Assembly: GCF_002836255.1 (NCBI RefSeq)
Contig: NZ_PJAU01000033.1
Span: 1-64,000 of the forward strand
Length of the DNA stretch: 64,000 nt
Source of the DNA: Colwellia sp. 75C3
GTDB taxonomy: Bacteria > Pseudomonadota > Gammaproteobacteria > Enterobacterales > Alteromonadaceae
Direction of reading: 5' to 3'
The position numbers and the translations under genes were made by a program. Positions within the stretch are counted from its first letter, which is position 1, and the number at the start of each line of letters is the position of its first letter. Shown piece by piece: positions 1-64,000 of the stretch. Under the pieces are notes generated by a model. It saw nothing but the letters and a program-made list of their open reading frames with translations. It had not been told where the DNA came from and did not search any database.

Positions 1-847
1 TTGACGTTTAGTAAAAGCGGGAATACTTTCTTTGCAAAATAAGCCGCCTACCTATTGAGGACCCACTTAATTATAATCGTCTTCTTTGTCACTGTGCTTT
101 AGAAGTGAAACGAAGTTGTGCCGGAGGTTGTGTGACTGATGTTAGCAAAGACCGTGTGAGAGTATGAAATTGCTTGTTTGTATTTAGAGAAGCCTGTTTT
201 GAGTTTGATGTTGTTATGAATATAGATATTTGTAGCTGCAGAGTAAATACAGGCAAGGATTAGTGGCGTTTCTTTCAGATAACAGGAATCCACTTCGCCA
301 AATTTATTTGTACTTAAGAACATTCCCGTTTAAATGATTAAGGCGTTATAACAGAAAAATGTACATTGTTTTTATTTGATAATGTAATTTCTACGTTTTT
401 CGTTAATAGATTATCTAGTCATGTCGTATTAAATTCATCTATAGAGGCTAATAATAGTGCGCTGTAGAAATTGATGAGTTTAAAAGGCTATTTATTTGAG
501 ATAAGCAAGACACAAAGTTGTTATTTTTTGTAATTAGCCATGTGTTTGCTATGGATAGATTTTAAGGCTAAAAAATATCAATTAAGGCTAATACATTATT
601 AACTAGTTTTAATCGCTAAATTTACTTCTACGAGGCTTATGTTGTATCTATTAAATTCTATTAATACAAATTACTATTTCTTCGGTGAATATGAAATATT
701 CGCACAAATATAGTGCGTGTAACGCCCTTATATCTTGCAAAAAAAGACAAGTTAAGTATACTTGCGCAAACTTTTTAGACTTAAAGTTTTTACTTTAAAA
801 AATCAGTGTGTCGTACGAATTATCTCGTATAAGAAACAAAAAAAACT
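1..847. other. Gene-poor leader upstream of the atp operon
   Basis: No convincing gene is visible in this AT-rich stretch. The only open frame of note (99-323, minus, 74 codons) has no recognisable motif, signal peptide or clear ribosome binding site, so I do not call it. Long spacers upstream of atpI are common and usually contain the operon promoter; a candidate lies at 735-762. The gene upstream of the window cannot be seen. Confidence 0.5.
735..762 (+). promoter_or_regulatory. Candidate sigma-70 promoter of the atp operon
   Basis: TTGCAA at 735-740 and TATACT at 757-762 are separated by 16 bases, giving a near-consensus -35/-10 pair about 85 bases before atpI. It is the best such pair I found in the 847-base leader. 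Transcription would start near 769. This is a pattern match only. Confidence 0.45.
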
Positions 848-2063
<1,216 letters not shown>

Positions 2064-2070
2064 ATTTGTC

Positions 2071-2396
<326 letters not shown>

Positions 2397-2443
2397 TTTT
2401 ACCACTTTTTTTTTAAACGAATAATTGATAGGAGGTACGCACA

Positions 2444-2914
2444 ATGGATATTAATATGACCCTAGTTGGCCAATTAATTGCGTTTGTCGTATTTGTAATA
2501 TTCTGTATGAAGTATGTATGGCCACCAATTATTGGTGCTATAGAAGAACGTCAAGCAATTATTGCTGACGGTCTTGCTGCTTCAGACCGTGCTGCGAAAG
2601 ATCTTGAGCTTGCTCAAGAGAAAGCGAAAACTCAGCTTAAAGACGCTAAAGTTCAAGCTGCATCTATTGTTGATGCTGCTAAAAAACTTGAAGCTAAAAT
2701 TGTTGAAGAAACAGCCGGTAAAGCACAAGTTGAGAAAGATAGAATCTTAGCTACTGGTCATGCGGAAATAGAAACAGAACGTAACCGAGCTAGAGAAGAT
2801 TTGCGCAAAGAAGTCGCTATTCTTGCTGTTGCCGGTGCCGAGAAAATTCTTGAGCGTTCAATTGATGCCGCTGCACACAGCGACATCTTAGATAAACTCG
2901 TCGCTGAACTTTAA
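2444..2914 (+). CDS. atpF: F1Fo ATP synthase subunit b
   Basis: Subunit b is the peripheral stator stalk that links subunit a to F1. The 156-residue protein has a single N-terminal membrane helix (about residues 5-27, ending in KYVWPP) followed by a long, charged, Ala/Glu/Lys-rich helix that would form the dimeric coiled coil. Length matches the E. coli protein. A strong AGGAGG ribosome binding site precedes the ATG. The next gene, atpH, starts 12 bases after the stop. Confidence 0.97.
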
Positions 2915-2926
2915 GAGGAAAGAGCT

Positions 2927-3460
2927 ATGTCTGAATTGACAACTGTCGCTCGTCCTTACGCTAAAGCAGCGTTCGATTTTGCTGTTGAAGCTAAAGCAAT
3001 TGATAGCTGGTTAACCCAGCTGACATTTGCAGCTGAAGTAGCCAAAGATACAACTGTTAAAGGTTATATCTCTGGCGGAGCTTCAGCAGAGCAAGCACAA
3101 ACATTATTTTTAAATGTTTGCGGTGAACAAGTAGATAGCAAATGTCAAAACTTTTTAAAAGTGATGGCAAGTAACGAACGTTTGTTGGTGCTACCACAGG
3201 TTCTTGAACAATTTATAGCGTTAAAAGCTGATTTTGATCAAGAAGTTTCTGTGGATGTAACCTCTGCTGTAGAAGTAACTGCAGAGCAAAAAATAACATT
3301 AAGCGCCGCGCTTGAAAAGCGCTTGGCACGTAAAGTAAAGCTTAATTGTTTTGTTGATGCGAGTATCGTTTCCGGTTTAGTAATTAAAGCTGGTGACATG
3401 GTAATAGATGGTTCTATCAAAGGTAAACTGAACCGCTTAGCAACAACACTACAATCTTAG
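2927..3460 (+). CDS. atpH: F1Fo ATP synthase subunit delta
   Basis: Subunit delta caps F1 and binds the b-subunit stalk, completing the stator. The 177-residue length and the N-terminal TVARPYAKAAFDFA are typical of the OSCP/delta family, as is the C-terminal GLVIKAGDMVIDGSIKGKL. AGAGGAAAGAG precedes the start codon as a ribosome binding site. The gene lies between atpF and atpA with very short spacers, as in E. coli. Confidence 0.97.
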   Translation: MSELTTVARPYAKAAFDFAVEAKAIDSWLTQLTFAAEVAKDTTVKGYISGGASAEQAQTLFLNVCGEQVDSKCQNFLKVMASNERLLVLPQVLEQFIALKADFDQEVSVDVTSAVEVTAEQKITLSAALEKRLARKVKLNCFVDASIVSGLVIKAGDMVIDGSIKGKLNRLATTLQS

Positions 3461-3475
3461 ATAAGGGAACAGAGC

Positions 3476-5017
3476 ATGCAACTGAATTCCACTGAAATCG
3501 CTGAACTGATCAAGAATAGAATTGAACAGTTCGCCGTTGTCAGCGAAGCTCGTAACGAAGGTACTATCGTTTCTGTAACAGATGGTATCATTCGTATTAA
3601 TGGCCTTGCCGATGTAATGCAAGGTGAAATGATCGAACTTCCTGGTGGCCGTTTTGCTATCGCGTTAAACCTTGACCGTGATTCGGTAGGTGCGGTAGTA
3701 ATGGGTCCTTACGCTGATTTAGCGGAAGGCCAAAAAGTTAAAGGTACTGGTCGTATTTTAGAAGTACCAGTAGGACGTGGTTTATTAGGCCGCGTTGTAA
3801 ACACTCTTGGTGAACCAATTGATGGCAAAGGCCCAGTTGATAACGATGGCTTCTCTCCTGTAGAAGTTGTTGCACCAGGTGTAATCGAACGTAAATCAGT
3901 AGACCAACCAGTTCAAACTGGTATTAAGTCTATTGACTCTATGATTCCAATTGGTCGTGGCCAGCGTGAATTAATCATTGGTGACCGTCAAATCGGTAAA
4001 TCAGCGATTGCAGTTGACGCTATCATCAACCAAAAAGACACTGGTATTAAGTGTGTTTATGTTGCTATCGGTCAGAAAGCTTCTACTGTAGCGAACCTTG
4101 TTCGTAACTTAGAAGAGCATGGCGCGTTATCAAACACTATCGTAGTTGTTGCATCGGCTTCTGAAGCTGCAGCATTACAATACTTAGCACCATACGCTGG
4201 TTGTTCTATGGGTGAATACTTCCGTGACCGCGGTGAAGATGCACTAATCGTATATGATGATTTGTCTAAGCAAGCAGTTGCTTACCGTCAAATTTCATTA
4301 CTTTTACGTCGTCCGCCAGGCCGTGAAGCATACCCAGGTGATGTTTTCTATCTTCATAGTCGTTTATTAGAACGTGCTGCTCGTGTAAACGAAGCATACG
4401 TTGAAAAATTCACGAAAGGTGAAGTTAAAGGTAAAACAGGTTCTTTAACTGCATTACCAATTATTGAAACGCAAGCGGGTGATGTATCAGCTTTCGTACC
4501 AACAAACGTAATCTCAATTACCGATGGTCAGATCTTCTTAGAATCTAACCTATTTAACTCAGGCATCCGTCCTGCAGTTAACGCTGGTATTTCAGTTTCT
4601 CGTGTTGGTGGTGCTGCGCAAACGAAGATCATCAAGAAACTTGGTGGCGGTATTCGTTTAGCTCTAGCCCAATATGCAGAATTAGCAGCATTTGCTCAAT
4701 TTGCATCAGATTTAGATGACGCGACTCGTGCTCAATTAGAACATGGTCAACGCGTAACTGAATTGATGAAGCAAAAGCAATACAGCCCATTGTCAATCGC
4801 TGAAACAGCAGTGTCATTATTTGCCGCAGAAAAAGGCTATTTAACTGACGTTGCAATCAACAAAATTGTTGATTGTGAAGCGGCATTACATACTTATGTA
4901 AACAATGAGCATGCTGAGTTGATGGCTACTATCAACGAAAAGGGTGACTACAGTAAAGATATTGAAGCCAATTTGAACAAAGCACTTGAGTTATTCAAGT
5001 CAACTCAATCTTGGTAA
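3476..5017 (+). CDS. atpA: F1Fo ATP synthase subunit alpha
   Basis: Alpha alternates with beta in the F1 hexamer and carries the non-catalytic nucleotide sites. The 513-residue product matches the E. coli length. It shows the N-terminal beta-barrel region, then the P-loop GDRQIGKSA near residues 169-177 and the family segment [20 protein letters not shown]. The P-loop reads Q-I-G-K-S where many alpha subunits have Q-T-G-K-T; both fit GxxxxGK[ST]. The gene is part of the atp transcript, 15 bases after atpH. Confidence 0.98.
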
Positions 5018-5055
5018 TCGAGTCTTTAATTAAGTAACGTTTTCGGAGAAGAGTC

Positions 5056-5919
5056 ATGGCCGTTGGTAAAGAAATAAAAACCAAGATTGCGAGTGTTAAA
5101 GGCACTCAAAAGATCACAAGCGCTATGGAAATGGTTGCCGCTAGTAAGATGCGCAAAGCGCAAGATGGCATGGCAGCCTCTCGTCCATATGCGACAAATA
5201 TACGAAATGTGATCGGTCATATCGCGCTTGGTAACTTAGAATATCGTCATCCTTATATGGAAGAACGTGAAGCTAAGCGTGTTGGCTACATTGTTGTCTC
5301 AAGTGACCGTGGTCTATGTGGTGGCTTAAATATTAATTTATTTAAGAAAGTACTTGCTGATGCTGCTGAAAAGCAAACATCAGGTGCTGAAGTTGAATTT
5401 TGTGTGATTGGCTCAAAAGCCGCATCATTTTTCAACAATATGGGCGCTAAAGTATCTGCAGAGATATCGGGCTTAGGTGATGCTCCTTCACTAACTGACT
5501 TAGTTGGTAGTGTAGCGGTAATGCTTAAAGCTTATGATAACGGTGAAATTGATAGGCTACACGTTGTGTATAACAAATTTGTTAATACTATGACGCAAGA
5601 GCCAACAATTGATCAATTGTTACCTTTACCTAAATCAGATGACGAAGCAATTAGTCATCGTTGGGATTATATTTACGAACCGGATGCTAACTCTTTGTTA
5701 GACCAATTGTTAGTTCGTTATATTGAATCTCAAGTATACCAAGGTGTTGTTGAAAACATTGCTTGTGAACAAGCATCTCGTATGGTTTCGATGAAAGCCG
5801 CAACAGATAATGCTGGTGACTTAATCGACGACCTACAATTGGTATACAACAAAGCGCGTCAAGCGGCAATCACTCAAGAATTGGGTGAGATTGTTGCTGG
5901 TGCAGCTGCGGTAGGGTAA
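5056..5919 (+). CDS. atpG: F1Fo ATP synthase subunit gamma
   Basis: Gamma is the rotating central stalk of F1, which transmits c-ring rotation to the alpha/beta hexamer. The 287-residue protein has the conserved N-terminal helix [18 protein letters not shown] followed by [14 protein letters not shown], the middle segment [11 protein letters not shown], and a C-terminal helix ending in [29 protein letters not shown] gives a good ribosome binding site. A 101-base spacer with a hairpin separates it from atpD. Confidence 0.98.
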
Positions 5920-5974
5920 ATAGACTAGTTCGGTAACGAATTAATCTGATAACAATTTTCGTAATTTAACAAAA

Positions 5975-7406
<1,432 letters not shown>

Positions 7407-7413
7407 TCAACTA

Positions 7414-7444
7414 GTAAGCACTTATGCTTTGCGTAAGTGCTTAC
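7414..7444 (+). other. Intercistronic hairpin between atpD and atpC
   Basis: GTAAGCACTTA (7414-7424) pairs perfectly with TAAGTGCTTAC (7434-7444) around a 9-base loop. AGTAATAGAGG follows rather than a T-tract, so readthrough into atpC is expected. It may act as an RNA stability or partial attenuation element. Confidence 0.55.
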
Positions 7445-7464
7445 AGTAATAGAGGTCGAGTCAA

Positions 7465-7887
7465 ATGGCATTATTAACTGTTAATCTTAATGTAGTAAGT
7501 GCAGAAGAAAGCTTATTTTCTGGTAGCATTAAATCATTACAGATCACAGGTAGTGAAGGTGAGTTAGGCATTATGCCTGGTCACGCACCTTTACTGACCT
7601 CACTAAAACCTGGTATGGCATTAATCACCAAGGACGATGGTACTGAAGAAGTAATCTATCTTTCTGGTGGTATGTTAGAAGTTCAACCAAATAACGTTAT
7701 CGTGTTAGCAGATGTTGCTACGCGTGCTGCGGACTTGGATGAGCAAGCAGCTCTTGAAGCGAAACAACGTGCAGAAGCAAACATGAACGCCAATGGCGTT
7801 GATGTTGACTATGCAGCTGTTTCTGCTGAATTAGCTCGTGCGGAAGCGCAATTACGCGTTATCCAAGCGACTAGCAAGAAAGCTTAA
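7465..7887 (+). CDS. atpC: F1Fo ATP synthase subunit epsilon
   Basis: Epsilon is the small rotor subunit that also inhibits ATP hydrolysis. The 140-residue protein has the N-terminal beta-sandwich ([22 protein letters not shown]) and a C-terminal Ala/Glu-rich helical hairpin from about residue 95. It is the last atp gene; a strong terminator lies about 120 bases downstream. Confidence 0.97.
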
Positions 7888-8006
7888 TAACTCGCTATTT
7901 TAGTAACGAGTTATACCAACAGGTCTAGTGATTTCTGAGCTTTGTTTTACTTTTCTTTAAGAAGATAAGTGAAAAGAGTTAAGAAGTGAACACAGAACAG
8001 AATTAG

Positions 8007-8042
8007 AAAGCCGCTTTACTATTTAAGTACAGCGGCTTTTTT
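8007..8042 (+). terminator. Rho-independent terminator of the atp operon
   Basis: AAAGCCGCT (8007-8015) pairs with AGCGGCTTT (8031-8039), with an inner TACT/AGTA stem and a run of six T at 8037-8042. It lies downstream of atpC. A-richness on the 5' side may allow it to act on the convergent thiamine operon as well. Confidence 0.85.
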
Positions 8043-8104
8043 GTGTCTGGAATATTATTAATCTAAGTGTAGGAAAAGCTTTATAGAAATAAGTTAGATA
8101 ATTA

Positions 8105-9016
8105 CTAATATATTATCGGTAGTAGTTTGGGGAAGTCTACTACTTGCTTAATCGCGTAGCTATCGAATGCGGACCATTGCTCAATAGCCAGCGTCCGAAA
8201 ATCGCAATCAGCTTTTGGATCATTGATATTATCTAAATACCATAAACCATTAATGAAGTAGCTATAGAGAACATAATAATTCAGTAGTTTATAATCTACA
8301 CGGTAACTTGGAGCTAATGTACTATAAACACTTACTACTTTACTTAGTTGATTAGGGAGTATGTTATTAACCGCAGTAAACATCGCTAAGTCAAATTCCA
8401 CAGGTGCCAAATGGGTACATTCGAAATCTATTAACCAAGGATTTTGGCTATTATCGATGAGGATATTAGTGAAATTGAGATCACCGTGGCAAACCACGTT
8501 AGGGATATCACAGTGAGCTATTTGAGCGTTAATATCATTAGTTAGCGTCTCTGTTACACTTATCAAATTAAGCCTTTCATGCTTGTTAAACGACGCTGGA
8601 TTAGTGAATAAGCGATTAACAGACTTAGCCGTGTCTAAAGTAGGAAATGACTGATTATTCTGTGGAGGCTCTAACAGATGTATTCTTGCCATGAGCGTAA
8701 GTGCGGTTGATATTTGTGAACTACTCTGTAGTTCTGACTTTGCTAGCGAAGTACCAGTAATAAATACAGTCACTAACCATTCAGTATCATGATAAATAAC
8801 GGTAGGGCTCAATCCACTAGCAGAGCAGGTAAGTGCACTAAATACTTCTGTATTAGCCGTGTCTTTATTAAGTTTCTTTGCTAAAAAGTCTTGTTCAACT
8901 GTGATTACTTTGACGCAGGTATGGCTCATGCCATCTGTCAACAAACGAACCTCTACAATGCCATTGAAGCAAGGTAGAGATTTAAGTGAGTTAAGGTCTG
9001 ATTGAATAAGTGTCAT
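8105..9016 (-). CDS. APH-fold phosphotransferase, probable thiamine kinase
   Basis: The product belongs to the aminoglycoside phosphotransferase/choline kinase fold. The catalytic Brenner motif appears as CHGDLNFTNIL near residues 190-200 and the metal-binding aspartate as WLIDFECTHLAP about 15 residues later. The 303-residue length suits the ThiK/choline kinase group. The gene is last in a TPP-riboswitch operon, 13 bases after a PnuC/PnuT-type permease. I therefore infer that it phosphorylates imported thiamine (or a precursor) and traps it in the cell. The fold and active site are clear, but substrate specificity rests on context alone. Confidence 0.75.
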   Translation of the reverse strand: MTLIQSDLNSLKSLPCFNGIVEVRLLTDGMSHTCVKVITVEQDFLAKKLNKDTANTEVFSALTCSASGLSPTVIYHDTEWLVTVFITGTSLAKSELQSSSQISTALTLMARIHLLEPPQNNQSFPTLDTAKSVNRLFTNPASFNKHERLNLISVTETLTNDINAQIAHCDIPNVVCHGDLNFTNILIDNSQNPWLIDFECTHLAPVEFDLAMFTAVNNILPNQLSKVVSVYSTLAPSYRVDYKLLNYYVLYSYFINGLWYLDNINDPKADCDFRTLAIEQWSAFDSYAIKQVVDFPKLLPIIY

Positions 9017-9029
9017 TGAGCTTCACAGC

Positions 9030-9674
9030 TTAATTAATAGTAGAGGGTTGTAGGTTAAGCGATGCTTTCTTATATACTTTTAACCACTTAACATAACCAT
9101 AGCAAGCTACAATCACAAAGACGACGAATAAGACTGTGGTTGGTATTAAGCCTTTCTCAATATACAAATAGATAGAAGCTAGATCAATCACAATCCAATA
9201 CAGCCAATTTTCTAGTACTCTCTGTGCAACAAGATAGGTAGCAAATACCGCATAAACGGTGGTAAATGTGTCTAAATAAGGGAAGTGAGCAGGGGTAAAG
9301 TTATCCATAAGATAACCTAAACCAAGGACAAGTAATGCTAAAGCCAAACATACTTTTACGTGCCAATTAAGCTGCCAGCTAACTACAGTTAGTTCCGAAG
9401 TACTCTTATGACTTTTATCTGTTTTTTTAGACCACTGCCAGTAACCATAAACCGCCATAAGCAGATAATAAGCATTTAAAGCGCTGTCCATTAACAGTAA
9501 AACATCATAAAAAATAAACGTGTACAGCGCTGTACTAATGAATGCAGCCGGCCAACACCATAACGAGCCTTTAGCTGCTAAAATCACATAGGCCAGTGAC
9601 AGCAGCATAGCAATGAGTTCAAGCCATGGTAGTTGTTGGAAGTAGACCAGTACACTGTTTAAAACTTCTGACAT
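9030..9674 (-). CDS. PnuC-family permease, probable thiamine transporter (PnuT type)
   Basis: PnuC-family proteins are facilitators of the inner membrane that take up vitamin precursors, driven by intracellular phosphorylation. The 214-residue product has about seven hydrophobic segments and the Trp/Tyr-rich helices typical of the family, for example YYLLMAVYGYWQW and ENWLYWIVIDLASIYLYI. Its ATG overlaps the stop codon of the preceding small gene by one base, suggesting coupled translation. A riboswitch upstream and an APH-fold kinase downstream point to thiamine (PnuT) rather than nicotinamide riboside. The family is clear; the substrate is inferred. Confidence 0.85.
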   Translation of the reverse strand: MSEVLNSVLVYFQQLPWLELIAMLLSLAYVILAAKGSLWCWPAAFISTALYTFIFYDVLLLMDSALNAYYLLMAVYGYWQWSKKTDKSHKSTSELTVVSWQLNWHVKVCLALALLVLGLGYLMDNFTPAHFPYLDTFTTVYAVFATYLVAQRVLENWLYWIVIDLASIYLYIEKGLIPTTVLFVVFVIVACYGYVKWLKVYKKASLNLQPSTIN

Positions 9675-9940
9675 TAGGTTTCCGCTTCAACTTGTGAACG
9701 ATCACCATTAATAAACTTACAGACAAATACAGCAGCACCAGTTGTTTGATGAACATGCTTGATTTCAGCCATTACATGACTAACTGCTAGGTCATAATCG
9801 CCGAATACTTGCGTGCTCATGCCATTAGTTATTACTTGTAAGCCTTCTACAGCTCTAAGTCTTTTTATAAAGGCCCAAATTTCAGTTTTGTACTGTTCTT
9901 CTGCTAGCGGATAAAAGCTCAGCTCAATGGATATTTTCAT
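9674..9940 (-). CDS. Small thiamine-binding-like protein (YkoF/MTH1187 type)
   Basis: The 88-residue soluble protein resembles the YkoF/MTH1187 (DUF77) family of small ferredoxin-like-fold proteins, some of which bind thiamine. Visible features are an N-terminal strand ISIELSFYPL, the segment ITNGMSTQVFGDYDLAV, and a final strand AAVFVCKFINGD. There is no signal peptide, so it should be cytoplasmic. It sits between the outer-membrane receptor and the permease in a TPP-riboswitch operon and overlaps the permease start. A role in handling thiamine or its pyrimidine moiety is inferred. Confidence 0.7.
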   Translation of the reverse strand: MKISIELSFYPLAEEQYKTEIWAFIKRLRAVEGLQVITNGMSTQVFGDYDLAVSHVMAEIKHVHQTTGAAVFVCKFINGDRSQVEAET

Positions 9941-10003
9941 AATGTACCTTTCTAGTCTGTTCGGAAGAGGTACGAACTCCTCCGAATCTAATTTAAGCAG
10001 TGA

Positions 10004-12163
10004 TTAAAATTGATAGTCTAAACTTGCACCAAATACTAATGGTTCAGATAGCTGAGTGTACTGTTTTGGGGTATAACCATCACGTGGGTCATTACCAAAG
10101 TAAAAGCCTCGGTTGGCGTAATCTTTGTTAGCCAGGTTACGACCCCATACTTTAAGCTGCCAATTATCTTGTAAATAACTGATAGAAGCATTTAACAATG
10201 CCACCGCTTCTGATTTGATATCATCTTCCGGAATTGGTTGGCCATCATAATAGCGAGTATCCGAGAAATAAAATTCATCTTTACCATCAACAGAGATATT
10301 AAATAACCATTGGTCAGTTGGTTGATAATTTATCCCTACATTAAATTGATAACTTGGCGCATGTGCCTGTTCTTCGCCTGTTAAGGAATGACCATCAGCA
10401 TCAATAAAATCATTAAATTCAGTTTTAAGTAAACCTAATGAACCATAAATATTAACGGCATCATTTAACTGCCAGGCAGCTTCAATTTCAGCACCATAAT
10501 TACTACCGGTTGCTGCATTACCTAAATAGCTAATAAATTCAGCACTGCCATCATCACGAACAATTGTTTTAGAGCTTTTAACTTGTACATCTTCACGATC
10601 CATATAAAACACAGAACTACGTACATAAGCACTATTATCAAGTAATGACACTTTATAACCAAGTTCATAATTCAATAAATACTCAGGCTCAAAGCTACGC
10701 AAATCAGCTGGTAAAGTACCATCGGTATTATGCCCGCCTGCCTTATAGCCTCGGTTGATTGAGCCATACCAAAAGCTATCATCAGTCTGCTGGTAACTAA
10801 GAACTAATTTACCACCAAACATAGTGTCAGAAATATCGTCATCAAAAAGATTTGAATTGGTATATTCAGCACTACGGTTTTCAATACGTAAGCCTGAAGT
10901 TAATGACCAACGTTCATTTAACTTAGAATTAAGTTGTCCGTATACGGCAATACTTGTGCTTTTGTTAACGGAAGTAAAGTCACTCTCTGCATAGGTGTAT
11001 TGGCGTAAAAGGTCTTCGTCGTCTTGTTTAAAGAAGATTCCGGTAACCCATGAGGTAGTTCCATTGAAAATTTCTTGACCTTCATTAGATATCACACGTA
11101 ATTCAGTTGTTAATACTGCTTTATCGCGATAATAATGATCGGTAGATGTGTATTCCCAGTAGGCATAATCAGGATTTTCGATAACGTCAGGGTCGGATAT
11201 GCCGACGTAAGCCCAATCTTCATCATAGCCATAGGCTAAATCTGAGTCGGCATTGCTAACAATAGCAAGAACAGTAGCACTGTCAAAGCCTTGGTAAGTA
11301 AACTTGGCCGAGAAGGCTGCCGTTTTTTGTTGGTCAAAACCTGGTTCGTCGGAGTATGTCTCTCGAGTATTATCTAAAGAATATGCATCGTAGCCATTGT
11401 CGAAATCAAAATAGAAACCTGCAAGGTCAATAGTAAGATCATTACTTGCTTCAATAGCTAATTTTCCGCGTATGCTTAATTCATCTCGATTGTTAGTATC
11501 ATCACGCTGTAAATGGATATTTTCTATATAGCCATCACTGTTGCTTTGATTAACGGCTAAACGGTAATTTACCGAGTCGCTGGCAGGGCCAGATAAAGCG
11601 ACCCCTAAATCATAGGTATTATAATTGCTAACACCAAACTCTAATGCGCCCTCAAAGTCTTCGGTTGGCTCATTAGTGGTAATGTTTATCATACCAGCTA
11701 TAGCATTGGCGCCAAAACGGGTACCTTGTGGACCACGAAATACTTCTGCTTGTTTAACATCAAAAAGTGAAGCAATACTACCGATACCGGTAAAATCGAC
11801 GTCATCAATAATCATGCCTACTGACGGATTAATTGGCTCTTGGAACTGACTGCGTTCACCAATACCACGAATTTGATAATAACGCGCACGTTGAGAGCCA
11901 CTAGCAAAGTTAACATTAGGGCTTACTGCAATTAACTCTTCTAGATGTTTAGCATTACGCTGCTTAATTTCGATATCGGTTAATACAGACATCGACACAG
12001 GGGCATTTTGTAAGTTCTGCTGGCGAAAGTCACTGTTAACCGTGATGGTTTCAATGTGGTCAGTATTGCTAGTGCCATTACTCACTTGCTCTTCAGCAAA
12101 AGCGGAAACGTTAAAGATACTTGTAGTGATCGCTAAACAGATAGCGGATTTGGAGAACGTCAT
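10004..12163 (-). CDS. TonB-dependent outer-membrane receptor, probable thiamine uptake
   Basis: TonB-dependent receptors import scarce ligands across the outer membrane using energy from TonB-ExbBD. The 719-residue product has a signal peptide (about residues 1-23, ending SAFA), a plug domain (about 50-165, with PVSMSVLTDIEI and VFRGPQGTRFGANAIAGMIN), and a beta-barrel ending in a C-terminal phenylalanine (GASLDYQF), as required for outer-membrane insertion. The gene is first in the operon and follows a TPP riboswitch directly. This places it with the thiamine-regulated receptors reported by comparative genomics in other marine gammaproteobacteria. The ligand is inferred from that regulation. 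Confidence 0.9.
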   Translation of the reverse strand: MTFSKSAICLAITTSIFNVSAFAEEQVSNGTSNTDHIETITVNSDFRQQNLQNAPVSMSVLTDIEIKQRNAKHLEELIAVSPNVNFASGSQRARYYQIRGIGERSQFQEPINPSVGMIIDDVDFTGIGSIASLFDVKQAEVFRGPQGTRFGANAIAGMINITTNEPTEDFEGALEFGVSNYNTYDLGVALSGPASDSVNYRLAVNQSNSDGYIENIHLQRDDTNNRDELSIRGKLAIEASNDLTIDLAGFYFDFDNGYDAYSLDNTRETYSDEPGFDQQKTAAFSAKFTYQGFDSATVLAIVSNADSDLAYGYDEDWAYVGISDPDVIENPDYAYWEYTSTDHYYRDKAVLTTELRVISNEGQEIFNGTTSWVTGIFFKQDDEDLLRQYTYAESDFTSVNKSTSIAVYGQLNSKLNERWSLTSGLRIENRSAEYTNSNLFDDDISDTMFGGKLVLSYQQTDDSFWYGSINRGYKAGGHNTDGTLPADLRSFEPEYLLNYELGYKVSLLDNSAYVRSSVFYMDREDVQVKSSKTIVRDDGSAEFISYLGNAATGSNYGAEIEAAWQLNDAVNIYGSLGLLKTEFNDFIDADGHSLTGEEQAHAPSYQFNVGINYQPTDQWLFNISVDGKDEFYFSDTRYYDGQPIPEDDIKSEAVALLNASISYLQDNWQLKVWGRNLANKDYANRGFYFGNDPRDGYTPKQYTQLSEPLVFGASLDYQF

Positions 12164-12293
12164 AAAATCTCATCAAAAAAATAAAAGTAGGGGCGTGTAC
12201 AAGTAGGATAATTTTGATGAATGTTACACCAGTGGCACTAATTTATTGCTAAGTGGTCAATTAATTAATGCTCTTGATAGTAATTTTATCTAT

Positions 12294-12397
12294 AACCATC
12301 CCTATGCCAGAAAATTATTAAAGATAACTTCCTGCCCAGGTTCAAAGAGTATGTATCTCAGCGGCAAATCATATAAATGACAGCGCACCCCTTGGTT
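12294..12397 (-). promoter_or_regulatory. TPP riboswitch (THI element)
   Basis: Read on the minus strand the leader shows the conserved THI-box blocks in order: GGGGTGC near the 5' end, CGCTGAGATACATACTC, TTTGAACCTG, and GGCATAGGGA at the 3' end. The closing stem P1 is formed by AACCA (plus-strand 12393-12397) and TGGTT (plus-strand 12294-12298). The element lies about 130 bases before the receptor start codon and should lower expression of the whole downstream operon when thiamine pyrophosphate is plentiful. A separate terminator hairpin was not identified, so control could be at translation initiation. Confidence 0.95.
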
Positions 12398-12404
12398 TGA
12401 CACT

Positions 12405-12410
12405 ATTCTA
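12405..12410 (-). promoter_or_regulatory. Candidate -10 element of the thiamine operon
   Basis: TAGAAT on the minus strand, preceded by an extended-type TTGC, would start transcription just upstream of riboswitch stem P1. No good -35 hexamer is visible at 16-18 bases, so the call is tentative. Confidence 0.35.
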
Positions 12411-12513
12411 GCAAATAATTTCACGATAATCTTACTATTGTTGAGTAGCTTAGGTATATTGTTTAATCAACATTGTGTTGATTTCCTTATAAGAATTAAA
12501 GTAGTGAGTATTT

Positions 12514-15500
12514 ATGTTTCCTAATTGGCAATTAGTGCTGTTAAGTTTGGCCTATATTGGCTTGTTATTTCTAATTGCGTTTTTGGGTGACCGATATAGA
12601 CATCAGTTGGCGAAGAAAGGGCAGAGCATTATTTATGCGCTTACCTTAGGTGTTTACTGTACCTCTTGGAGTTTCTTAGGCACGACAGGGCAAGCATCAA
12701 CCAGTTTACTGTCGCACCTACCTATTTATTTAGGTCCCATTTTACTCTTTGTTTTTGCATGGCCATTTATCCAACGCATTATCCGCGTTAGCTTAAAACT
12801 TCATTTAACTTCAATTGCTGACTTACTGGCAGCTAGGTTTGGTAAATCACACAATCTCGCTATTATGGTCACCATCGTTGCGCTAGTAGGTACCATGCCT
12901 TATATCGCATTACAGCTGAAAGCAATGGTGTATTCTTTTCAGCAACTTCAAATGGATCAAAGCTTAAATAGCTGGCACATAGGTTTAGTTGTCAGTCTCG
13001 TTTTAGCTGTGTTTACTGTCTTATTTGGGATTAGGCACATTGATGTTACTGAGCGTCATCCAGGTGTCATGCTAGCTATCGCCTTTGAATCATTAGTGAA
13101 GTTATTTGCTTTTTTAGCGGTAGGTATTTTTGTTTGTTTTGTATTGTATGATTCACCAGCAGATATCTGGCAACAAGCTAATGCTAATGAATTATTAGAG
13201 CAGCAACTGACGGTAGACAATGTAACGTCAATGTTTGCCATGCTCGTGATTGTTATGGCGGCGTTCCTGTCTTTGCCGAGACAATTTCAAGTAATGGTCG
13301 TTGAGCTTAAAGATCAAAAAGATACTTGGCTGAGTCGTCGAGTATTCCCGTTATATCTCTTAGTTTTTGCCTTTTTTGCTGCGCCTCTGGGTTTGGCTGG
13401 TCAAATGTTGCTTGGTAATACCGTACCATCGGATACTTACGTACTGTTTCTCCCTGATGTTACCGAACAAACGTGGTTGACCCTGTTTGCCTTTTTAGGT
13501 GCAGTCTCTGCGGCAAGCTCTATGGTTATTATTTCTGCCATTGCATTAAGTACCATGCTGAGTAATGAAATTGTTTTCCCACTACTTTATCGTCGTCAAA
13601 AAGTAGCACAAACAGATTATGACAATTTCCGCAAGCGGCTGTTAAATATTAGAAAGCTACTGGCGTTGTTTGTTATTCTGTTAGGTTATGGTGTGTTCAT
13701 CATGGCTTCGCCTGATACGTTGTCTTCATTAGGTGAAGTAGCCTTTGGCGCTTTCGCACAATTAACTCCAGCCCTAATCGCTGCCTTTTATTGGCGTCGC
13801 GCCAGTTTAGTGGGGGTTTATGGGGGGATTTTAGTTGGCTTTATTCTGTGGCTTACGCTTAATTTTCTCCCTCAGTTTGGTTTATATGCCTCGCCTTTTG
13901 CTGAAGGCTTTTTACCGGTAAAAACCACAGCGACTTTATTTAGTTTAGGCGCTAATATTATTGTGATGTGGGCCTTGTCTCAAATAAGCAGACAAAGTGT
14001 ACAAGAACGGGTACAAGCATCTTTGTTTTTAGAATGGAAGTCACCTAAGCTATTAAAAGTAGAGAAAAAAAGACAGCTCGATGTACGTGAGTTAGAGTTA
14101 TTAGCTTCGCGTTTTGTTGGTTTAGAAAAAGCGCGCACCAACTTTAGTCGCTTTTTATCGTCACATGATAAAAAGGAGCTAGGCAATGTTATTTATAACC
14201 AGCAATTACTGCAACATACCGAAAACACCCTAGCAACGGTTATGGGATCATCTTCCGCTCGACTGGTGCTCTCTTCTGCATTGGATGGTCGTGATATTGC
14301 CCTTGATGAGCTGGCGGTACTCGTTGAAGATGCCTCGAGTCAGCGACAAGAATTTTCTCAAAACTTACTACAGAGTGCCATAGAAAATGCCAGCGAGGGC
14401 ATTTCTATTGTCGATGATGAGTTGCGCTTAGTTGCTTGGAATAAAAAATACTTAGCCTTATTCGAGTATCCCTCGGAGTTGGTGTATGTGGGCAGTCCTA
14501 TATCAGGGCTTATTCGTCATAATGTACAACGTGGCTTGTGTGGTTCCGGTGATATTGAATCGCAGGTCGATCGTCGATTAGATTTTTTACGTAAAGGCAG
14601 CCCGCATAGTTCAGAACGCCAACAAGCGAGTGGTCAAACTATTCGTATTGAAGGTAATCCGTTACCCGGTGGTGGCTTTGTTATGATGTTTTCTGATATC
14701 ACCGCGTATCGACAGGCCGAACAAGTATTGAAAGAAGCAAACCTTGATCTTGAAACCCGTGTTTATGAACGAACCTTAACTTTAGCCAAAACTAATGAAG
14801 CGCTGGCGAAAGCACATGAAAAAGCAGAGCAAGCACATTTAAAGAAAAGTCAGTATTTAAACGCTTGTAGCCATGATTTGATGCAGCCACTTGAAGCAGC
14901 GAGATTATTTACTTCGGCATTATCAGAACAAAGCAATTTAACCACGGTTCAGCAAAGACAAGTAGAGAATATCGATCGTTCCCTGAAAGCGGCGAATGAT
15001 TTATTAGGTGATTTAGCTGAAATTGCACGTTTAGAAAGTGGCAATATAAAAGCCAATGTTCAAGTCTTCGCCCTTAATGACTTATTTGAAGATTTAGCTC
15101 AAGAATTTGCGGCTCTTGCTATCGAGCAGTCAGTAGAATTTCGTTTGGTGGCGAGTAAAGTATGGGTTAAATCAGATAGGCACCTACTAAGGCGTATCAT
15201 TCAAAATCTCGTTGGTAATGCCTTTAGATATGCCAGTCCAGGTAAGGTTTTATTAGGCGCTCGCGTATTTAATAACCAAGTAATCATTCAAATATTAGAT
15301 AATGGCCCAGGTATTCCAGTTGAGAAGCAGGTGTTGGTGTTTGAGCAATTTACCCAGCTTAATACCCCAAATAACCATGCAGGCAGGGGGTTAGGTTTAG
15401 GGTTGAATATCACGCAAAGTTTGGCGCAGTTATTAGGGCATACCTTAAGTTTGCAATCAAAGGCTATGCAAGGTTGTAAATTTTCTGTGCAAGTCGAGCA

Positions 15501-15996
15501 AGTTGAAGCCCAAGTACAAAGTCGTATTGTTAATAACCCAGGTTTTGTTGTGGCGTTAAAAGATATTACCGTTTTATGTATTGATAATGATCCTGATGTA
15601 CTCAGTGGTATGGTTGAGCTACTTTCTGCATGGCAATGTAATATCTTAGCGGCGGATTCTAGAGAAACAGCCTTGTCGGAGTTTGCCAACCACAGTAATG
15701 AAATTGATATATTGTTGGTCGATTATCAATTGGGTTACCGAACAGATAGCCAAACAGATGATCCGCAAATCAAGCAGGTTGATGGTTTAACGTTAATTAA
15801 AGATCTACGTAGCCAATGTCACCATTCATTACCGGCAATATTAATAACAGCGACAACTGAGTCTGGTATTGAGGAGAAGGCCAAAAGCTATGATGTTGGT
15901 TATATGAGAAAGCTTGTTAAACCAGCCGCTTTACGAGCAATGATGAGTGCAGCACTTGCTAAGAAACTTCAAGCTGATTACGTCGGTTATAGCTAG
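12514..15996 (+). CDS. CrbS-like hybrid histidine kinase with sodium/solute symporter domain
   Basis: The 1160-residue protein starts with a sodium:solute symporter-like membrane domain (about residues 1-490, around a dozen hydrophobic helices). A linker, a PAS domain (about 620-735), a coiled segment, a HisKA dimerisation helix with His787 in NACSHDLMQPLEAARLF, an HATPase domain (NAFRY, DNGPGIP, GRGLGLGLNI) and a C-terminal receiver with Asp1070 (LLVDYQL) follow. This order, and the HDLxQPLxAARLF H-box, match the CrbS/CbrA group, which in Vibrio, Shewanella and Pseudomonas controls acetate or carbon-source use with a LuxR/NtrC-type partner. No cognate regulator or acs gene lies next to it. 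The architecture is certain; the physiological role is inferred. Confidence 0.88.
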   Translation: MFPNWQLVLLSLAYIGLLFLIAFLGDRYRHQLAKKGQSIIYALTLGVYCTSWSFLGTTGQASTSLLSHLPIYLGPILLFVFAWPFIQRIIRVSLKLHLTSIADLLAARFGKSHNLAIMVTIVALVGTMPYIALQLKAMVYSFQQLQMDQSLNSWHIGLVVSLVLAVFTVLFGIRHIDVTERHPGVMLAIAFESLVKLFAFLAVGIFVCFVLYDSPADIWQQANANELLEQQLTVDNVTSMFAMLVIVMAAFLSLPRQFQVMVVELKDQKDTWLSRRVFPLYLLVFAFFAAPLGLAGQMLLGNTVPSDTYVLFLPDVTEQTWLTLFAFLGAVSAASSMVIISAIALSTMLSNEIVFPLLYRRQKVAQTDYDNFRKRLLNIRKLLALFVILLGYGVFIMASPDTLSSLGEVAFGAFAQLTPALIAAFYWRRASLVGVYGGILVGFILWLTLNFLPQFGLYASPFAEGFLPVKTTATLFSLGANIIVMWALSQISRQSVQERVQASLFLEWKSPKLLKVEKKRQLDVRELELLASRFVGLEKARTNFSRFLSSHDKKELGNVIYNQQLLQHTENTLATVMGSSSARLVLSSALDGRDIALDELAVLVEDASSQRQEFSQNLLQSAIENASEGISIVDDELRLVAWNKKYLALFEYPSELVYVGSPISGLIRHNVQRGLCGSGDIESQVDRRLDFLRKGSPHSSERQQASGQTIRIEGNPLPGGGFVMMFSDITAYRQAEQVLKEANLDLETRVYERTLTLAKTNEALAKAHEKAEQAHLKKSQYLNACSHDLMQPLEAARLFTSALSEQSNLTTVQQRQVENIDRSLKAANDLLGDLAEIARLESGNIKANVQVFALNDLFEDLAQEFAALAIEQSVEFRLVASKVWVKSDRHLLRRIIQNLVGNAFRYASPGKVLLGARVFNNQVIIQILDNGPGIPVEKQVLVFEQFTQLNTPNNHAGRGLGLGLNITQSLAQLLGHTLSLQSKAMQGCKFSVQVEQVEAQVQSRIVNNPGFVVALKDITVLCIDNDPDVLSGMVELLSAWQCNILAADSRETALSEFANHSNEIDILLVDYQLGYRTDSQTDDPQIKQVDGLTLIKDLRSQCHHSLPAILITATTESGIEEKAKSYDVGYMRKLVKPAALRAMMSAALAKKLQADYVGYS

Positions 15997-16024
15997 GTTT
16001 TCCTTAAAGAACGTATTGCGAGTG

Positions 16025-16056
16025 AAAAGCTGTTACATAATATGTAACAGCTTTTT
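16025..16056 (+). terminator. Terminator after the CrbS-like kinase
   Basis: AAAAGCTGTTACATA (16025-16039) and TATGTAACAGCTTTT (16041-16055) form an almost loop-less 15-base inverted repeat ending in six T. It lies about 30 bases after the kinase stop codon. Confidence 0.85.
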
Positions 16057-16164
16057 TAATGCCCTTGCACCCAGCTATGTTATATATACTAGGGAACTCT
16101 AACTACTTTTAGTGTTCTACATTCATTCGAACATAGTTATTATTCACGATACGGACCTCACTAC

Positions 16165-17691
16165 ATGAAGACAACTTACAATAAAACCTTGTTTACCCTA
16201 CTGGCTACATTAGGCTGTGCAACATCTTTAACGACGTTAGCGAGTAAATCTAGCGCTGTCGAGTTTAGTGAAGTTATTATTAGTGCTCCGTACAAGCTCA
16301 GCCAAGAAGTTATTGCCGCAGATATACTACCCACTAAAGGTAAAGAGCTCGTTACCTTTTCTGTCGATGAACAAAGTAACCGTTGGTTAATTATTTATCA
16401 GTTAGATCAGGAACAAAATCAGTATGTTGTCGCGGAAAAAACCATCATACCTAAACAATTTTATCGCTTTGATTTAAGTGAAGCGAAAGACGAACAAAAA
16501 CAAAATCTCTATTTTCTTTCTACTGATTCCCTAAGCCTCTATCAAAATAAAAAATTTAAGTCGCTAGCAAAGATAGAGTCACTCTATATACAAGAGCAAG
16601 CCGACTTCCTTAGTCGAGGCGACTTTATTCAAGATCTAAATAATGATGCGTATGATGATGTCATTATTGCAGACTTCAATAAGACTCATGTTTTTATAGG
16701 GCAGGGAATGAACAGTTTTGCTAGGCAAACACTGCCGATAAAACCAGAGGTAAGTGTGTTATCGGCAGGCGCGAGTTACAGCCAAACTAAGTTGTATTAT
16801 AGTGATGTTAACTTTGATGATAAAACAGATATTTTAGTGATCGGTGATGGTGAAATGATTATTTATCCACAATACGGAAATAGTCAGTTTACGCGTAAGC
16901 CAACACGCTTAGCGATTAATGAAGCCATCAGTGGCACTGATTGGTGGAATAAGCGTGATGAAAGCGGAGAGCAACTGGACCAAAGCGATTTGGAATATCG
17001 GAAAATAGAAGAATTACGCGATGTGAATGCCGACGGCATTATCGATATGGTAGTGCGTTATACCAAGGCTTCCGGTGTACTTGACCGTGTTAATGATTAT
17101 GAAATATTTCTTGGACAGAAAAACAAAGACGTTTTAAGTTTTTCACCACAGGCTGACAGTGTTATTCATGCGGAAGGTACGTTAACGGGTTTAGAGTTTG
17201 TTGATATTGATAATGATGACAAACTGGAGGTATTACTTGCGGGTTTTGACATTGGTTTATCGCAAATTATTGGTGCTTTAGTTACTGGTGGTATTGATCA
17301 AGATGTTTACGTATTCAAAATGAGTGAACAAGATAAATTTCTAAGTAAGCCGGCGATTAAAAAAGGTGTAGAGCTGACTTTCAGCTTAAGTTCAGGGCAA
17401 AGTGGTAGTGCAGTTGTTAAATTAGCAGACTTAAATGGAGATGGTTTAAAAGAGCTGGTGTTGTCGGATGATGACGATGAGCTGAAAATATACCTAGGTA
17501 GAAAACCTAACAAGAAGAAAAAATCATTTAAAAAACGCAGTGTTAGTTACAGCACTGAGTTACCCAAAGATGGTAAATTGGTTATGGTGGAAGATTTAAA
17601 TGGTGATGGTAAAGACGATTTGTTAATGAAATTTTCTCGTCTAGACGGTGAAGATAAAGCTAAAGAATTTAAAGTACTTTTTTCGCTGTAA
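16165..17691 (+). CDS. Secreted FG-GAP/VCBS-repeat protein
   Basis: The 508-residue protein has an N-terminal signal peptide (hydrophobic core LFTLLATLGCATSLTTLAS, cleavage after about residue 26). At least five FG-GAP/VCBS-type repeats with Asp-rich calcium-binding loops follow, for example DLNNDAYDDVIIADF, DVNADGIIDMVV, DIDNDDKLEVLL, DLNGDGLKELVL and DLNGDGKDDLLM. Such repeats fold as beta-propeller blades and occur in exported binding or adhesion proteins. No enzymatic domain or LPXTG/PEP-CTERM sorting signal is visible. It is flanked by its own promoter region and a DUF3565 gene. Its ligand is unknown. Confidence 0.85.
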   Translation: MKTTYNKTLFTLLATLGCATSLTTLASKSSAVEFSEVIISAPYKLSQEVIAADILPTKGKELVTFSVDEQSNRWLIIYQLDQEQNQYVVAEKTIIPKQFYRFDLSEAKDEQKQNLYFLSTDSLSLYQNKKFKSLAKIESLYIQEQADFLSRGDFIQDLNNDAYDDVIIADFNKTHVFIGQGMNSFARQTLPIKPEVSVLSAGASYSQTKLYYSDVNFDDKTDILVIGDGEMIIYPQYGNSQFTRKPTRLAINEAISGTDWWNKRDESGEQLDQSDLEYRKIEELRDVNADGIIDMVVRYTKASGVLDRVNDYEIFLGQKNKDVLSFSPQADSVIHAEGTLTGLEFVDIDNDDKLEVLLAGFDIGLSQIIGALVTGGIDQDVYVFKMSEQDKFLSKPAIKKGVELTFSLSSGQSGSAVVKLADLNGDGLKELVLSDDDDELKIYLGRKPNKKKKSFKKRSVSYSTELPKDGKLVMVEDLNGDGKDDLLMKFSRLDGEDKAKEFKVLFSL

Positions 17692-17726
17692 CATCAAACT
17701 AGCGATACTAACTTAGTGAATTAATA

Positions 17727-17933
17727 ATGAAACAAGCGATTTGTGGTTATCATCAAGACGAAGAGCATCATTGGGTGGCACAGTTAGTCTGTGGTCACTT
17801 TCAGCATGTTAGACACAAACCACCTTTTATTAATCGGCCTTGGGTGATCTCACTAAGTGGACGTCAAGGTATGTTAGGTCAGCTATTAAAGTGTAAGAAG
17901 TGTGATGAAGGCGCACCAAAAGATATAGCCTAA
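17727..17933 (+). CDS. DUF3565 family protein
   Basis: The 68-residue protein matches the DUF3565 family: AICGYHQDEEHHWVAQLVCGH at the start, then QHVRHKPPFINRPWV and a C-terminal CKKC. The His/Cys arrangement (CGH...H...CKKC) suggests a bound metal ion, probably zinc. It is cytoplasmic and its function is unknown. It follows the FG-GAP gene by 35 bases and is convergent with hemY, with which it shares a hairpin at 17942-17971. Confidence 0.85.
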   Translation: MKQAICGYHQDEEHHWVAQLVCGHFQHVRHKPPFINRPWVISLSGRQGMLGQLLKCKKCDEGAPKDIA

Positions 17934-17941
17934 ACTGCTAG

Positions 17942-17971
17942 AAGGTTATTGCTATGCCAAGCAATAACCTT
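17942..17971. terminator. Hairpin between convergent DUF3565 gene and hemY
   Basis: AAGGTTATTGCT and AGCAATAACCTT form a perfect 12-base stem with a 6-base loop between two convergent genes. Neither side has a T-tract, so it may act as a weak bidirectional terminator or as a 3' end stabiliser. Confidence 0.5.
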
Positions 17972-17984
17972 AGTAACCATTACC

Positions 17985-19196
17985 TTATGATGTACTCGCT
18001 TTAGACCACATAGCATCAGCTGCCTGATATTGTCCTTGCTGGCTGTGAACATGCGCTAATGCTTGTAAATCTTGACGGTCATATTGCTTACCATATTCAG
18101 CATCTTCTAGCTTTATTAAGCTACCAAAGGCTTTTTCAGCCATAGAGTATTGCTGACTCTTCAAGGCTAAATGACCTAAACAACTAAGCCATTTACCACT
18201 ATGAACGTTCTTATGAAGCTGCTTCTGTACTATCGCAATTAACTCTTCAGCATGTTTGATAGGTAGGTCACGAATCTGCTTTAAAAAATCGCTACTTGGT
18301 GACTTCTTAAAAAGCGGTACCAATAATTTATTGAGTGGCTCGATGACTTCGTTTTCGGCTAATACTCTACAATAAGCAAATAATATCGCTTCTCGTTGTT
18401 TTATTTTACGGCTCAAACCATTCCAATTATCGTGTAAAGCTTTGCTATCATGCAGTTTGATACTTTCATTAAAGCTACCGTAATAGGCTAGTTGTTCCCA
18501 AGCTTGAACCGTGACATCTGTAATCGTTTTTTCTTTACGAGCAGCAGCTAAGTATTGTACTGCTTGGGCGAAACGTTGTTCAATGATGCATAAATCTATT
18601 TCAAGCGCCAACAAACGAGCGTCATGGCCAACTTGTTTGTGATTTTCATCAATTAACGCACGTGCTTTAGCGTAGGTTTCAGCCTTATCTTGATTCATCA
18701 ACAGTTTAATATTAACAATGACACTTTCTAAACCAACGTCTTTCAGTTTAACTGTTTCTTTTTCAAGTAATGCTAAATAGTGATTAGTGTTACTGTTTAG
18801 ATCTAACTTTGCCGATGCAGAAGCAGCAAGCAGGTAAGCGCTTTGTTTTCTTTTTGATGGTATTGCACTCTTGGCGAATAACTCTTCTGCTTGACTATAA
18901 TCCTCGAGCATATAAGCAGCAAGACCTTTATTGAAATTGGCAATACCACGACGCTGTCCGGCGAAAGCAAGCTTGTTCCAAGTACCAAAGCTAAAATTTA
19001 AGCCGCCACGTAATAGCTTTAAGCTAATCACGAGCGCAATGAATAGCAGTGTTAACATGATACCAGCAGACAGCACGGTTAATTCTATGGTGGTATTACC
19101 CATCGCAATAAGAATGTAGCCTTTCTCATCTATCAAGAAAGGACTTATTGCCATCACGCAGAGAAATATGATTAAGGCGATGATAATGCGGATCAT
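17985..19196 (-). CDS. hemY: HemY-like membrane-anchored TPR protein
   Basis: Gammaproteobacterial HemY (distinct from Bacillus HemY oxidase) is an inner-membrane protein with cytoplasmic or periplasmic TPR repeats, encoded at the end of hemCDXY. Its exact role in haem metabolism is unsettled. The 403-residue product has two N-terminal membrane segments (about residues 1-23 and 38-62), the family motif SFGTWNKLAFAGQRRGIANFNKG just after them (shown from residue ~70), and several TPR-like helical pairs to the C-terminus. Its start overlaps the hemX stop by 4 bases, implying coupled translation. Confidence 0.9.
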   Translation of the reverse strand: MIRIIIALIIFLCVMAISPFLIDEKGYILIAMGNTTIELTVLSAGIMLTLLFIALVISLKLLRGGLNFSFGTWNKLAFAGQRRGIANFNKGLAAYMLEDYSQAEELFAKSAIPSKRKQSAYLLAASASAKLDLNSNTNHYLALLEKETVKLKDVGLESVIVNIKLLMNQDKAETYAKARALIDENHKQVGHDARLLALEIDLCIIEQRFAQAVQYLAAARKEKTITDVTVQAWEQLAYYGSFNESIKLHDSKALHDNWNGLSRKIKQREAILFAYCRVLAENEVIEPLNKLLVPLFKKSPSSDFLKQIRDLPIKHAEELIAIVQKQLHKNVHSGKWLSCLGHLALKSQQYSMAEKAFGSLIKLEDAEYGKQYDRQDLQALAHVHSQQGQYQAADAMWSKASTS

Positions 19197-20563
19197 AACT
19201 GACCTCCACTCACTTTTTCGCTGTCAGCTTTAGGTTTGTCTTCTGTTGTTGGCGTTGATTCTGTTTTATTACTTTCTAACTGACTTGGTTCTAAAGGCTT
19301 ATCATTTGGTTTGGCACTTTGCGTTTGTGTTCCTTGCTTTGTATTTTCAAGTAAACGTTTTATTGCGGCTAATGAACGTAAATCACTTGGGTAATCATAA
19401 TAAATGGTCTGTTTTTTGAGTTGCTCTATCGAGTTATAAAAGCGCTTATTTTCCGGTAGGTTCATATCAAAAAATTCATTTAACCATTGCTGAATATCAA
19501 GTAAGGTTTGTTGGTAAACTTCTTCTTTTTGTTCGCTAGCAGCCCATTGCACAAGTTGTACTTTTAGACTTAAATTTTGCTTTAAATGTTGCTGTTGTTC
19601 AGGAGCCATTAAAGGCTCGACCATGCCTGTTCTTCGGCGAACGGTGATAAAGTCTTTAAGAAATTTATGCCAAGTTTTTGCTAAGTTTTCTTGCCAGTCA
19701 CCGATATCATCTGACAAAACGAAGTCTTCTTTTGTTTTATCTAGTGCTTCAGTTAAATTAACACCCGCTAATGCTAAAGTTGGCACTTGTTTGTTAAGTG
19801 CCATTAAAGTCAAAATAGCTTCTTGATTTGTTAACGTAGGCATTAACGCTAAGTGTTCAATATCTTCATTAATTAATGCCCGTACAGGTAAAAATTTAGG
19901 ATGGTCTAATTCTTTTAGGCGATTATCAGCATCACGTAATAAGTTGATAGCCGCTTTAGTATCTCGCTCTAACCACATGGTGCGCGCAGCTACGCGAACT
20001 AGGTATTCTGCTTCATGTATTAACCAATCACTAGGTTGGCGCTGACTTACTTGCTGATCTAACTGACTTATTTGTGTGGCTAATAGCTGTATTTGATCAT
20101 CACTATCAAGATGTTTTTGCTTGGCGCTTTGTTGTGATTGACTTGTAGCTCTATGCTGTTGTTGCAGTTGTCGGTTAAATTCTGTCGTTAAGTCGCTTTT
20201 TAGCTGTATTTGACTCTGTTGTATTGCTTGATTATTTTGTTTGTTCAGTGTTAAAAGTTGCGCGCCAATTTGTTGCTGTTGCCAAATATAATGGCCAATA
20301 GAAGCGAAAATACTCATTGAAGCAATCACTAGTGCAATAGTCGCGGTTTTATTCGATGACTTTTCAACGGCTACACGCGTGCTTGACGGAGAAGGTTTAT
20401 TCGCTACCGTTTTATTCACCTGAATGTTCTTGGCATTAGGTGTAGGGTTTGCTTTGGCATTACTACCTGATGAGTGTGTAGCGGCCTCTTTTTTCTCGGT
20501 GTCGCTATTATCCGATAGGTTGTTCTTAGAGACTTCGTTATCCGACATAATTCTATATTCCAT
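19193..20563 (-). CDS. hemX: HemX-like membrane protein
   Basis: This HemX family member (often annotated as uroporphyrin-III C-methyltransferase-like) has 456 residues. It has a long, disordered, Ser/Asn/Lys-rich N-terminus, one membrane helix (about 74-92, TATIALVIASMSIFASIGHYIW), a Gln-rich coiled coil (about 95-180), and the conserved domain with WLIHEAEYLVRVAARTMWLE. The C-terminal tail is again low-complexity. Residues needed for methyl transfer are absent, so it is not expected to be an enzyme. It lies between hemD and hemY and probably helps organise the pathway at the membrane. Confidence 0.9.
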   Translation of the reverse strand: MEYRIMSDNEVSKNNLSDNSDTEKKEAATHSSGSNAKANPTPNAKNIQVNKTVANKPSPSSTRVAVEKSSNKTATIALVIASMSIFASIGHYIWQQQQIGAQLLTLNKQNNQAIQQSQIQLKSDLTTEFNRQLQQQHRATSQSQQSAKQKHLDSDDQIQLLATQISQLDQQVSQRQPSDWLIHEAEYLVRVAARTMWLERDTKAAINLLRDADNRLKELDHPKFLPVRALINEDIEHLALMPTLTNQEAILTLMALNKQVPTLALAGVNLTEALDKTKEDFVLSDDIGDWQENLAKTWHKFLKDFITVRRRTGMVEPLMAPEQQQHLKQNLSLKVQLVQWAASEQKEEVYQQTLLDIQQWLNEFFDMNLPENKRFYNSIEQLKKQTIYYDYPSDLRSLAAIKRLLENTKQGTQTQSAKPNDKPLEPSQLESNKTESTPTTEDKPKADSEKVSGGQL

Positions 20564-20587
20564 CGTTATTTACTATTCTAAATAGGC

Positions 20588-21442
20588 TTACGAACAAGAG
20601 AGTGCTTGTAAGGTATTACAGAGTACTGTTGAGCTAGCGCTATGGGTATTTATTACCTGTGTTAAACCTAAGGCTTTGGCATTTTTCTCAATACGGTCAC
20701 TGACCACTACCCATAGGCATTGTGATTGCCAATAATTATCTGTGTTATCAGTGTTATCAGTTATATGGGCTAGGTATTTTACTAATGTTACTAATATATC
20801 GTTACTGGTAACGACAATACAGTTTATTTGTTGTGCTCGCCATTGCTCAGCAATATTTATCGCTAATGTTCGCCATACACGTTGGTAACTTTCGACATAA
20901 CTTACGTTAGCACCGCGTAAAGTTAAGCTATCGGCAATATGTTCTCGTCCACCATTACCGCGAAATATGACTACATTTCTCCCTGTTACTTTCGCCAGTT
21001 GTGGCAATTTAAGTAAACCTTCACTGTGTTCATGCTGGGGATCGGGCGATATAACACCAGTAATGCCAATAGCTTGTAATGCTTTTTTTGTGGCATTACC
21101 GACAGAAAAAATGGTTTGGGGTAAATTTTTTTGTAGTGGGTAGCTGGCGTGGGTAAATTCTACGGCTGCAACACTAACAAAGATAAGAATATCGGCGTGT
21201 TCTATCGCTATGGCGATATTGTCAGCGCTGGCGTTACTTTGGTAATCGAATAGGGTTTGACGAGTATTAGCTATGCCTTGTTGATCAAGTAACAAGGCAA
21301 GTTGCTGAGCTTTGGCTTTAGGCCGAGTAATTAGGACCTTAAGTGGTTTACCTAGAATAGGTAAAACCAACTCATTTATAGGAGTCTCAAGTGGTATCAC
21401 TTGAGACGTTTTTTTGGCAGGTTTAGCTATTTTTGATATCAT
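20588..21442 (-). CDS. hemD: Uroporphyrinogen-III synthase
   Basis: HemD closes and inverts ring D of hydroxymethylbilane to give uroporphyrinogen III. The core starts at [19 protein letters not shown] and continues through the two alternating domains typical of the family. The longest frame starts at a GTG at 21478. I prefer the first ATG at 21442, which gives 284 residues and a 20-base overlap with hemC. Either choice leaves an unusual N-terminal extension of over 30 residues before the usual start (VLITRP), and the coding DNA for it holds a perfect hairpin. The true start is therefore uncertain; the identity is supported by operon position and motif. Confidence 0.88.
21392..21417. other. 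Perfect hairpin at the hemC-hemD junction
   Basis: Near these positions the plus strand reads GTCTCAAGTG-GTAT-CACTTGAGAC followed by CG and seven T. In plus-strand orientation it looks exactly like a rho-independent terminator, but the genes here run on the minus strand. On the transcript it would be a hairpin preceded by seven A, a few bases after the hemC stop. It could control hemD translation or stop antisense transcription. Confidence 0.55.
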
Positions 21443-22376
21443 TTTCTGAATAAACTTGCTGTAAAATTTTATCTGCACCTCGGCTTAGTAATTCTTGCGC
21501 GAGTTTATTGCCGAGCGCTTCACCTTCTTCAACAGGACCGGTGATTTCACTTTCAATCATTTCACTACCATCGACAGCGCCAACTAAACCACGTAAGTGG
21601 ATATTTTTACCATCAGCAGAAATAACACCGTAACTACCGATAGGAACCTGGCAACCGCCTTGTAATGCTCTATTCATCGCACGTTCTGCGAGCACACGAA
21701 TACGAGTAGTTGCACATTCTAATGGTGCTAATAATGCTTTGATTTGTTCATCATCATTACGACACTCAATGCCAACAGCGCCTTGGCCATTTGCCGGAAG
21801 CATTTCTTCTGGTTCGATAAATTGTGCAATACGTTCACTCATCTCTAAGCGAATTAGGCCCGCAGCAGCTAAGATAATGGCGTCGTACTGACCTTCATCT
21901 AACTTTCTTAAGCGAGTATTTACATTGCCACGTAAATCACGAATGTCTAAATCAGGGCGACTTGCTTTTAATTGACACTGGCGACGTAGGCTTGATGTAC
22001 CAACAATCGCACCTTTTGGTAAATCGCTTAATGATTTGATGGTATTAGAAACAAACGCATCACGGGGATCTTCACGAGGACAAATAACTTCTAATCCTAG
22101 ACCCTCTGGAAAATCTACTGGAACATCTTTCATTGAATGAACAGCTATGTCAGCACGATCTTCAAGCATCGCTACTTCAAGTTCTTTAACAAATAAACCT
22201 TTACCACCGACTTTAGCTAAAGGTGTATCTAAAATGATATCGCCTTTCGTGGTCATAGGCACTAATTCAACGTTTATGCCGTCATGAAAATGCTCAAGTT
22301 GAGCTTTAACATATTCAGCTTGCCATAAGGCGAGGGCGCTTTTGCGCGTGGCAATTCGTACTGTCGTGTTAGTCAT
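21423..22376 (-). CDS. hemC: Porphobilinogen deaminase (hydroxymethylbilane synthase)
   Basis: HemC polymerises four porphobilinogens into hydroxymethylbilane in tetrapyrrole biosynthesis. The 317-residue protein shows the N-terminal [18 protein letters not shown], the HSMKDVP loop, [12 protein letters not shown] and [14 protein letters not shown], and the cofactor-binding cysteine in [11 protein letters not shown]. All of these are diagnostic. It lies 24 bases after cyaY and overlaps hemD, forming cyaY-hemC-hemD-hemX-hemY. Confidence 0.97.
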
Positions 22377-22400
22377 TCAATCTATCCAAATATATAAAGG

Positions 22401-22721
22401 TTACTGTGCTGAAAGTGTTAATTCAGTTTCAGCTTGAGTGCTAACAGCATTTGATAAAAACTGCCAAAATTCTTCACCGCTACGTTTATCTGTCCAACTA
22501 TCGTTGTTCAAGACAAAATGGTGACCGTTGAATTTTGTTGCTACCCATATTTCATGCAAGGGTGCTTGCTTGTTTATAATCACTTTGCTGTTATTTTTAA
22601 AAGTTAGCGTTAATAATCCGCCAACTCCTTCGTAATCTATGTCGACACCAGAGTCTTCAATCGCCTCTTCTATAGTGAGAAGAAGCGCTTCGGCGATTAA
22701 GTTGTATTGGCTATCGTTCAT
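22401..22721 (-). CDS. cyaY: Frataxin homologue CyaY
   Basis: CyaY is the bacterial frataxin, an iron-binding regulator of Fe-S cluster assembly by IscS/IscU. The 106-residue product has the acidic first helix (NLIAEALLLTIEEAIEDSG), then the beta-sheet with GGLLTLTFKNNSKVIINKQ, PLHEIWVATK and the C-terminal FWQFLS. Here it is first in the hem gene cluster, in the same direction as hemC, so haem and Fe-S iron handling may be co-transcribed. In E. coli cyaY is separated from hemC by cyaA, which is absent here. Confidence 0.95.
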   Translation of the reverse strand: MNDSQYNLIAEALLLTIEEAIEDSGVDIDYEGVGGLLTLTFKNNSKVIINKQAPLHEIWVATKFNGHHFVLNNDSWTDKRSGEEFWQFLSNAVSTQAETELTLSAQ

Positions 22722-22877
22722 TGCCTATCCTTTAAATATCATTATTTGTCTAAGTGAGTATTATTGTTGATAAGCATGTGAGTATAATAGCAATCAGACA
22801 AAATAAATATAGATATAGAGTGGTTAAGTTACGCTAAAAAGCTTGATTTAAACGACTTTCATGGCAAAAAAATCATC

Positions 22878-23219
22878 ATGCGTACCAATAGACTTCATTA
22901 CTTACATCAAATGCCAGATAGAAAATTAAATTTCAAATCGATTTTACTGGCTTTTATTACCGCTATTTTGTTATCTGCTTGTGGTATTAAAGGTGATTTA
23001 TACCAAACACCAGAGCAAGCGGTTACTCCACAAGATAAAGTGGTAGAGCAGGGTGATGCGGCTCAAAAGACAACGATAAACAAAAGTGTTGAGCCACAAG
23101 ACTCAGCAGTGATTCCAGTTGATGACTCAGAACAACAGCAAGCCATTCAGCAGCCAACTGAGCAAGCACCTACTCCACTAGTTAAACAGCCAACAGACCA
23201 AGTTAAAGAGCAACAATAA
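22878..23219 (+). CDS. lptM: LptM-like lipoprotein (YifL family)
   Basis: The 113-residue product has a lipoprotein signal sequence ending in the lipobox LLSAC, directly followed by [10 protein letters not shown], the hallmark of LptM/YifL. LptM binds the LptDE lipopolysaccharide translocon in the outer membrane and aids its assembly. The rest is a Gln/Pro/Lys-rich tail longer than in E. coli and probably disordered. An internal ATG at residue 12 would give a more usual signal peptide length. The TAA stop overlaps the dapF ATG by one base, matching the conserved yifL-dapF order. Confidence 0.88.
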
Positions 23220-24049
23220 TGCTAGTCAATTTTTCTAAAATGCATGGTTTAGGTAATGACTTTTTAGTGCTTGATAATGTCACGCAAAATGTTTTTTTAT
23301 CGCCAGAATTAATCACTAAATTTGCCAACAGAAACTTCGGCGTGGGCTTTGACCAGCTGTTAGTAGTGGAGCCTCCTTATGATCCAGATTTAGATTTTCA
23401 TTATCGCATTTATAATGCTGATGGTAGTGAAGTTGGCCAGTGCGGCAATGGCGCTCGTTGTTTCGCAAAATTTGTCCGTATGAAAGGCTTATGTAATAAA
23501 CATAAGATTAAAGTTTCAACCAGCACAGGTAAAATGAATTTACACATCGAGCGTGATGGTAATATTTCAGTCACTATGCCAGTGCCACAATTTGAACCAA
23601 AAAAAATACCTTTTAGCGCACAAAAAATGGAAGGCACTTATATTCTGCGTAGTGAAAGCGAAACTGTTTTATGTGGCGTTGTCTCAATGGGTAATCCCCA
23701 CTGTGTTGTTACCGTAGATAGTGTTGTTGAAGCGGACGTTGAATCGCTTGGGCAAGAATTATCGATACATGAACGTTTCCCTGAAGATGCTAATGTCGGT
23801 TTTATGGAAATAGTTAGCCCTAATTATATTAAATTAAGAGTGTATGAACGTGGCGCAGCAGAAACTTTAGCTTGTGGTAGCGGCGCCTGTGCTGCCGTTG
23901 TGATTGGTTATATGCAGAAAAAACTAGCCAAGCAAGTTACGGTAGAGCTGCCTGGTGGAAAACTACGTATATTTTGGCAAGGCCCGGGTCATCCAGTAAA
24001 AATGTCTGGTCCGGCAACGCACGTATTTGATGGTCAAATATCCATATAA
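23219..24049 (+). CDS. dapF: Diaminopimelate epimerase
   Basis: DapF converts LL- to meso-diaminopimelate for lysine and peptidoglycan synthesis. The 276-residue protein has [15 protein letters not shown] at the start and both catalytic cysteines: one in QCGNGARC (about residue 73) and the other in LACGSGACA (about residue 220). Translation is coupled to lptM by a TAATG junction. The length matches the family. Confidence 0.97.
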
Positions 24050-24088
24050 ACCGCTACTTTCCCAATCCCCTATTAGCGACGGCACCTA

Positions 24089-24802
24089 ATGAAAAAAGAA
24101 ATAAATAAGATGAATGATGTGCAACAAAGTATCAATAGTGACGATATTCCCTTAACGGATGAATTAGTGGTTAGTTACTTACAAGATAATCCTGAATTTT
24201 TTAATCGTAATAATAGCTTAATGACCAGCTTGCGCTTAGTTGATGAGCAACGTGGTACGGTTTCTTTAGTCGAGCGTCAACAGCAACAGCTTCGTCATAA
24301 AGTACATGGACTAGAAGATGAGATTACTCAGTTAATGTCGATTGCTACTCATAATGAGCAGTTATTTGTACTGTATAGTGACCTTTATCTACGCTTACTT
24401 GATTGTCAATCAGCAGAAGAGTTACTCGATTGTTTACATCAGGTGACCACTGAATTGTTATCTTTATCTTCATTTAAGTTGTGGTTAATTCCGGCAAATA
24501 ATATTGAAGTTGCGCACCATAGCTTATCAACCAATGATTGTGCAGGTGTGATGCAAAACCGGTTAACGAATGATGAATACTATTTTGGTCGCTTGCAAGA
24601 AAGTGAACAAACATTGATTTTTTCTAAGCCATGTTCAGGATCAGTCGTCTTGATTAAGCTAACACATGATGAAAAACCCGTTGGCTTCTTAGCCATTAGT
24701 AGTGAAGATGCTCACCACTTTGACCCGCGTATGGATACTTTGTTACTTAATCAATTCAAACGTTTAGTTGCTAAGTTATTACATCAGCAACTAGCTCTGT
24801 AA
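24089..24802 (+). CDS. DUF484 family protein
   Basis: The 237-residue cytoplasmic protein has the DUF484 pattern: an N-terminal helical part with VVSYLQDNPEFFNRNNSLM and LVERQQQQLRHKV, a short coiled coil, and a GAF-like C-terminal domain ending in LLNQFKRLVAKLLHQ. DUF484 proteins lie between dapF and xerC in many gammaproteobacteria; their biochemical role is unknown. Here the gene is followed directly by yigB, so xerC is missing. A second ATG (residue 8) is an equally possible start. Confidence 0.9.
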   Translation: MKKEINKMNDVQQSINSDDIPLTDELVVSYLQDNPEFFNRNNSLMTSLRLVDEQRGTVSLVERQQQQLRHKVHGLEDEITQLMSIATHNEQLFVLYSDLYLRLLDCQSAEELLDCLHQVTTELLSLSSFKLWLIPANNIEVAHHSLSTNDCAGVMQNRLTNDEYYFGRLQESEQTLIFSKPCSGSVVLIKLTHDEKPVGFLAISSEDAHHFDPRMDTLLLNQFKRLVAKLLHQQLAL

Positions 24803-24841
24803 CAACAAGTATTATAAGTACTTTCAAGGTTATATAAGACT

Positions 24842-25609
24842 ATGCAAATCTACCGACGTTTAAGCATGATTAAAGCCATCAGTTTTGATTTAGATGACAC
24901 CTTATATAACAATCGTCCGGTAATGCTGGCGATTGAAAAAAAGATGGAGTGCTACTTTGTTGAAAAGTTTGCCATTCTATTACCGAAGTTACTATCTGAA
25001 CCTAAGCTAGTTTTTAATCGACGTTTTTGGGCACCCTATCGCCAACAAGCGATCAAAGCACATCAGGATATTTCTCACGATGTGGTAAGGCTTCGTTTTG
25101 AGACTTATCGTTTAGGTTTGCTAGCGCATAATCTCTCATTTGATGAAGCAACGAAAGAGGCGCAGGCGGGTCTAGATTACTTTATTCACTTACGTAGTGA
25201 CTTTACCGTACCAAAAGCAAGTCATGAACTTTTAGCGAGTTTAAGCAAAGTATTTCCGTTGGTAGCCATCAGTAACGGCAATGTCGATACCAAAGCATTG
25301 GGCCTTCATCACTATTTTCAACACATTTATCACGCTGGGTTTCAAACCAGTGAGGGTAATAATGAAAGTGAATATTTATTAAAGCAAAAGCCTGCGGCAG
25401 ATATGTTTACTTTGGTGTGTGAACAGTTAGCTATTCCCGCAGAGCAGTTATTGCATGTCGGAGATTGTGGTGTTGCCGATATCCACGGAGCATTAAATGC
25501 CGGTTGCCAAACCGCTTGGTTACCACAATACGGAGTGGGTAAAAAGTTGCGACAAATCCCTCATATTGAACTAGCCCAAGTCAGTGACCTGTCACAACTA
25601 TTACCCTAA
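24842..25609 (+). CDS. yigB: HAD-family phosphatase YigB
   Basis: YigB is a haloacid dehalogenase-like phosphatase; the E. coli enzyme dephosphorylates a riboflavin pathway intermediate and FMN. The 255-residue product has motif I as SFDLDDTLYNN (nucleophile Asp), motif II ISNGN, a lysine in LKQKP and motif III HVGDCGVADIHGAL, with an alpha-helical cap between I and II. It sits between DUF484 and uvrD as in related genomes. Either Met1 or Met9 (MIKAISF) may be the start. Confidence 0.88.
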   Translation: MQIYRRLSMIKAISFDLDDTLYNNRPVMLAIEKKMECYFVEKFAILLPKLLSEPKLVFNRRFWAPYRQQAIKAHQDISHDVVRLRFETYRLGLLAHNLSFDEATKEAQAGLDYFIHLRSDFTVPKASHELLASLSKVFPLVAISNGNVDTKALGLHHYFQHIYHAGFQTSEGNNESEYLLKQKPAADMFTLVCEQLAIPAEQLLHVGDCGVADIHGALNAGCQTAWLPQYGVGKKLRQIPHIELAQVSDLSQLLP

Positions 25610-25773
25610 AAAATTTAAGTGCCTCATTCAGTTATCTTAGCTAAACGGGGTACTGTAAAAATAAACAGCAAAGCACAACACCTATCTATAAATGGTGGTA
25701 TACTTTTGCTTTTTGTTTAGCACTATTATCTGCCTAACCTAGCTAATGCCACCTCAATAAAGGTTTTAACCCT

Positions 25774-27948
25774 ATGGACGTTTCAGAATTACTCGACTCT
25801 CTTAATGATAAACAGCGTGACGTTGTTGCTGCCCCAAAACAAAATATGCTGATTTTGGCAGGCGCAGGAAGTGGTAAAACTCGAGTATTAGTGCAGCGTA
25901 TTGCCTGGTTAATGCAAGTTGAGGGTGTTTCTTCGCACAGTATATTGGCCGTTACCTTTACCAATAAAGCCGCAGCAGAAATGCGTGCTCGTGTAGAGCA
26001 AGTAACGAATGGCAATACTCACGGCATGTGGATAGGCACCTTTCATGGTTTAGCGCATCGTTTATTAAGAATGCATTTCCAAGAAGCCAATTTACCGCAA
26101 AGCTTTCAAGTACTTGATAGTGATGATCAACTACGCTTAATTAAACGTATTGTTCGTTCATTAGAGCTGGATGAAAAAAAATGGCCACCGAAACAATTTG
26201 TTTGGTACATCAATGGTAAAAAAGATGAAGGTCTTCGCCCACAACATATTGATTCTCAGTTCGATCCTACTGAAGAGTTATTTGTTAAAGTGTATAAAGC
26301 CTACCAAGAAACCTGTGATCGTTCAGGCTTAGTTGATTTCGCTGAGTTGTTATTGCGTGCTCATGAGTTGTGGTTAAAAAATCCGGCCTTATTAGATCAC
26401 TATCAACAGCGTTTTGGTCATATTTTAGTGGATGAGTTTCAAGATACCAACGCGATTCAATATGCATGGCTTACTATGCTAGGTAAAGCCCGCAGCAAGG
26501 TGATGATTGTCGGCGATGACGACCAATCTATTTATGGCTGGCGTGGCGCAAAAATTGAAAACATCGAACGCTTTCTAAAAGAATATGATGATGCGAAAAC
26601 CATTCGCCTTGAGCAAAATTACCGCTCAACTGCTAATATTTTGAAATCAGCTAACCAACTCATTTGCAACAATACTAACCGCATGGGTAAAGAGTTGTGG
26701 ACCGATGGTGAAGCGGGCGAAAAAATATCAATTTATACTGCGTTTAATGAAATTGATGAAGCACGATTTATTGCGGGTCGTATAAAACAATGGCGTGATG
26801 ATGGCGGTAAATTGGATGAAATCGCGATATTGTATCGTTCAAATGCGCAATCACGTTTACTTGAAGAAGCATTATTGCAAGGGCAGCTACCGTATCGTAT
26901 TTATGGTGGACAACGATTCTTCGAGCGACAAGAGATAAAGGATGCGCTTGCCTATATGCGCCTTATGAATAATCGTGATGATGATGCGGCCTTTGAACGT
27001 GTTATCAATACGCCTACTCGTGGTATTGGTAATCAAACCTTAGCATTGGTAAGAGATGCTGCCCGAGGTATGGAAGTCACAATGTGGCAGGCTTGTAAGA
27101 ACATGATCCAAGCTGAGCAACTAAAAGGTAGGGGTGCTAAAACGATTACAGCGTTTATGCAACTTATTGAACAATTAGAAGATGATACGGCTAACTTAGA
27201 TTTAGACCAACAAGCCAACTTTATCATTAGTCATAGTGGCTTAAAGGCGATGTATCAAGCTGAAAAGGGTGAACGTGCCGCTCAGCGTATAGAAAACTTA
27301 AATGAATTAGTAACAGCTTGTCAAACGTTTGAAAGTGATCCCGAATTAGCTGAAGAACAAACACCGCTAACCGCATTTTTAACCCATGCAGCATTAGAGT
27401 CAGGTGAATCACAAGCTGATGAGTTTGAAGCTGCGGTTCAGTTAATGACAATGCATTCGGCTAAAGGCTTAGAGTTTCCTTTAGTCTTTATTGCAGGCCT
27501 TGAAGAAGGCATGTTCCCTTCACAACAATCGGTTGAAGAGATAGGCCGCTTAGAAGAAGAGCGCCGTTTATGTTATGTCGGCATGACAAGGGCAATGAGT
27601 AAGCTATACTTATGCCACGCTGAAAGTCGTCGCTTATATGGGCAAGAAAAATACCATAAAGCGAGCCGTTTTTTACGTGAATTACCTGAAGATTGTATCG
27701 AAGAAATTCGCATGCAGTCGCAAGTGAAACGACCGAGTAAAGTCGGTAAGTTCTCCAATACCTTTACACTTGAAACCTTTGAAAATACTGGTTTTAAGTT
27801 GGGGCAGCTGGTTAAGCATGCTAAGTTTGGGGAAGGTGTAGTACTTAACTATGAAGGCAGTGGTGCTCAATCACGTATTCAAGTGAATTTTTCCGATGTA
27901 GGTAGTAAATGGTTAGTGGTGGAATATGCTAACTTGCAAGCGGTTTAA
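25774..27948 (+). CDS. uvrD: DNA helicase II
   Basis: UvrD is a 3'-5' superfamily 1 helicase for mismatch and nucleotide excision repair. The 724-residue protein shows Walker A AGAGSGKTRVL (about residues 29-39), VTFTNKAAAEM (motif Ia), VDEFQDTN (motif II), DDDQSIYGWRGA (motif III), EQNYRST (motif IV), TMHSAKGLEFP (motif V) and YVGMTRA (motif VI). The C-terminal tail ends with a Tudor-like FGEGVVLNYEG segment. It is closely similar to E. coli UvrD in length and order. Confidence 0.97.
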   Translation: MDVSELLDSLNDKQRDVVAAPKQNMLILAGAGSGKTRVLVQRIAWLMQVEGVSSHSILAVTFTNKAAAEMRARVEQVTNGNTHGMWIGTFHGLAHRLLRMHFQEANLPQSFQVLDSDDQLRLIKRIVRSLELDEKKWPPKQFVWYINGKKDEGLRPQHIDSQFDPTEELFVKVYKAYQETCDRSGLVDFAELLLRAHELWLKNPALLDHYQQRFGHILVDEFQDTNAIQYAWLTMLGKARSKVMIVGDDDQSIYGWRGAKIENIERFLKEYDDAKTIRLEQNYRSTANILKSANQLICNNTNRMGKELWTDGEAGEKISIYTAFNEIDEARFIAGRIKQWRDDGGKLDEIAILYRSNAQSRLLEEALLQGQLPYRIYGGQRFFERQEIKDALAYMRLMNNRDDDAAFERVINTPTRGIGNQTLALVRDAARGMEVTMWQACKNMIQAEQLKGRGAKTITAFMQLIEQLEDDTANLDLDQQANFIISHSGLKAMYQAEKGERAAQRIENLNELVTACQTFESDPELAEEQTPLTAFLTHAALESGESQADEFEAAVQLMTMHSAKGLEFPLVFIAGLEEGMFPSQQSVEEIGRLEEERRLCYVGMTRAMSKLYLCHAESRRLYGQEKYHKASRFLRELPEDCIEEIRMQSQVKRPSKVGKFSNTFTLETFENTGFKLGQLVKHAKFGEGVVLNYEGSGAQSRIQVNFSDVGSKWLVVEYANLQAV

Positions 27949-28011
27949 TAGAATATGTATTAGGTATGAAACGAACAGCCAGAAAATAGTCCATTTAAAA
28001 TAAAAGGTGTT

Positions 28012-29274
28012 GTGATGTCTCAACGATTATTAGTAGTAGAAGACAGTAAACCTATAGCGACCGTTATCAAACAGATAGCCCGCTCGTTAAAGTTTGAGGT
28101 GGTTATTGCCACTGATTTAGCCCAGGTGGAAAATATTCTATCGTCAGATACTGATTTTTTTGCGGCGACTATTGATTACGCCTTGCCTGATGCACTAGAT
28201 GGCGAGGCAATTGCTTGTGTGTTATCCCATGGTATTCCAAGCATAGTCATGACAGGTAAAATGGATGATGAAACTCGACAGAAAATTTTATCACAGCCAG
28301 TAATTGATTATATTCCGAAAGAAAATAGCCAAGCTTTTCTCTATTTAAAGCGTGTTTTACATTGGCAGCAAACTAATAGTCAAAATACTATCTTAGTGGT
28401 TGATGATTCATCTGCTGCACGAAACCATATTGTAGAATTATTAAAACGTCGTAATTTTAATGTAATAACGGCCAATAATGGTGTGCAAGCCCTAGAAAAA
28501 ATTGCTCAACATAAAAATATTAAAATGGTTATCACCGATTTAGAAATGCCGGCAATGGATGGTATTGAGCTAACGAATGAAATTCGCCGTATGTATACCC
28601 GTGAGCAAGTTGCCGTGATAGGTATTTCAGGTGCAAGTAATGGCATTCACTCAGCACGTTTTATAAAAAATGGCGCCGATGACTTCTTGCGTAAACCTTT
28701 TTGTCCTGAAGAATTTTATTGTCGTATTACTCAAAACATTGAAAGTTTGAATAATATCGCCAAAATTCAGCATGCAGCTAATACTGATTATTTAACAGAC
28801 CTTGCTAATCGCCGTTCTTTTTTTCGCAATGCTGAATTACGTGTTAAAGAATATATTAATAAAAAAGTACCTTATTGTTTAGCAATGATTGATATCGATT
28901 TCTTTAAGAAAGTAAATGACAGCTATGGTCATGATGTTGGTGACCAAGTCTTAAAGGTAGTGGCACTTTATATGCGTAAGCACTTTGGCACAGGCCTTAC
29001 TGCACGATTGGGCGGGGAGGAGTTTGCGGTATTATTACACGGCATAGATCAAGACAACTTATACAATAAGTTAGATGATTTTAGACGAGAAATTTCCGTG
29101 TCGACTATCCCTGCAGGTGATGCGTCTATATCAATAACCCTGAGTGTCGGCGTAGTTTTTGATAGCCAAGACGAGTTCTCTACGCAAATGAATGAAGCGG
29201 ATAACGCCTTATATCTAGCGAAAGAAAATGGTCGTAATCAGGTGGTCATCTTTGGCGCAGAATTAGAAGACTAG
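28012..29274 (+). CDS. Response regulator with two receivers and a GGDEF domain
   Basis: The 420-residue cytoplasmic protein has a first receiver (about 4-115, Asp55 in TIDYALPDA), a second receiver (about 123-240, Asp176 in VITDLEMPAMDG and Lys in RKPF), and a GGDEF diguanylate cyclase domain (about 255-415) with intact GGEEF at 334-338. The RxxD product-inhibition site is absent (the corresponding residues read FGTG), so feedback by cyclic di-GMP through that site is not expected. This resembles PleD/WspR-like cyclases. No cognate kinase lies beside it. It is followed by a bidirectional terminator. Confidence 0.92.
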   Translation: MMSQRLLVVEDSKPIATVIKQIARSLKFEVVIATDLAQVENILSSDTDFFAATIDYALPDALDGEAIACVLSHGIPSIVMTGKMDDETRQKILSQPVIDYIPKENSQAFLYLKRVLHWQQTNSQNTILVVDDSSAARNHIVELLKRRNFNVITANNGVQALEKIAQHKNIKMVITDLEMPAMDGIELTNEIRRMYTREQVAVIGISGASNGIHSARFIKNGADDFLRKPFCPEEFYCRITQNIESLNNIAKIQHAANTDYLTDLANRRSFFRNAELRVKEYINKKVPYCLAMIDIDFFKKVNDSYGHDVGDQVLKVVALYMRKHFGTGLTARLGGEEFAVLLHGIDQDNLYNKLDDFRREISVSTIPAGDASISITLSVGVVFDSQDEFSTQMNEADNALYLAKENGRNQVVIFGAELED

Positions 29275-29297
29275 CTAGTTTCATTGCTAATAAAATA

Positions 29298-29325
29298 AAA
29301 ATAGCGCTTTAAGCGCTATTTTTTT
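29298..29325. terminator. Bidirectional terminator between the GGDEF gene and rarD
   Basis: AAAATAGCGC (29298-29307) and GCGCTATTTT (29313-29322) pair around a 5-base loop, with T-runs on the plus side and A-runs upstream that become T-runs on the minus strand. It separates two convergent genes. Confidence 0.85.
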
Positions 29326-29342
29326 GAACTTAGATAAGTTAT

Positions 29343-30245
29343 TTAAGCACGCTTTTTAAATGAGTCCAGACTATAAAGTACTAATGCAGCCCATATGAAT
29401 ACAAAGGTAATTAACTCAGCACTTTTCATGGTTTCTTGATAATAAAAGGTCGCCAATAAAAACATAATACTTGGGCCCAAGTATTGAAAGAATCCTAAGG
29501 TCGACAGTGCTAATCGTTTAGCTGCGATAGTAAAAAACAATAGCGGTGCTGTTGTCACTATGCCTGCCATGATCAAAGTAAAGTTCAAGCTAGCGGTATT
29601 TATTGCCATATTACTTGTACTGCTTTCGACAAAGAAATACCAATAAATGAGTGCTATAGGCAGCATTAACAGAGATTCAATAAATAATCCGATGAATGAA
29701 TTAATAGGGAGTTTCTTTCTAAGTAATCCGTAAATTGCAAAGGTACTAGCTAAAGCAAGTGAGATGATGGGTAACGTACCTAAAGCAATGAGTTGTACCA
29801 ATACACCAAGTAGGGCTAAACCAACCGCTATTAACTGGTTACGACGTAAGCGCTCATGAAAAAATATCATACCTAATATCACATTAAATAATGGATTAAT
29901 GTAATAACCTAAACTGGCATCAAGCAAATGATTGTTGTTTACCGCCCAGATGAACAAGAACCAATTCACCGCAAGAAAGCTAGCCGATAAACACAATTGC
30001 AATAATACTTTAGGCTGTTTGAAAACCTCGACTAATTGCGACCACTTCTTCATGACAATGATCATCACCAACAAAAATACCGTTGACCAAATCACTCTAT
30101 GCATCATTATTTCACCAGGTTCAATGGCGGTGAGTAATTTGAAGTATATTGGCGCAAAACCCCATAAGAGGTATGCACTTAATGCACTAAAAGCACCGTT
30201 ACGGCTACTATTGGCTTCAAGTTGATTTGTGGCTGTTGCACTCAT
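29343..30245 (-). CDS. rarD: RarD-like EamA/DMT-family permease
   Basis: RarD proteins are ten-helix inner-membrane permeases of the drug/metabolite superfamily; E. coli RarD is named from a chloramphenicol-sensitivity phenotype and its substrate is unknown. The 300-residue protein shows the RarD segment GAFSALSAYLLWGFAPIYFK at the start, HRVIWSTVFLL in the second helix and SLGYYINPLFNVILG in the middle, with ten hydrophobic helices. It is divergent from recQ across a 251-base spacer in which I see no distinct operator. Confidence 0.9.
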   Translation of the reverse strand: MSATATNQLEANSSRNGAFSALSAYLLWGFAPIYFKLLTAIEPGEIMMHRVIWSTVFLLVMIIVMKKWSQLVEVFKQPKVLLQLCLSASFLAVNWFLFIWAVNNNHLLDASLGYYINPLFNVILGMIFFHERLRRNQLIAVGLALLGVLVQLIALGTLPIISLALASTFAIYGLLRKKLPINSFIGLFIESLLMLPIALIYWYFFVESSTSNMAINTASLNFTLIMAGIVTTAPLLFFTIAAKRLALSTLGFFQYLGPSIMFLLATFYYQETMKSAELITFVFIWAALVLYSLDSFKKRA

Positions 30246-30496
30246 TATTTATTTGTTCAACTGTAATAGGGATGAAAGAGCGTGGATAATAACATGACAT
30301 TAAGTGGTTAAAGAATTATAAAGCTCACGAATTATGATCAACACTGTAAACTTGTTAATACTGGTATTGTAACTTTAGTGATAAGTATCAAGGTAATTTA
30401 GTAGGGGTTAAAAATATATTTTTCTGTGCTAGGTTTTCCCTGTGTCGCTGAGTTAAAATAACAATATTATCCATAAGAAAATTAGTCGACACCTTC

Positions 30497-32344
30497 TTGA
30501 ACTCCTCAGTAGCTAACGCCCAAAACAGTGCAGAAATCAGTACAGAAAATAGTACCGAAAATGATGCCTTATTGCTCGATACTTTAAAGCACCATTTCGG
30601 CTATGAAAGTTTTCGAGAGGGGCAAGCTAAAATTATTAATAGCTTGTTGCAAGGGCAAGATTCATTGGTGTTAATGCCTACGGGCGGCGGTAAATCATTA
30701 TGTTATCAGTTACCCGCTGTAATATTACCCGGTGTGACTGTCGTTGTTTCGCCCTTGATTGCCTTAATGAAAGATCAAGTGGATGGTTTAACCCGGCAAG
30801 GCATATCAGCTGCATTTATTAATTCTAGTCTTGAGCAAAGCGAAATCAGCGATATCTTTGCTCGTTTAGGTCGAGGTGAAATTAAATTACTGTATGTTGC
30901 ACCTGAGCGTTTAACCAATTATTACTTCTTGCAAAGCTTGAGCCAGTTGCAACTAAGCTTGTTTGCTATTGATGAAGCGCACTGTATTTCTCAGTGGGGT
31001 CATGATTTCAGACCCGCCTATACTAAGCTGCAATGTTTAAAACAAAATTTCCCCACAGTTCCGGTTATGGCATTAACGGCGACAGCTGATGTTACTACCC
31101 GTAAAGATATTTTGAATCAACTTGCGCTACCTAATCCTTATATTCATCTTGATAGTTTTGATCGACCTAATATTCGTTTTACCTTAGCTCCTAAATATAA
31201 TGGCGAAAAACAGTTACTGGGTTATATCAAAAAGAAGGGTGAAGATAGCGGTATTATTTATTGTAATAGTCGTTGGCAAGTCGAGAAATTAGCTAAGTAC
31301 TTAGCTGCAAGTGGTGTAAATTGTGCGGCTTACCATGCAGGACTAGAAAACGAAATTCGTTCACTAGTACAAGAGGGTTTTACCAAGGATAATATTCAAA
31401 TAGTCATTGCTACCGTCGCTTTTGGCTTAGGTATCAATAAACCTAACGTGCGTTATGTTATACATTTTGAACCACCACGTACTCTAGAGTCTTATTATCA
31501 AGAAATTGGCCGTGCGGGTCGTGATGGCTTAAATGCAGAAGCCTTATTTCTAGTAGATGAAAAAGATGTCGCGCGTATTAAGAAGCGTATTAGTGAAGGT
31601 GATAATCCACAGCGAGTAAATGTTGAAATGCAACGCTTTGCTGCTATGGATGCCTTTATTGATGCACAAACCTGTCGTCGACAGGTAGTGTTAAATTATT
31701 TTGCTGAATATACCGAAAAAGGCTGTGGTAATTGCGATATTTGCTTAGACCCACCAAGTCAGTTTGATGGCACGATAGAAGCGCAAAAAGTATTGTCATG
31801 TGTCTATCGTATCGAACAACAAGGTGATATTAACCATGTAATTGCCGTTTTACGCGGCGAACTTACCGATAAAATTAAACAATCTGAGCACGATAAGGTC
31901 TCTACCTTCGGTATTGGCAAGGGTAAAACCGCCGGTTACTGGTTCTCGATTATTGGTCAGTTAATACATTTAGGTTATTTGCAGCAAGATATCGAGCAAC
32001 AATCTATTTTATGCTTAACACAAGCATCGGGCGTGGTATTAAAAGCGCAAGAGCCTTTGATGTTAGCTAGCCCGCGTCTGCAAAAAGCCAGTTACTGGCA
32101 GGAAAAAGCACCACAAAAAAGCTATGATCGGGTGTTATTTGCAAAACTACGCGAACTTCGTAAAGCGATTGCTGATGGCGAAGACATTGCACCCTTTATT
32201 GTTTTTAATGATGCAACTTTATCTGAATTGGCGCGTGTACAACCGAAAACATCACGTGAAATGCTTAATATCAGTGGCATCGGAGATGTGAAGTTATCCC
32301 GTTATGGCCAACCGTTTCTCGCGTTGATTAAAGAGCATAAATAA
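30497..32344 (+). CDS. recQ: ATP-dependent DNA helicase RecQ
   Basis: RecQ unwinds DNA in recombination and replication-fork repair. The 615-residue frame contains [14 protein letters not shown] (motif 0), the P-loop [12 protein letters not shown], the DEAH box [16 protein letters not shown], a four-cysteine zinc site (CRRQ...CGNCDIC, about residues 390-415), a winged helix, and a C-terminal HRDC domain. No in-frame ATG lies upstream of the conserved region, so the start must be non-ATG. The TTG at 30497 is the longest choice; a TTG nearer DTLKHHFG is also possible. No strong ribosome binding site is visible for either. Confidence 0.93.
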
Positions 32345-32374
32345 CTATTTCATTAATATAGATTTGCACAAAAA

Positions 32375-32409
32375 AAATGCCGATTAACTTTGATAGTTAA
32401 TCGGCATTT
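32375..32409 (-). terminator. Terminator of the small Cys-rich ORF
   Basis: AAATGCCGATTAACT (32375-32389) and AGTTAATCGGCATTT (32395-32409) form a perfect 15-base stem with a 5-base loop. On the minus strand the stem runs straight into at least eight T, a strong rho-independent terminator. On the plus strand the following bases are GTAC, so it serves the minus-strand ORF at 32438-32545 better than recQ. Confidence 0.8.
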
Positions 32410-32437
32410 GTACAAAGCACGCTTGATAGTGAGTAAA

Positions 32438-32545
32438 TTACTCTTTCTCAGCTACTTCAGTTTGTTCTGTTGTTTTATCTTGAGCTTGTTCTTGCTCTTT
32501 TTTCTCATCATGACCTTCGCCACCGCAACCACCACAACAACCCAT
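32438..32545 (-). CDS. Small Cys-rich, charged-tail protein (35 aa)
   Basis: A 35-codon frame starts with ATG at 32545 and ends at TAA (32438). Its N-terminus is MGCCGGCGGEGHDEKK and the remainder is Glu/Gln/Lys/Thr-rich without hydrophobic residues. GGAG lies six bases before the ATG and a strong terminator lies about 30 bases after the stop, so the unit looks like a complete monocistronic gene. Cys3, Cys4 and Cys7 with Gly between and a nearby His could bind a metal or form a redox site; this is inference. Small proteins with CCGSCS-type motifs are annotated in related marine bacteria, but I cannot assign a function. Confidence 0.7.
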   Translation of the reverse strand: MGCCGGCGGEGHDEKKEQEQAQDKTTEQTEVAEKE

Positions 32546-32649
32546 AAATCACTCCAAATATTTAAATTCATGTATTAAGACTTGTTGAAATAGTACCTGA
32601 GTAATTTACTCAAGTACTTGATCGAGATCAGCATTACTCATTTAAAATA

Positions 32650-32676
32650 AGCGTTAGCTAAAGTTTAGCTAACGCT
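32650..32676. terminator. Perfect palindrome downstream of the prolyl oligopeptidase
   Basis: AGCGTTAGCTAAA and TTTAGCTAACGCT are 13-base arms separated by one base. On the minus strand the stem is followed by TATTTTAAA, so it probably terminates the oligopeptidase gene whose stop lies nine bases upstream. Confidence 0.7.
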
Positions 32677-32684
32677 GAAACCTA

Positions 32685-34856
32685 TTACTTAGGTAATGCA
32701 GTAAAGCCCATGTTGAACAGGGTAAAGGAAAATAAATCTGCGTAGAGATCAATAGTTTTTGCTACTGGCGTACCAGCACCGTGACCACCGTTAGTTTCAA
32801 TACGGATTAAAGTTGGTGCCACGCCCGCTTGCTTGGCTTGTAACTCAGCAGCAAACTTAAATGAATGTGCTGGAACAACACGGTCATCGTGATCGCCTGT
32901 CGTTACCATTGTTGCTGGGTAGCTAACACCGGCTTTAACATTGTGTACTGGTGAATAATTGTTTAAGTAAGTGAACATTGCTTCACTTTGCTCAGAAGTG
33001 CCGTAGTCATATGCCCAACCTGCACCAGACGTGAACGTGTGATATCTAAGCATGTCTAATACACCAACAGCTGGTAATGCAACTTTCATTAGATCAGGAC
33101 GTTGTGTCATTACAGCGCCAACTAATAAACCACCATTTGAGCCACCTTGAACCGCAAGATAATCACTTGAAGTATAGCTTTGGTCAATAAGGTATTCACC
33201 TGCCGCAATAAAATCGTCAAATACATTTTGCTTGTTTAACTGTGTACCCGCGTCATGCCATTTCTTACCGTACTCACCACCGCCACGTAAGTTAGCTACA
33301 GCGTAAATACCGCCTTGCTCCATCCATACTGCGCGAGATACGCTAAATCGTGGTGTTAAGCTTACATTGAAACCGCCGTAAGCATATAAAAGCGTAGGGT
33401 TTTTACCGTTTAACTCAATACCTTTTTTGTAAGTGATGATCATCGGTACTTTAGTGCCATCTTTTGATGGGTAGAAAACTTGCTTAGACTCATAAGCATC
33501 GCTGTCAAACTTAGCGCCGGACTTACGGTAAACGTCACTTTCACCTTTATCTATGTTGTAGCTATAAATAGTGCCAGGTGTTTTGTAATTGCTAAAAGAG
33601 TAATACAATTTATTTGCATCTTTATCACCTGAAAGGGCGGTAGAGCTACCTACACCAGGTAAGGCAATTTCACGAATTTTATTACCTTGATAATCGTATT
33701 GGTAAACCTTCGAAATGGCATCAACCATGTATTCAGCGAAGAAGAAACCGCCACCCGTTGACGCGCTCAATACGTTTTGTGTTTCAGGGATTAAATCTTT
33801 CCAGTTTTCTTGTGCTGGCGCTTTAGCGCTAACCGTAACTATTTTTTTGTTTGGTGCATCAACGTTAGTGACTAAGAATAACTTGTCGCCTTCATTTTCA
33901 ATAACGTAAGTATCACCAAGAAAATTATCAGCAATTGTTACCAATGGGCTGTTTGGCTTCGTTAAGTCTTTCAAGTAAAGGTTGTTACCAGATGTTGATA
34001 CCGCACCAGAAATTAATAAGTAACGGTTATCTTCAGTTACATCACCACCAACATAGCGATGCTTCTCTTCAGCAGTAGCACCAAAAATAACTTTGTCGTC
34101 TTTTTGTGCTTGGCCTAGCGTATGGTAATAAAGTTTGTGTTGATCAGTTTTTGCTGAAAGCTCGCTACCTTTTGGCTTATCGTAGCTTGAGTAATAAAAG
34201 CCTTCATTTTTATACCAAGAAATGCCTGAAAACTTGACATCAATTAATGGTGTTTCTAATACGGCTTTAGTTTCAGCATCAATAATGATGATTTTACGCC
34301 AGTCACTGCCTGCTTCTGAAATAGCGTAAGCGGCAATTGAACCATCTTTAGAAAAACTTAATTGACCAAGAGACGTTGTGCCATCTGTGCTTAAAGTATT
34401 TGGATCTAAAAACACTTCAGCTTCACCACCATCTTTTTGACGATAAACGACATATTGGTTTTGTAGGCCGTCATTTTTGTAGAAGTAAGTGTAGTCACCC
34501 TCTTTAAAAGGAGCGCCAATTTTCTCATAGTTCCATAATTCAGCTAAACGAGACCTTAATTGGTCACGGTATGGAATTTGTGCCAAGTAATCGAAAGTCA
34601 CTTTGTTTTCAGCTTTAACCCAAGCGCCTGTTTCTTCACTACGATCGTCTTCTAACCAACGGTATGGGTCAGCAACTTCAGTACCAAAGTAATTATCAAC
34701 CACGTCACCTTTGTGGGTAACAGGGTAACTAATTTTTTGTGTTTGTTGCTGAGTTGAAGCAACAGTCTCTGATGCTTGTTCAACACTGTTACCAGTACAA
34801 CCGGCTAATACGCTAGTGACCAATATACTGGTCAAGAAAAGGCTTTGTTTCTTCAT
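32685..34856 (-). CDS. Prolyl oligopeptidase family lipoprotein (S9A)
   Basis: S9A prolyl oligopeptidases cut short proline-containing peptides. The 723-residue product has a lipoprotein signal ending LAGC (Cys19 or 20), an N-terminal seven-bladed propeller domain (about 80-440), and a C-terminal alpha/beta-hydrolase domain. The triad is visible: Ser in [13 protein letters not shown], Asp in [10 protein letters not shown] and His in [11 protein letters not shown]. The lipobox puts it in the periplasm, tethered to a membrane, suiting degradation of imported peptides in a heterotroph. It is transcribed alone, with a palindromic terminator. Confidence 0.95.
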
Positions 34857-34978
34857 TTGAGTCTCGCTTGTTGAAGTGAGTATTATGTTTGTTAATCCAT
34901 CGGGACTGACAGTACAAATTCACATTTATTTTACAAATATTGGGGCAGTGTAGCAGAAGAGGCTTGAGCAAGACTATG

Positions 34979-35006
34979 GCTTACCTCATTGAGTATTGAG
35001 GTAAGC
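34979..35006. other. Hairpin upstream of the oligopeptidase and after the isomerase gene
   Basis: GCTTACCTCA and TGAGGTAAGC form a perfect 10-base stem with an 8-base loop. It lies about 50 bases after the stop of the fatty acid isomerase gene (minus strand) and may mark its 3' end. No T-tract follows. Confidence 0.45.
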
Positions 35007-35053
35007 GGCAGTATTTTGTTACAGAGTATTACTAATCGCCTTTAGCTATAAAT

Positions 35054-37441
35054 TTAGCGGTTTTCTAGACGATTAAAATCAAGCAAACCAGATGATTTAG
35101 GTTGGTTGGTTTTATACCAAACATGCAATTCGTCGGCAAACTTCCAAAAGTCTGGATTTGTTCGGCGAATGGCAAACTGATCTTTAAGCTGACTGTAATC
35201 TTGCTCTGTTCTTATTGCGATCAAGCGTTCAACAAATTCAGCGAGTTGTACTTGTTCTACTTTAAAAAAGGCATTGGGATAGGTACCTACTATACCCCGT
35301 AAAATCGCTAAATTATCTTCTGCAGGTAGACGTCGATTTTCTTCAGAAAATAAATGCGCAACATTACTGTGAGCAGAGTTATTAACCAAGCTATAGGCTT
35401 GTAGCTTATCGCCATTTGATACCATGACATAACTCACCTGTGGTAACAGAGCAACGCTATCATTAGGTATATTGCTTATATTTCCCATAAGCTTATCGGC
35501 TTTACTTCGTGCTAATGAAGAAATATTAAATTGGCTAACGTGCGTATTTTTTGTATGTTTAGCTACTTTTTTAAATAGTTCGTTTTGTGGCTTGGCAGTT
35601 TGGTATTTAATGCCTGTTTCAGGTAACTGATAAAAATCATCAGAAAAAATATAATCCTTAATGTCACTGTTGGTGCCTCGATACCAATATTCATGTATCG
35701 GCTTTCGCTGAGCTTTAGGCAGTAAACTAATAAAGTTACTTTCGGCTTCCATGCGCAGAAAATCCATATACAAACGTGTTTTTAATTGATGGCCAACATT
35801 GCCATAAACATCGAAACCAGCGACTAATAAATAATGAATACGCTCTAGTAATGGGTAACTAATTAACCAAGCTGTTTTAGGTGTAGGGCCAACAAAGCCT
35901 TGTAAAACAGAAGCACTATCATAATGCCTGAAGACAGTTAGGCTAGCATTGGGGTTGCCTTTACCGGACCAAATTAAATCTAAATTAAGCTCATTTGATT
36001 GTAAGTTAAGGTCCTTTATATAGGCTACTTTATTTTTTACATATTTTTGCTGACGTTTAGCATATTGTCGCCAATACAGTAATGACATCGTTTTATCACT
36101 GGTTGCCGCGGGAAGTTGTAAAAGGTCGGTATTGGCAGTAATGAAATCTTCACTAGGGTAATGATCAAAATTATCAGGGCTTAGGAAAAAAACCCAAAAA
36201 TTATCTTCAATCACATTCAGTGCAATTTGACCTCGACACACAGGACCTTTGATAAAGTTCATAATAGAGAACTGCGCTTGGTCTAATAAAAATTGATAAC
36301 GTGCTTTATCTGGAATTGCCTGAAATGTTTTAAAAGGATTAGAAGCGTTTATTAATTGGTAATCAGGTAGCGTAGTTACCGCGTAATTAGGTTGATAGAA
36401 AATCTCAGTGATGCGCGCTAATTTTTTCTCACCAAACGGATAGGGCATATGACGCTTAGCAATAATGGTATCGTTATGTTTAATCAGTCGGTAGTACACT
36501 TGTGGCTTATTGATAATGGCATTAACGCTGCCATCTGCATAAGGCGAATCAAAAGGGCGACGCGTATTAATCACCGCTACTTTTTCACCGCTAGCAGTGC
36601 TCGAACGCACGAGTTTAAAATAACTAGATCGTGTTTTATCAAAATATAAATTGGCTAGATATAAGTGTTCAAATAAATAGCGAGAAATCAGCTGTTCTTT
36701 AGCTGAACTGCCATTGAGTAAAGCTTCCCAGCGGGTGATCATTTTTTGCTCTTTCGCATTCGCTGGAATGGCATCAGGCATGATGGCACCCGATGCTAAC
36801 CAACCGGTTAACTGAGTGTGCTCAGTTGTCGATAGGGCGGGTAGCGCATAAGGCATGCCGCCAAGAGGGAATTTATTTTTATATTGCTCAAATTCTTCTA
36901 TTGTAGGACATTGCTGATTTCTATCGAGCGATACATCAAAATCATTACTCAATAGTGGCTCATTGGGTAATGGATGCTGTTGCTTTAACTGGATCATTTT
37001 ATAGAACAAGCTGGCCTGAGTGTTAGCTTGCTCAGTTTGCTGGCGCTCATTAAGCACAGGGAAAAATCCTTGTTCACGCAGCGGCTGTAAACTCTCAGTT
37101 TTTAGTTCGGTTAACTTGCTTAGGCTTGCACTAATTTTTGCTGTAAGTAAGCGTTCACCATTATAAACCATGGCTTTATTCGCACCACGTTCAATACCAG
37201 CACGGCTTTCCATTTTTAATTGACAAGGGGCGTCGTAACAGCCGTGGCAAACGACACAACGGTTTTCAATAATTGGCTGTATATGTTCATTAAAATTAAT
37301 GACTTGAGAAGTCGTGGCTTTAGGTTGCGCTAATCGATTATCAATATTGCTAGGGCCATAAAGTTTATCGAACTCCATTACGCCTAAAGTGGCACAACCC
37401 GAGAGAAATAGAAAAATAAATAGCCATTGAAACTTACGCAT
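35054..37441 (-). CDS. cti: Fatty acid cis/trans isomerase (haem protein)
   Basis: Cti converts cis-unsaturated phospholipid acyl chains to trans in the periplasm, a rapid membrane-rigidifying response known from Pseudomonas and Vibrio. The frame is open to 37558, but I place the start at ATG 37441, which has AAGGA five bases upstream and begins a lipoprotein-like signal (LFIFLFLSGCATLG); this gives 795 residues. The family's c-type haem motif CVVCH, followed by GCYDAPCQLKMESR, lies about 60 residues from the start. The rest matches the family's long conserved domain. It is preceded by a VOC-protein gene 9 bases away only if the longer start is used. Confidence 0.93.
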   Translation of the reverse strand: MRKFQWLFIFLFLSGCATLGVMEFDKLYGPSNIDNRLAQPKATTSQVINFNEHIQPIIENRCVVCHGCYDAPCQLKMESRAGIERGANKAMVYNGERLLTAKISASLSKLTELKTESLQPLREQGFFPVLNERQQTEQANTQASLFYKMIQLKQQHPLPNEPLLSNDFDVSLDRNQQCPTIEEFEQYKNKFPLGGMPYALPALSTTEHTQLTGWLASGAIMPDAIPANAKEQKMITRWEALLNGSSAKEQLISRYLFEHLYLANLYFDKTRSSYFKLVRSSTASGEKVAVINTRRPFDSPYADGSVNAIINKPQVYYRLIKHNDTIIAKRHMPYPFGEKKLARITEIFYQPNYAVTTLPDYQLINASNPFKTFQAIPDKARYQFLLDQAQFSIMNFIKGPVCRGQIALNVIEDNFWVFFLSPDNFDHYPSEDFITANTDLLQLPAATSDKTMSLLYWRQYAKRQQKYVKNKVAYIKDLNLQSNELNLDLIWSGKGNPNASLTVFRHYDSASVLQGFVGPTPKTAWLISYPLLERIHYLLVAGFDVYGNVGHQLKTRLYMDFLRMEAESNFISLLPKAQRKPIHEYWYRGTNSDIKDYIFSDDFYQLPETGIKYQTAKPQNELFKKVAKHTKNTHVSQFNISSLARSKADKLMGNISNIPNDSVALLPQVSYVMVSNGDKLQAYSLVNNSAHSNVAHLFSEENRRLPAEDNLAILRGIVGTYPNAFFKVEQVQLAEFVERLIAIRTEQDYSQLKDQFAIRRTNPDFWKFADELHVWYKTNQPKSSGLLDFNRLENR

Positions 37442-37567
37442 GGAAATCCTTAAATTGCTAAAATTAGCAGGTAGATTGCTGAGTTTAAGCGATGTTGATG
37501 AATACTGTAAAGTTACTCTGTATCCAGCAACATTGAATGGCTGATATAGTGAGGGCAAATAGTGAGA

Positions 37568-37984
37568 CTAATAACGATTTCTTAGCTCTGGTACATCGGT
37601 ATTGTATTGAACAAATTCTACTTCATAACCATCAGCATCTAGAAAATAGATATTTTCTCTATACTCATCAGGAGTACCCTCTTTATGAATGGGGAAGCCT
37701 GCTTGTGTGATACGCGCTATGGTGCCTTTGATATCGCTGGTGACATAAGCAAAATGCGCTAACCCCACTTGATGACCGGTTAAATCTCTATTGTCGCCAA
37801 CGCCATTATCGGCCAAGGCAATATATTGATAATCATCACCAAAATGTAGCCAGTTTCTCGGCTTTCCTGACCATTCACCTTTATCGCCACCACGTACATG
37901 CCAATGAGGAAAAGCGGCCTGGTAAAAGGTTAAACTTTTTTCTATGTCAGAAACGACTAAGTTTATATGTTCTAAAGTAATCAT
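37568..37984 (-). CDS. VOC-superfamily (glyoxalase-like) protein
   Basis: The 138-residue protein has two beta-alpha-beta-beta-beta modules of the vicinal oxygen chelate fold. LEHINLVVSDIEKSLTFYQ opens the first, with a potential metal-binding His3-equivalent. GLAHFAYVTSDIKGTIARI opens the second, and YFLDADGYEVEFVQY ends it. His and Glu at the expected metal positions are present, so an enzyme of the dioxygenase/isomerase type is possible. Substrate is unknown. Its upstream region contains a short palindrome and then a repeat element. Confidence 0.85.
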   Translation of the reverse strand: MITLEHINLVVSDIEKSLTFYQAAFPHWHVRGGDKGEWSGKPRNWLHFGDDYQYIALADNGVGDNRDLTGHQVGLAHFAYVTSDIKGTIARITQAGFPIHKEGTPDEYRENIYFLDADGYEVEFVQYNTDVPELRNRY

Positions 37985-37998
37985 AATTGCTCTCCGTT

Positions 37999-38012
37999 AC
38001 GTTTGAAAACGT
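37999..38012. promoter_or_regulatory. Short palindrome upstream of the VOC gene
   Basis: ACGTTTGAAAACGT has six-base perfect arms around GA and lies 15 bases upstream of the VOC start codon, immediately before a repeat element. It could be an operator, but no regulator can be assigned. Confidence 0.25.
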
Positions 38013-38015
38013 ATT

Positions 38016-38287
38016 ATATATACCCGTACCACTTGAAGATGCTCGTTTCAGGAAACCTGAGCGAATCATAATCGAGGTACATTTTTTGTTAATGGTTGTT
38101 CCCTTAAAAACAAATGTGACGACGAGTATGCTTTGCTCAGATTTCCCCCAAGGGCTGGTTTATAAACGCTTTATGCTACGTTATTGATTTCGACAATAGA
38201 ATAACTATTCTATTCAATCAATGCCTTGCCTAAAGGCGTTTATAATTCCAGCTGAATCCTGCATCTTCAGGTGGAACGGGTATATAT
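38016..38287. repeat. Inverted-repeat element, family A, full copy 1 (272 bp)
   Basis: The termini ATATATACCCGTACCACTTG and its imperfect inverse ending CGGGTATATAT face each other across about 270 bases with no transposase gene. The copy at 56031-56296 shares these ends and inner blocks, such as TTGCCTTGCCTAAAG near the right end and a GGTT-TTCCCTTA block near the middle. Terminal TA dinucleotides suggest mobilisation by an IS630/mariner-type transposase. This makes it a MITE-like non-autonomous element between two VOC genes. Confidence 0.8.
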
Positions 38288-38300
38288 CTAGTGTAGTTGT

Positions 38301-38696
38301 TTATTCTGAGTATTTTCTTTCAACGCGCCATGGCGGATTTAAACGATTTTCACCTGCCCAATACAGTTTGATTTTATTACCGCTTGGGTCGCGTAAGATC
38401 GCTTCACGCCACAAGTAGGATTGTTCTATTGGTAACTGCTCAAATTGAATGCCTCGTTGTTGAATTTCAGCAACCCATGTATCTAGTTCCTCATATTCAA
38501 AGTAAATCACAGCACCATATTGATTGTTATCAGGTAAGTCTACTTCTAAGCTAAGTGAAAAGGTTGCACCTTCATCAGGGCAAGCAAAACGCGCGTAATG
38601 TGGTGTATCTACAATGTGTAAAAACCCTAAACGACGGTAGAAATCAGTACTCATTTCCATGTCTCTTACCGGTAATGTCACTTGATTTAAATTCAT
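38301..38696 (-). CDS. VOC-superfamily (glyoxalase-like) protein
   Basis: The 131-residue protein has the VOC fold: NLNQVTLPVRDMEMSTDFYRRL at the start, a middle segment EYEELDTWVAEIQQRG, and ILRDPSGNKIKLYWAGEN near the end, where a glutamate is often a metal ligand but here reads Lys-Leu-Tyr. It is a separate paralogous group from the VOC protein at 37568-37984, not a close copy. Function is unknown. It may share a transcript with the flavin reductase upstream (46 bases). Confidence 0.85.
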   Translation of the reverse strand: MNLNQVTLPVRDMEMSTDFYRRLGFLHIVDTPHYARFACPDEGATFSLSLEVDLPDNNQYGAVIYFEYEELDTWVAEIQQRGIQFEQLPIEQSYLWREAILRDPSGNKIKLYWAGENRLNPPWRVERKYSE

Positions 38697-38742
38697 AATA
38701 ACTCCTCGTTGTTTTAACTGATTTGTATTGTTTGTGCTTTAT

Positions 38743-39375
38743 CTACATACCGTACGGGTATAAATGTTCGTTGTTATATACGTTACCTTGTAAGGTTTCG
38801 CGTAAACTTTTCATCGCTTGGCTGTAATGCAATAAGGTATGCAGGCTATAACCGATACGATGGCGGATACTTTTATCTCGGCGAGTTATAGCGCTATCTT
38901 CTGGCTGATTGTCCTCATTCATAGTATTGAGGATCTCTTCAACATTTCTAATAATTAGGTGATCGGGAATAGCTACCAGTTTGTTATTAGAAAAAGCATT
39001 CATCCGTAATTCTGCTATCGGGTAAGCGCCACTAATACCATTAACCACAGACACTAACAGTACTGGTTTATGACCGATATCAGCCGCTTCCGCCATCATC
39101 AATAAATTTTTCAATAAAGGAGAAGCTGTTCCTCCCCATTCCGGAGTGATAAGGATTAATGCATCCATGGTTTGTAATTGGGCATTAATATCTTGCCAAT
39201 CACTGGCATCATTTTGTTTACTGCTATCCTCGCCATCCCATAGCGGTAGACGTTTTTTACACAGCTCAAGATGACTGACTTTACTAAATTGAATGCTGTT
39301 GTCTGCAAGATACCCAGCGACTTTTGCGCTTTGTGATTGTGTGCGTTGGCTGGCACTGATAATTAATAAATTCAT
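38743..39375 (-). CDS. NADPH-dependent FMN reductase family protein
   Basis: The flavodoxin-like protein has the FMN-binding start NLLIISASQRTQSQSAKVAGYL and the ITPEWGGTASPLLKNLLM loop of the FMN_red family, which reduces flavins, quinones or azo compounds with NAD(P)H. The frame runs to 39390, but the ATG at 39375 is best placed after AGAG and gives 210 residues starting at the first beta-strand. It is divergent from a SufR-like regulator. Adjacency suggests control by that Fe-S regulator and a redox or stress role, but this is inference. Confidence 0.88.
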   Translation of the reverse strand: MNLLIISASQRTQSQSAKVAGYLADNSIQFSKVSHLELCKKRLPLWDGEDSSKQNDASDWQDINAQLQTMDALILITPEWGGTASPLLKNLLMMAEAADIGHKPVLLVSVVNGISGAYPIAELRMNAFSNNKLVAIPDHLIIRNVEEILNTMNEDNQPEDSAITRRDKSIRHRIGYSLHTLLHYSQAMKSLRETLQGNVYNNEHLYPYGM

Positions 39376-39393
39376 CATTATTCTCTTCATTTT

Positions 39394-39404
39394 CTTTAGT
39401 AAAG
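39394..39404. promoter_or_regulatory. Palindrome CTTTAGTAAAG in a divergent promoter
   Basis: An 11-base palindrome 19 bases before the flavin reductase start. It shares TTTA/TAAA half-sites with the palindrome at 39424-39438 and lies in the 126-base spacer between two divergent genes. Confidence 0.35.
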
Positions 39405-39423
39405 CGTTTTATTTATTTAATAA

Positions 39424-39438
39424 GGTAAACACTTTACC
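39424..39438. promoter_or_regulatory. Palindrome GGTAAA-CAC-TTTACC, candidate operator
   Basis: Perfect six-base arms with a three-base spacer in the divergent spacer between the flavin reductase and the SufR-like regulator. It is a reasonable binding site for a dimeric winged-helix repressor, with an ACTTTAC half-site also present near 39470. Binding by the neighbouring regulator is inferred. Confidence 0.45.
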
Positions 39439-39501
39439 AAAGAAGATCAAGTTAAATATAAACAAAAAACTTTACATAATATTGAGCTAGACGATGAAAT
39501 T

Positions 39502-40173
39502 ATGCAAAAAGTGCGTAATAATAGGGATATATCCCGTTTCTTGGCTGTAGATCTAATGAAAACGCATGAAAAAATAATTCAGTTACTGAAGACCCAAGGG
39601 CCTTTAACCGCAAAAATACTGGCAAGTGAATTGGGTCTGACTACTATGGGTGTTCGTCAGCATGTTCAAGGGTTAGAGGACTCTGGTGATGTGATTTTTA
39701 AGGATGAAAAAGCGGCTCGAGGCCGACCTACTCGTTATTGGTCATTAACAGATAAAGGCAATAGCCGTTTTGCTGATCGTCACGATGAATTAACGGTGCA
39801 GTTACTTGACTCAGTTATCACTATTTTTGGTGATGATGGCTTGGAAAAGCTTATCAGCCACCGAGAAGAAACGTCGATGGCCAACTATAGATTGGCCCTT
39901 GCTGATCGCTTTGGCGTAGAGGAAAAATTACAAACCTTAGCTAAACTGCGCAGTGATGAAGGTTATATGGCAACCATTGAAGAGCATGATGGTGTATTTT
40001 GGTTAATAGAAAATCATTGCCCCATTTGTGCTGCAGCAACTAAATGTGTCAACTTCTGCCGCTCAGAGTTGCAAATGTTTCAAGCGCTAATGGACGAAGT
40101 CGCTACAGTGAGCCGAGAAGAGCATATTGTTGAGGGGGCACGACGTTGTGCTTATAAAGTCTTGCCTGTCTAA
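39502..40173 (+). CDS. SufR-like winged-helix Fe-S transcriptional regulator
   Basis: The 223-residue protein begins with a DeoR/ArsR-like winged helix (about 20-90: LTAKILASELGLTTMGVRQH, then RGRPTRYWSLT). It ends with a cysteine cluster CPICAAATKCVNFCRSEL (about 172-190), the four-cysteine signature of the SufR group, which senses Fe-S cluster status. An ATG at residue 19 is an alternative start. It is divergent from an FMN reductase and not next to suf genes, so its regulon probably includes the flavin reductase. The function follows from the family; targets are inferred. Confidence 0.85.
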   Translation: MQKVRNNRDISRFLAVDLMKTHEKIIQLLKTQGPLTAKILASELGLTTMGVRQHVQGLEDSGDVIFKDEKAARGRPTRYWSLTDKGNSRFADRHDELTVQLLDSVITIFGDDGLEKLISHREETSMANYRLALADRFGVEEKLQTLAKLRSDEGYMATIEEHDGVFWLIENHCPICAAATKCVNFCRSELQMFQALMDEVATVSREEHIVEGARRCAYKVLPV

Positions 40174-40200
40174 TAGCTAGCAAGAAAATTAATTAATTTA

Positions 40201-40233
40201 CGATGCTTCGTTAGATAAAGCATCGCTATTTTT
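40201..40233 (+). terminator. Terminator after the SufR-like gene
   Basis: CGATGCTT (40201-40208) pairs with AAGCATCG (40218-40225), followed within three bases by five T. It lies 27 bases after the regulator stop codon. Confidence 0.75.
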
Positions 40234-40270
40234 AGTAGTCGTTTTACCTGTTATCCTTCAAAGAAAGCTT

Positions 40271-41293
40271 TTAATTTTCTGCTGGTTTATCTGCCGAGTA
40301 AATAATACCTTGTTGCTTTCTTGCCTGTTCTATCACAGTTAATACTTGCTGAGACAGTTGCCAGCTATTCACAGAAGACTCATTGTTGCCACTCACTATT
40401 AAATCAATGAAATGGCTAAGTTCGTAAGTCATTCTATTATCGGTTTGCGTTAATGTTAACGTTTGGCAACTACCATCATTTAAATGCAAAGAAACTTCAT
40501 TGAACAATGATGAATGTTGCCACATTAAATAACCATTCTCGCCCTGTATTTCACAAATATTACTGCCATTACTGAGTTTCGAATAACTTATATGTGCTTG
40601 TAAGTTAGCTTGGTTATTATCTGTAGCGGGCAAGTCGTACTTCAATAAAATATCGCCATAACCATCAACCCCCGTTGGTAACTTATAACATTGACCTGTT
40701 ATCTCTGTTGGTAAGCCAAATAAATCTATGGCCAAATATAGGGGATAAATACCAATATCCATTAAAGCGCCGTTACCAAAATCTAAATTAAAGGTATTTG
40801 GATTTTTACCCTGCAAGTAAGCGGGATATCGAGATGATAATTGGCAAAATGAGGCACTATATTTACGGATGTTGCCCAGTGCTTTTAACTGCTTTTTTAT
40901 TTGGTGATAGTTAGGCAGGAAAGTTACTAACATTGCTTCCATAAAAGTCACATTGTTGGCTTTAGCGGCAACAACCATTTTTGTAAGTTCAGCGCAGTTA
41001 ATGGCCACTGGCTTTTCACAAAGCACATGTTTTCCGCCATTTAGCAGGGTAATACTTTGTTGTGCATGAAAATTGTTTGGTGAGGCAATATATACAGCAT
41101 CAACAAGATCACTGTTGGCTAATAAAGCCAAATCAGTAAAACAATGGGTAATATTATGCTTATCGGCAAAGGCTTGTGCTGTTTGTTGATGGCGTGAATA
41201 AACCGCCACTAAATTAAAGCGAGCATCTTGCCTCGCGGCCTCAATAAAAGCATCTGTGATTTTACTGGTACCGATAACGGCAAAATTAGTCAT
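40271..41293 (-). CDS. Gfo/Idh/MocA family oxidoreductase
   Basis: The 340-residue protein has an N-terminal Rossmann fold (FAVIGTSKITDAFIEAA, with Gly-x-Gly relaxed to GTS), the conserved GGKHVLCEKP motif at about residues 89-98, and a C-terminal alpha/beta domain with the substrate-site segment GNGALMDIGIYPLYLA. Members are NAD(P)-dependent sugar or trans-dihydrodiol dehydrogenases. The substrate cannot be told from sequence, and the neighbours (regulator, nrdD) give no pathway hint. It appears to be transcribed alone. Confidence 0.9.
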   Translation of the reverse strand: MTNFAVIGTSKITDAFIEAARQDARFNLVAVYSRHQQTAQAFADKHNITHCFTDLALLANSDLVDAVYIASPNNFHAQQSITLLNGGKHVLCEKPVAINCAELTKMVVAAKANNVTFMEAMLVTFLPNYHQIKKQLKALGNIRKYSASFCQLSSRYPAYLQGKNPNTFNLDFGNGALMDIGIYPLYLAIDLFGLPTEITGQCYKLPTGVDGYGDILLKYDLPATDNNQANLQAHISYSKLSNGSNICEIQGENGYLMWQHSSLFNEVSLHLNDGSCQTLTLTQTDNRMTYELSHFIDLIVSGNNESSVNSWQLSQQVLTVIEQARKQQGIIYSADKPAEN

Positions 41294-41405
41294 AGTAAAG
41301 CAGCCTTCAAAAAATATTTATGGCTGAAAAGTATTACATGCAGTGGTTGCAGAGTCTATCAAGCCATCTTGCTTTTTATTAACAAGATGGCGTGGGCTGA
41401 GATTT

Positions 41406-43187
41406 TTAAGCGCTTTCTTTATGGTAATGGCGTAGGGCATGTTCTTTTTGTCGGCCCTGACTAAAGGAGGTAACACGTTTTAAATAGCCAATAACCCGCG
41501 TGCCGTGATCTACATTGTCACTGCCGCAACTCGAACAAAGCTGCAAAGTACGTTTATCTATTTTTTCACATTCATTACAAATAGTTATCTTCACATTGAT
41601 GCAAAAATAATTACACCCCGTGCTGGCGGCTACATTAAAGAGCTTCAAATAAGCCTCGGTAGAGAGTGCTTCATCTAAATTTAAATGCAATGCGGAGCCT
41701 CCATCTAGGTATTGCGTCATTTCTTGACCGTGCATGACAAACTTATCAATATGATTTGTTTCTTCGTCCTCAACCACATAAAAGTAAGAGTTATAACATT
41801 CACGGTTTACCTGATAACCATCTTTTTTATCCCATTTTGCATTTTTAATACCGAGATTTTCCGCGGGTACAAACTCAGTATTAAACATATAACCAAACTC
41901 TTTTTTAGCTGCCTGATTCGCTTGATAAATAACTTTTAAGTGCTGACTAACAAATGCTTTATATTCATCATTATTGCCAACAGTAAGGTTGTAGAATTCA
42001 GCTGCTTCAGCCATACCATTGATACCTATGGTAAGAAACTGTTTGTCTAATGAGATAAAACCAGCGTCATAGACTGATAAAGCGCCTTGCTCTTTGTACT
42101 CTTCCATTAATTTTCGATAAGCCACTTGGTATTTTTGTATCTTTTCAATTTCTATTTTTAAATCTCGGCCATCTTGCACTAAGCGGTTCATGTTAATGGT
42201 AATGACGTTAATTGAACCAGTAGCGACACCACCAGCACCTAAGGTATAGGAAAAAGTATTATCTGATATTTCATTACGCAGGCGGCAACAAGAGGCTAGG
42301 GAGTCAGCACTGTCAGATAAGTAGATAAAAAATGAGTTTCCTTCAGCTTTTTGCTCAGCTAACTTACGGGCAAATTCTTGATCTTTACACTGGCCATTTT
42401 CAGTTAACATAGCAGCAGTAACAACCGGAAAAGTTAATACTGCTTGTTCACGTTCTTTATTGAGCCAACTTAGGAAAAAGTGCTGTAATTTGTTAACCGT
42501 CTGCCAATTGGGTTTACTAAAATCAGGGAAAACGAATTCACCAAACATTGAAGAAAAATAGTGCTGATCAAACAATGATACATTCCAAAAAACACTTTGA
42601 TAACCTCGGGCCGCTGCCGGTTGATTGATTGCATAAACTACATGCTGTAAGTGATTCTCTATCTCAGATTTATGGGTGTTTATATAATCATTACCATATT
42701 CAAGACGAGCAAAATAATCAAAATAAGTCAGGAATTCAACGGTAGCTACCGCACCAGCAAACTGCGCAGAAATAGCAAAAATTAGATTCACAAAAGAGCC
42801 ACAAAATGATTCTAAATGTTTGGGTGCTTTAGATTCACCACCCAGTTTAGTTAAACCATCAAGCAAGAACGGGTACATACTAATTGAAGTACAGTATGGC
42901 TTTAAGCTGGTTTCATCATGCACATAAATTTCATGATCTTCAATTTGACGCATGTACTCTTTGGCCAAGTCAGCATCAAAAGTATCGCGAATTTTGTCAT
43001 GTACTAAAGCGCGGTTAATTTGCACGAAACAGTCTTTTAATAACTCGGCCTCTAAAGTGGCAATGTTTTTGTGGCTAACGTTGGCATTGGCATCCATTTT
43101 TGAGCCATCAGCAGCATTTTGTGCCGAAAAGTAGTCTTTAATGAAGTCTTTTTTATTAGTGATTTGTTCTTCGTTAAGCCGCAACAT
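41406..43187 (-). CDS. nrdD: Anaerobic ribonucleoside-triphosphate reductase (class III)
   Basis: NrdD is the glycyl-radical enzyme that makes deoxynucleotides without oxygen. The C-terminus carries the zinc site (CNECEKIDKRTLQLCSSCG) and the radical glycine Gly567 in RVIGYL, 26 residues from the end, as in the family. The protein has only 593 residues, against about 710 in E. coli, because the N-terminal ATP-cone is not recognisable; the conserved region begins almost at once (EIYVHDETSL at about residue 87). It overlaps nrdG by 14 bases and is downstream of it, the reverse of the E. coli order. Lack of an ATP-cone would change allosteric activity control. Confidence 0.94.
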   Translation of the reverse strand: MLRLNEEQITNKKDFIKDYFSAQNAADGSKMDANANVSHKNIATLEAELLKDCFVQINRALVHDKIRDTFDADLAKEYMRQIEDHEIYVHDETSLKPYCTSISMYPFLLDGLTKLGGESKAPKHLESFCGSFVNLIFAISAQFAGAVATVEFLTYFDYFARLEYGNDYINTHKSEIENHLQHVVYAINQPAAARGYQSVFWNVSLFDQHYFSSMFGEFVFPDFSKPNWQTVNKLQHFFLSWLNKEREQAVLTFPVVTAAMLTENGQCKDQEFARKLAEQKAEGNSFFIYLSDSADSLASCCRLRNEISDNTFSYTLGAGGVATGSINVITINMNRLVQDGRDLKIEIEKIQKYQVAYRKLMEEYKEQGALSVYDAGFISLDKQFLTIGINGMAEAAEFYNLTVGNNDEYKAFVSQHLKVIYQANQAAKKEFGYMFNTEFVPAENLGIKNAKWDKKDGYQVNRECYNSYFYVVEDEETNHIDKFVMHGQEMTQYLDGGSALHLNLDEALSTEAYLKLFNVAASTGCNYFCINVKITICNECEKIDKRTLQLCSSCGSDNVDHGTRVIGYLKRVTSFSQGRQKEHALRHYHKESA

Positions 43188-43680
43188 TGTTTGCTCCTTG
43201 AGTGTCGATATTATTTTTAGTGAATAAGTAATTTAGTTTTTCACCCGTAGTTAGATCACGAAAAACTTGGTTAGTTGTAATGCTATCTAAGCCACCTAAC
43301 TCAGGTTGCCATTTACCTGTTTTTAAGAAATCTAACTGCTGAGTGATTCTAAGATCTATATGTTTATCACCTGACTCTTTACCAGAGTAAAGGCAGGTTT
43401 TAAGGCCAAAGTTTTTAGCGATAAGCAATTTTTCAATTAAAGCACTTGGTTGCCATTCACCACCAAAAAATACTACGCAGCTGATCAAACCTTGATACTT
43501 TTTAAGCCACTGTATGAAGTTTTGGTTTGTTAGCGCTAGACCGTTTTTTGCATGCCATAGTTCTGTGCTATGACAACCGTTACAGCCTACTTTACAGCCG
43601 GTAATGCTAAAGCACAGACTAATTTCATTAGGCACTTCTTGGAAGACAATACTGGGAACTATGCAGTTAAAAATCACTAG
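43174..43680 (-). CDS. nrdG: Anaerobic RNR-activating protein, radical SAM
   Basis: NrdG uses a [4Fe-4S] cluster and S-adenosylmethionine to install the glycyl radical in NrdD. The cluster motif CxxxCxxC is present as GCKVGCNGCHSTELW, followed by FFGGEWQP. The frame is open to a GTG at 43716, but that codon lies inside an NrdR box and probably upstream of the transcription start. I therefore choose the GTG at 43680, which has TAGG six bases before it and gives 168 residues with the usual spacing to the cluster. It is co-transcribed and overlaps with nrdD. Confidence 0.92.
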   Translation of the reverse strand, partial: LVIFNCIVPSIVFQEVPNEISLCFSITGCKVGCNGCHSTELWHAKNGLALTNQNFIQWLKKYQGLISCVVFFGGEWQPSALIEKLLIAKNFGLKTCLYSGKESGDKHIDLRITQQLDFLKTGKWQPELGGLDSITTNQVFRDLTTGEKLNYLFTKNNIDTQGANNVAA

Positions 43681-43712
43681 ATGCCTATATATAGATGTTA
43701 TTATTTTAATAG

Positions 43713-43728
43713 ACACAATATATAGTAT
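43713..43728. promoter_or_regulatory. NrdR box 1 of nrdGD
   Basis: ACACAATATATAGTAT matches the known NrdR consensus (ACACWATATWTAGTGT) at all but the last half-site bases. It covers the presumed -10 hexamer (TATATT, minus strand, 43717-43722), so NrdR binding here would block transcription when dATP is high. Confidence 0.85.
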
Positions 43729-43745
43729 TTCATCGGTAGGGTTTG

Positions 43746-43759
43746 TTGATTTAGATCAT
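43746..43759. promoter_or_regulatory. FNR-type box of nrdGD
   Basis: TTGAT-TTAG-ATCAT matches the FNR consensus TTGAT-N4-ATCAA at nine of ten positions. Its centre is about 42 bases upstream of the start site implied by the -10 at 43717-43722, the class II activator distance. Oxygen-responsive activation of an anaerobic reductase is biologically expected. Confidence 0.8.
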
Positions 43760-43786
43760 GAAAACTTGCAGTGACAATAATATAGA

Positions 43787-43802
43787 ACACAATATATAGT
43801 GC
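43787..43802. promoter_or_regulatory. NrdR box 2 of nrdGD
   Basis: ACACAATATATAGTGC is nearly a full NrdR consensus. It lies 74 bases from box 1, about seven helical turns, so both face the same side of the DNA; the usual spacing in enterics is about three turns. Confidence 0.85.
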
Positions 43803-43918
43803 TGAATACTGTTTTAATCACTAAATGTAGTGATTTTGTAGGAGGCAAGCGAATTAATAATGCGCTAAATGGTTGGGGTATAGAAAATTAACTCGTATGA
43901 TGGCAGCGATTTTACGGC

Positions 43919-45256
43919 TTAATGATTGCAGCTGTTAGCTTTGAATTTATAATGAAAACAGGCTCCTTTGCTAGTTTTTCCTAGCTCAATGGATCCTTTA
44001 AGTTTCTGATTTATTAAGTTAAATACAATCGACATGCCTAAGCCAATACCACCTTGCTTGCGAGCAGTAGTAAAAAAAGGGTCAAAAACATGTTGTTGGG
44101 CTTCAGCCGATAAACCACGACCATTGTCACTGTATATAATTTCAACTTCATCATGTCCGAGTGATTTAACCTCAATAGTTATTTTATTTTCTTGGCTAGG
44201 TAGGTCAGCATTTTCATCGCTATCATTTTTATTAGCAAAACCATGCTTAACACTATTACTGATCAAGTTAGTTAATATTTGCGCATGAATGCCTGGGTAA
44301 GTAGCTAGTAGTATTTTGTCTTTACATATTATTTCTAAACTAACGTTTTGTGGTTTTAAAATGGAACGTAAGGTAGAAATAACTCGTTGGTAGTATTGCC
44401 CTATATCGAGGGTTTCTATTTCTAATTGATGTTGGTCTGCTGCTGTTTTTTTAAAATTTTCAATGAGTTTTTTCGCGCGATTTAAATTCTCACCTTGCAT
44501 TGTTAAAGCACTATCAGAAGTGGAACGAAATTTTTCCATATCTTTCATACTTAGACTCTGTGAATCAAGCTTATCTTTCAGCTTTTTTAATTCATCTGCC
44601 ATGATACTGTGCGTAGTGATTGCGATACCTAAAGGCGTATTAACTTCATGGGAAACACCGGCCACTAAGTTACCTAAAGCAGCCATTTTTTCTGATTCGA
44701 CTAATTGTCTTTGAGTTACTTGTAACGTATTTACTGTGTCGGAAAGTTCTTTAGCACGTTTGGTTATTTTATCTTCCAGGGATTGTTCGTAATCAATACG
44801 TTCAAGTTCGGCAGCGATTCGGCCTGAAAATAGCTGGAATAACGATGCTGTTTCATCTTCATCAGTTTGTTCCATTTCATACAGAGCTACTATCAAACCT
44901 ATAACTTGTTTTTTAGAATCAACAAGAGGTGTGCCAATGTACGCCTGAATTTTCATATCAGCTAAAAGTTGATCTTCGGGGTAAAAAGTACAAACATCTT
45001 TAAGGTGGAAACAGACACTGTCATCGGCAACATTAGCGCACGGAGTATTTTTAAGTGAATATTCAAAGTTTTCAGCTATCTCACCCTTAGCCACCAAAAC
45101 TTCAGTTTTACAGCTGAAATCCAGTACATTTATGCGCGCAATAAAGGTGTAATCAGCATCAATGATTTTATGAAGTGCTAGCGTTACTTTAGTAAAAAAT
45201 TCATCGCCATAGCTATTTGAAACGGCTTCAATCACTTCTTTAATATGAATTAACAT
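43919..45256 (-). CDS. GAF-domain sensor histidine kinase
   Basis: The frame is open to 45313, but ATG 45256 has AGGA seven bases upstream and starts the conserved sequence MLIHIKEVIEAVSNSYG; this gives 445 residues. A GAF-type sensor domain (about 15-160) leads to a coiled coil and a HisKA domain with the H-box AGVSHEVNTPLGIAI. The HATPase domain follows (LISNSVKHG, YSDNGRGLS, GGIGLGMSIVFNLI). No membrane segments are present, so the signal is cytoplasmic. There is no adjacent response regulator; the divergent neighbour is a degenerate GGDEF protein. Confidence 0.9.
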   Translation of the reverse strand: MLIHIKEVIEAVSNSYGDEFFTKVTLALHKIIDADYTFIARINVLDFSCKTEVLVAKGEIAENFEYSLKNTPCANVADDSVCFHLKDVCTFYPEDQLLADMKIQAYIGTPLVDSKKQVIGLIVALYEMEQTDEDETASLFQLFSGRIAAELERIDYEQSLEDKITKRAKELSDTVNTLQVTQRQLVESEKMAALGNLVAGVSHEVNTPLGIAITTHSIMADELKKLKDKLDSQSLSMKDMEKFRSTSDSALTMQGENLNRAKKLIENFKKTAADQHQLEIETLDIGQYYQRVISTLRSILKPQNVSLEIICKDKILLATYPGIHAQILTNLISNSVKHGFANKNDSDENADLPSQENKITIEVKSLGHDEVEIIYSDNGRGLSAEAQQHVFDPFFTTARKQGGIGLGMSIVFNLINQKLKGSIELGKTSKGACFHYKFKANSCNH

Positions 45257-45418
45257 GCAGATTCCTGAATACTGAATTACCTTAACTATGGCATAAGGGT
45301 GGCTATTTTTCATGCAGAACAGATTTATTGACCTTTTGTCCTAACTTGAGTGAAAACTACTCGCATTTAACGGTGATTTAGTTGATTATAAAAAGGTCAG
45401 TTTTTCAAGGTATCAACT

Positions 45419-46147
45419 ATGTTGCATTATAAATATTTGCATAGAAGCACTTTCATCAGAGACGGTTTGTGGTTACTTGCAATCAATGCACTCTTTTTTG
45501 TGTTTTTTGCTAACTACGACGTTTTAGAATTGGTCGTGGCTTTAGTAAAAAAGCATGAGCATTGGGAGCTTGATGAGTTCCTACCGTTAGGGGCTACTTT
45601 AACCCTTAGCCTCGTTATTTTTGTTTATCGACGTTTGGTAGAGTTAGGTCGAATAACACAAGCATTTGAAGAGCTTGCGAAACAAGATCCCCTAACTCAT
45701 GCGCTGAATAGGCGGGCAGGCCAAGCAATATTGTATCGCCGCTATAATAAGGCAGAACAACAAGATCAGGGCTTTAGTTTGTTACAGTTAAATATTGACA
45801 ATTTTAAACGTATTAATGACACGTATGGCCCGAGTATTGGCGATGAAATATTAATTAACTTAGTGAAAATAATTCAGAAAAACATCCCTAAAAAGGCGCG
45901 TCTTATTCATTGGCACAGTGATAATTTTCTTATAATTCTACCTGCCGATATTAGCGCTTTATTTCAATTTTCCAATAACCTTAGAGAAACAATTGAGCAA
46001 CAGCTTTTTACTACGGACACCATTACTTGCAGTATGGGTTTAGCCTCATGGCAAAAAGGTCTTTCTTTGCAGGATATGTTGCACAATGTTGAAGATGCTT
46101 TACTTGATGCCAAAGCTGCAAACAAAAATACCGTTAAGGTCGCTTAA
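45419..46147 (+). CDS. Membrane protein with a degenerate GGDEF domain
   Basis: The 242-residue protein has two N-terminal membrane segments (about residues 15-40 and 58-76) and a GGDEF-type domain from about residue 90, with the conserved DPLTHALNRRAG and NIDNFKRINDTYGPSIGDE. The catalytic motif, however, reads WHSDNF (HSDNF at 166-170) instead of GGDEF. It is therefore unlikely to make cyclic di-GMP and may bind nucleotide or partner proteins. The gene's last codons form half of a terminator hairpin. It is divergent from the GAF kinase by about 160 bases. Confidence 0.85.
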   Translation: MLHYKYLHRSTFIRDGLWLLAINALFFVFFANYDVLELVVALVKKHEHWELDEFLPLGATLTLSLVIFVYRRLVELGRITQAFEELAKQDPLTHALNRRAGQAILYRRYNKAEQQDQGFSLLQLNIDNFKRINDTYGPSIGDEILINLVKIIQKNIPKKARLIHWHSDNFLIILPADISALFQFSNNLRETIEQQLFTTDTITCSMGLASWQKGLSLQDMLHNVEDALLDAKAANKNTVKVA

Positions 46148-46156
46148 CGGTATTTT
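46125..46156. terminator. Terminator overlapping the end of the degenerate GGDEF gene
   Basis: AAAATACCGTTAAG (46125-46138) and CTTAACGGTATTTT (46143-46156) form a 14-base stem around GTCG. The stop codon lies inside the 3' arm. The symmetric A/T ends suit both this gene and the convergent mscS-like gene. Confidence 0.75.
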
Positions 46157-46204
46157 GATAAAGGCGGTTTTTACTTAGCCCTATTTTTGCAATAAAAGTA
46201 AACG

Positions 46205-47149
46205 TTATTTGTTTTGCGCAAGCTTCTGCTGCTCAATAATATGTATATCTTGTTGAGGGAAAGGAATAGTAATTTTTTCTTGCTCAAACGCTAAGTAAAT
46301 CGCTTTATAAGCGCTATATTTAGCCGCGTACAAGTTAGTTGTGGGTATCCAAAGTCTAATGCCAATGGTTATGGCGCTGTCTGCAAAGTCATCGATACCT
46401 ACCTGCATACGTACTTCTTCAGTATATATATCAAGCTTCGCTAAAGTGCGTTCAATAAGTGCTATCACTTCGATGGGGTTATCTTGATAGGAGATACCAA
46501 CAGAGAGCTGTAATAAGGTATCTTTTCTTGAGTTAAGTACCACTTCACCGACTATATGTTTATTGGGAATAGTGATCTCAGCTGAATCTTCATTGTGGAT
46601 GATGGTATAAGCTAACTGAACTTCTTTAACTATGCCGGTTACGCCTTGTACTTCAATGGTATCACCGACAACAAAAGGACGAATAATGATTATGTTAAAA
46701 CCGGCCGCGTAATTAGCTAATAAGCCTTGTAAAGCTAAACCAGCACCTAATGAAATTGCGCCTATGGCAGCAATAAACGGCGTAACACTAACACCAATTT
46801 TACTCAGTGCAATGATGCTTATCATCACCATCACTACCATTCTGGTAGTGCTTGCAAGAAAGCGACTTAAGGTAACGTCGAGCTTTTGTTTCTCACAAAG
46901 ACGTAAAACCGTTTTAGCGATTTTACCCGCTACAGAATAACCTAATAAAAATATCAATAAGGCACCAACTAGCTGAAAACTATAGTTGGTAAAGAAGTCG
47001 ATAACTATTTGATAAATTTGTGAAGCTTGTTCAATTTCACTACGTAACAGCGCAGCAGGAAGATCTACGGCTTGTTGTGCTGTTTCGGTAAGAGTGGTAG
47101 TTAGGTTTTCAGTGTTGTCGCTTTTTGGGTCTGACATTTTAATATCCAT
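46205..47149 (-). CDS. Small-conductance mechanosensitive channel (MscS family)
   Basis: MscS channels open under membrane tension to release solutes on hypo-osmotic shock. The 314-residue protein has three main hydrophobic helices (about 52-72, 90-115 and 118-148); the pore helix shows the Gly/Ala pattern AIGAISLGAGLALQGLLANY typical of TM3. The beta domain follows (RPFVVGDTIEVQGVTGIVKE) and a C-terminal alpha/beta vestibule. The N-terminal acidic/Thr-rich extension of about 40 residues is probably cytoplasmic or periplasmic linker. It is a single-gene unit upstream of a convergent terminator. Confidence 0.92.
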   Translation of the reverse strand: MDIKMSDPKSDNTENLTTTLTETAQQAVDLPAALLRSEIEQASQIYQIVIDFFTNYSFQLVGALLIFLLGYSVAGKIAKTVLRLCEKQKLDVTLSRFLASTTRMVVMVMISIIALSKIGVSVTPFIAAIGAISLGAGLALQGLLANYAAGFNIIIIRPFVVGDTIEVQGVTGIVKEVQLAYTIIHNEDSAEITIPNKHIVGEVVLNSRKDTLLQLSVGISYQDNPIEVIALIERTLAKLDIYTEEVRMQVGIDDFADSAITIGIRLWIPTTNLYAAKYSAYKAIYLAFEQEKITIPFPQQDIHIIEQQKLAQNK

Positions 47150-47295
47150 TGAAATATAGCTAGGGTGTTTTCATCGAGGATTTTATACTGTTCAACTTTA
47201 TTAGCACAGAGTTAATTCCATAACCAGCGAGGTTACATTCACCTCTCGGACAACACTACTCGCTGCTTAAGTCTTTATTTAGTGTTATTTAATGA

Positions 47296-47961
47296 TTAGT
47301 CATCATTTAACAACTCAGTTAAACAGGCCATTTGTTCTGTTAAGGAAGCTATTTGTTGTTCTAACTCATCAACTCTCTGTGTTAGTTGAGCTTGATTCGC
47401 CAATGGGGCTGCATCAGTTCGAGTATTTGAGGGTGGAGCAAAGCTGGCTTCATCAAACTCTGATAGTAAATGTACGTAGCGGCAATCACGTCTGCCGGGC
47501 TCTTTTTCGAGTTTTTGTACCAATGTTTGGCCATTTAAATCGAGCAACTGATTTAAAGTCGCTTCAACCTCATTAACATCGGCAAAGTCAGCTAAACGGT
47601 TTGTACGCGTTCTTAACTCTCCGGGTGTTTGAGGACCTCGCAGGAAAAGCACGCAAATAAGCGCTTTTTGCTGAGGGCTGAATTTCAAATTACCAAATTC
47701 GGTATCACAAAATCGATGAAAGTACTTATTAACGCGAGTAGACGCTTTTTGGTCGACCATTAGTTGATTCATTTGTACTAGTTCATCAACGATGTTTTGT
47801 ACGTCACTTTCTGACAACGCCATTACCGGTTCACGGCTGCTTTTTTGATTGCAACCAGTAACAATTGCGTTTAAAGAAAGTGGGCATTGCTCTGGCGTGG
47901 TGGTTTCTTTTTCTAACATGACGCCGATAACGCGGCATTGTTCTGGGGAAAGTGTGATCAT
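47296..47961 (-). CDS. yceH: YceH family (UPF0502/DUF480) protein
   Basis: YceH proteins have two winged-helix domains and an unknown function. The 221-residue product starts with the family signature LSPEQCRVIGVMLEKETTTP, followed by PLSLNAIVTGCNQKSSREPV. Its second winged helix has LFLRGPQTPGELRTRTNRL, and a C-terminal coiled coil (QRVDELEQQIASLTEQM) ends it. No partner gene is apparent. Confidence 0.92.
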   Translation of the reverse strand: MITLSPEQCRVIGVMLEKETTTPEQCPLSLNAIVTGCNQKSSREPVMALSESDVQNIVDELVQMNQLMVDQKASTRVNKYFHRFCDTEFGNLKFSPQQKALICVLFLRGPQTPGELRTRTNRLADFADVNEVEATLNQLLDLNGQTLVQKLEKEPGRRDCRYVHLLSEFDEASFAPPSNTRTDAAPLANQAQLTQRVDELEQQIASLTEQMACLTELLNDD

Positions 47962-48071
47962 CTTGACGATATCCTTATAAAATGGCTACTGATGTTATAC
48001 CAAGCAATATGCCTCATTACTATGTTGATGTGTTTAATAGTTCATATCATGGCTAATAATGTAAGCCATAA

Positions 48072-48111
48072 AAAAAGCCATAGTTAAGTGGTGACTTAGC
48101 TATGGCTTTTT
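48072..48111 (-). terminator. Terminator of yicC
   Basis: AAAAAGCCATAG and CTATGGCTTTTT form the outer stem, extended inward by a TAAG/CTTA pairing with one G-T wobble. On the minus strand seven T follow. It lies about 25 bases after the yicC stop. Confidence 0.8.
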
Positions 48112-48136
48112 AAATGAATTGATATTCGTTGTAGTA

Positions 48137-49000
48137 TTATTCTATATTCGCGATCTGCTCACGCATTTGCTCAATGAGTACTTTTAACTCTACGGCACTT
48201 GCCGTTATGTCAGTATTAATTGATTTAGAGCCTAAGGTATTGGCTTCACGATTAAATTCTTGCATCATGAAATCTAAACGACGACCTTGGGCGCCACCTT
48301 TTTTCAATATTTTCTTCGTTTCAGTAACATGGCTGTTTAAGCGGTCAAGTTCTTCGGCAACATCCATTTTCTGCGCTAATAAAACTAATTCTTGCTCAAC
48401 ACGTCCTGAGTCTAAATCAATTTTAGCATCAGTGAATTTTTCAATGATGCGATTACGCTGCCAAGCAATAACGTCTGGCATATGAGTTTGAACTTTCTCT
48501 GCTTCGGCAGTGATTGCATCAAGGCGTTGCTCAATCATAACTTTAAGGTTTTCACCTTCGCTGGCGCGAGCGGCAACAAAATCAATTAATGCTTGATCAA
48601 AAGCAGCAAGTAATTCGGCTTGAATGGCAGACATATCGCTTTCAGGTGCTTCCATCACACCAGGCCAGCGCATAACTTCTAAAGGATTAACTTTACTGTT
48701 CAGTGTTTGATCATTAATCCAATTAGCATGCTGAATAAGTTGCAGAGCCAAGTTTTCATTAAGCGCTAATTCGCTTTTGTTTGTTGGATTGGCATTAAAG
48801 CGTAAGTGACATTCTACTTTTCCGCGATTGAGTTGTTTACGGAAACGCTCACGTAACACAGGCTCTATACCTCGAAACTGCTCAGGTAAGCGAAAATGTG
48901 TTTCTAGAAACCTTTGATTAACTGAGCGAATTTCCCAAACGGCGTTGCCCCAATCGCCTTTAATTTCAATGCGAGAGAATGCCGTCATGCTGTAGATCAT
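48137..49000 (-). CDS. yicC: YicC/YloC family endoribonuclease
   Basis: YicC-type proteins are RNases implicated in sRNA and mRNA turnover. The product begins IYSMTAFSRIEI and ends with the conserved C-terminal region GRRLDFMMQEFNREANTLGSK. The longest frame starts at 49024. I choose ATG 49000 (287 residues), which has AGGA six bases upstream and matches the family's usual N-terminus. In most relatives yicC lies directly opposite rph; here about 3.4 kb separates them. Confidence 0.93.
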   Translation of the reverse strand: MIYSMTAFSRIEIKGDWGNAVWEIRSVNQRFLETHFRLPEQFRGIEPVLRERFRKQLNRGKVECHLRFNANPTNKSELALNENLALQLIQHANWINDQTLNSKVNPLEVMRWPGVMEAPESDMSAIQAELLAAFDQALIDFVAARASEGENLKVMIEQRLDAITAEAEKVQTHMPDVIAWQRNRIIEKFTDAKIDLDSGRVEQELVLLAQKMDVAEELDRLNSHVTETKKILKKGGAQGRRLDFMMQEFNREANTLGSKSINTDITASAVELKVLIEQMREQIANIE

Positions 49001-49100
49001 GTTAAATCCTAATAATAATGTCACTTAATTATTTGAATTATGCCTGAGCTTGATACATCTAGCCAGCGGTTCAGCGTTAAATGAGAGTCCTTATTTTATG

Positions 49101-50822
49101 CTAGCTTTGTAGTGTTAACCAATGTGCTTTTATTTTATCGGCAACCCGAAAGGCGTTGGCATAAATAGTAAAAGTATAAGGCACGCTGCCTCCTGTAGGC
49201 ATAAATGAACCATCCGTAACATACAAGTTATCGACTTCATGGGCTTGGCAGTTTTTATTGAGCACAGAGGTTTTAGGATCATTACCAAAACGACAACCAC
49301 CAGCCATTAAATTTGTGGAAGGATAGCCACTCACAGAAGAAGACACATTTTTTGCACCTAAGGCTTCAAGCAGCTTTTCAGCTTTTTTCGATAAGTACTC
49401 GCCTACTTCCAAGTCGTGATCATGATAACCAATACGTACTTTGGCTACTGGGTCGCCCCATTGATCAGTCACTTCGTTATCTAAGCTGACAAAACAGTCG
49501 TCAGTAGGTAGCCAGTCATTAAACACTTCAAAGCGTAGTGTTTTATAACTGGTGAATTCTGTTTTTAAACTTTGCTTTAAGTCTTCACCCCACAGTAACT
49601 GCTCATCACCGCTCTTGGTTACTCCCCACTGTGTGCCACGTGCTCTAGCAATGGGGTTTTGGTGGAATAAAAAGTCTATGGTGCCACCTTTGGCTTGGCC
49701 TTTGTTATTAGCGCCAGTAAAGCTTTTATCTGCTATTTGATACCAATCTTGCAGGGCACGATTAATAAACGGACCCACTTGCTTTAACTCATTAACTTTT
49801 TGCTCGGATAAGTCGGAATAATTAAAATCACCTTGTCCGGTACCGCCACCACTAAACAATAAATTTCTACCGACTTGACCACTATTATTTGCTAATCCTT
49901 GTGGGAATTTTTCACCAGTGGATGCTAATAATAAACGCGAAGTTTCTACCGCTTGGCAAGCCACGACATAAATTTTTGCACTAACAGATTTTTTACGTCC
50001 GACTTGATCGTAATAATGCACCGCAGTAATTTTACCCTCTTTATCACTGGCAATTTTGTAGACTTTTGCATTAGCTTTTATGGTGCAATTACCAGATGCT
50101 ACCGCATGGTTTAATAGTGCTGCTCGACCGCTACCTTTAGCGCCAGAGGCACAACCATAACTGCTGCAATATCCGGAATACTCGCAACTGCGCCTGCCCA
50201 TAGCCGGCTCAGATAAAATAGCTCTAGGTACGGGAATAGCATGATAACCAATTTCTTTCGCGGCTTTATCTATCCATGACGACATGGGTAATTCGGCAAT
50301 AGGAGGGTAGGGGAAGTCTGTTGAGCGAGGCTCTTGGTGTGGGTGTTCAACCACACGACCTGATACACCGACTTCGCGCTCTACTTTTGCATAATAAGGT
50401 TCGAGCTCATCGTAGCTTATTGGCCAATCTTCAATATTGGCACCTGGTATCGCGCCAAATTCAGATTTCAATCGAAAATCTATTGGTTTTAAACGATGGA
50501 AATAACCACTCATGAAATTTGATGAACCACCGACAACATTACCATTCCACCAGCTCCAGCCTGAATCACTGGTTTTTTCACCTTGCCAAAAAGGTTTGTC
50601 ATTTTCATCAAGGTACTCTTCTTCTATAACGTGCTGTTCATCAGTTAACTTTGGATTGTAAGCATCATGAATACTGATGGTTAGTTCATCTTTGAAGAAT
50701 TCTTTTTCAGTTAACCAAGGGCCTTTCTCAAGGACTAATACTTTAGCGCCCGCTTTTGCTAATTGATGGGCAATAGGGGAGGCGCCAGCACCGCTGCCGA
50801 TGATGCAAATGTCATAACTCAT
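49101..50822 (-). CDS. GMC-family FAD-dependent oxidoreductase
   Basis: The 573-residue protein has the FAD dinucleotide-binding motif CIIGSGAGASPIAHQLAKAG at the start, the GGSSNFMSGYFHRL segment, and a C-terminal GMC_oxred_C domain (MAGGCRFGNDP, then GSVPYTFTIYANA). Members oxidise sugars, gluconate or alcohols. It has no signal peptide of its own. Its ATG overlaps by 4 bases the stop of a Tat-signal subunit-3 gene, so it is probably exported as a complex with that protein. The usual cytochrome c partner is not in the window. Substrate is unknown. Confidence 0.92.
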   Translation of the reverse strand: MSYDICIIGSGAGASPIAHQLAKAGAKVLVLEKGPWLTEKEFFKDELTISIHDAYNPKLTDEQHVIEEEYLDENDKPFWQGEKTSDSGWSWWNGNVVGGSSNFMSGYFHRLKPIDFRLKSEFGAIPGANIEDWPISYDELEPYYAKVEREVGVSGRVVEHPHQEPRSTDFPYPPIAELPMSSWIDKAAKEIGYHAIPVPRAILSEPAMGRRSCEYSGYCSSYGCASGAKGSGRAALLNHAVASGNCTIKANAKVYKIASDKEGKITAVHYYDQVGRKKSVSAKIYVVACQAVETSRLLLASTGEKFPQGLANNSGQVGRNLLFSGGGTGQGDFNYSDLSEQKVNELKQVGPFINRALQDWYQIADKSFTGANNKGQAKGGTIDFLFHQNPIARARGTQWGVTKSGDEQLLWGEDLKQSLKTEFTSYKTLRFEVFNDWLPTDDCFVSLDNEVTDQWGDPVAKVRIGYHDHDLEVGEYLSKKAEKLLEALGAKNVSSSVSGYPSTNLMAGGCRFGNDPKTSVLNKNCQAHEVDNLYVTDGSFMPTGGSVPYTFTIYANAFRVADKIKAHWLTLQS

Positions 50823-51589
50823 GATTTTCTCGTTCCTTGGGGCGATTTCTTACGGCTCGTTGCGGTGTGCTTAGTGTCGTTAGCTATGCGTTTACTGTCA
50901 CTATTTATTTGTATATTGCTATGGTCAACTCGACTGATCAAATCAATACGGGCTCTGGTCGGTAATTCAAAATAACGTTGACCTTTTTCAGGCAAGGGGA
51001 AACCTGCTTGATGCTCTAGCCATTGCCAACCAATGCCGTCAGGATTGCCACCATAACTGGCAGGCGAAAGCATGGCTTGAAAAATATAGCCGAGTAACGT
51101 ATTTAACCAATTTTGACCTGCGCTTGATTGGCTAATGCCACGAAGCAACTGCTCTTTATCGGAAAAACTTAATTTTGCAAAGTCGGCTGATTTTTCGCTG
51201 TTGGCATAACCATTTAGCCAACCAACACCTTTGAAGATAAATTCTTTTTCGTCTTGCTCTGTCGGTTGTACCGTCATCACTTGGTATAAATAAGCGGTCG
51301 CTCTAATTTCACTCGCGCTAGGACCTGTTGGTGAACTTGGTAATAATTGATTTAGTGTTGCATCAAGTGTTAACCAAGGCTCAGTTTTAACTAACTCACT
51401 AAGCGATGTCTGTGCTTTAGCGCTAACACTAAACGTGGGTAAACTAGCTAATGCGCCCATACCCGCGGCTGATTTAAGGAAATGACGTCGACCCTGTTGC
51501 GCTTTTTTCTTTTTGTCTTTAATAAATTCAGGCGTTTGATGATTTTTATCAAAAAAAGACGTACATATATTTTTATTGTTCACTAACAT
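50819..51589 (-). CDS. Gluconate 2-dehydrogenase subunit 3 family protein (Tat exported)
   Basis: The 256-residue protein has a twin-arginine signal (GRRHFLKSAAGMGALASLP, about residues 33-51) after a charged lead, and cleavage is expected near AKA. The rest matches the gluconate_2-dh3 family: small helical subunits that accompany GMC dehydrogenases, with GVGWLNGYAN and YGGNPDGIGWQWLEHQAGFP. The gene overlaps the GMC gene and is upstream in the same transcript. Together they likely form a periplasmic dehydrogenase. The Tat motif and family are seen; complex formation is inferred. Confidence 0.88.
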   Translation of the reverse strand: MLVNNKNICTSFFDKNHQTPEFIKDKKKKAQQGRRHFLKSAAGMGALASLPTFSVSAKAQTSLSELVKTEPWLTLDATLNQLLPSSPTGPSASEIRATAYLYQVMTVQPTEQDEKEFIFKGVGWLNGYANSEKSADFAKLSFSDKEQLLRGISQSSAGQNWLNTLLGYIFQAMLSPASYGGNPDGIGWQWLEHQAGFPLPEKGQRYFELPTRARIDLISRVDHSNIQINSDSKRIANDTKHTATSRKKSPQGTRKS

Positions 51590-51670
51590 GCTCCACTAAC
51601 CTAGTCGATTTTCCATGAGAAGGTTTGATATTTTGGCTACTTGGAATGCGCTTACAGTTTGAGCAAGCAA

Positions 51671-52210
51671 CTATTCTACTGAGATAGTCGTTGCTAACTT
51701 TGTTTGAGCTGCAGTAGTACTAACAGACCATTCAGTTAAAAAATTTAACCACTGTGATTTTGAGTAATTATTACCAGCCAATAATTCAGCGGTATCTTTA
51801 GATAAAATCATTTTCCCTTGCGCTGTTGAAACATACATATGCGGATAACCCAGCACTGGAGGCAGTGATTTCATAAAATCATGATTTTCATTACTGTCAC
51901 TGACACTGATTTTTAGTAACACATATTGGCTATGCAATGCTTTATATACGTCGGGGTTTTTAGCAAGAAAACTGTCCATTTTGTGACACCAACTACACCA
52001 GCTGCCACCAATTTCAATAAGTACTTGGCGATTGCTTTCTTTCGCTAAGGCTAATGCTGCTGCCGCGTCTTTAAAAGGGTCACGTTGGTCATCGTATACT
52101 TTGCTGTATGTAGGTAAGTTTGCTGTGATCGAAGTAGATTCAGTATTCGCTGTGGCAATACTGCTTAGCAGTAAGCTTAAACTGATAACCAAGATGTTAA
52201 AAAATTTCAT
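51671..52210 (-). CDS. Periplasmic thioredoxin-family protein
   Basis: The 179-residue protein has a signal peptide (about 1-21, ending ATA) and a thioredoxin-like domain with the redox motif CSWC in EIGGSWCSWCHKMDSFLAKN, similar to the DUF255/thioredoxin_7 group. LPPVLGYPHMYVS supplies the conserved cis-Pro region. It lies 81 bases upstream of the Tat subunit-3 gene and may be co-transcribed. It may aid folding or reduction of the exported dehydrogenase; this is inference. Confidence 0.88.
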   Translation of the reverse strand: MKFFNILVISLSLLLSSIATANTESTSITANLPTYSKVYDDQRDPFKDAAAALALAKESNRQVLIEIGGSWCSWCHKMDSFLAKNPDVYKALHSQYVLLKISVSDSNENHDFMKSLPPVLGYPHMYVSTAQGKMILSKDTAELLAGNNYSKSQWLNFLTEWSVSTTAAQTKLATTISVE

Positions 52211-52286
52211 AAAATGCTCTGATAATATTTATAACTAAGACAACTACATGACCTTGTATTTGAGAACTATATTTCAAAAAAGTGTT

Positions 52287-52348
52287 TTATACCCGTTATC
52301 ATTCAAAGAGTGCTTAGAAACCTACATCTTGATTGGTAACGGGTATAA
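52287..52348. repeat. Inverted-repeat element, family A, short copy (62 bp)
   Basis: TTATACCCGTTATCATTCA and the nearly inverse TGATTGGTAACGGGTATAA enclose about 24 bases. The inner end CATCTTGATTGGTAACGGGT is almost the exact inverse of the left end of the copy at 56031. It is an internally deleted copy and now sits in the divergent spacer between the thioredoxin gene and rph. Confidence 0.75.
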
Positions 52349-52411
52349 GCATTATAATAGCCGGAATTAATTTATCAGTCTTAACTTATATTTATTATAA
52401 AGGAACACACC

Positions 52412-53125
52412 ATGCGTCCAAGCGGCAGAACATTAGGGCAAATACGTCCAGTAACGATCACCCGTCAATTTACTACCCATGCAGAAGGCTCAGTACTTAT
52501 TGAGTTTGGCGATACTAAAGTAATTTGTACTGCGACCGTTGAAGTTGGTGTACCACGTTTCTTAAAAGGCCAAGGTAAAGGTTGGGTTACTGCTGAATAC
52601 GGAATGTTACCTCGTTCTACTCACACACGTATGCGTCGCGAAGCTGCTTCAGGTAAGCAAAGCGGTCGTACGTTAGAAATTTCTCGCTTAATTGCGCGTG
52701 CATTACGTGCGGCAGTTGATTTGAAAGCCTTAGGTGAAAATACTATCTCAGTTGATTGTGATGTTATTCAAGCTGATGGTGGTACTCGTACTGCTGCTAT
52801 TACCGGTGCTTGTGTTGCGCTAGTTGATGCACTTAACTACATGCGTGCTAAAGACATCATTAAAACTAACCCACTTAAGCATATGATTGCTGCAGTGTCT
52901 GTTGGTATTTATAAAGGCGAAGCCGTTGCTGATTTAGATTACCCAGAAGATTCTGCTGCAGATACTGATATGAACGTTGTTATGACAGATACCGGTAAGC
53001 TTATTGAAGTACAAGGTACTGCTGAAGAAGCACCATTTAGCTTTGAAGAAATGCAAGCGATGCTTGAATTAGCTAAAAATGGTATCAACGAATTATTCGA
53101 CCTACAAAAAGCAGCATTAAGCTAA
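52412..53125 (+). CDS. rph: Ribonuclease PH
   Basis: RNase PH is a phosphorolytic 3'-5' exoribonuclease that trims tRNA precursors. The 237-residue product begins [16 protein letters not shown] and contains VSRF-type sequences typical of the family, including [40 protein letters not shown] and [18 protein letters not shown]. The intact length contrasts with the frameshifted rph of common E. coli K-12 strains. AAAGGAAC gives a good ribosome binding site. pyrE follows after 18 bases. Confidence 0.97.
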
Positions 53126-53143
53126 GCGAACAGGAAATTAACT

Positions 53144-53797
53144 ATGAAAGATTATCAACGCGAGTTTATTGAATTTGCGATAGAAAAACAGGTATTACGC
53201 TTTGGTGAGTTCACCTTAAAGTCTGGTCGAGTTAGCCCTTACTTTTTTAACGCGGGTATGTTTAAAACCGGCGGTGATTTAGCACGTTTAGGTCGTTTTT
53301 ATGCGGCTACGTTAATGGATGCAAAAATCGATTTCGATTTGGTTTTTGGTCCAGCTTATAAAGGTATCCCAATTGCGACTACAACCACAGTTGCGTTGTT
53401 CGATCACCATAATATTGATGTGCCTTATTGCTTTAACCGTAAAGAAGCAAAAACGCATGGTGAAGGTGGTTCATTAGTGGGCGCTGATCTTGAAGGTAAA
53501 ATCATGTTAGTTGATGATGTTATCACTGCCGGTACTGCTATCCGTGAATCAATGGAAATTATTAAAACACATGGCGCACAGCTTTCTGGTGTTTTGATTG
53601 CCCTTGACCGTCAAGAAAAAGGTCAAGGCGAACTTTCAGCAATTCAAGAAGTTGAACGTGATTTTGGTACACAAGTTGCGGCGATTGTTACTTTAGGTGA
53701 TGTTGTAACCTTCCTTGAAGAACAAGTAGCGAGTAAACCTGAATTAGCAGAGAACTTAGCAAGCATTAAAAAATATCGTTTAAATTACGGTATCTAA
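53144..53797 (+). CDS. pyrE: Orotate phosphoribosyltransferase
   Basis: PyrE joins orotate to PRPP in pyrimidine synthesis. The 217-residue protein has [18 protein letters not shown] near the start, the FGPAYKGIP segment, [13 protein letters not shown] (flexible loop), and the PRPP-binding motif [13 protein letters not shown] (about 122-134). The rph-pyrE spacer is 18 bases, too short for the UTP-sensing attenuator known between these genes in E. coli, so that control is absent here. Confidence 0.97.
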
Positions 53798-53846
53798 TGT
53801 ACTAACAGTCTTTAGTGAATAAAGTTTAGTGACTTACCTTTAAATA

Positions 53847-54005
53847 ATACCAATTCCGATAAGTTTCTGATCTTGTTGTACGAAGTAAAAATATTTCAGG
53901 GTAAGGCGCTTGATTGACCAATAGCTGGCTATTGGGATTGAAAGCAACGCCGTCATGGAGAATTTTAGCCAGTACAAGTGGTCAATAATTTAACGGAATT
54001 GGTAT
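53847..54005. repeat. Inverted-repeat element, family B (159 bp)
   Basis: ATACCAATTCCGATAA (left) and TTAACGGAATTGGTAT (right) are near-perfect inverted termini. An internal hairpin, CCAATAGC-TG-GCTATTGG, lies at 53918-53935. No coding frame is present. The termini differ from those of family A, so this is a second MITE-like family. It follows pyrE and abuts the terminator at 54007. Confidence 0.75.
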
Positions 54006-54006
54006 A

Positions 54007-54049
54007 ATAACGCCTTTGAAGCAAAATGTTTCAAAGGCGTTATTTTTTT
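54007..54049 (+). terminator. Terminator of rph-pyrE
   Basis: ATAACGCCTTTGAA (54007-54020) pairs with TTCAAAGGCGTTAT (54030-54043), followed by a run of seven or so T. The repeat element lies between pyrE and this terminator, so the element is transcribed with the operon. Confidence 0.85.
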
Positions 54050-54115
54050 GCGTAGTATAAAGCTTGTTACCTAATAAGCAGTCTATCGCCAACTTTAAAT
54101 TAACAGGAAATCATC

Positions 54116-55504
54116 ATGCAAAATGCCAATAAGTATATGTTCTTACTATTATGGTTGGTCAGTACGCTGTCATTTGCCCAAGGGCAGCAAGATTGCCTGA
54201 CCATTCAAGGTGATTATGTATTTCTCATAGAATCGGGTAAGTATCGCTTCTCTAATGAAGTAGCTAATGAAACATCAGCTAAGTCTCTAGCAGCGGTTAA
54301 CTTTAAAAACTTACCAAGTTACCAGCAATACCTTGCAGATGCTTACCAGGTCATTAGTAATAAAAATCCTAGGGCTAATATGCCTTGTCCTATTATTACT
54401 GATACCTACCAACAATTAGCGAAACAAAATCAATGGTCAAAAACACCGACAATAAGTCAATTGGTTGCTCCGTTTGAGCTAACGCAAGATAATAACGACA
54501 AAGCTATTTTACTTATTCATGGTTTAACGGACTCTCCGTTTTCTTTTCATGATCTTAGCCAGTATTTCTACCAACAGGGTTTTACCGTACGTACTTTGTT
54601 ATTGCCAGGGCATGGCATAGCACCTTCTGAATTGTTGAATACGGATTATGAAGCGTGGCAACAAGCAGCAAAATTTTCCATTGAAGAAACGTTAAGTGAT
54701 TATCAGCAGGTGTACCTGGGTGGGCTATCTACTGGTGGCGCACTTATCTTTGATTACTTGATGCAACAAAAGCATGTAGATGAAAAAATTAAAGGCCTGT
54801 TTATGTGGTCGCCCGCTTCAAAAGCAAAAAGTGACTTAGCTTGGTTGGCACAATATATTGATGCTATCCCTTTTGTTGATTGGATTGATTTAGATGCAGA
54901 TATTGATTTTGCTAAATATGAGTCATTTCCCTTTAACGCTGGCGCACAAGTGCACGCGATAATGAGCCTTGTTGTTGGCAGTGAAGTTTTAGCGAGTCGA
55001 CAGCTGCATAATATTCCATTATTTGTTGTTGCCAGTGAACATGATCAAACCATAGATACAGAACATACCTTACAACTCGTTCAGGAGTGGCAGCTAGCAT
55101 CCCCTAAAGAACAGATGAAAAAGAGTATGTTGATTTATTATGGAGATGAGAAAAAACTGCCAACGAAGTTAACCGATGTAATGGCCGTGATTGTGCCAGA
55201 GTGCTCAGTTGAAAGCTTATGCAGTGACATTTTCGATGTTTCTCATATTGCTACAACCAATTCCCCTGATAATCCACATTATGGCGTTAAAGGCCAATAT
55301 AGAAACTGTGGTCACTATGTGAAAGATGTGGAACGTTATCAAGCGTGTAAGCAGAATAAACAGGTTATTAAAGGGGAGGTTACAGAAATGAACCTAACTC
55401 ATGACTTGCCAATACAAAGACTGACTTATAATCCTTATTATCAAGAAATGCTTGGTGAAATGACAACGTTTTTAAAGGCTACCCAGCTGTCAGTTAGTGA
55501 TTAA
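54116..55504 (+). CDS. Exported alpha/beta hydrolase (serine lipase/esterase type)
   Basis: The 462-residue protein has a signal peptide (about 1-20, LLWLVSTLSFAQG) and an alpha/beta-hydrolase domain. The oxyanion region reads LLIHGLTDSPFSFHDL (about 137-152) and the nucleophile elbow LGGLSTGGALIF gives GxSxG as GLSTG. VVASEHDQTID supplies the likely acid, and a His near DVSHIA or NPHYGV the likely base. It resembles monoglyceride lipase/serine aminopeptidase S33 proteins. Its last 19 codons and stop are duplicated downstream. Substrate is unknown. Confidence 0.88.
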   Translation: MQNANKYMFLLLWLVSTLSFAQGQQDCLTIQGDYVFLIESGKYRFSNEVANETSAKSLAAVNFKNLPSYQQYLADAYQVISNKNPRANMPCPIITDTYQQLAKQNQWSKTPTISQLVAPFELTQDNNDKAILLIHGLTDSPFSFHDLSQYFYQQGFTVRTLLLPGHGIAPSELLNTDYEAWQQAAKFSIEETLSDYQQVYLGGLSTGGALIFDYLMQQKHVDEKIKGLFMWSPASKAKSDLAWLAQYIDAIPFVDWIDLDADIDFAKYESFPFNAGAQVHAIMSLVVGSEVLASRQLHNIPLFVVASEHDQTIDTEHTLQLVQEWQLASPKEQMKKSMLIYYGDEKKLPTKLTDVMAVIVPECSVESLCSDIFDVSHIATTNSPDNPHYGVKGQYRNCGHYVKDVERYQACKQNKQVIKGEVTEMNLTHDLPIQRLTYNPYYQEMLGEMTTFLKATQLSVSD

Positions 55505-55545
55505 CGCGGGTATTTCAATCACTGCTTAAAAATACACAGAAAAGC
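55505..55545 (-). pseudogene. Remnant of the 3' end of a small-exported-protein gene
   Basis: On the minus strand the sequence can be aligned with the last codons of the gene at 55695-56027. The tail reads LKYPR-stop against LKYAR-stop, with an in-frame stop just upstream. It is a decayed second copy of that gene's 3' end. Confidence 0.55.
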
Positions 55546-55602
55546 CATGGGGATTTAAAAATTAACGATTAAAAGCTGGATGCTCGATCAGAAACTTCGA
55601 GC

Positions 55603-55698
55603 ATGACGATTCATCCTGTCTATAAACCCAATGACCAAGAAGTGCATGGTGAAATGACAACGTTTTTAAAGGCTACCCAGCTGTCAGTTAGTGATTAA
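55603..55698 (+). pseudogene. Remnant of a second hydrolase gene (3' end)
   Basis: A short 31-codon frame ends in the same GEMTTFLKATQLSVSD as the intact hydrolase. The preceding residues (VYKPNDQEVH) align with TYNPYYQEML at reduced identity. It has no ribosome binding site and no room for a catalytic domain, so it is read as the tail of a lost paralogue. Confidence 0.6.
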
Positions 55699-56027
55699 CG
55701 CGCGTACTTCAACCACAGCTTATAAAAAACAGCATTACATGTTGGATTGTCATCCATTTTTCCATCTCTATCACAATCTGAACCGGTCAACGATTTAGCC
55801 ACTTGTTGACCGTATTCCTCTATATCTGCTTTAGTTGGCATTACCGTTATAGTCACCTTCGGTGATTGATCAATAAAGTCCGCCACATCTAAGTAGCCAG
55901 TAAATACTTCTTTAGTAATCAAATGACTAATATCACGTGCGACTGGATTTTTTGCACTTAAAGTTAGTGGTGTTAAAGCTAAACTTGCTGCCAGAAGCAG
56001 AATTATAAATTTCATTAAAGTCATCAA
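55695..56027 (-). CDS. Small exported protein with a DxDxDG-type loop
   Basis: The 110-residue protein has a signal peptide (about 1-24, LLLAASLALTPLTLSA). The mature part ends in GSDCDRDGKMDDNPTC, which contains an EF-hand-like DxDxDG calcium loop enclosed by two cysteines that could form a disulfide. I do not recognise the family. ATG at residue 5 is an alternative start. It is convergent with the hydrolase, and its 3' end overlaps the duplicated segment. Confidence 0.7.
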   Translation of the reverse strand: MMTLMKFIILLLAASLALTPLTLSAKNPVARDISHLITKEVFTGYLDVADFIDQSPKVTITVMPTKADIEEYGQQVAKSLTGSDCDRDGKMDDNPTCNAVFYKLWLKYAR

Positions 56028-56030
56028 TAT

Positions 56031-56296
56031 ATATACCCGTTATCAATCAAGATGCATGTTTCAGAGTGCTTGAGCAATTTCAATTCAAGGCGCTGTGATG
56101 AAGTAATGGTTATTCCCTTATAAGTCACAGCAACGATGAAATGATGTTGCTCAAGCACTTCTTCGATGGGTTTAAAATGACTTTATACTGTGTTAAATAA
56201 TCAAACCATAGAGTGACTATGCTTAAATCATTTGCCTTGCCTAAAGTCATTTAAATTCCCACTGAAATCCTGCACTTTGAATGGTAATGGGTATAT
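56031..56296. repeat. Inverted-repeat element, family A, full copy 2 (266 bp)
   Basis: Left end ATATACCCGTTATCAATCAA and right end TTGAATGGTAATGGGTATAT are imperfect inverse copies. Inner blocks TTGCCTTGCCTAAAG and TTCCCTTA are shared with the copy at 38016. It contains no gene and lies between the small exported protein and the sigma-54 control region. Confidence 0.8.
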
Positions 56297-56352
56297 GAGT
56301 AAACAAAGTATACCCTACTCAAGTTATAAGCCCAGATAAGCATCTGCTATTG

Positions 56353-56370
56353 CATCCCTGATTTGGGATG
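56353..56370. promoter_or_regulatory. Candidate activator site 1 (CATCCC-N6-GGGATG)
   Basis: CATCCC-TGATTT-GGGATG is a perfect six-base-arm inverted repeat. The same arms and spacer length recur 33 bases downstream. Its centre lies about 127 bases upstream of the predicted sigma-54 transcription start, a normal enhancer position. Confidence 0.75.
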
Positions 56371-56385
56371 TATTTTCATTTTCCT

Positions 56386-56403
56386 CATCCCAAAAGTGGG
56401 ATG
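56386..56403. promoter_or_regulatory. Candidate activator site 2 (CATCCC-N6-GGGATG)
   Basis: CATCCC-AAAAGT-GGGATG has the same arms as site 1, here extended to nine bases each side (CCTCATCCC and GGGATGAGG). The 33-base centre distance is about three helical turns. The likely ligand is the NtrC-family regulator encoded at 61180-62568. Confidence 0.78.
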
Positions 56404-56462
56404 AGGTTATTTAATAATTCCACCACTAAATGTAACGTACTGTTTTATATGCTTAATTATTG

Positions 56463-56478
56463 TGGCACAACTTTCGCT
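56463..56478 (+). promoter_or_regulatory. Sigma-54 (-24/-12) promoter of the export operon
   Basis: TGGCAC-AACTT-TCGCT matches TGGCAC-N5-TTGCW with one mismatch. The invariant GG (56464-56465) and GC (56476-56477) are 12 bases apart, exactly as required. Transcription would start near 56489, 27 bases before the adaptor gene. Confidence 0.75.
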
Positions 56479-56515
56479 TAGTTAAGCTTATATTAAAAAA
56501 CAATTTAGGTCTGTT

Positions 56516-57772
56516 ATGGACATCATTAAGCAAACTAAAAAGCCCATTTATAAAAATAAAAAATTCCTTACCGCTGCGGGCGTAATTACACTGGCGGGTT
56601 TATTGATTGCCAGCTCACAAATACGTTTTGCTGGATTTTCTGTGCAATCGAATTCGGTGATTACTGCCGTGGTTAAGCAAGGTGATTTTGATATTAAAAT
56701 TTCAGGGCCAGGTATTTTAGCGCCTAGGGATGTACGTTGGGTTGCTAGTACTGTCGCTGGCAAGGTTGAACGTATTTTAGTAAAACCCGGTGCACATGTA
56801 ACCAAAGGACAATTAATTGTTGAGTTGCTTAACCCTGAGTTAGACCAAAAAGTACAAGAGTTACACTGGGAAGTCGAAGCCATGCAAGCACAAACTCGTG
56901 CATTAAAGGTTGGTCAAGACACACAAGTACTTGATATGAAGGCTAGTACTTTAGATACACAAATGCGATATGAAAAAGCCAAAATGCGATTAGATGCTGA
57001 AGCGCAATTAATCAAAGTAGGTAATTCTACAGTGTCAAAATTGGATTTTGCTTCATCAAAGCTAACGGTTAATCAACTAGTCAAAACCATTGAAATTAAT
57101 GAAATGAGAGCAAAGCAATTATTGCTTAATTTAGCCGCACAATTTGAAGCGCAAACTGCCTTACTTAATAAGTTAAAAAAGATGTATGAAAGAGCACAAT
57201 TTCAATTGGCCTCACTTAATGTTAAAGCCCCTTTAGCTGGAGTATTACAAGCGATGCCACTTGAATTAGGCCAACGTGTTGCGATTGGTGGCAATATTGC
57301 TAAGTTTGCTAAAAAAGGTGATTTAATTGCTGAATTAAAAGTACCAGAGCTTAATGCCGGCGATATCATTATCGGACAAAAAGTTAGCGTTGATACACGT
57401 TTCAATCAAATTCAAGGCAAGGTCATTCGTATAGACCCTGCGGTAGTGAATGGCACAGTACAAGTGGATGTTGAGCTTACCTCGATACTACCGGATGAAG
57501 CTAGACCTGACCTGTCCATTGATGGTGAAATATTTATTACCCAGAAGAAAAATAGCATTTTTGTTAGGCGTCCTGCTTTTTCTCAAGCAAACCGAACTAT
57601 GTCCATATATTTACTTAATAGCGAGCAAAGCAGTGCTAGGCAAACAGAGGTGCAATTTGGCTTATCGTCGAGTATTGATATCGAAGTGACTAGCGGCTTA
57701 AAAGCGGGAGACCGAATTATTGTCTCAGAGCAAAGTAGTTTTGAACGCCATAAACAAGTTGCGCTGAATTAA
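56516..57772 (+). CDS. HlyD/MacA-type periplasmic adaptor subunit
   Basis: The 418-residue protein has one N-terminal membrane anchor (about 18-36) and a biotinyl-lipoyl-like half before and after a long coiled-coil hairpin (about 110-220, Leu/Ala/Gln-rich). A beta-barrel domain and a membrane-proximal domain follow. VERILVKPGAHVTKGQLIVEL and LQAMPLELGQRVAIGG are the lipoyl halves. Adaptors of this type link an inner-membrane transporter to a TolC-like outer channel; none is encoded here. It is the first gene of the sigma-54-type operon, followed by an ATPase and a permease. Confidence 0.9.
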   Translation: MDIIKQTKKPIYKNKKFLTAAGVITLAGLLIASSQIRFAGFSVQSNSVITAVVKQGDFDIKISGPGILAPRDVRWVASTVAGKVERILVKPGAHVTKGQLIVELLNPELDQKVQELHWEVEAMQAQTRALKVGQDTQVLDMKASTLDTQMRYEKAKMRLDAEAQLIKVGNSTVSKLDFASSKLTVNQLVKTIEINEMRAKQLLLNLAAQFEAQTALLNKLKKMYERAQFQLASLNVKAPLAGVLQAMPLELGQRVAIGGNIAKFAKKGDLIAELKVPELNAGDIIIGQKVSVDTRFNQIQGKVIRIDPAVVNGTVQVDVELTSILPDEARPDLSIDGEIFITQKKNSIFVRRPAFSQANRTMSIYLLNSEQSSARQTEVQFGLSSSIDIEVTSGLKAGDRIIVSEQSSFERHKQVALN

Positions 57773-57887
57773 TAAGACAGTCAGTTCAAGTCAATAATTA
57801 ATTGAATAACGAACTAACCAAGAACGAATATAAAAAATAATAAAACAATTAAAACTAACAACATCAAGATTAATAAAGGAATAACCA

Positions 57888-58604
57888 ATGAAGACATTAA
57901 TTAAATTAGCCAATCTAAAAAAAGTATTCTCTACCGATGAAGTAGAAACACATGCGCTGAGTGATATTAATTTAGAGGTTAAGCAAGGAGAGTACTTATC
58001 TATTGCTGGCCCTTCGGGTTGTGGTAAGTCGACATTATTGTCGTTATTAGGGCTACTCGATACCAGTTCTGGTGGCTGTTATACCTTAAATGGTCATGAT
58101 GTTGTTGATATTAATCACAAGCAAAGAGCGGCAATACGTAATAAAGAAATCGGCTTTGTTTTTCAGTCGTTCAACTTAATTAGTGAATTAACGGTTGCCG
58201 AAAATGTGGCCCTGCCATTAACGTACCGTAAAGACTTAAGTAAAACTGAGCGTACTGACTTAGTAAAAGCAGCCCTTGAAAAAGTAGATATGGGACATCG
58301 CACCAAACACTACCCTTCACAATTATCTGGTGGTCAACAACAACGTGTAGCGGTAGCTCGTGCTATTGCTGGCAACCCGTCAATTATCTTAGCGGATGAA
58401 CCAACGGGTAACCTTGATTCGAAAAATGCGGAATTGGTAATGGCCTTACTTGATAAATTACATGCAGAAGGCGCGACCATTTGTATGGTGACTCATGATC
58501 CAAGAGGGGCTAAGCGTGCCGATCGTATTATTGAAATTTTTGATGGCCGTATTGTCTCAGACTCGCCAACCTCAGAAGCTCATATTGAAGAAGCCGTTGC
58601 TTAA
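57888..58604 (+). CDS. ABC transporter ATP-binding protein (MacB/LolD type)
   Basis: The 238-residue ATPase has Walker A GPSGCGKSTLLSLLG (about 41-55), the Q-loop in FVFQSFNLI, the signature LSGGQQQRVAVARAIAG and Walker B IILADEPTGNLDSKNAE, with H-loop THD. Sequence and length place it in the MacB/LolD/FtsE group, which works with FtsX-like permeases by mechanotransmission. It lies 115 bases after the adaptor and 3 bases before the permease. AAGGAATAACC gives a good ribosome binding site. Confidence 0.95.
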   Translation: MKTLIKLANLKKVFSTDEVETHALSDINLEVKQGEYLSIAGPSGCGKSTLLSLLGLLDTSSGGCYTLNGHDVVDINHKQRAAIRNKEIGFVFQSFNLISELTVAENVALPLTYRKDLSKTERTDLVKAALEKVDMGHRTKHYPSQLSGGQQQRVAVARAIAGNPSIILADEPTGNLDSKNAELVMALLDKLHAEGATICMVTHDPRGAKRADRIIEIFDGRIVSDSPTSEAHIEEAVA

Positions 58605-58607
58605 GGA

Positions 58608-61043
58608 TTGATGATGAATATTTTATCAGATATAAATTTCACCTTGCGAACCTTGATTAAAAACCCTAGGTTTACCGCGTTAACGGTTTTTGTAATGACC
58701 ACTGGCTTAACATTATGTATTTACATGTTTAGCTTTATCCATGGTTCATTAGTTGCACCACTGCCTTTTGAAAAGGGTGAGCGTATTAGGTCCGTGAGTA
58801 CGATTTACAACGGTATGCAATATAATGGTGCTAGCTTTAGAGTACATGATTTTGAAGATATAAAAAAACGTGTACAAAGCTATGAAATGTTTGATGCTTA
58901 TACTATAGGTACCGTTAATCTTAGTACCAGTGACCGCGCAGTTAAATATACCGGACATTATGTACAAGAAAGCTTTTTTGAAATATCTGAAGCCAAGCCA
59001 CTATTAGGTCGTTTAATAACCAATGAAGATGGGTTATCAGGTGCCGAGCCAGTAACGCTTATTAGCCATACACTTTGGCAAAATATGTTTGCTGGCGATA
59101 AGGATGTTTTAGGAAAGAAGCTAAGAATAAATACTAAACCAACCACTATTGTGGGTGTTATGCCTGATAGTTATCAATTCCCGAGTGCAGGTCGAATTTG
59201 GTTACCTTATACCACCACGGCTAAAGGTGTTGCGCGTAAAGATGGTAAATATGTCGCTGTATATGGTGTGTTAAAGCCAGGTGTTAGTGATGAACAAGCG
59301 AATGTTGAATTACGCGGGTTAATGGCTGAATTAGAAGAAACTTATCCTAAACTTAACTCTAATACCTCGGCACATGTTTGGACATTACAAGCAGAGGCGA
59401 TGGGCAGTGGCACACCTACTATCATACTTGCCATGGAGCTAGCGGTTGGCTTTATTCTATTACTTGCCTGTATCAATGTAGGTAACTTATTGTTTTCTCG
59501 TGCAACAGAAAAAGGTAAAGAAACAGCTATCCGTACCGCCTTAGGTGCGCCGAGATCAAGATTAATCATGCAAATGATGTGGGAATCTACGCTTATTTGT
59601 ACTATATCAGGTGTTTTAGCGGTACTTTTTGCTGGTTTGTGGTTAGAAATCGCCAATAAAGATTTATTGTCTTCATTCCCTTTTGACGCACCTTTTTGGT
59701 GGAATATTCATATTACGCAAACCTCCATTATAGCGGCGATAGTAATCACTTTAGTCACTGCATTTATTACCGGCATATTACCTGCCTTTAAGGCAACATC
59801 AGGCGACTTTAATGCCACTTTAAGAGATGGTACTCGTGGCGCGCAAAGTAAAGCCTCGGGGAGATTAAGCAAAGTTATTGTGATTTCTGAAGTTGTATTA
59901 TCTTGTGCTTTATTATTACTTTCAACAGGTATGGTCTATTCGGTAAATCAGCAAAATAATATTGATTATGGTACCAGTGTTGAGAATATATTTACTGCGC
60001 GTGTTGGCTTACCTGAAGCTGAATATAAAAGTGATGAAAAAAGATTACAATATTACCAAAACTTAAAGGCTGCTTTAATATCCGAGCCTGCAATTTCAGC
60101 GGTAAGTTTCACTAGAACAATACCGGGTAATGGTGCTAGCTATCAAAACATCTCACTTGATGGTGTTGATTACGGTAAAAAACCGCAATACCCAAGTTCA
60201 AGCTCTGTTGGGGTTGATCATAATTATTTCTCAGTCATGACTATGAACTTACGCGAAGGTCGACTTTTCGACTCAAGAGATAAGATTGGCAGCCCTTTAA
60301 CGGCAGTAGTTACGGATAACTTTGTCAATAAATTCTTCCAAGACGGCGTAGCTTTGGGTAAGCGTTTTAAATTCATTGAAACAGATAAAGATTGGTATAC
60401 CGTTATTGGTGTTGTTAATGATGTTATTCATGGTCAGCCGATGTCATTTAATATTGAAAAACCAACCGCGTTTATCTCTATAAAGCAAACCCCTAAGCGT
60501 TTTATGTCAGTGGTTATTAAAACAGTTGTAAGCGATGCGAAAAACGTGCCTGATTTAGCTAAAACAGTTGCCGATAGCATTCAAAAAATCGAACGAGATG
60601 CTCCTGCTTATGATGTTAAAACCTTGCGTGATTCTATTACGGGTCGTAATGCGGGTATGAACTTTGTTAGTGAGCTATTTCTTGTGTTTGCAGCTGCGTC
60701 TATGGTGTTAGCGTTTAGTGGTATTTATGGCGTGATGTCGAATACCATCATACAAAAAACCCAAGAAATTGGCATTAGAAGAGCGTTGGGTGCAGATAAC
60801 AGTGATATTTATAAGCACTTCATTAAGCAAGGCTTAAAGCAGCTGGTGATAGGTTTGTGTATTGGTGTTCCAATGGGCGTAGTGTTAGTGACTATGTTAG
60901 AAGAATCTTCAATAGCGCAAGGCTCGCTTATGCTTTATGTAGGTGTACCGACATTTATCAGCTTGGTTATTTTACTGGCGGTGTATTATCCGGTAAGTCG
61001 AGCACTGAAGATGGAACCCTGTGCTGCGTTAAGGCATGAATAA
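58608..61043 (+). CDS. MacB/FtsX-type ABC permease
   Basis: The 811-residue protein has one N-terminal membrane helix (about 20-45), a periplasmic MacB_PCD domain, then a three-helix FtsX unit (about 275-400), a second helix and periplasmic domain (about 430-680), and a second three-helix FtsX unit (to 805). KGKETAIRTALGAPRSRL and TQEIGIRRALGADNSDI are the two coupling segments. The duplicated arrangement is that of the double-length ABC permeases of the YknZ/SalY kind. The substrate is unknown; antimicrobial peptides or exported peptides are usual for the type. Confidence 0.93.
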   Translation: MMMNILSDINFTLRTLIKNPRFTALTVFVMTTGLTLCIYMFSFIHGSLVAPLPFEKGERIRSVSTIYNGMQYNGASFRVHDFEDIKKRVQSYEMFDAYTIGTVNLSTSDRAVKYTGHYVQESFFEISEAKPLLGRLITNEDGLSGAEPVTLISHTLWQNMFAGDKDVLGKKLRINTKPTTIVGVMPDSYQFPSAGRIWLPYTTTAKGVARKDGKYVAVYGVLKPGVSDEQANVELRGLMAELEETYPKLNSNTSAHVWTLQAEAMGSGTPTIILAMELAVGFILLLACINVGNLLFSRATEKGKETAIRTALGAPRSRLIMQMMWESTLICTISGVLAVLFAGLWLEIANKDLLSSFPFDAPFWWNIHITQTSIIAAIVITLVTAFITGILPAFKATSGDFNATLRDGTRGAQSKASGRLSKVIVISEVVLSCALLLLSTGMVYSVNQQNNIDYGTSVENIFTARVGLPEAEYKSDEKRLQYYQNLKAALISEPAISAVSFTRTIPGNGASYQNISLDGVDYGKKPQYPSSSSVGVDHNYFSVMTMNLREGRLFDSRDKIGSPLTAVVTDNFVNKFFQDGVALGKRFKFIETDKDWYTVIGVVNDVIHGQPMSFNIEKPTAFISIKQTPKRFMSVVIKTVVSDAKNVPDLAKTVADSIQKIERDAPAYDVKTLRDSITGRNAGMNFVSELFLVFAAASMVLAFSGIYGVMSNTIIQKTQEIGIRRALGADNSDIYKHFIKQGLKQLVIGLCIGVPMGVVLVTMLEESSIAQGSLMLYVGVPTFISLVILLAVYYPVSRALKMEPCAALRHE

Positions 61044-61079
61044 CATCATTTTCAACCAAGCGTACTTTAACTAAATTTT

Positions 61080-61108
61080 AAAAAGCCTTTTCTTAGAAAA
61101 GGCTTTTT
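61080..61108 (+). terminator. Terminator after the ABC permease
   Basis: AAAAAGCCTTTTC pairs perfectly with GAAAAGGCTTTTT across TTA and ends in five T. It lies between the permease and the regulator, so the regulator and kinase are either expressed by readthrough or from their own promoter in 61109-61179, where none is evident. Confidence 0.85.
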
Positions 61109-61179
61109 GTCATAGTGTTTTCTCACTTATCAGAAAACCGTTAAGCAGAATTCAATTTACCTAATAACAGGAAGTTTTT

Positions 61180-62568
61180 GTGTCCCATATTCTTATTGCT
61201 GATGACGATGCCAGTATAGTTGCCGCTTTGCGTTTATTTTTAAAAAGCGAAGGTTTTCAGGTAACAACGGCTACCAGTCCTGCTGAAGTTGAATTTTTAA
61301 TAAAATCTAAAGAAATTGATTTAGCGTTAATCGATCTCAATTATCAGCTAGATACTACCTCAGGTATAGAAGGGGTAGAGCTTACTCAAAAGCTGAAAAA
61401 TTATGATGCGGACTTAGCGGTAGTTTGTATGACCGGGTGGGCTACCGTGGAAATTGCTGTACAGGTCATGCAGTCTGGCGCTGGCGATTTCATTCAAAAA
61501 CCTTGGGAAAATGATCGGTTATTATCTGTTATTAATAACCAACTGGCGTTAAGACAGCAAACTAAAAATAATTTAAAACTAACTGAAGAAAATAATAACT
61601 TAAAGCAACAAATTGCGGTGTTAGATGGTAATGACATGGTGGCTGAATCCGCAGCGATGAAAAGTCTGCTCAGCACGCTTGAGCAAATTGCTAAGGCAGA
61701 TATCAACATTCTAATTACTGGCGAAAACGGCACAGGTAAAAGTTTATTGGCGAGTCATATTCATCAATTGAGCCAACGTGCAGATAATACCTTTGTATCG
61801 GTGAATATGGGGGCAATCACTGACTCATTATTTGAAAGTGAAATGTTTGGTCATGTTAAGGGGGCTTTTACCGATGCTAAAGAAAATCGCATTGGTCGGG
61901 TTGAGTTAGCAGAGCAAGGCACGTTATTTTTAGATGAAATAGCTAATATCCCCTTGGCTCAGCAAGCTAAGTTACTCAGACTATTAGAGGAGCACCAATA
62001 TGAAAAAGTGGGTGCGAGTAAAACTCAACAAGCAAATATTAGAGTGATCAGTGCTACTAATAGTGATTTACAACAAATGGTGCAAGAGAAAAGCTTTCGC
62101 CAAGACTTACTCTTTCGTTTGAATACTTTTGTGGTTGAAATTCCGCCATTAAGAACGCGCCTTGATGATATTTTACCCATGGCTGAAGCGTTTATAGTGA
62201 AATGTGCAGCTAGATATAACAAAGCTGTACCTAAATTGTCAGTTCAAGCAGAGCAACAGTTATTAACTTATCAATGGCCGGGAAATGTCCGGGAGTTAAG
62301 TCATACCTTAGAAAGAGCCACCTTATTAGCCGGAGATGAAATTTTTACCGAGCACTTAATGTTGGTTGAAGTCGTTAACGAAGCAGCCCAACAAACCTCA
62401 TCAACTCCCCAACATGCTTTTGAAGATGAAATGACTATGGATGACATTGAAAAGGCAGTGATTGAGAAAAGACTAAAACTCAATAAAGGCAATGCTTCTG
62501 ATGCAGCTAAATCCTTAGCTATGAGTCGAAGCGCTTTTTATCGTCGCCTAGATAAATTTGGACTTTAA
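61180..62568 (+). CDS. Sigma-54-dependent response regulator (NtrC family)
   Basis: The 462-residue protein starts with GTG, preceded by CAGGAAG. It has a receiver domain (1-125, Asp52 in LIDLNYQL), an AAA+ domain (about 150-380) with Walker A GENGTGKS (181-188), the sigma-54 contact loop GAFTDA (228-233), Walker B TLFLDEIAN and arginine finger segment RQDLLFRLN, and a Fis-type helix-turn-helix at the C-terminus (ASDAAKSLAMSRSAFYRRL). It is paired with the kinase 3 bases downstream. It presumably activates the -24/-12 promoter at 56463. The contact loop reads GAFTDA rather than the canonical GAFTGA. Confidence 0.95.
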   Translation: MSHILIADDDASIVAALRLFLKSEGFQVTTATSPAEVEFLIKSKEIDLALIDLNYQLDTTSGIEGVELTQKLKNYDADLAVVCMTGWATVEIAVQVMQSGAGDFIQKPWENDRLLSVINNQLALRQQTKNNLKLTEENNNLKQQIAVLDGNDMVAESAAMKSLLSTLEQIAKADINILITGENGTGKSLLASHIHQLSQRADNTFVSVNMGAITDSLFESEMFGHVKGAFTDAKENRIGRVELAEQGTLFLDEIANIPLAQQAKLLRLLEEHQYEKVGASKTQQANIRVISATNSDLQQMVQEKSFRQDLLFRLNTFVVEIPPLRTRLDDILPMAEAFIVKCAARYNKAVPKLSVQAEQQLLTYQWPGNVRELSHTLERATLLAGDEIFTEHLMLVEVVNEAAQQTSSTPQHAFEDEMTMDDIEKAVIEKRLKLNKGNASDAAKSLAMSRSAFYRRLDKFGL

Positions 62569-62571
62569 TTA

Positions 62572-63876
62572 ATGTTTAATGGCCCTTTTGAAAAACGAAT
62601 ATTCACCACCGTATTATGGGCTATTTTACCTAGCTATTTTCTAGCATTATTTTTGTTGTGGTACATAGACAGCATTTTTTATTTACAAGCGCTGGTGACA
62701 ATTTTCTTGTCGGCTATTGTTGGTTTTTCTTTTCATCATTTTTATTATGACCTGAAAGATCAATTTATTTCTCTCTCGAATCTAGTAGAAGCCTTGAATA
62801 TTGGTGATTTCTCCTTGCGTGGTAAAGCAGAATCAGGGCAGAGCGGCCATAGTGACTTGATCAGACAAGTAAATAAATTAGCTGATTCACTCACTACCGC
62901 GCGTTATGACTTTAAAGAAAGTCAGTTACTGCTAGCCAAGGTTATTAAACAAATTAAAGTCGCCATTATTGCCTGTGATCAACAAGGTAAAATTACCATG
63001 GTAAACCCAGAGACAGAGTTGTTGCTGGGATTAAGTGAGTCGAAATTACGTCATAAAACATTAAAGGATGTAAATTTAGGGCAATTAACCGAATTGAAGT
63101 CTAATTCGATAGAAAAACTGACTGTCGGTTCTCGTACTGCTCGTTGGCATATTTTCAAAGATGGTTTTCGTGATCAAGGCCAGCAACATAGCCTATATAT
63201 TTTTTCAGATTTAGATTTATTACTAAGCCAGCAAGAGCAAGAGGCATGGAAGAATTTGGTCAGAGTATTAAGTCATGAAATTAATAATTCATTAGCCCCT
63301 ATTATCTCGTTAGCTTCTACGTTAGATAAATTAACCGCGCGAAGTGATATTGAACTCGAAGATAAAGAAGATATTCAATCAGGCTTAAAGATTATCCAAG
63401 ATAGAGCCACCAGTTTAAAACACTTCCTGGCAGGTTATCGGGTACTTACTCACTTACCACAGCCGCAATGTAAACGTGTTGATATTATTCCTGTTATTGA
63501 ACAATTAGTGTCATTATTGAATTACCCTGTGAATTTAAGGGTACCAGAGCAAGCGGAATTGATGATCGATATTGCCCAATTGGAGCAATGCCTAATTAAC
63601 CTGTTAAAAAATGCTCATGAAGCCTCAGGGAAAAATAGCGAGATTGATTTACTGATAAAAAATAAAGCTAATCAGCTGGTCATTTATATTTTAGATAAAG
63701 GTCCAGGCATACAAAATTTAGATAATGTATTTGTGCCGTTATTTACTACAAAAACTCAAGGCACGGGTATAGGTTTATCACTGTGCAAGCAAATCATTGA
63801 AGGTCACCAAGGGCAGTTACGTTTATCTAATAGAGCTGAAGGTGGTTGTCAGGTAGAGATTAATTTACCGAAGTAA
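62572..63876 (+). CDS. NtrB/NtrY-like sensor histidine kinase
   Basis: The 434-residue protein has two N-terminal membrane helices (about 13-32 and 36-56), a HAMP-like/PAS region (about 60-210: KVAIIACDQQGKITMVNPET), the H-box with His235 in RVLSHEINNSLAPI, and an HATPase domain (LINLLKNAHEA, YILDKGPGI, GTGIGLSLCKQIIEGH). The HEINN H-box is that of NtrB/NtrY-type kinases that pair with NtrC regulators. With almost no periplasmic loop it probably senses a membrane or intramembrane signal, as BceS-type kinases do. It ends the locus. Confidence 0.92.
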   Translation: MFNGPFEKRIFTTVLWAILPSYFLALFLLWYIDSIFYLQALVTIFLSAIVGFSFHHFYYDLKDQFISLSNLVEALNIGDFSLRGKAESGQSGHSDLIRQVNKLADSLTTARYDFKESQLLLAKVIKQIKVAIIACDQQGKITMVNPETELLLGLSESKLRHKTLKDVNLGQLTELKSNSIEKLTVGSRTARWHIFKDGFRDQGQQHSLYIFSDLDLLLSQQEQEAWKNLVRVLSHEINNSLAPIISLASTLDKLTARSDIELEDKEDIQSGLKIIQDRATSLKHFLAGYRVLTHLPQPQCKRVDIIPVIEQLVSLLNYPVNLRVPEQAELMIDIAQLEQCLINLLKNAHEASGKNSEIDLLIKNKANQLVIYILDKGPGIQNLDNVFVPLFTTKTQGTGIGLSLCKQIIEGHQGQLRLSNRAEGGCQVEINLPK

Positions 63877-64000
63877 GAAATAATGATGCCTGTAAGCCTT
63901 TTGATTGCTTTAAGCGCGTTAATATAACGCTAAGTTGTGTAGTTTATTGGTATTCTGATTAAACTAAATTTATTGATGCTAAAGGGAGAAGGTGCGTGCA
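63877..64000. other. Spacer at the window end
   Basis: About 120 bases follow the kinase. AGCGCGTTAATATAACGCT is a short imperfect hairpin, not followed by a T-tract. No gene start can be confirmed before the window ends. Confidence 0.4.

What the first reader, a model, noticed from the sequence alone, without database searches (positions are those of the whole stretch)
56353..63876. Self-contained sigma-54 circuit controlling a MacB-type export system
Upstream of the adaptor gene are two copies of CATCCC-N6-GGGATG (centres 33 bp apart, about three turns), then a -24/-12 element with exact GG/GC spacing. The locus also encodes an NtrC-family regulator and an NtrB/NtrY-like kinase with short periplasmic loops. 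The simplest reading is a positively controlled export or stress system that senses its substrate at the membrane and activates its own transporter. The transporter type is known; this combination of twin sites, sigma-54 promoter and permease looks little described. Regulator-site binding is inferred.
Basis: partly seen in the sequence, partly recalled or inferred. Interest (0 to 1): 0.75.

Follow-up and report, generated by a model that had tools for sequence, protein, structure and literature searches.

The report
Sigma-54 switch for a membrane exporter
A marine bacterium carries an export pump whose promoter has two matching landing sites, a fixed distance apart, probably for a regulator encoded beside it, and many relatives keep this layout while changing the letters of the sites, so each pump may have its own switch.

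Summary
Two exact CATCCC-N6-GGGATG sites (56353-56370, 56386-56403; centres 33 bp apart) and a -24/-12 element (56463-56478) precede a five-gene block: adaptor, ATPase, ADOP/MacB-type permease, NtrC-type regulator, kinase. The exact site occurs nowhere else in the 5.4 Mb genome. In 65 distinct syntenic loci, 60 have a -24/-12 element (control 67 of 1210 windows) and 47 have their best site pair 32-34 bp apart (control 98 of 1223). Site letters differ between lineages and follow the regulator's DNA-binding helix; 17 of 65 loci fail the combined test. The kinase has two helices joined by about 4 residues, a sign of sensing inside the membrane or through the transporter, as in Gram-positive Bce modules; this is untested. 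A hairpin terminator conserved in the window clade separates permease from regulator, so "self-contained" fits the parts list, less clearly one transcript. A 2025 survey already predicted sigma-54 control of this permease class (PMC12316311, passages read). Verdict: new variant of a known kind; binding and activation remain inferred.

The parts
56353..56370 (.). upstream operator 1, CATCCC-N6-GGGATG
   Evidence: exact; left arm 6/6 and right arm 4/6 columns invariant in six window-type loci, window included
56386..56403 (.). upstream operator 2, CATCCC-N6-GGGATG, centre 33 bp from operator 1
   Evidence: exact; 12/12 arm columns invariant in the same six loci
56463..56478 (+). sigma-54 type -24/-12 element TGGCACAACTTTCGCT
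   Evidence: 11/16 columns invariant in the same six loci; an element of this type in 60 of 65 syntenic loci
56489..56489 (+). expected transcription start (12 bases after GC)
   Evidence: inferred from the element; not mapped
56516..57772 (+). periplasmic adaptor (HlyD/RND_mfp family)
   Evidence: PF13437, TIGR01730 above cut-offs
57888..58604 (+). ABC ATPase of the LolD/MacB/DarD type
   Evidence: PF00005; best NCBIfam match DarD, below its cut-off
58608..61043 (+). ADOP-family duplicated MacB-type permease, 811 aa, 8 TM segments predicted by hydropathy
   Evidence: TIGR03434 634.7 bits against cut-off 622.3; hydropathy
61080..61108 (+). hairpin with T tail, likely intrinsic terminator, between permease and regulator
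   Evidence: present in 6 of 6 window-type loci; RNA fold of 61085-61150 z -3.6; not listed by the consensus terminator scan
61180..62568 (+). NtrC-family response regulator (REC, AAA+ with GAFTDA, Fis-type HTH), GTG start
   Evidence: PF00072, PF00158, PF02954; motifs
62572..63876 (+). two-TM sensor kinase (HAMP-like stretch, PAS, DHp, CA), no periplasmic domain
   Evidence: PF00989, PF02518; alignment; model with mean pLDDT 85.4

Best explanation
The locus is an inducible exporter with its own sigma-54 switch. A two-helix kinase without a periplasmic sensor domain picks up a membrane-borne signal, most likely the exporter's substrate or its handling by the transporter, and phosphorylates the NtrC-type regulator beside it (inferred). 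Regulator dimers bind the two 18-bp palindromes centred near -94 and -127, three helical turns apart, assemble an AAA+ ring and remodel sigma-54 polymerase at the -24/-12 element (inferred from conserved layout and from matching of sites to DNA-binding helix). This turns on adaptor, ATPase and permease, which push a toxic or signalling amphiphile, probably peptide-like, out through an outer-membrane channel encoded elsewhere (inferred from family). A conserved terminator after the permease keeps regulator and kinase at least partly off that transcript, so feedback would run mainly through the transporter (inferred). Shown here: genes, sites, spacing, conservation, predicted kinase topology, an rpoN gene in the genome. 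Inferred: binding, phosphotransfer, activation, substrate.
For: 60 of 65 syntenic loci have a -24/-12 element, 46 of these 60 at -50 to -54 from the (re-anchored) adaptor start, against 67 of 1210 control windows; the best palindrome pair is 33 bp apart in 34 of 65 and 32-34 in 47 of 65, against 98 of 1223 controls at 32-34. One locus per 80%-identity regulator cluster: 32 of 37 with the element, 21 of 37 with spacing 32-34. Distances from site 2 to -24 lie at 58-60, 68-73 and 79-84 in the 19 of 37 cluster representatives that pass the filter; 0 of 2000 uniform draws reach that periodicity. Operator arms are invariant in 22 of 24 columns of six window-type loci, against 6 of 97 upstream and 7 of 59 between site 2 and -24. 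Site letters track the HTH, partial Mantel 0.386, 0 of 1000 permutations. One rpoN match. REC and AAA+ key motifs are intact in the window protein.
Against: No binding, phosphorylation or expression data. 17 of 65 syntenic loci fail the combined test; in several no clear pair was found (for example L015, L019, L020, L023, L026, L038), while L013 and L065 fail because their element lies closer to the anchored start than the range scanned. 49 non-syntenic loci give 3 signature hits against 3 in shuffles. The first operator-HTH test, before register correction, was negative (partial -0.023), and after correction the rest of the regulator correlates almost as well (partial 0.36). The best helical period is about 11.5 bp rather than 10.5 (R 0.70 against 0.63). 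The mirror-tree test did not single out the kinase's membrane part. The activator loop is GAFTDA, not GAFTGA, in 65 of 68.
Confidence: 0.82

Rival explanations
1. Sensing variant A, compatible with the circuit above: the kinase is itself the sensor. Its two helices respond to membrane perturbation or a membrane-inserted ligand, and the exporter is only an output.
For: PAS domain plus two helices with a 4-residue break; no evidence specific to kinase-permease contact: the partial correlation with the permease is 0.411 for the membrane part and 0.404 for the catalytic part.
Against: 108 of 118 loci picked by regulator similarity hold a permease or ATPase gene similar to the window's (BLAST above 60 bits) within the fetched stretch; so short a loop leaves little room for a ligand site.
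Confidence: 0.4
2. Sensing variant B, compatible with the circuit above: transporter-coupled (Bce-like) sensing. The exporter's conformational cycle on substrate switches the kinase, so flux and not concentration is read.
For: Same logic as BceAB-BceS, where the kinase needs BceB and active BceA to respond (PMC5985334 passages; PMC6978683 passages); GraS has a 9-residue loop and its signalling is modulated by the permease VraG (PMC7951975 abstract); gene linkage in 68 of 118 loci in the same order.
Against: Permease topology differs from BceB, the regulator family differs, no interaction was tested, and the mirror-tree test is unspecific.
Confidence: 0.4
3. The palindromes are transcription terminators or a leader RNA structure, not protein sites.
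For: Both hairpins are picked up by the terminator scan.
Against: They lie upstream of the promoter; the 6-base arms are conserved while most flanking stem bases are not; spacing is kept across different site letters; the scan found 4 hits in the region against 5.7 expected.
Confidence: 0.03
4. The sites bind a repressor or a different activator encoded elsewhere.
For: Binding is not shown; this is an open possibility rather than a result of any call.
Against: Site letters co-vary with the HTH of the adjacent regulator; tandem sites upstream of -24/-12 are the usual enhancer layout (PMC7910581 passage).
Confidence: 0.06

Closest known systems
E. coli NtrB-NtrC and the glnA promoter
   Same: Tandem enhancer sites about 90 and 140 bp upstream of the start (PMC7408454 passage) with sigma-54 promoter; here about -94 and -127.
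   Different: Site letters, target (an exporter) and a membrane kinase; the spacing of the glnA sites (32 bp) is recalled only.
BceRS-BceAB and GraRS-VraFG modules
   Same: MacB-superfamily ABC permease beside a kinase with a very short loop, plus a regulator (PMC5985334 passages; PMC7951975 abstract).
   Different: NtrC/sigma-54 instead of an OmpR-type regulator (recalled), a periplasmic adaptor is present, permease with two MacB_PCD and two FtsX stretches; transporter-dependent sensing untested.
MacRS-MacABCsm of Stenotrophomonas maltophilia
   Same: Dedicated two-component system beside a MacAB exporter (PMC10295115 passage).
   Different: Divergent gene order and own outer-membrane channel there; sigma-54 control is not mentioned in the passage read.
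ADOP permeases (TIGR03434)
   Same: The permease scores above the family cut-off.
   Different: Here with adaptor, separate ATPase and a sigma-54 two-component pair.
Predicted sigma-54 control of COG0577/FtsX-like permeases (PMC12316311)
   Same: Sigma-54 promoters predicted for this permease class in gamma-Proteobacteria, Opitutia and Bacteroidia (passages).
   Different: 'Inverted repeat' and 'upstream activat' do not occur in its main text; COG-level, and the passages read give no operator code and no link to a neighbouring kinase.

Membership tests
NtrC-type sigma-54 response regulators | REC with acidic pair, phospho-Asp, Thr and Lys | tested here: met
   window protein; the four commonest variants at each motif in 68 sequences keep the key residues
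NtrC-type sigma-54 response regulators | AAA+ domain with GAFTGA loop | tested here: met
   PF00158 E 8.2e-65; loop is GAFTDA in 65 of 68, a one-residue variant
NtrC-type sigma-54 response regulators | Fis-type HTH | tested here: met
   PF02954
NtrC-type sigma-54 response regulators | binds enhancer sites and activates sigma-54 polymerase | not testable with these tools
   inferred from layout and co-variation
ADOP permease (TIGR03434) | score above curated cut-off | tested here: met
   634.7 against 622.3
MacB proper (NF007826) | equivalog score and fused ATPase domain | tested here: not met
   117.4 against 966; ATPase is a separate gene
Darobactin exporter DarBCD | equivalog scores | tested here: not met
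   DarC 84.8 of 450, DarD 260.1 of 375, DarB 70.5 of 700
Bce-type module | two-helix kinase with very short loop | tested here: met
   prediction only
Bce-type module | 10-TM permease with one large loop between TM7 and TM8 | tested here: not met
   8 TM segments by hydropathy, two MacB_PCD stretches; definition from PMC5985334
Bce-type module | kinase needs the transporter to sense | not testable with these tools
   mirror-tree unspecific

The most novel reading that the evidence does not exclude
A Gram-negative, sigma-54-wired counterpart of Bce flux sensing: MacB-type exporters that act as their own sensors through intramembrane kinases, duplicated within one genome and kept apart by twin-operator codes that changed together with the regulators' DNA-binding helices while the 33-bp geometry stayed fixed.
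Probability: 0.32. Interest if true: 0.78.

Novelty: new variant of a known kind. Interest (0 to 1): 0.56.

Why it matters
It turns a COG-level hint about sigma-54 and MacB-type permeases into a defined circuit with operators, promoter, regulator and kinase that can be tested locus by locus. It offers a natural series of regulator-operator pairs (four in this genome) for studying how enhancer codes diverge under fixed geometry, and a candidate for transporter-coupled sensing in Gram-negative bacteria.

Tried and rejected
The 1-mismatch site at C3:176376 is inside a UvrC-like frame, so it is not counted as a regulon member. The signature was not found in 49 non-syntenic loci of the genome-contig scan beyond chance: 3 hits against 3 in shuffles; the same strict rule finds only 39 of 65 syntenic promoters, so this is weak evidence of absence. 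Palindromes as terminators: rejected. Mirror-tree evidence for kinase-permease contact: unspecific. The first operator-HTH Mantel test gave partial r -0.023. I traced this to a 1-base register slip in the TGTGTC group; after register correction (5 of 48 loci shifted, using T at position 3 and C at position 6, so invariance of those two letters is partly by construction) it gave 0.386. A first terminator rule missed three window-type loci through its tail criterion and was relaxed (6 of 63, then 9 of 63; mononucleotide shuffles 0 of 1260 both times; two of the 65 gaps were too short to scan). The consensus scan did not list the 61080-61108 hairpin. Eight paper searches for the combination or its parts and two for known works showed no title or abstract start that describes a twin-site sigma-54 circuit for a MacB-type exporter; two searches returned nothing, and searches showed only the top of longer lists. 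I saw passages of nine papers and the abstract of one.
Full report
What was checked. The exact palindrome occurs twice in the 5.4 Mb genome, both times here; for 12 fixed letters at equal base frequencies about 0.3 would be expected (own arithmetic). The genome has one match to the sigma-54 DNA-binding domain. Nearest named isolate: Colwellia piezophila (L006).

Collecting relatives. A search of 99 genomes (own included) gave 26 with a match at E 1e-130 or better, with 43 match places. Of these 118 loci (80, 37 and the window), 68 hold adaptor-ATPase-permease-regulator-kinase in that order on one strand. L040 was dropped for a cut upstream region, and L130 and L132 as duplicates, leaving 65. 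The window type itself (84% identity or more) is patchy: 6 of 39 genomes of its genus.

Promoter. Adaptor starts were re-anchored at the first in-frame start codon followed by GAT or GAC within 50 codons, where there was one. A -24/-12 element scoring 18.5 or more then lies in the 100 bases examined in 60 of 65 loci, 46 of these at -50 to -54; the same rule passes 67 of 1210 random windows of the same loci. A group of loci that includes the own-genome paralogue L120 has GT instead of GC at -12.

Twin operators. A score that knows nothing of the letters, only that four half-sites should agree, finds its best pair at exactly 33 bp in 34 of 65 loci and at 32-34 bp in 47 of 65; random windows give 32-34 in 98 of 1223. 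Pair scores of 35 or more: 34 of 65 against 15 of 1223. An earlier run on 67 loci gave 47 at 32-35 against 146 of 1340 dinucleotide shuffles. With one locus per 80%-identity regulator cluster, 21 of 37 lie at 32-34. L008, L028 and L134 have a pair 22-23 bp apart, about two turns. A stricter whole-locus scan finds the full signature at the adaptor promoter in 39 of 65 loci and 4 times elsewhere in 1.95 million strand-bases. Distances from the second site to -24 fall at 58-60, 68-73 and 79-84 in the 19 cluster representatives that pass the filter (maximal R 0.70 near a period of 11.5, 0.63 at 10.5; 0 of 2000 uniform draws as high as the maximum); among all loci single values of 91 and 94 also occur. 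This is what one would expect if one face of the helix matters. 17 of 65 loci fail the combined test; L013 and L065 do so because their element lies outside the range scanned.

Footprint. In the six window-type loci (window, L005, L006, L117, L118, L119), operator arms are invariant in 22 of 24 columns, the -24/-12 element in 11 of 16, the 97 bases upstream in 6 and the 59 bases between site 2 and -24 in 7. L005 has a degenerate right arm in site 1.

Operator code. In the 48 loci that pass, half-sites share a frame close to NNTCYCR but differ by lineage: CATCCC with helix SLAMSRSAFYRR (6 loci), TTTCCCA with SLGLSRSALYRR (6), CTCG-type with SLGLSRSSYYRR (8), TGT[GC]TC-type with SLGLSRSGYYRR (11), mixed TCCCA-type with SLGLSRSAFYRR (10), and seven loci in five smaller groups. 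Operator distance correlates with HTH distance beyond the rest of the regulator (partial 0.386, 0 of 1000 permutations); the converse partial is 0.36, so lineage effects are not fully removed. The four loci of this genome (window, L120, L121, L122) carry different operators. Those of L122 are the nearest to the window's: its first site matches the window pattern with 2 mismatches (C1:377256). Exact matches to an L121 pattern occur only at its own promoter; exact matches to an L120 pattern only at its own two sites, with 22 further places at one mismatch against 28 for the reversed control at up to one mismatch. Insulation in vivo is inference, and least sure between the window and L122.

Kinase. 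Hydropathy gives a loop of 14 residues or fewer between the first two helices in 66 of 68 kinases; for L065 and L134 the method called only one of the two N-terminal segments, though both align with the others there. The AlphaFold2 model from 37 sequences (mean pLDDT 85.4, pTM 0.57) shows helices 6-31 and 36-76, then helix 92-127 (HAMP-like, recalled), PAS, DHp and catalytic domains. There is no periplasmic sensor domain. This is the anatomy of intramembrane-sensing kinases, of which Gram-positive examples work with MacB-superfamily transporters (PMC5985334 and PMC6978683: passages; PMC7951975: abstract).

Transporter. The permease passes the ADOP family cut-off and fails MacB proper and DarB; the ATPase is separate; the adaptor is RND_mfp/HlyD type. 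No outer-membrane channel gene is among the five; whether the genome has a TolC was not tested. The substrate is unknown; a peptide-like or amphiphilic toxic compound is inferred from family only.

Transcript structure. A hairpin with T tail at 61080-61108 is kept in the six window-type loci. By rule, hairpin terminators are found in 9 of 63 permease-regulator gaps (those six plus L009, L126, L128) and in 0 of 1260 mononucleotide shuffles. The consensus terminator scan did not list it and showed no sigma-70-like promoter in 61043-61180. So the exporter is the likely sigma-54 unit, and the regulator-kinase pair is at least partly separate in this clade; in 54 of 63 gaps no such terminator was seen.

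Novelty. Sigma-54 promoters were predicted for this permease class in 2025 (PMC12316311, passages only), with a claim of first evidence. None of my 10 completed paper searches showed, by title and abstract start, a description of twin operators, the operator code or the kinase anatomy for such exporters; only the top of longer lists was seen, most listed papers were not opened, and subscription literature is mostly outside the library. Each element is known; the combination and the conserved geometry with changing letters make it a new variant.

Noticed in passing
L146:11350-12183 (G003:C45): Downstream of the kinase lies a second pair of sites 33 bp apart (first one weak, pair score 33, the threshold) and a -24/-12 element before a 220-aa membrane protein: a possible extra target of that regulator, or chance.
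   Followed up: partly
L120 and related loci, upstream regions: The -24/-12 element reads TGGCAC-N5-TTGT, with GT instead of GC at -12, in a group of Colwellia-type loci.
   Followed up: partly
L008, L028, L134 upstream regions: Operator pairs 22-23 bp apart instead of 33, i.e. about two turns.
   Followed up: no
window 55695-56027 (-): 110-aa reading frame with TTG start between the hydrolase gene and the promoter region; no Pfam or NCBIfam match.
   Followed up: no
49 non-syntenic loci, many from Acidobacteria (such as L044, L045, L072): Related regulator-kinase pairs, many beside permease genes similar to this one, but without the twin-site sigma-54 signature by the strict scan; control there may be built differently.
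   Followed up: partly
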